30,054 nt of DNA, from the IMG/VR virus record IMGVR_UViG_3300010885_003859, positions 1 to 30,054 of that record; one strand, 5' to 3'. The notes beneath the pieces are model-generated. The model made no database searches and had not been told where the DNA came from. It saw nothing but the letters and a program-made list of their open reading frames with translations. Shown here piece after piece: positions 1 through 30,054 of the stretch; positions within the stretch are counted from its first letter, which is position 1, and each line of letters begins with the position of its first letter. Made by a program: the position numbers and the translations under genes. This DNA comes from a virus.

Positions 1-2
1 CG

Positions 3-41
3 GTCAGTCGTTTCACTCCTGATGTTCCACTATGGTATTAG
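3..41 (+). CDS. Possible 3' end of an upstream gene (very tentative)
   Basis: The left edge may carry the last codons of a preceding gene. The frame starting at base 3 reads 12 codons, ending PDVPLWY, before a TAG at 39-41. The frame starting at base 1 is also open, to a stop at 52-54. Nothing shows which is real, and no function can be assigned from so short a piece. Confidence 0.2.
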   Translation, partial: VSRFTPDVPLWY

Positions 42-98
42 TATCTTGTGTTAGAAACTTATCTAGCACATGTTCTAGTGGTAAAGCATTATACACCC

Positions 99-125
99 AC
101 TTGACTATACTTGTCAAGTTTTTTT
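99..125 (+). terminator. Stem-loop plus T-tract just upstream of gene 55
   Basis: ACTTGAC at 99-105 and GTCAAGT at 113-119 form a perfect 7-bp stem around a 7-base loop, followed by a run of Ts to 125. This is the form of a weak intrinsic terminator. It lies only 14 bases before the gp55 ATG. It may end the upstream transcript, or attenuate or pause transcription into gene 55. A -10-like TATACT (106-111) lies inside the loop, so a promoter overlapping the hairpin is an alternative. Confidence 0.5.
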
Positions 126-139
126 ATTACTGGAGCCTT

Positions 140-673
140 ATGAAAGTAAAGAAACCTAAGAACTACGTAAATAATGTAGATTTCTTAAACGCATTAGTAG
201 AACATGCTGATGCAAACAAGAAAGCTATAGAAATGGATAGTGTTCCACCCAAAATTCCAATGTACATTGCAGAGTGTTTTGTCAAGATCGCAGAAGGTCT
301 ATCGCATAAACCTAACTTCATGAACTACACATATAGAGAAGATATGATCTCCGATGGTATAGAGAACTGTCTCATGTATTATAAGAATTTCAATCCGGAA
401 AAGACACAAAATCCATTCGCATATTTTACACAAATCATATATTATGCGTTCCTTCGGAGAATACATAAAGAGAAAATATACCAGTATACTAAGTATAAAT
501 CTGCGACTAAAGTGGGCGTAGATGATGAGTATGAGTTAATGGGGTTTGGTGATAATGGAGTGCAATTTGAAATATATGATAATCTTGCATCATTTATAGA
601 AACATTCGAGACGTTACTAGTCGCCAGAAAGGATGTTGTTAAGAAGCCAAAAGGTTTGGAACAATTTATGTAA
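140..673 (+). CDS. 55: Late-transcription sigma factor gp55
   Basis: Homologue of T4 gp55, the small sigma-70-family factor that directs host RNA polymerase to TATAAATA late promoters. The product is 177 residues; T4 gp55 is about 185. Residues 66-113 hold the region-2-like core, including NPFAYFTQIIYYAFLRRIHK at 91-110, which is diagnostic of the family. The C-terminus ends KGLEQFM, a short hydrophobic/acidic tail of the kind late sigma factors use to dock on the sliding clamp (inference). I chose ATG 140 over an upstream TTG at 32: TGGAG sits at 131-135, and the longer version would read through the 99-125 hairpin and adds residues unlike the family. Its cognate TATAAATA boxes occur at 9878 and 23121. 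Confidence 0.9.
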   Translation: MKVKKPKNYVNNVDFLNALVEHADANKKAIEMDSVPPKIPMYIAECFVKIAEGLSHKPNFMNYTYREDMISDGIENCLMYYKNFNPEKTQNPFAYFTQIIYYAFLRRIHKEKIYQYTKYKSATKVGVDDEYELMGFGDNGVQFEIYDNLASFIETFETLLVARKDVVKKPKGLEQFM

Positions 674-684
674 TTGGAGGTGTT

Positions 685-1758
685 ATGAGAGTAGCAATTA
701 TAACGGATCAACATTTCGGTGCCAGGAATGATAGTATTACATTTCTAGACTTCTATGAAAAATTCTACGACGGAACTTTCTTTCCGTCACTAGTGGCTAA
801 CAATATCAATACACTACTAATACTTGGTGATACATTTGATAGGCGTAAGTATGTAAACTTCTTAACACTAAAGAGATCAAAGGAAATGTTATTTGATAAA
901 CTACAATCATTGAATATTAAAGTACACATGCTGGCAGGTAACCACGATACGTTCCATAAGAATAGTAACAACATTAATTCGGTTGATCTACTATTGAATG
1001 AATATCCAAATGTGAATGTAATAGATTCCCCACAGACCATTATTGTTAATGGAGTATCTATCTGTATGATCCCTTGGATATGTGCAGATAATTATCAAGA
1101 ATGTCTGGATGAGATCAATAATACCAAAGCACTAATCTGTATGGGACACTTCGAGATAGCGGGATTCTCTATGTATAGAGGTATGGCCGCACATGATGGA
1201 TTAGAGCGATCAATGTTCAGAAAGTTCATGAACACATTCTCTGGACACTATCACCACAGATCTAGTGCTGATAGCATATATTACCTCGGCAATCCGTACC
1301 AATTAACGTGGTCAGATTATGAGGATGTTCGCGGGTTCCACTTGTACGATGTTCAGAATTTTGAACTAGAATTTGTACCAAACCCTAATGATATGTTCTT
1401 TAAGATCACATACAATGACATCAAGGCTAAAACATATCTACCGAAACGATTACAGGAATTATCACAATACACTAACAAATACGTCAAGGTTGTTGTACTA
1501 AACAAGATAAATCCCCACCTATTTGATACATTTATGGATAATCTATATAGTGTTAATCCCATTGATGTTACTATCATCGAAGATATTATAGACTTGACTG
1601 AGAACGGTAGTGATGATATAATAACTCAATCAGAAGACACTTTGCAAATACTGAACAAGTTTGTTGATTCTGTACAAGAAGATAACATCGACAACTCTAG
1701 GTTGAAGGGTATCTTGCATGAAATATATGTCGAAGCATTGAATAGTGAACGTGTATGA
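685..1758 (+). CDS. 47: Recombination nuclease subunit gp47 (Mre11-like)
   Basis: Nuclease subunit of the phage Mre11/Rad50-type complex that processes DNA ends for recombination-dependent replication and host DNA degradation. The product is 357 residues (T4 gp47 339). The calcineurin-type metallophosphoesterase motifs are complete: D8-x-H10, G48-D49 with D52, G85-N86-H87-D88, H155, and G187-H188-Y-H190. A strong Shine-Dalgarno, GGAGGT at 676-681, precedes ATG 685, 11 bases after the gp55 stop. Its stop TGA overlaps the gp46 ATG (ATGA at 1755), so the two subunits are translationally coupled, as in T4. Confidence 0.93.
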   Translation: MRVAIITDQHFGARNDSITFLDFYEKFYDGTFFPSLVANNINTLLILGDTFDRRKYVNFLTLKRSKEMLFDKLQSLNIKVHMLAGNHDTFHKNSNNINSVDLLLNEYPNVNVIDSPQTIIVNGVSICMIPWICADNYQECLDEINNTKALICMGHFEIAGFSMYRGMAAHDGLERSMFRKFMNTFSGHYHHRSSADSIYYLGNPYQLTWSDYEDVRGFHLYDVQNFELEFVPNPNDMFFKITYNDIKAKTYLPKRLQELSQYTNKYVKVVVLNKINPHLFDTFMDNLYSVNPIDVTIIEDIIDLTENGSDDIITQSEDTLQILNKFVDSVQEDNIDNSRLKGILHEIYVEALNSERV

Positions 1759-3473
1759 TTATTTTTAAAGTCCTGAGATATAAAAATATATTAAGCACCG
1801 GTAATGTGTTTACAGAAATAAAGCTTAATTCTAGTAAGAACACCCTCATAATTGGATTTAATGGATCTGGAAAAAGTACTATGCTGGATGCATTATGTTT
1901 CGTTCTGTTCGGGAAACCGTTCAGAAAGATCAATAAAGGCAATCTGCTAAACAGTGTTAATGCTTCTAATGGTGTAGTGGAGGTTGAATTTGTTATAGGC
2001 ACCAAAGAATATAAGATAATCCGAGGCATTAAACCCAATATATTCGAAATATATTGTGGAGGTGTTATGATAAACCAGGACGCCAAGGCCAAAGATTATC
2101 AGGATTATCTAGAGAAAGTTATTCTGAAACTGAACTTCAAATCATTCACACAAGTGGTAATATTGGGTTCAGCGTCTTTTGTACCATTCATGCAATTATC
2201 AGCTGCTGATAGACGTGCTATCATTGAAGACCTATTGGATATACAAATATTCTCATCTATGAATTCATTGGTAAAGGAAAAGTTATCCACCATTAAAGAT
2301 GAATCGTCCAACAACAAGTATGAGTTGAACATAACAGCAGAAAAGATAAAACTACAGAAGAAGAACATAGATGAACATAAAAAGCACAATGATGAAGAAG
2401 TTGCTAGAAAGCTGGGCGAAATTGAAACTTCTAAACTACAGAATGAACGTCTACTTGCTGATGGTGTATTAATACAACAGCACATAGAAACTCTACAGAA
2501 AAAGATAGATGATAAACTTTCTGTAGAAACGAAATCTAGAAAGATGATACAAATGGAGGCTAAACTAGAGTCTAGTATTGATTTAATCAATAAAGATATA
2601 GCGTTTTATCATCAGAACGATGACTGCCCAACGTGTAGACAAGTGCTGGATGTTGACTTTAAAACTAGCCAAGTTACTGAAAAGACTACTAAACTAGTAC
2701 AAATCAACAAAGGTGTTAATGAGATATCTTCCGAAATAAAACGATTGAACGAAAGACTTGCTGAAATACAAGGAATTAACAAACAGATTACTCAACACAA
2801 CAATGAAATAGTTAGTAATAATTCTACAATATCAGCAATGAATCAGTACATATCTAAGATAAACCGTGAAATTGAATTGTTATCTGTTCGTAAAGACACT
2901 ATAGAAAATGATAACGGATCTCTTATTGAGATGGTAGAACATCTGCAAAAGATCATGACCGAACAAGAAAGACTATCCAACGAGAAGCAATACTATGAAT
3001 ACGCATCTAATCTACTGAAAGATACAGGCATCAAGACTAGAATAGTAAAGCAATATCTACCAGTAATGAACAAGCTAATCAACAAGTACTTGTCGGCAAT
3101 GGATTTCTTCGTGAACTTCAATATAGACGAAAACTTTGATGAAACCATTAAGTCTAGACATCGCGATGATTTCAAGTATACTAACTTCTCGGAAGGTGAG
3201 AAAACTAAGATAGACCTAAGCTTATTGCTAACATGGCGACAAGTTGCTAAGATGAAGAACTCAACCAATACTAATATATTGATAATGGATGAGATACTAG
3301 ATTCTTCTATGGATGATGCTTCTATAGATAATCTGTTTAAAATATTTGAAGAATTTGATGACGACACAAATCTATTCGTGATTAGTCATCGTGGTGATCA
3401 TTTATTTGATCGATTTAGATCAGTAATAAAATTTGAAAAGAGTGGGAATTTCTCACGAATAGCTAAACTATAG
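1755..3473 (+). CDS. 46: Recombination nuclease subunit gp46 (Rad50-like ATPase)
   Basis: SMC/Rad50-type ATPase partner of gp47, 572 residues (T4 gp46 560). Walker A GFNGSGKST is at 34-42. A central predicted coiled coil (about 170-440) is interrupted by a zinc hook, C291-P-T-C294. The ABC signature FSEGEKT starts at 478, and Walker B LIMDE has D512-E513. The gene begins at the ATGA overlap with gene 47. The intact hook and all ATPase motifs indicate a functional enzyme. Confidence 0.93.
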   Translation: MIIFKVLRYKNILSTGNVFTEIKLNSSKNTLIIGFNGSGKSTMLDALCFVLFGKPFRKINKGNLLNSVNASNGVVEVEFVIGTKEYKIIRGIKPNIFEIYCGGVMINQDAKAKDYQDYLEKVILKLNFKSFTQVVILGSASFVPFMQLSAADRRAIIEDLLDIQIFSSMNSLVKEKLSTIKDESSNNKYELNITAEKIKLQKKNIDEHKKHNDEEVARKLGEIETSKLQNERLLADGVLIQQHIETLQKKIDDKLSVETKSRKMIQMEAKLESSIDLINKDIAFYHQNDDCPTCRQVLDVDFKTSQVTEKTTKLVQINKGVNEISSEIKRLNERLAEIQGINKQITQHNNEIVSNNSTISAMNQYISKINREIELLSVRKDTIENDNGSLIEMVEHLQKIMTEQERLSNEKQYYEYASNLLKDTGIKTRIVKQYLPVMNKLINKYLSAMDFFVNFNIDENFDETIKSRHRDDFKYTNFSEGEKTKIDLSLLLTWRQVAKMKNSTNTNILIMDEILDSSMDDASIDNLFKIFEEFDDDTNLFVISHRGDHLFDRFRSVIKFEKSGNFSRIAKL

Positions 3474-3482
3474 GATAAACAC

Positions 3483-4052
3483 ATGAGTGATGTAATAACA
3501 TTTAATACAGAAGAACTAGCTAAACCACTATCAGCAAAAACTCCTGATGTGTTTGAGTTGATATATGGACCACTTAACACTACACCATTGAATGATTTTA
3601 ATTTTGAACTTTTTGGGACTGATGCAAATCTATTTGCATCAACACTGGTCGATACATGTAAAAAACATAATGGTCTAGGACTATCAGCCAACCAGTGTGG
3701 GTTTCCACATAGAGTTTTTGTTATGGGGTCTGGCGACGAATATGTGGCATTCTTTAATCCAAATATAGTCACTATATCAGAAACGACCATTAAATTGGCA
3801 GAGAATACATTAACAATACCATTCCTAGAGCTAAAAGTGAAACGTCCCATCTCAATTGAAGTTGAATATCAAGACTTTAATGGTATAGTGCATCAGCAAT
3901 TCTTTGGTGGACTGTCTGCAAGGATATTTCAGCAACAACTAGATAATCTTAATGGGATTATGTTCATTAATCATGCTAAACCTCTATCAATAGAGAGAGC
4001 AATAAAAAAACAGAAAAAAATGCTGAAACGATGTGGTATGCGTGCAAGTTAA
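3483..4052 (+). CDS. Peptide deformylase homologue lacking all active-site residues (pseudoenzyme)
   Basis: The fold is recognisable as peptide deformylase, the metalloenzyme that removes N-formyl groups from nascent proteins and is often carried by marine T4-like phages. The product is 189 residues. Motif 1 is kept: GLGLSANQ at 64-71, with the conserved Gln71. Motif 2, normally E-G-C-L-S, reads E107-N-T109-L-T, so the Cys metal ligand is Thr. Motif 3, normally Q-H-E-x-D-H, reads Q150-Q151-Q152-L-D-N155, so both His ligands and the catalytic Glu are gone. The frame is intact. The C-terminus (171-189) is strongly basic (KKQKKMLKR). The fold call is fairly secure and loss of canonical activity is a strong inference. 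The role is unknown; ribosome binding without catalysis is one possibility. It lies 9 bases after gp46, and the next gene starts at the base after its stop. Confidence 0.8.
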   Translation: MSDVITFNTEELAKPLSAKTPDVFELIYGPLNTTPLNDFNFELFGTDANLFASTLVDTCKKHNGLGLSANQCGFPHRVFVMGSGDEYVAFFNPNIVTISETTIKLAENTLTIPFLELKVKRPISIEVEYQDFNGIVHQQFFGGLSARIFQQQLDNLNGIMFINHAKPLSIERAIKKQKKMLKRCGMRAS

Positions 4053-5609
4053 ATGAAAAAATTTATCGAGGAACACTGTTTAACAAAAACCAACAATCTT
4101 AACAATCGTTCATGTGCGGAACTTTGGTGGTCAATACGAAACTATCATTCAGAATTTAAACAGATAAATTATTTAACTAGCTTCCTTGATGAATACTCAC
4201 CATCATTTGCAGAAAGATTATATGTCGTTGTTAATGGGATATCTAATAGAAAATTGTGCAAAAGCTGTGGTAAATTTTGCAACTTTAATAATTATAAAAA
4301 TGGGTATTATACCTATTGTTCAACATATTGCTCTACACAATGCGCAGACAGAAATATCAAGATACACACTAATAGAGACTATGATAAGATAACAGAAAAA
4401 ATGCGTGCTACTAACCTAGAGAGGTATGGTGTAGAATATACAACACAGTCTCAAAATATGATAGATAAGACATTCGAGACTAAATTAGACCGATACGGAG
4501 ACCCAAATTATAATAACCAAGATAAATCTAAACAAACGTGCCTAGAGAGATATAGGGTGGAATTTTCAGCACAAGATCGCGGTATTATCAACAAAATCCA
4601 ATACAATAAAGAAATCCTTTACCCTCAACTGAGAGATAAAGATTGGCTGATAAAAGAGAACAGCACTAAGTCAGTAACCACTATATCAGAAGAGCTTGGA
4701 TGTACATATAGAACAGTTTATCTATACTTCGAAAAATATAACATAGAAATGAACTCATTCTATTCTACTCACTCTAAGTCTCAAAATGAAGTATTCGAGT
4801 ATATTTCTTCTATATACAACGGAAGAATACTTCAGAACGATAGAGTTGCAATAGGGCCTAAAGAGATTGATATATATTTGCCTGATATAAATTTAGGTAT
4901 CGAATATAATGGTATGTATTGGCACGCAGAAGATAGTAAGAGACACCTAGATAAACATGATCTATGTAAGAACGAAGGTATAACTCTTGTTCAGATATGG
5001 GATCATGAATGGAATACTAAAAAAGATATAATCAAATCTATAATATCATCCAAGATAGGAAATACAGAAAGGGTGTTTGCCAGAAAATGTTCTATTATTG
5101 ACGTCACATCTAAAGATTACAAAAACTTCTTAAACACTAATCATCTACAAGGTAACGTTAACTCCTCTATTAGAAAAGGTCTTATGTATGGAGGAAAGTT
5201 AGTTTGTGTGATGGGACTAGGCAAAAGTAGATTTGATAAAAAATGTTCACATGAGTTATTGAGATTTGCCAACAAATTAAACATCACAGTAATAGGGGGT
5301 TTTGATAAACTGCTGAACTGTGTATTGACATCATATGACATACAATCATTACAAACCTTTGCCGATATGAGATTGTTTAATGGCTCTGTGTATGAAAGAT
5401 CTGGGTTTGTATTCTCACACAACTCTAAACCTGGATATGTTTATTATAAGAGTAACGTTATAAAAACACGTCAAGATTTCCAGAAACATAAACTAAGCAA
5501 GGTGTTTCCAAACTTCGACGCTAATTTGAGTGAAAGAGAAAACACATCTATAAACGGATGGAGAAGAGTATATGATTGTGGTCAATCAGTTTTTATAAAG
5601 ACCATTTGA
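4053..5609 (+). CDS. Hef-like homing endonuclease with Vsr-type nuclease domain
   Basis: Free-standing homing-endonuclease-type protein of 518 residues. Residues 69-97 hold a cysteine cluster (C69-x2-C72, then C89, C93, C97), probably a zinc-binding module. Three degenerate repeats follow, around NLERYGVEYTTQSQ (121-134), TKLDRYGDPNYNNQ (143-156) and TCLERYRVEFSAQ (162-174). A putative helix-turn-helix lies at about 205-228. The nuclease core, EIDIYLP at 271-277 and LGIEYNGMYWHAE at 281-293, matches the Vsr/EDxHD-type fold with likely catalytic E271, D273, E284 and H291; VQIWDHEW at 313-320 is the usual following strand. These proteins cut allelic sites to spread their own gene. The ATG starts right after the deformylase stop, with no linker and no obvious Shine-Dalgarno. 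Its TGA stop lies inside the -35 box of the next promoter. Confidence 0.8.
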   Translation: MKKFIEEHCLTKTNNLNNRSCAELWWSIRNYHSEFKQINYLTSFLDEYSPSFAERLYVVVNGISNRKLCKSCGKFCNFNNYKNGYYTYCSTYCSTQCADRNIKIHTNRDYDKITEKMRATNLERYGVEYTTQSQNMIDKTFETKLDRYGDPNYNNQDKSKQTCLERYRVEFSAQDRGIINKIQYNKEILYPQLRDKDWLIKENSTKSVTTISEELGCTYRTVYLYFEKYNIEMNSFYSTHSKSQNEVFEYISSIYNGRILQNDRVAIGPKEIDIYLPDINLGIEYNGMYWHAEDSKRHLDKHDLCKNEGITLVQIWDHEWNTKKDIIKSIISSKIGNTERVFARKCSIIDVTSKDYKNFLNTNHLQGNVNSSIRKGLMYGGKLVCVMGLGKSRFDKKCSHELLRFANKLNITVIGGFDKLLNCVLTSYDIQSLQTFADMRLFNGSVYERSGFVFSHNSKPGYVYYKSNVIKTRQDFQKHKLSKVFPNFDANLSERENTSINGWRRVYDCGQSVFIKTI

Positions 5610-5634
5610 CAACTCATATAAAATGTAGTATAAT
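5606..5634 (+). promoter_or_regulatory. Sigma-70-type promoter for the 5669 glycosyltransferase
   Basis: TTGACA at 5606-5611, a 17-bp spacer, and TATAAT at 5629-5634 are exact consensus boxes. Downstream the sequence reads TATAATATACCTTT, a pattern shared with other promoters here. The -35 box overlaps the TGA stop of the endonuclease gene. Confidence 0.85.
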
Positions 5635-5668
5635 ATACCTTTAACAATAACGAAACGAGAATTATATT

Positions 5669-6466
5669 ATGGAAATATCAATTAAAAAAGAAGAATTACA
5701 AAAGAAAAGTTTGTTCGTTGCCACGCCAATGTTTGGAGGTCTTAACCACGGTTTGTATATGAAGTCTTGCCTAGATCTGCAAGGTCTCTGTATGCAATAT
5801 GGTATCGAAATTAAGTTCTCGTTCCTGTTTAATGAAAGTTTGATTACTAGGGCACGCAACTATCTTGTGGATGAGTTTGTACATAGATCAGAGTGCACGC
5901 ATTTATTGTTCTTGGATTCAGACATTCATTTTGATCCAAAAGATGTTATCACATTATTAGCATTAGATAAAGATGTTATTGGTGCCCCATATCCAAAGAA
6001 AGCCATTAAATGGAAATCGGTAAAAACTGCACTAACTAAAAATCCAAACATAGACGCAAACGACCTAGAGAATGTTGTTGGTGACTATGTATTCAATCCA
6101 GTAAAAGGTACTGATCAATTTTCGGTAACTGAACCGTTAGAAGTATTGGAAATTGGTACTGGGTTTATGTTGATCAATAGAACAGTATTCCCTAAGTTTG
6201 AAAAAGAATATCCACTTCTTAGATACAAACCAGATCATGTTGGTCAAGCTAACTTTGATGGCACACGATATATTCATGCATACTTTGACACAATCATCGA
6301 TAAAGATTCTGAGCGGTATTTGAGCGAAGATTACATGTTCTGCCAATTCTGGCGTAATATGGGTGGCGAAATTTGGTTATGTCCTTGGATGCGAACTAGT
6401 CATATTGGTACATATCATTTCAAAGGTGATATGCCAGCCGTAGCAAATTTTGTTGGGGAGCTATAA
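5669..6466 (+). CDS. Glycosyltransferase-like protein (GT-A fold)
   Basis: Predicted nucleotide-sugar transferase of 265 residues. The N-terminal strand SLFVATPMFGG (14-24) and the nucleotide-binding loop FNESLITRARN (54-64) lead to THLLFLDSDIHF (77-88), whose D83-x-D85 is the metal-binding DxD of GT-A enzymes. The end, WLCPWMRTSHIGTYHF, is typical of a glycosyltransferase group in marine T4-like phages. It is the first gene behind the 5606 promoter and so likely early. The acceptor (host polysaccharide, DNA or virion) cannot be told from sequence. Genes nearby are nucleotide metabolism and replication, and there is no hydroxymethyl-pyrimidine synthase in the window to suggest a DNA acceptor. 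Confidence 0.7.
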   Translation: MEISIKKEELQKKSLFVATPMFGGLNHGLYMKSCLDLQGLCMQYGIEIKFSFLFNESLITRARNYLVDEFVHRSECTHLLFLDSDIHFDPKDVITLLALDKDVIGAPYPKKAIKWKSVKTALTKNPNIDANDLENVVGDYVFNPVKGTDQFSVTEPLEVLEIGTGFMLINRTVFPKFEKEYPLLRYKPDHVGQANFDGTRYIHAYFDTIIDKDSERYLSEDYMFCQFWRNMGGEIWLCPWMRTSHIGTYHFKGDMPAVANFVGEL

Positions 6467-6467
6467 T

Positions 6468-6974
6468 ATGACTGGTAATGGGGCTGCACATGATCCAAAC
6501 GACACTAATGCTGTTGAAATGTATCCAAATTACTACAATTATAGTAAAGAACCTAGTCCAACAGGATCAATAACAGCTTCCTCAACTGGATCACAAGAAT
6601 TAGGGACGCGAACTAGTCATGTTTCTGGTGCCGGTTTCAATTTTGGAGGTGTTTCAACTGTGGATCACAGCATAGAATGTAAGAGTTCGGAACATGGTAG
6701 AAAGTTCGACCAAAACAAGTTGGAATATGGGTTAGTGCCACCAATTGGATTCAAAGCAGTAGTAGAGATCCTAACACTAGGTGCTCAGAAATATGATAGG
6801 GATAACTGGAAACACGTCCCCGATGGTAAACGTAGATATTTCGATGCCGCAATGAGACACTTGTGGGACTGGAAAAGTGGAGAACGATTCGATGAAGAAA
6901 CATCCAAGAACCATCTAGCACATGCTATTTGCAATTTAATGTTCTTATTAGAGAAAGATTTGTTGACAGAATAG
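6468..6974 (+). CDS. dATP/dGTP diphosphohydrolase-like protein (DUF5664/MazZ family)
   Basis: The C-terminal half matches the phage dATP/dGTP diphosphohydrolase N-terminal family (all-alpha, MazG-related): KFDQNKLEYGLVPP at 79-92, GAQKYDRDNW at 105-114, HLWDW at 131-135, and the DEETSKNHLAHAICNLMFL helix at 142-160. Such enzymes hydrolyse purine dNTPs and adjust the precursor pool. Relatives work with PurZ in 2-aminoadenine phages, but no purZ is present here. Residues 1-75 are an unusual Ser/Thr/Gly/Asn-rich extension. I chose ATG 6468 because GGGGAG lies just upstream, one base after the preceding stop codon. The product is 168 residues. Confidence 0.72.
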   Translation: MTGNGAAHDPNDTNAVEMYPNYYNYSKEPSPTGSITASSTGSQELGTRTSHVSGAGFNFGGVSTVDHSIECKSSEHGRKFDQNKLEYGLVPPIGFKAVVEILTLGAQKYDRDNWKHVPDGKRRYFDAAMRHLWDWKSGERFDEETSKNHLAHAICNLMFLLEKDLLTE

Positions 6975-6990
6975 AAATACGTGATATAAT
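6963..6990 (+). promoter_or_regulatory. Sigma-70-type promoter for the clamp gene 45
   Basis: TTGACA at 6963-6968, a 16-bp spacer, and TATAAT at 6985-6990, with an extended -10 TGA just before it. The sequence continues TATAATATATATTT. The -35 box lies inside the last codons of the 6468 gene. Confidence 0.82.
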
Positions 6991-7015
6991 ATATATTTAC
7001 ATTATGGAGTAACGC

Positions 7016-7687
7016 ATGAAATTATCGAATCAAACATTAGCAATTCTTAAGAACTTTAGCACCATCAATAAAGGTATCCAGGTAAAGGCTGGAAGTAAAA
7101 TAGCCACAATATCATCAGGAAAATCTGTGTTAGCTAATGCCGTACTAACTGACGAGTTCCCGATGGATTTCTGTGTATATGATCTGACTCAATTCTTATC
7201 TGTGCATTCATTATTCAAAGACTCTGTTGATTTGGAATTTGATGGCACCAATGTCATCTTTAATTCTGGTAGATCAAAGATCAAATACAGAGTTACTGAA
7301 CCTGAAATGATATTATTACCACCCGAAAAGGAGATAATACTACCGTCACTTGATTGTTCATTTACACTAACTGCTGCTGACTATGAGTGGATAATGAAGA
7401 CATGTGCGGTATTATCGTCTCCACACATTGGTATTAGATCAGATGGTGAGAAGATCGAAATCGTCACATTTGATGCCAACAATGATTCAGCGCACACGAA
7501 TTTCATCGAGGTTGGCAGTGTTGATGGTGATAGTACGTATACAGTAGTATTTAAGGCTGAGAACATAAAAATGATCCCAGGTAGTTATGAAGTTAATATC
7601 TCATTTAAAGGTATTGGTCATTTTAAAAACACTACAGAAGAAGTCCAATATTGGATTGCTTTTGAATCTAATGAATCTAAGGTATAA
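7016..7687 (+). CDS. 45: DNA polymerase sliding clamp gp45
   Basis: Trimeric processivity clamp that tethers gp43 to DNA and, in T4, also activates late transcription with gp55 and gp33. The product is 223 residues (T4 gp45 228). The start MKLSNQTLAILKNFSTINKG and the internal segment DFCVYDLTQFLSVHSLFKD are typical of the T4 clamp, and the spacing of the two PCNA-like domains fits. GGAG lies 8 bases before ATG 7016. The gene follows its own consensus promoter and leads the 45-44-62-regA replication block. Confidence 0.9.
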   Translation: MKLSNQTLAILKNFSTINKGIQVKAGSKIATISSGKSVLANAVLTDEFPMDFCVYDLTQFLSVHSLFKDSVDLEFDGTNVIFNSGRSKIKYRVTEPEMILLPPEKEIILPSLDCSFTLTAADYEWIMKTCAVLSSPHIGIRSDGEKIEIVTFDANNDSAHTNFIEVGSVDGDSTYTVVFKAENIKMIPGSYEVNISFKGIGHFKNTTEEVQYWIAFESNESKV

Positions 7688-7689
7688 TT

Positions 7690-7965
7690 ATGGCTAGTAT
7701 TACTACATTATTTGGAACATTCAACGACGGAGAATTGATTGCACTTAAAGGTGCAATTGATGAAATGATCGTTGTTATGGAAAGACAAGATGCCCAAAGA
7801 CTTGCAATGAAAGATATTCTTGATGCGGCATTTGACACACTGAAGATCCCCAAGAAGATTCTAAGAAAGTTAGCGAAAGTTCAATACAAACAGTCTTTCC
7901 AAGAAGATGTTGCTGAACAGGGCGAGTTTGAATCACTATTTGAGGGAATAACCAACATGGTTTAA
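7690..7965 (+). CDS. Small protein, possibly DsbA-like dsDNA-binding
   Basis: Product of 91 residues, predicted mostly helical. The segment from about residue 36 (QRLAMKDILDAAFDTLKIP) through ILRKLAKVQYKQSFQE and a final acidic helix recalls T4 DsbA, a small double-stranded-DNA-binding protein linked to late transcription, in length, order of basic and acidic helices and the YHK/YKQ-like segment. The similarity is weak by eye. It is tightly coupled between gene 45 (2-base gap, AAGG just upstream) and the 2OG oxygenase (2-base gap). An uncharacterised protein co-expressed with the clamp is the safe description. Confidence 0.5.
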   Translation: MASITTLFGTFNDGELIALKGAIDEMIVVMERQDAQRLAMKDILDAAFDTLKIPKKILRKLAKVQYKQSFQEDVAEQGEFESLFEGITNMV

Positions 7966-7967
7966 CT

Positions 7968-8543
7968 ATGGAGCCAACAATTATTGATGATTTCATACCG
8001 ATAGCATACCAAGATTCAATCCTTGGTATGCTAACTGGACATGAATTTCCATGGAACATTCATCCGTATTCAGTAAGTCGAGCACCAATTACCGATTATT
8101 ATACGGATGTTCCTACTAAAGATCATATACAATTTAGACACATGTTCATGGAGGACGATGTATCACATAGTAAATTTTGTGAGTATATGAAACCATTAAC
8201 CATGTGTTTTGAAAATATATATGGATCTATAGAAACTCGGCAGAGGATCAAGGCTAATTTGTTAATGAAGCAGGATGGTCCACACTTACAACATCCACAT
8301 AGTGATATAGGTGGAGTTGGCACCAACAGTAAAACTCTGTTATACTATGTAAACGATAGTGATGGTGATACTGTTTTATATAATGAATATTATTATGAAT
8401 CTACAATCGGGCTATTGACACGACAGCAAACAATATCCCCAAAAAAAGGTAGGGCTGTTATATTTGATTCACATCAGATACACTCCGCGTGTTGTCCTGC
8501 TATCAGCGATTATAGAATTGTCATTAACATGATATTAAGTTAA
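7968..8543 (+). CDS. 2-oxoglutarate/Fe(II)-dependent oxygenase-like protein
   Basis: Double-stranded beta-helix dioxygenase of 191 residues. The iron facial triad is H111-x-D113 (HPHSD at 109-113) and H172 (SHQIHSACC). R183 (SDYRIVIN) sits where the 2-oxoglutarate-binding Arg is expected. The overall layout resembles prolyl-4-hydroxylase-like phage oxygenases. The substrate is unknown; protein, nucleobase and small-molecule hydroxylation all occur in this superfamily. It is inserted between clamp and clamp-loader genes, which are adjacent in T4, and is probably transcribed with them from the 6963 promoter. Confidence 0.75.
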   Translation: MEPTIIDDFIPIAYQDSILGMLTGHEFPWNIHPYSVSRAPITDYYTDVPTKDHIQFRHMFMEDDVSHSKFCEYMKPLTMCFENIYGSIETRQRIKANLLMKQDGPHLQHPHSDIGGVGTNSKTLLYYVNDSDGDTVLYNEYYYESTIGLLTRQQTISPKKGRAVIFDSHQIHSACCPAISDYRIVINMILS

Positions 8544-8563
8544 ATTATGAATAAGGTGTACAC

Positions 8564-9490
8564 ATGAATGAAATACTATGGTGTGAACGATACAGACCAA
8601 AAACAGTCGACGAATGTATTCTTCCAGATGATATAAAGAATACCTTTCAGGAATATGTTAACAACAAACAAATACCGAACTTATTATTATCAGGTACTGC
8701 TGGTGTTGGTAAAACTACAATAGCCAAGGCATTATGTGAGGAAGTTGGTTGCGATTATATTATTATCAATGGTTCTGATGAATCTGGTATAGATACATTT
8801 CGAGTGAAGATAAAAAATTATGCATCATCAGTTTCTCTTAGTGGTGGACGTAAAGTTATCATTATTGATGAGGCAGACTACTTAAATGCTAACTCAACAC
8901 AACCGGCACTACGTGGCGCAATTGAAGAATTCTCTTCGAACTGTTCGTTTATATTTACTTGTAATTACAAGAATCGTATCATAGAACCTATACACTCTAG
9001 ATGTTCTGTTATAGATTTCAAGCTTAATAACAAGGCGAAAATGGCAGCACAATTCTTTAAGCGTGTTGAATATATACTTAACAAAGAGAATATTACATAT
9101 AGTAAAGAGGTTGTCGCTGCAGTCATTGGTAAGCATTTTCCGGATAATCGTAGAGTATTAAATGAGTTGCAGCGTTATTCTGTTTCTGGTACTATAGATA
9201 AAGGAATATTAGCTAATGTTGGTGAGATACAAATAAATGAACTGATATCAGCACTTAAAAATAACGACTTTGGGTCATGTCGTAAGTGGGTTACTCAGAA
9301 TACTGACGAAGCTACTCAAGTGTTTAGATCTTTATACGACAATCTGTATAACATATTGACACCACCATCTGTACCACAATTAGTGTTGGTTTTGGCTAAG
9401 TATCAATACCAATCAGCATTCGTTAATGATATGGAAATAAACCTAACCGCATGTTTGACAGAAATAATGATAGATTGCGAGTTTAGATAA
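8564..9490 (+). CDS. 44: Clamp-loader large subunit gp44 (AAA+ ATPase)
   Basis: ATPase subunit of the T4-type clamp loader, which opens gp45 and loads it at primer-templates. The product is 308 residues (T4 gp44 319). Walker A GTAGVGKT is at 44-51, Walker B VIIIDEAD starts at 98, and the SRC arginine-finger motif is at 146-148. AAGGTG lies about 5 bases before the ATG. Its TAA overlaps the ATG of gene 62 by one base, which couples the two subunits. Confidence 0.93.
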   Translation: MNEILWCERYRPKTVDECILPDDIKNTFQEYVNNKQIPNLLLSGTAGVGKTTIAKALCEEVGCDYIIINGSDESGIDTFRVKIKNYASSVSLSGGRKVIIIDEADYLNANSTQPALRGAIEEFSSNCSFIFTCNYKNRIIEPIHSRCSVIDFKLNNKAKMAAQFFKRVEYILNKENITYSKEVVAAVIGKHFPDNRRVLNELQRYSVSGTIDKGILANVGEIQINELISALKNNDFGSCRKWVTQNTDEATQVFRSLYDNLYNILTPPSVPQLVLVLAKYQYQSAFVNDMEINLTACLTEIMIDCEFR

Positions 9491-9876
9491 TGGACTTGTT
9501 CAAGGATATTATACACTCAATATTAGTATCAAAAAAATGTGTAATAAATGATGCAATTGATCGCGAAGAGTATGTTCCGTTTATAGTTAATCGAGCACTA
9601 TCATATCATATGGATTGTATTCTATATGCTAATGAGATCAACATGCACCATGGCCTAGATAAAGACATGCAATACCAATATCTATTTAATTCGGTTAGGC
9701 AGCTCAAGCGCAAGTTCAAACCTTGGCAGAAAACTAATCCGATAGATGATTTGGTATGTGTCAAGAAATTCTTTGGATATTCTAATAGCAAGGCAAAGCA
9801 GGCATTACTAGTATTGACAGAAGAACAACTGGTTGGAATTAGGTCTAAAACTATTGAAGGCGGCACATCCGAATAG
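9490..9876 (+). CDS. 62: Clamp-loader small subunit gp62
   Basis: Non-ATPase clamp-loader subunit, identified mainly by position directly after gene 44 with a TAATG overlap, and by its start MDLFKDIIHSIL and C-terminal FFGYSNSKAKQALLVLTEEQ, typical of the shorter gp62 proteins of marine T4-like phages. The product is 128 residues against 187 in T4, so it is a compact form. It probably assembles with four gp44 subunits, as in T4. Confidence 0.8.
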   Translation: MDLFKDIIHSILVSKKCVINDAIDREEYVPFIVNRALSYHMDCILYANEINMHHGLDKDMQYQYLFNSVRQLKRKFKPWQKTNPIDDLVCVKKFFGYSNSKAKQALLVLTEEQLVGIRSKTIEGGTSE

Positions 9877-9877
9877 T

Positions 9878-9885
9878 TATAAATA
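9878..9885 (+). promoter_or_regulatory. T4-type late promoter box upstream of regA
   Basis: An exact TATAAATA, the T4 late-promoter consensus recognised by gp55-RNA polymerase, lies 31 bases before the regA ATG. A second AT-rich box, TATAAT at 9890-9895, follows but has no good -35. If used, the late box would drive regA and the acetyltransferase late in infection. Confidence 0.55.
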
Positions 9886-9915
9886 TATGTATAATTTATA
9901 ATTAAAGGATGTTGT

Positions 9916-10329
9916 ATGTTGCCGATGGATATCTTCTTAGGGTGTGGTGTTGAAATATTACTAGCAGAACCCGATGATTTTCTACGAGTTAGAGAATCAC
10001 TAACCCGAATAGGGTATGCTTCGAAGACTGATAATATACTATATCAATCGTGCCATATTTTGCACAAAAGAGGACGATACGCTATAGTACACTTTAAAGA
10101 ACTGTTTAAGCTAGATGGGAGACCTACTGATATAACTGAAAACGATTTGGTTCGTAGAAATTCCATAGCAAAATTACTGAGCGATTGGGGCTTGCTTACC
10201 GTGGTAGGACCAGAAGATTTTAGGTACGAATTAACTAGGTCCATATCACAGATCAAGATCATTAAACATCATGAAAAATCCGACTGGGTGTTGGTCACTA
10301 AATACAACATAGGTCCCAAAAAAAGGTAA
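9916..10329 (+). CDS. regA: RegA translational repressor
   Basis: Homologue of T4 RegA, an RNA-binding protein that blocks ribosome access to the start regions of many early phage mRNAs. The product is 137 residues (T4 122). The family signature is clear: DFLRVRESLTRIGYA, then ILYQSCHILHKRG, YAIVHFKELFKLDGR, DLVRRNSIAKLLSDWGL and the C-terminal VLVTKYNIG. About 10 extra residues (MLPMDIFLGCG) precede the usual start. ATG 9916 is supported by AAAGGA at 9904-9909; no other in-frame ATG would recover the normal N-terminus except the one three codons on. It follows gene 62 as in T4. Confidence 0.92.
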   Translation: MLPMDIFLGCGVEILLAEPDDFLRVRESLTRIGYASKTDNILYQSCHILHKRGRYAIVHFKELFKLDGRPTDITENDLVRRNSIAKLLSDWGLLTVVGPEDFRYELTRSISQIKIIKHHEKSDWVLVTKYNIGPKKR

Positions 10330-10348
10330 AACTAAATTATATTATATT

Positions 10349-10927
10349 ATGTCAAATAACATGACACAAACTAGTATGCGTGGCGTAAGTCAAATGACAG
10401 TTGGCCGTTTTACTTATGGAGTTGAAAATATTATTACCCATTTCCCGCATGAAGGATCTAATTTACATATAGGTTCTTTTTGCTCTATAGCTAGAAATAT
10501 GACTATATTTTTGGGGGGAGACCACCGAACCGATTGGATATCAACCTTCCCATTTGGTCACATTTATCAAAATGAATTGTCTGGTCTAGGTATTGATGGC
10601 CATCCTGCATCGAAAGGAAGTGTTGTTATTGGAAATGATGTTTGGGCAGGTATGACTGTTACAATTATGTCGGGTATATGTATCGGTGATGGTGCTATTA
10701 TTGCAGCAAATACACATGTTGTAAAGGATGTACCTGCATATAGTATTGTTGGTGGAAATCCATCAAAGGTTATAAAGCAACGATTTAGTGATGAAATTAT
10801 TGACATGCTATTACAATTAAAATGGTGGGATTTGCCGTTAGATGTTATTAATCAAATTGTACCAAAGTTGTGTTCACAACCAGATAAAGATTTTCTAAAA
10901 CAACTAATATCAACATATAATCCATGA
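10349..10927 (+). CDS. Hexapeptide-repeat (XAT/Vat-like) O-acetyltransferase
   Basis: Left-handed beta-helix acetyltransferase of 192 residues. Hexapeptide-type turns appear at HIGSFCSIARNMTIFLGG and again at VIGNDVWAGMTVTIMSGICI through VKDVPAYSIVGGNPSKVI. The loop GGDHRTDWISTFPF at 57-70 carries the likely catalytic H59 and is the xenobiotic-acetyltransferase (CatB/Vat) signature. In phages and polysaccharide loci such proteins more often acetylate sugars than antibiotics, so sugar O-acetylation is the likelier role (inference). No Shine-Dalgarno is seen before ATG 10349; ATG 10361 is an alternative. It is inserted between regA and the polymerase region and may be transcribed from the 9878 late box. 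Confidence 0.75.
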   Translation: MSNNMTQTSMRGVSQMTVGRFTYGVENIITHFPHEGSNLHIGSFCSIARNMTIFLGGDHRTDWISTFPFGHIYQNELSGLGIDGHPASKGSVVIGNDVWAGMTVTIMSGICIGDGAIIAANTHVVKDVPAYSIVGGNPSKVIKQRFSDEIIDMLLQLKWWDLPLDVINQIVPKLCSQPDKDFLKQLISTYNP

Positions 10928-11110
10928 ATAAAATTGAAAGATATAATGACATGTATATGGATATAGCTGATACACCAGTCAGGAGTAAAATCTGTATATT
11001 TTAAACATATATATAGAAATGGTGAAGGTATTGCGTTTTTAAGGAAATGCCAATCGACGCACCGAAAATCTGTAAACGTCAAGATTAAGACGAAAATTAA
11101 TCAAATATAA
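10924..11110 (+). pseudogene. Possible decayed small gene (two frames)
   Basis: A 26-codon ORF (10924-11004) starts in an ATGA overlap with the acetyltransferase and reads MNKIERYNDMYMDIAD, which resembles the start of dCMP/cytidine deaminases. It then stops. A second frame, open from 10967 to a TAA at 11108-11110 without its own start codon, reads protein-like text including YFKHIYRNGEGIAFLRKC. The two could be pieces of one gene broken by a frameshift or deletion, or chance. The rest of the interval up to 11154 shows nothing else recognisable. Confidence 0.3.
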
Positions 11111-11154
11111 TGAGTTGAAAAACTGTAAATTTAATATTAATATAGGAAAGTAAA

Positions 11155-11349
11155 ATGACACAAGAGAAAGAAGTATTTGATGCACCAGAAGAGACCGAAG
11201 TTGCTCCAGAATTAACATTCGTATTAACCATCCAACAATCAAACATCATCCTAGCTGCGCTCGATGAAGTCCCACACAAATTAAGTCGTACAATCATCGA
11301 TTCGTTGCAAAAACAAGCAGCACCTCAGTTAGCACGAAACAAAGACTAA
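11155..11349 (+). CDS. Small conserved-type phage protein, function unknown
   Basis: Product of 64 residues, with an acidic, probably disordered start (EKEVFDAPEETEVAPE) followed by LTFVLTIQQSNIILAALDEV and a helix DSLQKQAAPQL. The pattern of a beta strand, then a helix around NIILAALDEVPH, is common in short phage ORFs of unknown role. AGGAAAG at 11144-11150 supports ATG 11155. An intrinsic terminator follows 15 bases after its stop, so it ends the regA-side transcription unit. Confidence 0.65.
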   Translation: MTQEKEVFDAPEETEVAPELTFVLTIQQSNIILAALDEVPHKLSRTIIDSLQKQAAPQLARNKD

Positions 11350-11364
11350 AACCGAATATCCACT

Positions 11365-11391
11365 AAAGCCACTATGAATAGTGGCTTTTTT
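11365..11391 (+). terminator. Strong intrinsic terminator
   Basis: AAAGCCACTA (11365-11374) and TAGTGGCTTT (11379-11388) form a perfect 10-bp stem around a TGAA tetraloop, running into a T-tract to 11391. It closes the unit ending with the 64-residue ORF, directly before the next promoter at 11403. Confidence 0.88.
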
Positions 11392-11402
11392 GTGTCTACA
11401 AT

Positions 11403-11431
11403 TTGACACAAACCACTTCGTGTGTTATAAT
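11403..11431 (+). promoter_or_regulatory. Sigma-70-type promoter for the metallophosphoesterase
   Basis: TTGACA at 11403-11408, a 17-bp spacer, and TATAAT at 11426-11431 with an extended -10 (TGT before the box). It continues TATAATATCACTTT. The -10 box ends 30 bases before ATG 11462. Confidence 0.87.
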
Positions 11432-11461
11432 ATCACTTTCACTCAATTGAATAGGTATACT

Positions 11462-13054
11462 ATGAATAATTGTCCTAATTGTAACTCTACTAATTTCATA
11501 AAAAAGGGCACCGAAATCTCTAATGGTGTGTTGAGACAACGACACAAATGTAAGGATTGTTCGGTGAATTTCTATGACCCACCATCACCAACTATTAGGC
11601 AACGATTGCCCGATCCTGTTATTGGTAATGGCTCTATTCAATTTGAAGATGTGTATGGTGATTACAATGGTATTGTCATCACTTCGTGCTTGAATAATAC
11701 AGAAGTTTTTGGCGAGTTCTTGTCTGGTTTGGAGAAATATTGCGACAAAAAGAACTACAAATTGTTCATTATTGGAAACAGATATAGAAACCCATCTATG
11801 GATGGTGATGATATGGTGTGGCCACAAGAGGCAGTCCCACACATTCTATCCGAAAACGTAAAATACAAAGATAAGTTTAAGATCATTGGTGATTGTAACA
11901 TACAAGCTACTGCTACTAATCCTCTAACTGGCATCGATGGTATCTGTGAAGGCATGACCACTATTGTCGGTCACCCAGTAGTTCAAATGAAATCTATTGC
12001 TGTTAATTCGTGGCGTGATAGTATTATATTACACTCTACCGGTAGTATATCATTAAAGAACAACTATAGCGCGAGCAAAGCTGGGCATCGTGCACAATTT
12101 CATCATTGCTTTGGTGCTGTCGTTATTGATCTCGATAAAGATAATGATATATTCTTCATTAGACAATTGTTGTCTGATAAATCTGGAACATTCCATGATT
12201 TAGATGAACAGTGGGATTCTACTGGATTTGTTGACTTTTCGGAAATTGATGCTATATATACCGGTGACGAGCATGTAATATTTGCTGATAAAGAAGTCGT
12301 TGAATCTACATATGGCGTTGGTGGTATCGTGGATCGATTAAAACCGAAATATATCATTCGCGGAGATATTATAGACAGTTATAGTATTTCACATCACCAC
12401 ATGAATGATTTCTTTACTAGGTGGAAGAAACACCAGGTGACACAGAACGGATCATTGAGAGAAGAATTGAAAATATCATTGGATCATGTGTTCGACACCA
12501 CGCCTAGCTTTGCGCAAACACTTATAGTTGGTTCTAATCACGATGATCATATAGATAAATGGTTGAACATTAGTGACCCTAAATTTGATTACGTTAATGC
12601 TGAAATTTATCATCAGCTAATGTATTTGAAACTGACTGATATTAGGAGTGGTTTAGGTAGATCAGCACTTGAAATTTACCTAGAAAATGTACACAAACCA
12701 ATGTTGTCTCCTATCGACGCATGGGATAGTGTACAATTTATTTCTCCTGGGTTTGCTCTACATGGTATTACATTATCGATGCATGGCGATGCTGGTCCTA
12801 ATGGGTCCAGAGGTTCAGTACAGAACTTGTCTAAAATTGGCGAGAAATGTATCATTGGACATTCACATACACCCGCAATTGTTGGTGGTGCTTGGTGTGT
12901 TGGTACATCTTCGTTAAAGAAAATGGACTATACAAAAGGTCCGTCTAGTTGGTTACATACACATTGTATTATCCACAAGAACGGTAAACGTCAACTTATC
13001 ACTATTATTGATGGTAAGTGGAGAATTGAACATAACATTGAGAGAAAATTATGA
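11462..13054 (+). CDS. Zinc-ribbon metallophosphoesterase
   Basis: Product of 530 residues. An N-terminal zinc ribbon (C4-x2-C7 ... C30-x2-C33) resembles the InsA/transposase-type ribbon that binds nucleic acid. The C-terminal half carries a full metallophosphoesterase set: D269-E-H271, G301-D302 with D305, N359-H360-D, H441 and G466-H467-S-H469. A nuclease is likelier than a phosphatase, given the ribbon and the placement among replication genes (inference). The layout recalls the T5 pre-early A1 family of phage phosphoesterases, which I could not compare directly. ATG 11462 is chosen because the promoter lies at 11403-11431, so any further upstream start would be outside the transcript. The stop overlaps the next ATG (ATGA). 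Confidence 0.72.
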   Translation: MNNCPNCNSTNFIKKGTEISNGVLRQRHKCKDCSVNFYDPPSPTIRQRLPDPVIGNGSIQFEDVYGDYNGIVITSCLNNTEVFGEFLSGLEKYCDKKNYKLFIIGNRYRNPSMDGDDMVWPQEAVPHILSENVKYKDKFKIIGDCNIQATATNPLTGIDGICEGMTTIVGHPVVQMKSIAVNSWRDSIILHSTGSISLKNNYSASKAGHRAQFHHCFGAVVIDLDKDNDIFFIRQLLSDKSGTFHDLDEQWDSTGFVDFSEIDAIYTGDEHVIFADKEVVESTYGVGGIVDRLKPKYIIRGDIIDSYSISHHHMNDFFTRWKKHQVTQNGSLREELKISLDHVFDTTPSFAQTLIVGSNHDDHIDKWLNISDPKFDYVNAEIYHQLMYLKLTDIRSGLGRSALEIYLENVHKPMLSPIDAWDSVQFISPGFALHGITLSMHGDAGPNGSRGSVQNLSKIGEKCIIGHSHTPAIVGGAWCVGTSSLKKMDYTKGPSSWLHTHCIIHKNGKRQLITIIDGKWRIEHNIERKL

Positions 13055-13359
13055 AAGTAGTAGCATTAAAGTTAATCACTGGTGAAGATGTTCTTGGTGA
13101 GATAGTCGCTAATGATTCTGAGGGCATGAGATTGAAAAATCCCGTTGGTATCGCTGTCGTTAGAGGTAAAGATGGCGGTACTAATATTGGATTCTCACCA
13201 TTCCCAATTCATTCAGAACCACAGACAGATCTGGAAGTTGGATTTGAAACTATTCATATAGTGTATTCATATCTACCAGCGACAGATTTTATCAAAAACT
13301 ATGAGAAAATCTTTGGTTCTGGTCTGGTTGTGCCAGAAAGTAAAATTATATTAAGTTGA
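13051..13359 (+). CDS. Sm-like domain protein
   Basis: Product of 102 residues. VVALKLITGEDVLGEIVAND followed by GMRLKNPVGIAVV matches the two-motif pattern of an Sm fold (bent strands: a target-and-modify strand, then L-x-NP-V). The C-terminal FGSGLVVPESKIILS is shared with Sm-like proteins annotated in marine T4-like phages, as far as I recall. Sm proteins form rings that bind RNA; no RNA target is visible here. It is translationally coupled to the metallophosphoesterase (ATGA at 13051). Its stop TGA lies inside the -35 box of the gene 43 promoter. Confidence 0.6.
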   Translation: MKVVALKLITGEDVLGEIVANDSEGMRLKNPVGIAVVRGKDGGTNIGFSPFPIHSEPQTDLEVGFETIHIVYSYLPATDFIKNYEKIFGSGLVVPESKIILS

Positions 13360-13384
13360 CACGGCGACAATATATACGTATAAT
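13356..13384 (+). promoter_or_regulatory. Sigma-70-type promoter for DNA polymerase gene 43
   Basis: TTGACA at 13356-13361, a 17-bp spacer, and TATAAT at 13379-13384, continuing TATAATATCATTTT. The -10 box ends 30 bases before ATG 13415. The -35 overlaps the stop codon of the Sm-like gene. Confidence 0.86.
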
Positions 13385-13414
13385 ATCATTTTAAAAATCA
13401 AAATTAGGAAATCC

Positions 13415-16069
13415 ATGAGTAATTCAGTCAATGTGTCACAAGATTTCTATACGAATGTTAAAGTATGGGGTAATAGCATTCTTTATCGAGGAGTTAAAGA
13501 CGGTAAAAGAATCAAGATGAAGATTGACTATGAACCATCATTATACATAGAATCGAAAAAACCAACACCGTTCAAGAACCTGCAAGGTAATTTTCTAGAA
13601 CAGAAGAAATTCGATAGTATGAAAGATGCTAAAGATTATGTGAAGCAATTTGATGGTGTATCTAATGCATCACCAATATACGGCAATACTCGCTATGAGT
13701 ATGCTTTTATTGCTGATCAACACAAAGGCATTATCGAATACGACAAAGAAAATGTCCTAATTGGCATAATTGATATCGAGGTTATGTCTGATGATGGATT
13801 CCCTCACCCAGATAGAGCAGATTCACCTATAACAGCTATCACTATAAGTTACGTTGGTGATGAAACATATGTGTTTGGTTGCGGTGATTATGTCACTCAA
13901 GGCGAAGAAATCTATATCAAATGTGCGGACGAGTATTCATTATGTAAGAGATTTCTCGATGTGTGGATGATTAAGTGTCCAGACATACTTACAGGCTGGA
14001 ACACCAAGTTCTTCGATGTTCCATACATTGTTAATAGGTTTGTGAAAATTCTTGGTGAACCATTAACCAGAAAACTGTCTCCGTGGGGTAATGTACTCGA
14101 ACGAGAAGTCAAAGGTATGCATGGTAAATCTCAGAACACTTATGAAATTATGGGGGTTGCATCATTAGATTATCTTGAATTGTATAAATGGTATGCTCCG
14201 GGTGGCAAGTCTCAAGAATCGTATAGATTAGACAACATAGCTAATGTTGAACTCGGCGAGAGTAAATTGTCATACGAAGAATATGAGAACTTGCATCAGT
14301 TGTATACGCTAAACTTTCAAAAGTACATTGAATATAACGTACAAGACGTTAAGCTAATCATGATGATGGAGGACAAGCTAAAGCTTTTAGAGTTAGCACT
14401 TACTCTAGCATATGATACCAAAACCAATCTTGAAGATGTGTTTAAACAAACATGTATGTGGGATTCTATGACGTATTCTTATCTATTAGAAAGGAATATT
14501 ATCGTGCCACAGAATGAACACCACGAAAAAGAACATTTTGTCGGTGCTTACGTAAAGGAGCCACAGGTTGGTAAACACAATTGGGTGGCGAGTTTCGATT
14601 TAAACTCGCTATATCCACATATCATGATCCAGTACAATGTATCACCAGAAATGTTGATTGATGAATGTGATTACACAGATGACATGCGCGACATATCAGC
14701 ACTATGTAGTATTGAGAGTTTGTTACACAAAGAAATTGATACATCCAAACTAGAGGGTGTTACATTTGCTCCTAATGGACAATTCTTTAAGACTAGTCAC
14801 CAAGGTTTCTTACCAAAGATGCTAGAGGACATGTATACTCAACGTAGTACATACAAGAATATAATGTTAGCAGCAGAAAGTGACTACCAAATAGAAACAG
14901 ATCCTGACAAGAGGAATGAATTGTTCAAGAAGATTGCTAGGTATAACAGCCTGCAACGTGCCAAGAAAGAATCGTTAGTTTCTGCATATGGTGCCACAGG
15001 TTCTAGATTCTTCAGATTTTATGATCTGCGATTAGCTTCGTCAGTAACTTCTGCTGGGCAGCTATCTGTTCGTTGGATTGAGAAATCAATTAATACGTAC
15101 ATGAACTCATTAATGAAATCCAAAGATGTTGATTATGTGATCTACATGGATACAGATTCTATATACCTGAGATTACCCGAACTAGTTACTAAAGTATATG
15201 GAGTTAGTGGTAACTTGTCTATACCTGCTAATAAAGTCATTGCTTTTATGGATAGGGTATGTGAAGATAGATTGCAACCACATATTGATAATTCATATCA
15301 AGAACTTGCTGATTACGTGCACGCATATGCACAAAAGATGATGATGAAGCGTGAAGCACTATGTGATACAGGTATCTGGACAGCAAAGAAACGATACATT
15401 TTGAATGTGTACAACAATGAGGGCGTGCAATACAAAGAACCAAAGATAAAGGTGACTGGATTGGAAATGGTGAAGTCATCAACACCATCAGCCATTCGTG
15501 AGAAAATGAAGAAGTCTATTGAAATTATGTTGAACGGCACAGAAACCGATATACACACATTCATAGACACATTCAAAAGTGATTTCTTTAATCTACCTCC
15601 CGAAGAAATATCGTTCCCACGAGGTGTTAATGGGTTAAGTAAATACTCTAGTGACTTGACAATATATAAGTCACGAACACCAATTCATGTTAGGGGCGCA
15701 CTATTGTATAATCTTTACCTTACTGAACTTGGATTAGAAAAGAAGTATCCATGTATTCAGGAAGGAGAAAAACTGAAGTTTACATATCTAAAAATGCCAA
15801 ATCCTATTAAAAATGATGTTATATCATTTCCTGGACGGTTACCGACCGAATTTGGGTTAGATAAGTATGTAGATTACAGCAGACAGTACGAGAAAACCTT
15901 CGTATCACCAATTAAAATTATATTAGATTGTATGGGGTGGCAAACAGAAAAATTAAACACACTAGGGGACTTCTTTGATGTTGGTGCGATTATTGCACCG
16001 ACTAAACAGAAAGTGTTCAGTGCTATAGATAAAACAGAACCAAGCACATTAGATGACTTCTTCAACTGA
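13415..16069 (+). CDS. 43: Family B DNA polymerase gp43
   Basis: Replicative polymerase with 3'-5' proofreading, 884 residues (T4 gp43 898). Exonuclease motifs: D120-I-E122, D201 in WNTKFFDVPY, and D311 in YNVQD. Polymerase motif A is SFDLNSLYPHI with D395; motif C is YMDTDSIYL with D579/D581. Motif B reads K518-ESL-V522-S-A-Y525-G526, so the usually invariant Asn (N564 in RB69/T4) is Val. The C-terminus STLDDFFN is a clamp-binding tail like that of T4 gp43. AGGAAA lies just before the ATG. The end overlaps a possible early start of uvsX. Confidence 0.95.
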   Translation: MSNSVNVSQDFYTNVKVWGNSILYRGVKDGKRIKMKIDYEPSLYIESKKPTPFKNLQGNFLEQKKFDSMKDAKDYVKQFDGVSNASPIYGNTRYEYAFIADQHKGIIEYDKENVLIGIIDIEVMSDDGFPHPDRADSPITAITISYVGDETYVFGCGDYVTQGEEIYIKCADEYSLCKRFLDVWMIKCPDILTGWNTKFFDVPYIVNRFVKILGEPLTRKLSPWGNVLEREVKGMHGKSQNTYEIMGVASLDYLELYKWYAPGGKSQESYRLDNIANVELGESKLSYEEYENLHQLYTLNFQKYIEYNVQDVKLIMMMEDKLKLLELALTLAYDTKTNLEDVFKQTCMWDSMTYSYLLERNIIVPQNEHHEKEHFVGAYVKEPQVGKHNWVASFDLNSLYPHIMIQYNVSPEMLIDECDYTDDMRDISALCSIESLLHKEIDTSKLEGVTFAPNGQFFKTSHQGFLPKMLEDMYTQRSTYKNIMLAAESDYQIETDPDKRNELFKKIARYNSLQRAKKESLVSAYGATGSRFFRFYDLRLASSVTSAGQLSVRWIEKSINTYMNSLMKSKDVDYVIYMDTDSIYLRLPELVTKVYGVSGNLSIPANKVIAFMDRVCEDRLQPHIDNSYQELADYVHAYAQKMMMKREALCDTGIWTAKKRYILNVYNNEGVQYKEPKIKVTGLEMVKSSTPSAIREKMKKSIEIMLNGTETDIHTFIDTFKSDFFNLPPEEISFPRGVNGLSKYSSDLTIYKSRTPIHVRGALLYNLYLTELGLEKKYPCIQEGEKLKFTYLKMPNPIKNDVISFPGRLPTEFGLDKYVDYSRQYEKTFVSPIKIILDCMGWQTEKLNTLGDFFDVGAIIAPTKQKVFSAIDKTEPSTLDDFFN

Positions 16070-16082
16070 TACAGGAATACAG

Positions 16083-17153
16083 ATGAGTTTATTAGATAGA
16101 ATCAAAAAGAACAGCACGATTAAAGAATCCTCAATTCTTTCGAGTTCTAAGTTCTTTAACAAAAAAGATATGATCACGACACCAATCCCAGCACTAAACA
16201 TTGCTTTGTCTGGAAGGATTGATGGTGGTTTATTGCCAGGTCTAACATTGTTTTGTGGTCCATCAAAACATTTCAAATCATTGTTTTCATTGATACTCGC
16301 TAAGTCATATATGGATAAGTATCCAGATTCAGTGCTCGTGTTTTATGATTGCGAGTTTGGCACCCCAGAATCATATTTTGACTCTCTGAACATAGATAAG
16401 GGACGAGTCATACACACACCAATCATGGATATGGAAGAATTCAAGTTTGATATCATGCAGCAGTTCCAAGAAATTAAACGTGGTGACAAAGTTATATTTG
16501 TAGTAGATTCTCTTGGTAACATGTCTAGTAAGAAAGAAATGGAAGATGCTATTGCTGGTAAGAGTACTCAGGATATGAGTCGCGCCAAACAAATGAAATC
16601 TATCTTTAGAATGATCACACCATACTTGGTTAAATATGACCTACCAATGGTTGCAGTGAACCATATCTACATGACACAGGAATTGTATAGTAAAGCAGTA
16701 GTGTCTGGCGGTACTGGCGTATATCTTTCTGCGGACAACATTTTCATTCTTGGTCGTCAGCAAGAAAAAGATGGGACCGAGTTGACAGGATATAACTTCA
16801 TTATTAACGTTGAAAAGTCTAGACATTCAAGAGAAAAGTCAAAAATTCCAGTCACAGTTAAATTTGATGGTGGTTTGAGTATATGGTCTGGTTTGCTTGA
16901 AATGGCACTAGACTCTGGTCATGTAATTAAACCGTCTAATGGCTGGTATTCTAAAGTTGATGTTGAGTCTGGTGAGATTAGTGATAAAAAGTATCGTGCT
17001 AAAGATACAGATACTAAAGAGTTCTGGACACCCATAATATCCAGCACTAGCTTCCAACAATGGATTAAAGACAACTATCAAGTATCTAATGGCGCAATCA
17101 TTAGTGATGAAGATATATCTAAAGAACTTGAAGCAATTGGAGATGGCGCATGA
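16083..17153 (+). CDS. uvsX: RecA-like recombinase UvsX
   Basis: Strand-exchange protein of phage recombination and recombination-dependent replication, 356 residues from this start (T4 UvsX about 390). Walker A is GPSKHFKS at 59-66, close to T4's GPSKSFKS; Walker B is VIFVVDSLGN at 137-146. SKFFNKKDMITTPIPALNIA near the N-terminus and KFDGGLSIWSGLLEMALDSG later are family hallmarks. An ATG at 16053 in the same frame would overlap gene 43, but AGGA at 16073-16076 and the usual family N-terminus favour 16083. The C-terminal acidic tail is shorter than in T4. Its stop forms ATGA with the next gene. Confidence 0.92.
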   Translation: MSLLDRIKKNSTIKESSILSSSKFFNKKDMITTPIPALNIALSGRIDGGLLPGLTLFCGPSKHFKSLFSLILAKSYMDKYPDSVLVFYDCEFGTPESYFDSLNIDKGRVIHTPIMDMEEFKFDIMQQFQEIKRGDKVIFVVDSLGNMSSKKEMEDAIAGKSTQDMSRAKQMKSIFRMITPYLVKYDLPMVAVNHIYMTQELYSKAVVSGGTGVYLSADNIFILGRQQEKDGTELTGYNFIINVEKSRHSREKSKIPVTVKFDGGLSIWSGLLEMALDSGHVIKPSNGWYSKVDVESGEISDKKYRAKDTDTKEFWTPIISSTSFQQWIKDNYQVSNGAIISDEDISKELEAIGDGA

Positions 17154-17464
17154 AAGAAGGTGTAGATTATTCGTTTTTAATTCCAGACAATGATCCAGAA
17201 ATGGTGCATTTTCAAATCTTATCCGGCGCATACAAAGACGTAGTGTTCAGCTTTGGTAAAGTCAGTTTTGAGGAAGAAGAGGATAAAACCTATTTACAAT
17301 TTGTGCATACTGTGATAAACTGTAACCAGATAGAAGATCTTGATAGCTTAGAGTTCAAAGATTATATCGGTAATATTTTAATATCAATAATGGCAAACAA
17401 CACAGATCAGGGAATAGTGAATGAACATACGACAAGTAATACTGAAGAATTTAATACACAATGA
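17150..17464 (+). CDS. Small conserved T4-like protein between uvsX and 41, function unknown
   Basis: Product of 104 residues, probably beta-rich: HFQILSGAYKDVVFSFGKVS then EEDKTYLQFVHTVINC, followed by a short helix FKDYIGNILISIMAN and a polar tail. Similar small ORFs sit beside uvsX or gene 41 in other T4-like phages, but I know no function for them. It is coupled to uvsX by ATGA and its last 44 bases overlap the start of gene 41 in another frame. Single-strand-binding or mediator roles are only guesses from location. Confidence 0.65.
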   Translation: MKEGVDYSFLIPDNDPEMVHFQILSGAYKDVVFSFGKVSFEEEEDKTYLQFVHTVINCNQIEDLDSLEFKDYIGNILISIMANNTDQGIVNEHTTSNTEEFNTQ

Positions 17465-18794
17465 AGAATATTTGCGAAAAGTATTACCATTTCTAAATGC
17501 GGAATATTTTGAAAGTAAGAACGAACGCGCTATATTCAATGAGATTTTCGAATTTACTACTAAATATAATTCACCACCACCAATAGAATCACTAAGAATT
17601 TCTGTAGATGAACTAAACGTATCACAAGACGAGGTTGTTGCGCTTAACGTTTATATCAATGAACTCGAGGTCGTCACTGCCGAAGAATCTAAAATAGAAT
17701 GGCTAATTGATAAAACGGAAGAGTTTTGCCAAGATAGAGCGGTATATAATGCACTAATGGCATCAATAAATATCGTCGATGGGTCTGATAATATAAACGA
17801 CAAAGGCAGTATTCCCAAGATATTAACCGATGCGCTAGCAGTATCATTCGATAATTCAGTCGGACATGATTACCTCGAAGATTCTTCTGATCGTTATGAC
17901 TTCTATCATAAGAAGGAAAGTAAGATACCGTTTGATTTGGAATTTTTCAATAAAATTACTAAGGGCGGGTTATCCACGAAAACACTTAACGTGATTCTTG
18001 CTGGTACTGGCGTTGGTAAATCCTTGTTTATGTGCCATGTCGCGGCTAGTTGTATGGCTATGGGTAAGAATGTACTATACATTACATTAGAAATGGCAGA
18101 GGAACGTATAGCCGAGCGTATTGACGCAAATTTACTGAACGTGACTATGGATGAATTGATGGCATTAACCAAAGAATCATACATGAAAAAGGTTGATCGG
18201 GTTCGTTCTAAAACTGTTGGTAAACTTATAGTAAAAGAATATCCAACAGCATCGGCGTCATCCGCACACTTTAGGACATTATTGAATGAATTGAATCTGA
18301 AACGTGGATTTTCTCCCGATATAATATTCATAGATTACTTAAACATTTGCTGTAGCTCAAGATTGAAAGTTGGGTCTAATGTTAACTCATATACATACGT
18401 TAAAGCAATTGCCGAAGAATTGCGGGGATTAGCCGTTGAATATGATGTACCATTAATGACAGCAACACAGACTACACGAAGTGGGTTTAGCTCGTCGGAT
18501 CCCGGCATGGAAGATGTCAGTGAATCGTTTGGACTGCCAGCCACAGCTGATATGATGTTCGCACTAATCTCTTCGGAAGAATTAGAGGAACTGGATCAGA
18601 TAATGGTTAAGCAACTTAAAAATAGATACTCCGACCTAACACACTATAAACGATTTACTATTGGCATCAATCGATCAAAGATGAAACTATATGACACAGA
18701 ACAATCTGCTCAGGATGATATTGTAGATTCCGGTCAAGTTTTTTCATCTAATACTAAACCACAAAAGAAAGACTTTGGGAATTTTAAAATATGA
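17421..18794 (+). CDS. 41: Replicative DNA helicase gp41
   Basis: Hexameric 5'-3' DnaB-family helicase that works with primase gp61 on the lagging strand. The product is 457 residues (T4 gp41 475). The N-terminal domain starts MNIRQVILKNLIHNEEYLRK, much like T4. RecA-core motifs are Walker A AGTGVGKS (194-201) and Walker B IIFIDYLN with D305; ATQTTRSGFSSSD and DVSESFGLPATADMMFAL are typical helicase motifs. The start lies inside the preceding gene (44-base overlap), but the family N-terminus supports it. The stop overlaps the ATG of the glycosyltransferase at 18791. Confidence 0.93.
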   Translation: MNIRQVILKNLIHNEEYLRKVLPFLNAEYFESKNERAIFNEIFEFTTKYNSPPPIESLRISVDELNVSQDEVVALNVYINELEVVTAEESKIEWLIDKTEEFCQDRAVYNALMASINIVDGSDNINDKGSIPKILTDALAVSFDNSVGHDYLEDSSDRYDFYHKKESKIPFDLEFFNKITKGGLSTKTLNVILAGTGVGKSLFMCHVAASCMAMGKNVLYITLEMAEERIAERIDANLLNVTMDELMALTKESYMKKVDRVRSKTVGKLIVKEYPTASASSAHFRTLLNELNLKRGFSPDIIFIDYLNICCSSRLKVGSNVNSYTYVKAIAEELRGLAVEYDVPLMTATQTTRSGFSSSDPGMEDVSESFGLPATADMMFALISSEELEELDQIMVKQLKNRYSDLTHYKRFTIGINRSKMKLYDTEQSAQDDIVDSGQVFSSNTKPQKKDFGNFKI

Positions 18795-19504
18795 CGGCTA
18801 CAGTGATAATACCCACTACAGGTGCTCCTGAATTAAGAACAGCTATTGCATCTGTTCTTGGTCAGAGCACAGATACACAATGTCTTGTTGTGTGTGATGG
18901 CACACAATTTAAAGGCAAAACTAGTGCTATCGTTAGTGAATACCTCGGAAACAAAAATCTAAAAGTGTGTTATCTTAATGATAATGTTGGTGCTAATGGT
19001 TATTATGGTCATAGAATATATGCAGCATTCAGTCACTTGATTAATACTACATATGTATTGTTCTTAGATCAGGATAATTGGTTTGAAAATAATCACGTAA
19101 AATATTGTATAGATACCATAGAAGATAATAATCTAGATTGGACATATTCACTAAGAAGAATATTCGATAAAGATGGTACTTATGTATGTGATGATAATTG
19201 TGAATCTCTCGGTAGCTGGGATTCATGTGGTAGATACAAACACATAGATACCAATTGCTACTGTCTACATACAAACGTTGCCACTCATGTTGCCAGTGTA
19301 TGGCACGGTGGGTGGGGACAAGATAGGGTATATCGTGATGTGCTAATGACAAACTACCCAAAGTACATAGGCACAGGTGTACATACAGTTGCATATAGAC
19401 TTGCTGGAAATGATGGTTCTGTATCCAAAGAATTCTTTGATCAGGGCAACAAATTTATGAACGACAAATATAATGGAGAATTCCCGTGGCTAAACAAAGT
19501 TTAA
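18791..19504 (+). CDS. Family 2-like glycosyltransferase
   Basis: GT-A-fold glycosyltransferase of 237 residues. TATVIIPTTGAPELRTAIAS opens the nucleotide-sugar domain; QCLVVCDGT marks the second strand; YVLFLDQDNWFE (89-100) holds the DxD-type D93-Q-D95. It lacks membrane segments and is short, so it is probably cytoplasmic. It is coupled to gene 41 by ATGA and opens the six-gene sugar/methyl cassette. Donor and acceptor are unknown. Confidence 0.78.
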   Translation: MTATVIIPTTGAPELRTAIASVLGQSTDTQCLVVCDGTQFKGKTSAIVSEYLGNKNLKVCYLNDNVGANGYYGHRIYAAFSHLINTTYVLFLDQDNWFENNHVKYCIDTIEDNNLDWTYSLRRIFDKDGTYVCDDNCESLGSWDSCGRYKHIDTNCYCLHTNVATHVASVWHGGWGQDRVYRDVLMTNYPKYIGTGVHTVAYRLAGNDGSVSKEFFDQGNKFMNDKYNGEFPWLNKV

Positions 19505-20340
19505 TTATTGGTGCCGCAACTGGTTACAACTACAACCAGTTAAAACCTTGGATTGAATCTATCAATGAATGTGGATTTGAAGGTGATAAAGTTCTTGTAT
19601 TAGGACAAGCATCAGAAGAAACACGAACAAAGATACTAGAACAAGGATTCAAGATTGTAGAAATGATTGCAGTTGATGCACCAATTCATGTTGCTCGATT
19701 CTTGTCTATCTACGACTATCTGAAAGATACATGGCAAGACTACGAATACGTCATCACCACCGATGTCAAAGATGTTTATTTCCAAACAAATCCTGTAGAT
19801 TGGTTGAGTGAATGTCTACCTCCTTGTAAACTAGTTGCTGGATCAGAATCTATTAGATACAAAGATGAGTCTTGGGGCAACCAAAATCTACTAGAAACCT
19901 ATGGTCCATATGTTCATGAATTATTCAAGGATAATATCATTTATAATGTTGGTACAATTGGTGGTGTGTCTGAATATGTTAAAGATTTGATGTTCAATAT
20001 TTTCACCAATGCTATCAATAGACCGATCCCAATAGTAGACCAGGCGGTTTATAATGTATTGTTGCAAACTGAACCTTATAAATCTAGAACATTCTTTGCT
20101 GATCAATTATATGGTTGGGCATGTCAAGCAGGAACTACTGCTGATCCCAGCAAGATTAAAGGGTTTAGACCATTTCTTACAGAAGCAGAACCCTTCTTCG
20201 AAGACGGTGTGGTTAAAACATATTGGGAAAAACCATTCTGTATTGTTCATCAATATGATAGAGTGCCTGAATGGAAGAAGTTTGTAGAACAGAAATATAA
20301 CCAACATAACGAAAACGATTACTTTACAATCAACACATAA
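19486..20340 (+). CDS. Glycosyltransferase-like protein with DVKDV motif
   Basis: Product of 284 residues, starting at GTG 19486 with GGAGA at 19475-19479; the start overlaps the previous gene by 19 bases. The start SLIIGAATGYNYNQLKPWIE and YVITTDVKDVYFQTNP at 88-103 match a nucleotide-sugar-transferase-like group in which D93 and D96 form the metal motif. IYNVGTIGGVSEYVKDLM and PIVDQAVYNVL correspond to the acceptor side seen in such enzymes. Family assignment is by motif only. Confidence 0.65.
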   Translation: MAKQSLIIGAATGYNYNQLKPWIESINECGFEGDKVLVLGQASEETRTKILEQGFKIVEMIAVDAPIHVARFLSIYDYLKDTWQDYEYVITTDVKDVYFQTNPVDWLSECLPPCKLVAGSESIRYKDESWGNQNLLETYGPYVHELFKDNIIYNVGTIGGVSEYVKDLMFNIFTNAINRPIPIVDQAVYNVLLQTEPYKSRTFFADQLYGWACQAGTTADPSKIKGFRPFLTEAEPFFEDGVVKTYWEKPFCIVHQYDRVPEWKKFVEQKYNQHNENDYFTINT

Positions 20341-20350
20341 GGAAAATACT

Positions 20351-20899
20351 ATGAAATTTAATGATGAGAAATGCTCTGGATATGGTTTACTAGAAACCAT
20401 AAAATCCCTTAAAGGTAAGGTAGTGGGGTGTGAACTTGGTGTCAGCGAAGGATTTAATTTATGCCAAATCCTAGAACATTGTGATAATGTTACATCTATG
20501 TATGCTATAGACCCATATATGCCTTATATGGATTGGTGTGGTGAAATTTCACAATACCGCATAGATGAGAGTAAAAAAATAGCTATGTCAAATTTAGCCT
20601 CTGTTTCACAATCAGAAAAAGTTAATTTTTTGGAAATGACTTCTTCTGAAGCAGTTCTTAAAATTTCTGATAATGAACTAGACTTTGTATTCATCGATGG
20701 TGACCATTCATACGAAAGAGCATCCGAAGACATGTTGAATTTTTATCCAAAAGTTAAGTCTGGTGGCATGTTCTCTGGTCATGACTATAGCCTATCTGGT
20801 GTTAACAGAGCACTATGTGAATTTATGCAAAAACATAGTTACGACGCTTCCAACCTTAAACTAGTATCTAATGATGCATGGTACATCATTAAACGATAA
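20351..20899 (+). CDS. Class I SAM-dependent methyltransferase
   Basis: Product of 182 residues with a Rossmann-fold methyltransferase layout: motif I GCELGVSEGFN at 26-36, the acidic residue D54 ending strand 2 (YAIDPY), and motif IV LDFVFIDGDHSYE at 110-122, then a post-IV segment KSGGMFSGHDY. FIDGDHSYE is typical of the Methyltransf_24-like group, often found in glycan biosynthesis loci. Likely a sugar O-methyltransferase from context (inference). GGAAA lies before the ATG, 10 bases after the upstream stop. Confidence 0.72.
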   Translation: MKFNDEKCSGYGLLETIKSLKGKVVGCELGVSEGFNLCQILEHCDNVTSMYAIDPYMPYMDWCGEISQYRIDESKKIAMSNLASVSQSEKVNFLEMTSSEAVLKISDNELDFVFIDGDHSYERASEDMLNFYPKVKSGGMFSGHDYSLSGVNRALCEFMQKHSYDASNLKLVSNDAWYIIKR

Positions 20900-20900
20900 T

Positions 20901-21707
20901 ATGACAAATATTACAATAGTAACCGCATTTTTCGATATTGGTAGAGGTGACTGGACTCCTGACAATGGTCTTCCTGAATACCTCCAGCGCACAACCGATA
21001 CATACATTGAACGATTTACTCATCTTACTAAGCTGAAAAATGAGATTGTTGTTGTTACAACTCCAGATATAGGAAAAATGCTTAAATGTATCAGAGATGA
21101 TATTAAGATCATTGAGTTTGATCCGTTCAAACAGTTCGAAGAAATTAGTAAAAAAATTGTTACCATACATAATAGTGAGATTTTCCAAAATCTAATACAT
21201 CCTAGCCAGATAAGGAACCCAGAATACTGGAGCGAGAAATATGTATTGGTTAATTTACTGAAATCTCACTTTGTTAATATGGCTATACAGAAAGAGATGG
21301 TGACAAACAACACTATTGCTTGGTTAGATTTTGGATATTGCAGAAGTAAATCCACCCTACCAACAAGCTTAAAGTGGTCTTATGATTTTGATCCCACAAA
21401 AATACACTTGTTCTCATATAAAGATATTGACACAACTCGTAAGATAACAGACATAATCGCATCGAATGATGTACACATTTTAGGTGCTAAAATTGTTGCA
21501 GACAAAAAACTTTGGCTAGAAATGGAAACTAAGATGTTTGATGCTTTTGATTTTTTGTATATTAATGGTCTCGTTGACGATGATCAAACATTAATGCTAC
21601 TATGTGCATCAAAAGAACCAGACAAGTTCCAGCTACACAGAATACCAGACCACCAATTAGGATTAGACCCTTTTATAATTTTTAAATATTTTAATAATGC
21701 GGAGTAA
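20901..21707 (+). CDS. WlaTC/HtrL-type glycosyltransferase-like protein
   Basis: Product of 268 residues. The N-terminus TNITIVTAFFDIGRGDW, the later VNLLKSHFVNMAI and TIAWLDFGYCRS, and LKWSYDFDPTKIHLFS are the pattern of the HtrL/WlaTC family found in LPS and capsule loci. I start at ATG 20901, one base after the methyltransferase stop; an upstream in-frame ATG at 20871 would add 10 residues inside that gene and disturb the family N-terminus. No clear Shine-Dalgarno is visible. The exact reaction of this family is not well established. Confidence 0.7.
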   Translation: MTNITIVTAFFDIGRGDWTPDNGLPEYLQRTTDTYIERFTHLTKLKNEIVVVTTPDIGKMLKCIRDDIKIIEFDPFKQFEEISKKIVTIHNSEIFQNLIHPSQIRNPEYWSEKYVLVNLLKSHFVNMAIQKEMVTNNTIAWLDFGYCRSKSTLPTSLKWSYDFDPTKIHLFSYKDIDTTRKITDIIASNDVHILGAKIVADKKLWLEMETKMFDAFDFLYINGLVDDDQTLMLLCASKEPDKFQLHRIPDHQLGLDPFIIFKYFNNAE

Positions 21708-21710
21708 TGA

Positions 21711-22424
21711 ATGAAATTTGATAATGCGATGGAAGAAATCCTTCATGTTTATATGGAAAGAGAGATTTATAAACAAAAAACTGAAATGTGTAAACTGTTT
21801 TCTGATTATCGATCAGATAAATCAACATGGCATAATTACACAACTCTATATAACACGATCTTCATGGGGCTTGAGCTGAAATATAAACCACTGAACTTAT
21901 TTGAAATGGGTCTTGGTACCAATAATACAAGTATAACATCTAATATGGGAGCTAATGCCTCTCCGGGTGCATCAATGAGAGCATTTGCTGACTACTTTCC
22001 AAATGCAAACATATATGGAGCTGATATCGATAAGGATATATTATTTGAAACCGATCGCATAAAAACCTTCTTCTGCGACCAAACTTCACCAGAACTCATA
22101 AAAGAGATGTGGAATAATATGGACATTGAGTTTGATGTTATCATTGATGATGGATTACACGAGCCTCATGCTAATATTACTTTCCTCGAAAATTCTTTCC
22201 ATAAATTGAAAAAGGGTGGGATATTCATAATCGAAGATATTCTAAATAAGGACATATATCCTATCGAGAAATTCTTGAGAAATATTGAGTGTGAATTTCA
22301 AACAATAGTAACTCTCCCAATGGACGAATCTTGGAACATTGACCCTAGCATGATATACCTGCACAACACAAATCTACCAAAAATTAACATATATGATAAC
22401 TCTATGGCAGTGATTGTTAAATGA
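21711..22424 (+). CDS. Class I SAM-dependent methyltransferase (second)
   Basis: Product of 237 residues. Motif I is NLFEMGLGTNN at 62-72, followed by SNMGANASPGASMRAFADYF, then NIYGADIDKDILF with acidic D105, and motif IV FDVIIDDGLHEPHAN (141-155); KKGGIFIIEDI follows. This is the form of phage and bacterial sugar-associated methyltransferases such as those of macrocin/TylF type. It is not close to the 20351 enzyme in detail, so a recent duplication is unlikely. Three bases separate it from the previous stop. Confidence 0.75.
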   Translation: MKFDNAMEEILHVYMEREIYKQKTEMCKLFSDYRSDKSTWHNYTTLYNTIFMGLELKYKPLNLFEMGLGTNNTSITSNMGANASPGASMRAFADYFPNANIYGADIDKDILFETDRIKTFFCDQTSPELIKEMWNNMDIEFDVIIDDGLHEPHANITFLENSFHKLKKGGIFIIEDILNKDIYPIEKFLRNIECEFQTIVTLPMDESWNIDPSMIYLHNTNLPKINIYDNSMAVIVK

Positions 22425-23092
22425 TGAAAAACGTAGTAATTATAACTTCGGCAATAAATGCAAAATTTTCCGCTATAGATGCCGAGACTAGGTACCAAGA
22501 TACATTTAAAACTATTGAATCTGTTCGGAAAAAGATGCCAAATGCTATAGTTGCTATGTTCGAATCTTCCCCACAAAAACTTTCAGATGATATGCTAGAG
22601 GCACTGAAGAATAAAGTTGATGTTTTTATTGTGTTATCGGACGTGCCTAAAGTGAATGAATTGGGTAGTAACAATCAAAAAAGTGCAGCAGAAACACTAT
22701 CACTAAAACTAGCAATAGAACATATAATGACCTTAAATATTCACATAAAAAGGATATTTAAATTAACTGGGCGTGGGTTTTTTTCTGAAGATTTTGATGT
22801 ATCATATTATGATAATCCGGACCTAACAGGTAAATATGTATTTAAGAAGCGCATAGCCTCATGGATGTCACCAGAACTAAGTTTATTAAGTACTCGGTGT
22901 TGGTCTTTTTCTTATGAATTGTTACAGGAAGTGTTAGCTATGCTTGAAAATACCATGACAGGATGTTTGGACACAGGAAGAGATGTTGAACATATCATAT
23001 TTGAAAAGCTAGATACTACAAAATTGGTAGAACTCGAAAAAATTGGATATAATTGCAGAATTTCATTAAACGGAAATCTTGAGTGTGATTAA
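22421..23092 (+). CDS. Putative glycosyltransferase-like protein, last gene of the cassette
   Basis: Product of 223 residues with no sure family. It begins like a Rossmann or GT-A domain (KNVVIITSAINAKF), and RIFKLTGRGFFSEDFD at 111-126 resembles the K-x-x-G-R-Y/F segment of several capsule and phage glycosyltransferases. No DxD is evident. It is coupled to the methyltransferase by ATGATG at 22421 (ATG 22424 is an equally good start). Context suggests a sugar-related role; this is inference. Confidence 0.5.
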   Translation: MMKNVVIITSAINAKFSAIDAETRYQDTFKTIESVRKKMPNAIVAMFESSPQKLSDDMLEALKNKVDVFIVLSDVPKVNELGSNNQKSAAETLSLKLAIEHIMTLNIHIKRIFKLTGRGFFSEDFDVSYYDNPDLTGKYVFKKRIASWMSPELSLLSTRCWSFSYELLQEVLAMLENTMTGCLDTGRDVEHIIFEKLDTTKLVELEKIGYNCRISLNGNLECD

Positions 23093-23120
23093 ATATCTTG
23101 ATATTCAACTCTGGTGATAT

Positions 23121-23128
23121 TATAAATA
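23121..23128 (+). promoter_or_regulatory. T4-type late promoter of the virion module
   Basis: An exact TATAAATA late box lies in the 67-base gap after the glycan cassette, 31 bases before ATG 23160: the same spacing as the box before regA. It marks the switch from accessory to late genes and is the expected target of gp55. Confidence 0.75.
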
Positions 23129-23159
23129 GTACTATGTTGAATAGATAATCATAAAAATA

Positions 23160-24248
23160 ATGAAAAATTTCAAAGAATTATTAAACACTATCTCAGAAGA
23201 CTTCGGTGACATAGGCAAATATAAAGCTATATTTGTTGTTGGTGTACCTGGCTCTGGTAAAGACGTGGTGATACGCGGTATCACGAAAGACATTTCTATT
23301 TTAGAAATGAACCACCACCAGGCATATTCTGTTATTTGCCAAGGCACATTAACAGACAAAGCACCACTACTGATAACTGCGCCAGCAACAGATATATACA
23401 CCATTTCACAGATAAACGAAGAACTTACTAAGAGTGGATACATTACAAATATGGTGTTTGTTAATACTACAAATACTATAAGTATTGATAGGAACTCTAA
23501 GTTGAACAAAACTCTATCTGAAGAGATTAGGTATAGTAGATGGTGTAGCGCACAAGAAAATCTTGGAGTGTATTCTGAGATGTTTGAGGAAATCATTGTA
23601 GTAGACAACATAGACACATTAACAAAATTCAACGAATCAATTGATCGCGTGTGTACTAAAACGAAACTATTTATAGAGTGCAAATATAAGCCAACCAAAA
23701 CTAAACAGGACATATCAAAATTTACTAATGCGAAGAAGATCAGGTGCTCAAAACATAATAATCTATTGTCTGATCATAATTGTCCAACATGTCAGTTATT
23801 ACGCATATCAGGCAAACCTGATGATGTTCGGTATGGTGATGCTACCAAAAATATCAATTACTCAGGTGGAGCCTACCACGAGCAGGCGCAGCCCACGATT
23901 AAAATCGTCCCGAAAAAGAAAATCCCAAAGTTTAGACAAGATAAAGACATGATGAATAATAAATATACTTCGAGTGGTAGGGATCTTCCTGGTAAACGAA
24001 TTGGTGATACTGGTGTCGGTCCTACGTGGAGCGATCGACCAAACCAAGGATCTGGCGCATTTGGTAATGTTCAGGTAGAACACAAAACCTTCACTGAACT
24101 TAGACAGGAACTCAAAGAAGTTATAGAAGCGGGTTCTGGTGGGTTGGGCACAGTCGCTAATGCATCAGCAAAAGAACCTATGGACACATTAATAGACAAA
24201 AAGCTTAGATTATCGCAACCTAGCATTAAAACTAAAAAGGTAGGATAG
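23160..24248 (+). CDS. P-loop protein with zinc finger, late/virion module
   Basis: Product of 362 residues. Walker A GVPGSGKD is at 28-35 in a kinase-like N-terminal domain that runs to about residue 170. A C-x2-H ... C-x2-C cluster follows (C196, H199, C208, C211). The C-terminal third is polar and low in complexity. Similar P-loop kinase-like proteins are encoded among structural genes of marine T4-like phages. The N-terminus MKNFKELLNTISE resembles a T4 capsid-targeting peptide, ending in an I-x-E prohead-protease-type site, so packaging into the head is possible (inference). It is the first gene behind the 23121 late promoter. Confidence 0.65.
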   Translation: MKNFKELLNTISEDFGDIGKYKAIFVVGVPGSGKDVVIRGITKDISILEMNHHQAYSVICQGTLTDKAPLLITAPATDIYTISQINEELTKSGYITNMVFVNTTNTISIDRNSKLNKTLSEEIRYSRWCSAQENLGVYSEMFEEIIVVDNIDTLTKFNESIDRVCTKTKLFIECKYKPTKTKQDISKFTNAKKIRCSKHNNLLSDHNCPTCQLLRISGKPDDVRYGDATKNINYSGGAYHEQAQPTIKIVPKKKIPKFRQDKDMMNNKYTSSGRDLPGKRIGDTGVGPTWSDRPNQGSGAFGNVQVEHKTFTELRQELKEVIEAGSGGLGTVANASAKEPMDTLIDKKLRLSQPSIKTKKVG

Positions 24249-24249
24249 A

Positions 24250-25119
24250 ATGTTTGCAAAAGACAAAGTTTCACAATCAATGATAGATGCAGTTAATAGT
24301 GTATTAGAAAAGTCAGAAAATCCAAATAACCACGAGTTAATTTTGTGTGAGGGTCTGTCCGAAAGCGAAGCTGGGCAAAAACTAAAAGCCACAGCATCAT
24401 CACTTGATAGGATGATGCGAAACGCAAAGGTGAATACCACTATGGTACATAACCCCAAAAAAGCTAAACAATATGTGGATGGGATCGATGGTGTTCGCAG
24501 AGAACTATCCGGTGGTGCTGGTGATAACCAACATTTCAGCACAAAGGTGCAGCTTAAATCTGAAGATGTTAGTACAGATATTGTTGAAGTGTTAGATACC
24601 GACGCCGGAATTAACTCATATCTTAATAAAAGTACCAAAAAACGGTCATTATTAGCAGCCACCGGTAAATTAGGTGACGATAGCAATAGACGAATGAATA
24701 AAAGTTATAAAGGCACACATAAAGCAATAGATAAACTAATAGATAGAAGTGCTCGTAATGAGTCACTATCGTTTTCGGAAAAGATATTAGAAGCTATGGC
24801 ACCAGTATCCACACCAGATTTTTCTGAGGATGATGGGTCGATGACAGCAGCACAAACAAAGAAGAAAGAAGATATTGTATTATCAATGAAATCTAAGGAA
24901 AAGGATTTCAAGAAAAAGTATGGAAAGAATTGGCAAAATGTTATGTATGCAACCGCCACTAAAATGGCAATGGCTGAATCATCAGATGAACATATAGACG
25001 AAGCTAAAACCCCCATTGACGATAATGTACCGTTCGTTACTACTGAAAGTGGCACGTCCAATGCCGTTAGCAAAATAAAGCAGATAGCAAAACGACACAA
25101 GTCTAAGATGGGAATATAA
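24250..25119 (+). CDS. Late-module protein, function unknown
   Basis: Product of 289 residues, highly charged and Lys/Ser-rich. The segment about 198-235 (AAQTKKKEDIVLSMKSKEKD then YGKNWQNVMYATATKMAM) matches a short motif that recurs in structural or unknown proteins of cyanophage-type T4-like phages. No catalytic motif and no membrane segment is visible. It starts one base after the P-loop gene and is probably transcribed from the same late promoter. It could be an internal, scaffold or capsid-associated protein. Confidence 0.6.
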   Translation: MFAKDKVSQSMIDAVNSVLEKSENPNNHELILCEGLSESEAGQKLKATASSLDRMMRNAKVNTTMVHNPKKAKQYVDGIDGVRRELSGGAGDNQHFSTKVQLKSEDVSTDIVEVLDTDAGINSYLNKSTKKRSLLAATGKLGDDSNRRMNKSYKGTHKAIDKLIDRSARNESLSFSEKILEAMAPVSTPDFSEDDGSMTAAQTKKKEDIVLSMKSKEKDFKKKYGKNWQNVMYATATKMAMAESSDEHIDEAKTPIDDNVPFVTTESGTSNAVSKIKQIAKRHKSKMGI

Positions 25120-25121
25120 TA

Positions 25122-25730
25122 ATGGCTAAGAAAATCAAAGTGTTCCTAAAAAGACTAAAAGATATCACCACAGACTCAACATCTCCAGATCGAAATAACC
25201 CAATGGACCCATGGGCATCTAAATATGAATCAGTTAGCCACCTCGATGAGACATGGAAATCCGATCCATTATTAGCTAAATTCTTAAAATCTCAAGGTCT
25301 TGATCCTAGATACGTAGATAGGAGTAATATGATTAGTCATTCTAAATCTGGTGATTTCGAAAAATGGAAATCCGATAGATATAGCTCTGCTAGTCTTACA
25401 CATGGGCTGGCTGAATGTAATATGTCACCTGCAGCCAGAATAATCAAATCATTATATAAACACCTACGAATGGAGGACTCTGGCGACACTCCGGATAAAT
25501 CAGTAACTGCCTATGGTAAGAAACCTAAATTCGATAAATCAGACGAGAAAGAATCAGTAGGCGAATCCAAACCAAAGGCTAGAGCAATATTGTCTGGCGG
25601 CACAACACTAACTGGTGAAAAACGAGAGGTTGTAGAATTTGACCCGGAATTAAGAGCCAGAGCATCTTCATCAGATAAGATCGAAGTAGATAAGAACGGC
25701 AAAACTAAAGATAGCGACTCAACTAAATAG
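25122..25730 (+). CDS. Late-module protein, function unknown
   Basis: Product of 202 residues. The first half has a defined look (DPWASKYESVSHLDETWKSD, then LAKFLKSQGLDPRYVDRS), while the second half from about 120 is charged and low-complexity (KPKFDKSDEKESVGES) and probably disordered. I do not recognise the family. It lies 2 bases after the previous gene, and the bases around its stop (CTAAATAG) weakly resemble a late promoter for the next gene. Confidence 0.6.
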   Translation: MAKKIKVFLKRLKDITTDSTSPDRNNPMDPWASKYESVSHLDETWKSDPLLAKFLKSQGLDPRYVDRSNMISHSKSGDFEKWKSDRYSSASLTHGLAECNMSPAARIIKSLYKHLRMEDSGDTPDKSVTAYGKKPKFDKSDEKESVGESKPKARAILSGGTTLTGEKREVVEFDPELRARASSSDKIEVDKNGKTKDSDSTK

Positions 25731-25760
25731 TTGTATAATTTAAAAATTAGGAGTAATAAT

Positions 25761-26375
25761 ATGCCAGCTTGGGGTAACACCGATACAGCAAACAACAAAC
25801 CAAAATTTCCACTAGCGAGACAAATTAGGGAAGTTATTCGATTAACAGTAACATCAACAACCAACACCACTGATGCTATAGCAAATGTATTAACCTTTGC
25901 TGCTGGCTCTTCTGATGTTGCTAATGCGGGTATCCTGTCCGGGTGGTCCGTGTTCACTGCAAATACAAATACTGGGCCTATGGGGATTCCTGGGTACTTC
26001 ACCTCAAATACAACTGTGATTAGTGTCACTAACACTACTGTAAAATTAAGTCAAAACGTATCAGGTAATATTGTATCAGGTACTATTATTGAATTTGATT
26101 CCCCCATAGTATTGTATAATCAGCCACACGACTTAGCAAACACATATTGGACGGACACTATTCTAGTTACTGGAACAAGAGCTGGTAACGCTAACACATC
26201 ACTATCAGCAAACATTGGCGGACTTCAACAAGGATGGAATAATGTAACCCAAAAAATTAATGGTGATGGCACAATTAGATACTTGACGGAAACCTTGGTT
26301 GCAATGGGAAATACATCTGCCGCTAATACAAAATCCGCAAACACTAGTGTTACCCAGATATTCTCTGTATTATAA
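25761..26375 (+). CDS. Virion structural-type protein of marine T4-like phages
   Basis: Product of 204 residues, rich in Thr, Asn and Ala with repeated NTT/NTS patterns, as expected of a beta-rich virion surface protein. MPAWGNTDTANNKPKF at the start and the end GDGTIRYLTETLVAMGNTS resemble proteins commonly seen in cyanophage-like T4 relatives. ATG 25761 is preceded by TTAGGAG at 25747-25753, a good Shine-Dalgarno; the more upstream TTG is not needed. Its exact place in the particle is unknown. Confidence 0.65.
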   Translation: MPAWGNTDTANNKPKFPLARQIREVIRLTVTSTTNTTDAIANVLTFAAGSSDVANAGILSGWSVFTANTNTGPMGIPGYFTSNTTVISVTNTTVKLSQNVSGNIVSGTIIEFDSPIVLYNQPHDLANTYWTDTILVTGTRAGNANTSLSANIGGLQQGWNNVTQKINGDGTIRYLTETLVAMGNTSAANTKSANTSVTQIFSVL

Positions 26376-26381
26376 TAAGTG

Positions 26382-26768
26382 ATGTTTTCTTCATTATGTG
26401 ACGACAACTTTCAGATGTATGCATTGAAGTGCTACTCAGCACCAAGATGCATAATGTCCGAATTTGAATCTGATATCAGAAGGACCAAGTATATTAAGAG
26501 ATTATTTCGTAGATATACCACAACAACTGATTTAAAAGAAAGATTAATATTAAACCACATAATATTATTATGTAATGTTTTTGGTACTGAACCCACAACT
26601 AGGATATTATTCTTTAAGGTTGATCCAGCTGATTATAGCTTGCTAAAAACATTCCTGACGTATCTAGACATGATGCCTGATGTAGTACTGGGCATTAACG
26701 GCAATGACATATATTCATATGATATATTATTAGATATGGATGTTGCAAAAAGGTTGACACAATTATGA
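26382..26768 (+). CDS. Conserved T4-like protein, function unknown
   Basis: Product of 128 residues, helical. MFSSLCDDNFQMYALKCY at the start and KYIKRLFRRYTTTTDLKERL followed by LNHIILLCNVFG are strongly patterned and match a small conserved family in T4-like and marine myoviruses whose role I do not know. I prefer ATG 26382 over the adjacent in-frame GTG at 26379. The stop overlaps the ATG of the next short gene (ATGA at 26765). Confidence 0.7.
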   Translation: MFSSLCDDNFQMYALKCYSAPRCIMSEFESDIRRTKYIKRLFRRYTTTTDLKERLILNHIILLCNVFGTEPTTRILFFKVDPADYSLLKTFLTYLDMMPDVVLGINGNDIYSYDILLDMDVAKRLTQL

Positions 26769-26932
26769 AGAAATTTAAAGAGTTTATGCTAGAAATGGGT
26801 GCTGCTGGTATGGGTTCTGCTCCTACTAATGTTACAGGCGCATATGTTTCAACTGATCCAAATACCGCAGGTTCGGTCGATGCTGACCGAAAACGAAAGA
26901 AAAGAAAACAAAATATCGTAATAACCAGATAA
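26765..26932 (+). CDS. 55-residue basic protein with capsid-targeting-like N-terminus
   Basis: Short gene coupled to its neighbours by ATGA at both ends (start 26765, stop 26932 sharing a base with the next ATG). The N-terminus MKKFKEFMLE has the same length and pattern as the T4 internal-protein targeting peptide (MKTYQEFIAE), which is cut after Glu by the prohead protease. The rest has a Gly/Ala/Thr-rich stretch (GAAGMGSAPTNVTGAYVS) and a basic end (DRKRKKRKQNIVITR). A packaged internal or injected protein is a reasonable inference; none is proven. Confidence 0.6.
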   Translation: MKKFKEFMLEMGAAGMGSAPTNVTGAYVSTDPNTAGSVDADRKRKKRKQNIVITR

Positions 26933-27153
26933 TGGTGCTAGATGACGTGATAGACCACATTGAAGACGCATTTCAATTAAAATGCAAGACCAAACATAAA
27001 GACGACGCGGTGTTAATAAAGATACTCGGTATTGATAATTGTAGTCTTGCTAGATGGATACGATCAGAATTCAATAACGTTAAAGTTTATGTCAAAAATC
27101 ACAATGGATATAAATTTTCAGATGAGGGATGGGTTAGGGTATGTTTATATTAG
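26932..27153 (+). CDS. Small protein, function unknown
   Basis: Product of 73 residues. The likely fold is alpha/beta (MVLDDVIDHIEDAF helix, ILGIDNCSLARWIRSEFNN helix, then KVYVKNHNGYKFSDEGW strands). I do not recognise a family. It is coupled to the upstream 55-residue gene by a shared base and overlaps the following membrane protein gene by 13 bases, so it is likely genuine and co-translated. Confidence 0.55.
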   Translation: MVLDDVIDHIEDAFQLKCKTKHKDDAVLIKILGIDNCSLARWIRSEFNNVKVYVKNHNGYKFSDEGWVRVCLY

Positions 27154-27731
27154 AGTTTTTACCACAATGGACATTTTACGCCATTACCGTTGCCGGGGTT
27201 GTTGGTATATGCATAGCCTTTATGTTTTCTGGATTAATACCAATAACATATAAGTTGCCTTTAGAGTTAATATCTATATTACTATTTACCTTTGGCGTAT
27301 ATACTCTAGGTGCTATTAGCAATGAGTCGGCATGGCAATTAAAAGTTAGCCGCATGGAATCCGATATAGTCAAGAAAGAACTAGCCGCAGCTGAAATCAC
27401 TAATACAGTTATTACTAAATATGTAGATAGAGTTCAAATAGTTAAAGGAAAAACCAATGTCATTATCCAGAAAGTTCCGGAGTACATCACAAAATATGAT
27501 GATTCTAAGTGTGTTGTCAACAATGGCTTTGTCGAGTTGCTCAATGCTTCCGCAAAAAACGAGGTTCCCCACTCCTCCGGAATTGCTAATGACTCCCCCT
27601 CCAACATTAAACTATCTGGTGTCGCAGAAAACGTCAGTAGAAATTATGGCACCTATTACGAAGTAGTTCAGCAATTGACCTCATTACAGGAATGGGTTAT
27701 TAAACAACGGGAATTAAACGATGGAAACTGA
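27141..27731 (+). CDS. i-spanin-like (Rz-type) inner-membrane protein
   Basis: Product of 196 residues. Two hydrophobic segments (about 10-30 and 38-59) are followed by a predicted coiled coil (65-100) and the segment KVPEYITKYDDSKCVVNNGFVELLN, a pattern typical of Rz-type spanins that disrupt the outer membrane in the last step of lysis. Two membrane segments rather than one is unusual and puts both ends on the same side. A second ORF nested out of frame at 27457 encodes the matching lipoprotein, which strongly supports the call. The end overlaps the next gene by 11 bases. Confidence 0.75.
   Translation: MFILEFLPQWTFYAITVAGVVGICIAFMFSGLIPITYKLPLELISILLFTFGVYTLGAISNESAWQLKVSRMESDIVKKELAAAEITNTVITKYVDRVQIVKGKTNVIIQKVPEYITKYDDSKCVVNNGFVELLNASAKNEVPHSSGIANDSPSNIKLSGVAENVSRNYGTYYEVVQQLTSLQEWVIKQRELNDGN
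27457..27666 (+). CDS. o-spanin (Rz1-type lipoprotein) nested inside the i-spanin gene
   Basis: Product of 69 residues, lying wholly inside the i-spanin gene in the +1 frame. A basic start (MSLSRKFRS) leads to a hydrophobic stretch and the lipobox LSSC with C28, the expected signal peptidase II site, giving a mature lipoprotein of 42 residues. The mature part is proline-rich (FPTPPELLMTPPPT), as in lambda Rz1. AAAGGAA at 27444-27450 lies 6 bases before ATG 27457. Together with Rz it would bridge inner and outer membranes, implying a Gram-negative host. Confidence 0.82.
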   Translation: MSLSRKFRSTSQNMMILSVLSTMALSSCSMLPQKTRFPTPPELLMTPPPTLNYLVSQKTSVEIMAPITK

Positions 27732-28122
27732 TGTTAAAACACACATTGCAGTATTGCAAACTATTGTGTATAAAATAGACGACACTGTAGCAGAAATAGC
27801 AAAATCTTCTACAGAGGTAACCAGATTACTATCAGTACACGACTCTAGGATAAATAATTTAGAATCAGGTAGTAAAGATACAATAACCGACGTTCGAGAC
27901 TTGTACAGTAAAATGGGCGAAAACACAAAACAAATAGTATCAAAAATAGACGACATGGAACTTCGAATAGAAGAAAAAATAAAAGAACATGCTGATAAAT
28001 CATCATTACAAAATAAAGCAATAGCAGATAGATTAACCGCACTTGAAAACTGGAGATGGTTAGTTATTGGCGGAGCGGCCGCATTTGGGTTTTTGTTGAA
28101 CCATCTTGGATTATTTAAATAA
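27721..28122 (+). CDS. Coiled-coil protein with C-terminal membrane anchor
   Basis: Product of 133 residues. A long amphipathic helix or coiled coil (about 5-108, with heptad-like VYKIDDTVAEIAK and VSKIDDMELRIEEKIKEHAD) ends in LENWRWLVIGGAAAFGFLLNHLG, one transmembrane segment at about 113-131. This tail-anchored layout recalls XhlA-type hemolysin/holin-accessory proteins. Position next to the spanins suggests a lysis or membrane role (inference). No endolysin or classic holin is visible in the window. Confidence 0.6.
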   Translation: METDVKTHIAVLQTIVYKIDDTVAEIAKSSTEVTRLLSVHDSRINNLESGSKDTITDVRDLYSKMGENTKQIVSKIDDMELRIEEKIKEHADKSSLQNKAIADRLTALENWRWLVIGGAAAFGFLLNHLGLFK

Positions 28123-28124
28123 AC

Positions 28125-28153
28125 TTGACATATGTTAATTATCAGGGTATAAT
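28125..28153 (+). promoter_or_regulatory. Sigma-70-type promoter for primase gene 61
   Basis: TTGACA at 28125-28130, a 17-bp spacer, and TATAAT at 28148-28153. The -10 box ends 30 bases before ATG 28184. Its downstream sequence (TATAATAGTTG) lacks the ATnnnTTT pattern of the other four. It starts a new early unit after the late and lysis genes. Confidence 0.87.
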
Positions 28154-28183
28154 AGTTGAACATACTACCTTGGATAATTAATA

Positions 28184-29185
28184 ATGAGCATTTACATCGA
28201 TAGAACATTTCTCCTACGAATCTCGGCAAAACTCAATAGATTCACTCGCAAGAAAGACGACCTATACCAGTTCAGATGCCCAATGTGTGGCGACTCGACA
28301 AAAGATAAAACCAAAGCTCGTGGTTTTGTATATAGAAAAGATAATGACTATTTCTACATGTGCCATAACTGTGGTATCAGCACAAATTTCTATAACCTAC
28401 TAAAGCAAGTGGACCCAACGTTACTGAAAGAATATGCACTAGAAAGATATAAAGATAATGGTGTTTTTAATAATGAACCAGCGAAACCCATTATCGTAGC
28501 CAAGAAATCAACAAAAAACACAATACCACTACCAAAGATACATAGATTAGACGATTCACATTTCGCTAAGATATATGTACAGAATCGTAAAATCCCAGAA
28601 GCTGAGTGGTCTGAGCTATATTATTGTGCAGACTTTAATAAATTCGTTAACGTTGATATGGGCATCGATAAGAAGTTACATGACAATGACCAGCGACTAG
28701 TGATTCCATTCTATGATGCACAAGATAACCTTATAGCATTTCAGGGAAGAGCTTTAGGTGATTCTAAGATCCGATATATAACAATCAAATTAGATGAAGA
28801 TTCACACAAAATGTTTGGTCTTAATAGAATTAATGAAGAAGATCCTATACTAGTGGTGGAGGGTCCAATTGACTCAATGTTTCTTAATAATTGTATTGCT
28901 ATATCTGGTTCTAATTTAGAATTTGCTAACGATCTATACGACAAATCTAAGATAGTATTGGTGTTTGATAATGAACCAAGAAACAAAGAAATATTAAAAC
29001 TGATGGAACATGCAATAGATAACCACTTTTCGGTGTGCATATGGCCAGAAATGATAGTGGAAAAGGATATTAATGATATGATATTGTCTGGGTTCACTTC
29101 TGGAGACATACAAGATATAATAGAAAAGAATACATTCGTTAATCTTCGTGCTAAGATGGCATGGATAAACTGGAAACAAATTTAA
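28184..29185 (+). CDS. 61: DNA primase gp61
   Basis: Lagging-strand primase, partner of helicase gp41. The product is 333 residues (T4 gp61 342). An N-terminal zinc-binding domain has C32-P-M-C35 and C60-H-N-C63. The TOPRIM core holds ILVVEGPIDS with E226 and IVLVFDNE with D262. A linker rich in Lys/Thr (about 100-118) separates the two, as in DnaG-type enzymes. TTGGA lies before the ATG, and a consensus promoter sits 30 bases upstream. Confidence 0.92.
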   Translation: MSIYIDRTFLLRISAKLNRFTRKKDDLYQFRCPMCGDSTKDKTKARGFVYRKDNDYFYMCHNCGISTNFYNLLKQVDPTLLKEYALERYKDNGVFNNEPAKPIIVAKKSTKNTIPLPKIHRLDDSHFAKIYVQNRKIPEAEWSELYYCADFNKFVNVDMGIDKKLHDNDQRLVIPFYDAQDNLIAFQGRALGDSKIRYITIKLDEDSHKMFGLNRINEEDPILVVEGPIDSMFLNNCIAISGSNLEFANDLYDKSKIVLVFDNEPRNKEILKLMEHAIDNHFSVCIWPEMIVEKDINDMILSGFTSGDIQDIIEKNTFVNLRAKMAWINWKQI

Positions 29186-29203
29186 ATATAATTGGAGATA
29201 TAA

Positions 29204-29578
29204 ATGTTTAGTAGAAATGATGTGTTGAAATTTATGAGAGCGTGTGGTCAAACCGACATTGGTTATGGTGATCAATCAGAACTATATATTACACTTATTA
29301 TAGAAGAATTTAACGAACTAATACAAGCATATGCTGATCGAGATATTGTAGAAATTGCTGATGCTTGTGCTGATCTAAAGTGGGTTATCGAAGGAATGGA
29401 ACATACTCTACAATTACCACAACAACAAATATGGGATGAGGTTGCTCGTAGTAATCTAGCTAAAATCTCGGAAGATGGGACTGTATTAAGACGAGAAGAT
29501 GGTAAAATACTAAAACCGCATGGGTGGACAGTACCAGATATCAAGTCTATATTGGTGGACCACCCAGATTTCTCATGA
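29204..29578 (+). CDS. MazG-like nucleotide pyrophosphohydrolase
   Basis: Product of 124 residues. The all-alpha NTP-pyrophosphohydrolase motif is visible as E34-E-F-N-E38 and E50-I-A-D53 with D57 (IVEIADACADLKWVI), the EExxE ... ExxD metal-binding pattern of MazG and phosphoribosyl-ATP pyrophosphohydrolase. SNLAKISEDGTVLRREDGK followed by KILKPHGW is typical of the phage members of this group. Likely involved in dNTP or (p)ppGpp-related nucleotide clean-up. GGAG lies about 9 bases before the ATG, and nrdB follows. Confidence 0.78.
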   Translation: MFSRNDVLKFMRACGQTDIGYGDQSELYITLIIEEFNELIQAYADRDIVEIADACADLKWVIEGMEHTLQLPQQQIWDEVARSNLAKISEDGTVLRREDGKILKPHGWTVPDIKSILVDHPDFS

Positions 29579-29619
29579 CTACATAATACACCACACGAAC
29601 ATAAACACAGGAATATAAT

Positions 29620-30054
29620 ATGGCGATAAGGATTTTGACACCAAAATCAGAATACATCACTGATTATCCGGTAGCAATTGAATTTGCTAAACAACAGGCC
29701 GAGATTTTTTGGCTACCCGATGAAATTGAAGTCGAGAAAGATCTACACGATCTAAAAACAAACTGCACAGAAGCAGAATATCATGGAGTTATATCAACAC
29801 TGAAACTGTTTACACTATACGAATTGTCAGTAGGTAATGACTACTGGCAAAATTATGTGACTAAAGTCTTCCCTCGACCAGATATCCAACGAATGGCCAC
29901 CACATTTGCTTTTATGGAAATTGGTGTACACGCACCGTTCTATAATAAGATTAATGAAGTGTTAGGTTTAGATACCGATGAATTCTATAACAGCTATAAG
30001 GAAGATGTCGTCCTCGCAAATAGGATGGCGTGGATTGGCAAAAGAACAGAAAAG
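29620..30054 (+). CDS. nrdB: Ribonucleotide reductase class I small (beta) subunit, 5' part
   Basis: The first 145 codons of a ribonucleotide reductase beta subunit, cut by the window end. IFWLPDEIEVEKD at 29-41, LKLFTLYELSVGNDYW (61-76), FPRPDIQRMA and FMEIGVHAPFYNKINE (98-113) are clear family segments. E68 takes the place of the first ligand Asp, and H104 with Y108 fits the His-x3-Tyr pair. The ligand Glu at 100 is four residues before His104 rather than three. It supplies the radical cofactor for dNTP production with NrdA, which is not in the window. AGGA lies before the ATG. Confidence 0.87.
   Translation, partial: MAIRILTPKSEYITDYPVAIEFAKQQAEIFWLPDEIEVEKDLHDLKTNCTEAEYHGVISTLKLFTLYELSVGNDYWQNYVTKVFPRPDIQRMATTFAFMEIGVHAPFYNKINEVLGLDTDEFYNSYKEDVVLANRMAWIGKRTEK

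Follow-up and report, generated by a model that had tools for sequence, protein, structure and literature searches.

A clade of phage peptide deformylase homologs with a replaced catalytic centre, proposed to act without catalysis at the ribosomal exit tunnel

The open reading frame at positions 3483–4052 (+ strand) of the 30,054-nucleotide stretch of viral DNA analyzed here (hereafter the window) is open throughout and encodes a 189-aa, full-length homolog of peptide deformylase (PDF). Judged from its sequence, this protein is a PDF homolog by descent and fold that fails to show the catalytic features defining a functional deformylase. We propose that it belongs to a conserved group of phage PDF pseudoenzymes that have no metal site and no general base and are maintained as non-catalytic proteins acting by occupancy of the ribosomal exit tunnel, a reading to which we assign a probability of about 0.5. 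The features on which the analysis draws are as follows:

3483–4052, + strand: predicted PDF pseudoenzyme gene, 189 aa, recognized by profile match, residue positions and predicted fold
3672–3695, + strand: motif I, GLGLSANQ, intact, residues 64–71; Gln71 corresponds to Gln50 of E. coli PDF, the oxyanion residue
3801–3815, + strand: degenerate motif II, ENTLT in place of EGCLS, residues 107–111; Gly89 replaced by Asn108 and Cys90 by Thr109
3930–3947, + strand: degenerate motif III, QQQLDN in place of QHExDH, residues 150–155; His132 replaced by Gln151, Glu133 by Gln152 and His136 by Asn155
3981–4031, + strand: basic C-terminal helix, residues 167–183, assigned as helix by DSSP in the model; corresponds to alpha-3 of E. 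coli PDF, the helix that binds the ribosome
1755–3473, + strand: gp46 (SbcC-like), upstream of the PDF gene here as in the examined relatives
4053–5609, + strand: homing endonuclease (phrog_3339, E 1e-114), in the position of the DruA-like gene of active relatives; listed as context only

The 189-aa protein matched Pep_deformylase (PF01327) with an E-value of 1e-28 and a score of 100 bits (cut-off 22.8) over profile positions 27–153 of 156, and it also matched PHROG 2890 (peptide deformylase). Checking by position placed Thr109, Gln151 and Asn155 at the Cys, His and His metal ligands (C90, H132 and H136 of E. coli PDF) and Gln152 at the catalytic Glu (E133), and in pairwise alignments with the solved PDFs 1lme and 1rl4 these four residues fell on EGCLS and QHExDH without gaps. 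These substitutions and the unbroken GLGLSANQ had been read from the DNA in the original prediction, and both are borne out; the replacement of the motif-II Gly by Asn108, which is invariant in the clade described below, is an extra change absent from that prediction. The possibility that the true PDF motifs lie elsewhere in the protein, which would have undone the prediction, is ruled out both by these pairwise alignments and by the predicted fold.

Searches of IMG/VR identified seven further contigs with the same kind of protein, which together with the window give six distinct proteins. One of these contigs, whose DNA is 99.99% identical to the window over 10 kb, comes from the same virus, L007 encodes a protein identical to that of L006, and the remaining clade proteins are 58–68% identical. 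In all members the motif-II Gly is replaced by Asn, the Cys by Ser or Thr (Thr in the window protein and Ser in the other lineages), the Glu by Gln and the second His by Asn. The first motif-III His is Gln in four of the six distinct proteins and is still His in L005 and L006, a pattern that suggests stepwise loss of the site. Motif I (G-phi-G-phi-[AS]-A-x-Q) is degenerate in L002–L004 (GLSLSGPQ, GLSLSANQ). A search of IMG/VR with a degenerate motif-II DNA pattern returned only the seven known contigs and no new clade members. The Cys, His, Glu and His were retained in 97 of the 97 other family members found in two protein scans, and no further full-length ligand-less PDF was present among the matches listed, which comprised 178 distinct sequences from all loci (motif-I pattern scan included, truncated sequences left out). 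No relatives were confirmed in bacterial genomes. UniProt A0A6J5T6S5 ('Def' of an uncultured Caudovirales phage), which is annotated as an active deformylase, is 59% identical, a value within the range of clade members, and by this identity it is probably a member as well.

The pseudoenzyme clade is monophyletic, with a support of 100 in the PDF tree and also of 100 in the tree of gp46 plus gp47, and in the PDF tree it sits within a large phage PDF family whose motifs are intact. Type 3 or accessory PDFs, which are found in archaea, trypanosomatids and as second copies in S. aureus and S. pneumoniae, have substituted motifs and weak or no activity (PMC12690207, PMC5591237), and by that definition, i.e., substituted conserved motifs, the clade could be called type 3. 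The type 3/accessory PDFs are, however, cellular and their substitutions are described in motifs I and II (PMC12690207, PMC5591237), whereas in the clade motif I is mostly intact and motifs II and III are without the metal ligands and the Glu. Because the clade nests inside the phage PDF family with intact motifs, independent loss appears the more likely, as judged from a PDF tree without type 3 sequences. Inactive cellular PDFs are already known, while the open-access literature searched yielded no PDF pseudoenzyme from phages and no phage clade in which the entire metal site has been replaced.

The gene is part of a T4-like replication module with the order gp47, gp46, PDF gene, homing endonuclease, conserved glycosyltransferase-like gene, sliding clamp, clamp loader, RegA, DNA polymerase and UvsX. 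Its start lies 9 nt past the gp46 stop (3473), and its stop codon is immediately followed by the homing endonuclease ATG (4053); the frame, originally described as overlap-packed, is therefore tightly packed but without overlap. In the active relative L018, a phage-encoded DruA-like protein (PF14236, E 9e-19; a Druantia anti-phage component) is found directly downstream of the PDF (L018:6575–7840). A DruA-like gene adjoins the PDF gene in 88 of 91 active loci vs. 1 of 6 pseudoenzyme lineages (L005), and in the other lineages its position is taken, for example, by the homing endonuclease in the window and by a short separate ORF in L002. A link between loss of the DruA-like gene and the pseudoenzyme was set aside, as the Fisher p is invalid across a tree, the two occur together in L005 and the DruA-like gene is missing from three active loci. 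Several other features of the window were observed. At 5606–5634, a perfect sigma-70 consensus promoter (TTGACA-17-TATAAT, 12/12) separates the homing endonuclease from the glycosyltransferase-like gene at 5669. Positions 6450–6974 encode a dATP/dGTP diphosphohydrolase N-terminal domain (PF18909, E 2e-31), and a 2OG-Fe(II) oxygenase (PF13640, E 3e-7), which only some relatives have, is encoded at 7968–8543 between the sliding clamp and the clamp loader. The 557-aa protein encoded at 11381–13054 has no Pfam match at E 0.01; close to its N-terminus it contains a zinc ribbon of the IS-like kind (CPNC...CKDC), and by eye it seems to carry metallophosphoesterase-like motifs (GDEH, NHDDH, GHSH). Past the replication genes, a run of genes at 18791–23092 resembles glycosyltransferases and methyltransferases by eye and may modify surface or DNA sugars.

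Selection on the gene was estimated with one-ratio codon maximum-likelihood models, most pairwise NG86/YN00 values being not computable with synonymous sites saturated. The omega was 0.082 in the pseudoenzyme clade vs. 0.083 in close active relatives, and 0.034–0.060 for gp46, gp47, gp45 and the glycosyltransferase-like gene of the same phages; with long branches saturated at synonymous sites, the absolute values are rough and the contrast with neutrality is firm. Fixing omega at 1 lowered the lnL of the clade from -2484.7 to -2694.1, a cost of 209 log-likelihood units. L002 and L003, the only pair near enough for simple counting, i.e., unsaturated, gave a dN of 0.045 and a dS of 0.38. N108, Q152 and N155 were constant across the clade despite synonymous codon changes. 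Relative to gp46/gp47, the clade has evolved ~1.6 times faster than the active relatives at the amino-acid level, which we regard as a mild change of constraint. Among the 57 positions conserved in ≥95% of the active relatives (weighted), 39 are unchanged in all clade members and 6 are altered in all of them, 4 of these 6 being in the catalytic centre (p = 0.002 vs. random placement). The dN/dS of homologs, which had been named as a check on the original prediction, is thus 0.08 and not near 1, and the PDF pseudoenzyme is almost certainly kept for a real function.

The AlphaFold2 model of the window protein (pLDDT 90.9) has a complete PDF fold with a C-terminal helix at residues 167–183, and its top hit in the PDB is the actinonin complex of E. 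coli PDF (1lru; E 1e-14, TM 0.82 by target). The model of the active relative L018 has the same fold and superposes slightly better on 1lru (TM 0.90). The fold comparison suggested with the original prediction therefore found the whole PDF fold present; most ribosome-contact positions of the helix are common to E. coli PDF and the window protein, whereas C90, H132, E133, H136 and K150 are all replaced in the latter. On the substrate side, the equivalents of E. coli Gln50 (Gln71 in the window protein), Glu88 and Leu91 are invariant in the clade, and the hydrophobic positions of the S1' pocket are conserved in kind. G45 is Ser in three clade members. Clade-specific invariant residues are found in and around the pocket (N108, E116, Q152, N155 and F161) and elsewhere (Y28 and Q177). 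From the residue changes in motifs II and III, the clade protein is very probably dead as a metal-dependent deformylase. The original call of a pseudoenzyme is supported by the existence of an independent conserved clade, by purifying selection, by the intact predicted fold and by the concentration of the changes in the active site.

PDF docks on the ribosome through its C-terminal helix at a site that overlaps that of MetAP, and most PDF is ribosome-bound (PMC8712518, PMC12690207). E. coli PDF binds uL22 via L149, K150, R153 and K157 and 23S rRNA via K160 and R163 (PMC12690207). In the clade, the equivalents of L149, K157 and K160 are kept and R163 is present as Lys, whereas every member has Ala or Ser at K150 and only the window protein retains R153. 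The active relatives have similar residues at the helix contact positions, and an active Vibrio PDF likewise carries R153M and R163K (PMC12690207). The very basic C-terminus pointed out originally is real but not peculiar to the window protein, as the last ~32–38 residues carry a net charge of +6 to +9 in clade members vs. +8 to +12 in the active relatives. The suggested competition at the ribosome is plausible and receives some backing from the kept positions (L149, K157, K160 and, as Lys, R163), but because these are common to the active relatives, they indicate at most a retained docking surface, not competition. A ribosome-docking surface is plausibly retained in the clade, and retention of the helix may be ancestral, not the reason for the upkeep of the gene.

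Given these observations, we propose the following mechanism. In the sequence, the catalytic centre has given way to neutral polar residues that are almost invariant, with the fold, the substrate-side residues and the helix remaining; the protein would carry out no formyl hydrolysis by the PDF mechanism. It would dock via its C-terminal helix in the PDF site at the exit tunnel, near uL22. By occupying this site it would retain formyl-Met N-termini, keep host PDF and MetAP away, or both, and N-terminal processing would be altered during infection. As the ribosome sites of PDF and MetAP overlap (PMC8712518), both could be affected by a dead PDF. High expression would be required for such blocking, since cellular ribosomes outnumber PDF (PMC8712518). 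Occupancy of the ribosome or the nascent chain is what we tentatively name as the most likely retained function, at a little short of an even chance. That these phages have made their own PDF a dominant-negative exit-tunnel factor on host ribosomes, one that leaves formyl groups on nascent chains or shuts out PDF and MetAP, reshaping the N-terminal processing of host or phage proteins, is possible but doubtful.

Other explanations were weighed against the same evidence. Repurposing of the PDF scaffold to bind some other protein or peptide, of the phage or of the host, off the ribosome, with the old pocket as the binding site, is consistent with the clade-specific invariant residues in, around and outside the pocket and with the mild relative acceleration of the clade, but it leaves the retained Gln50 and Glu88 equivalents and the ribosome-contact lysines without an obvious reason, and we consider it rather unlikely. 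A prozyme-like role, in which the protein binds and modulates an active host or phage PDF without replacing it, is improbable: PDFs are usually monomeric, and no second PDF was found in the same phage in any of the 23 contigs searched, the clade contigs being 6–36 kb fragments. An active PDF should nevertheless exist in the host, and other families are known to include dead paralogs that regulate active enzymes (PMC5201418). The substituted residues are polar and close to invariant, not random, as might be expected of a new metal-free or differently liganded enzyme in the same pocket, yet the four catalytic positions contain no His or acid except His151 in two lineages and no nucleophile-base pair is apparent in the sequence, which leaves such an enzyme with little probability. 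Some supposed pseudoenzymes of other families turned out to be active, and exact PDF motifs were not strictly required in a 2025 survey (PMC12690207); residual deformylase activity via relocated metal ligands is nonetheless very improbable here, with three ligands and the Glu all changed together and a model that aligns along the entire PDF fold and shows no evident substitute motif. The simultaneous loss of several catalytic residues can resemble decay, but a decaying passenger gene or a sequencing or assembly artefact is ruled out, in agreement with the original prediction, by the omega, by frames open in every lineage and by independent assemblies, i.e., the second contig identical to the window at 99.99% and the other lineages with the same changes.

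Among known PDFs, those of T4-like phages (the IMG/VR relatives L008–L105 and those of Stenotrophomonas phage DLP_6, Caulobacter phage Cr30 and Methylophilales phage Melnitz-3) belong to the same family and occupy the same or a similar place in the replication module, and the IMG/VR relatives have a basic C-terminal helix like that of the window protein. Unlike the window protein, all of them keep EGC[LV][ST] and HExDH; their identity to it is ~52% or less for the IMG/VR actives (short best segments up to 56%) and 31–40% for the proteins of DLP_6, Cr30 and Melnitz-3. The PDFs of phage Vp16 and cyanophage S-SSM7 (types 1B and 4) are also phage-encoded proteins of the PDF fold, but they are active, with strict motifs and a C-terminal helix that is shortened or missing (PMC5591237), whereas the window protein has kept the helix and lost the catalytic centre. 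In contrast to the clade, the PDFs of marine viruses and of Vp16 have been described as being without the ribosome-docking surface (PMC5591237).

Automatic annotation calls such proteins 'deformylase', which is a caution. The active, dead and intermediate members at the same gene position provide a natural separation-of-function set. The chemistry has very probably been discarded and yet selection on the protein is strong, which suggests a useful non-catalytic role for the PDF fold in infection. Why phages carry PDF genes was called an "enthralling issue" by the authors of the Vp16 study, who found no distinct substrate specificity (PMC5591237). By extension of the exit-tunnel reading proposed here, non-catalytic ribosome occupancy may be part of the reason why phages carry PDFs at all.
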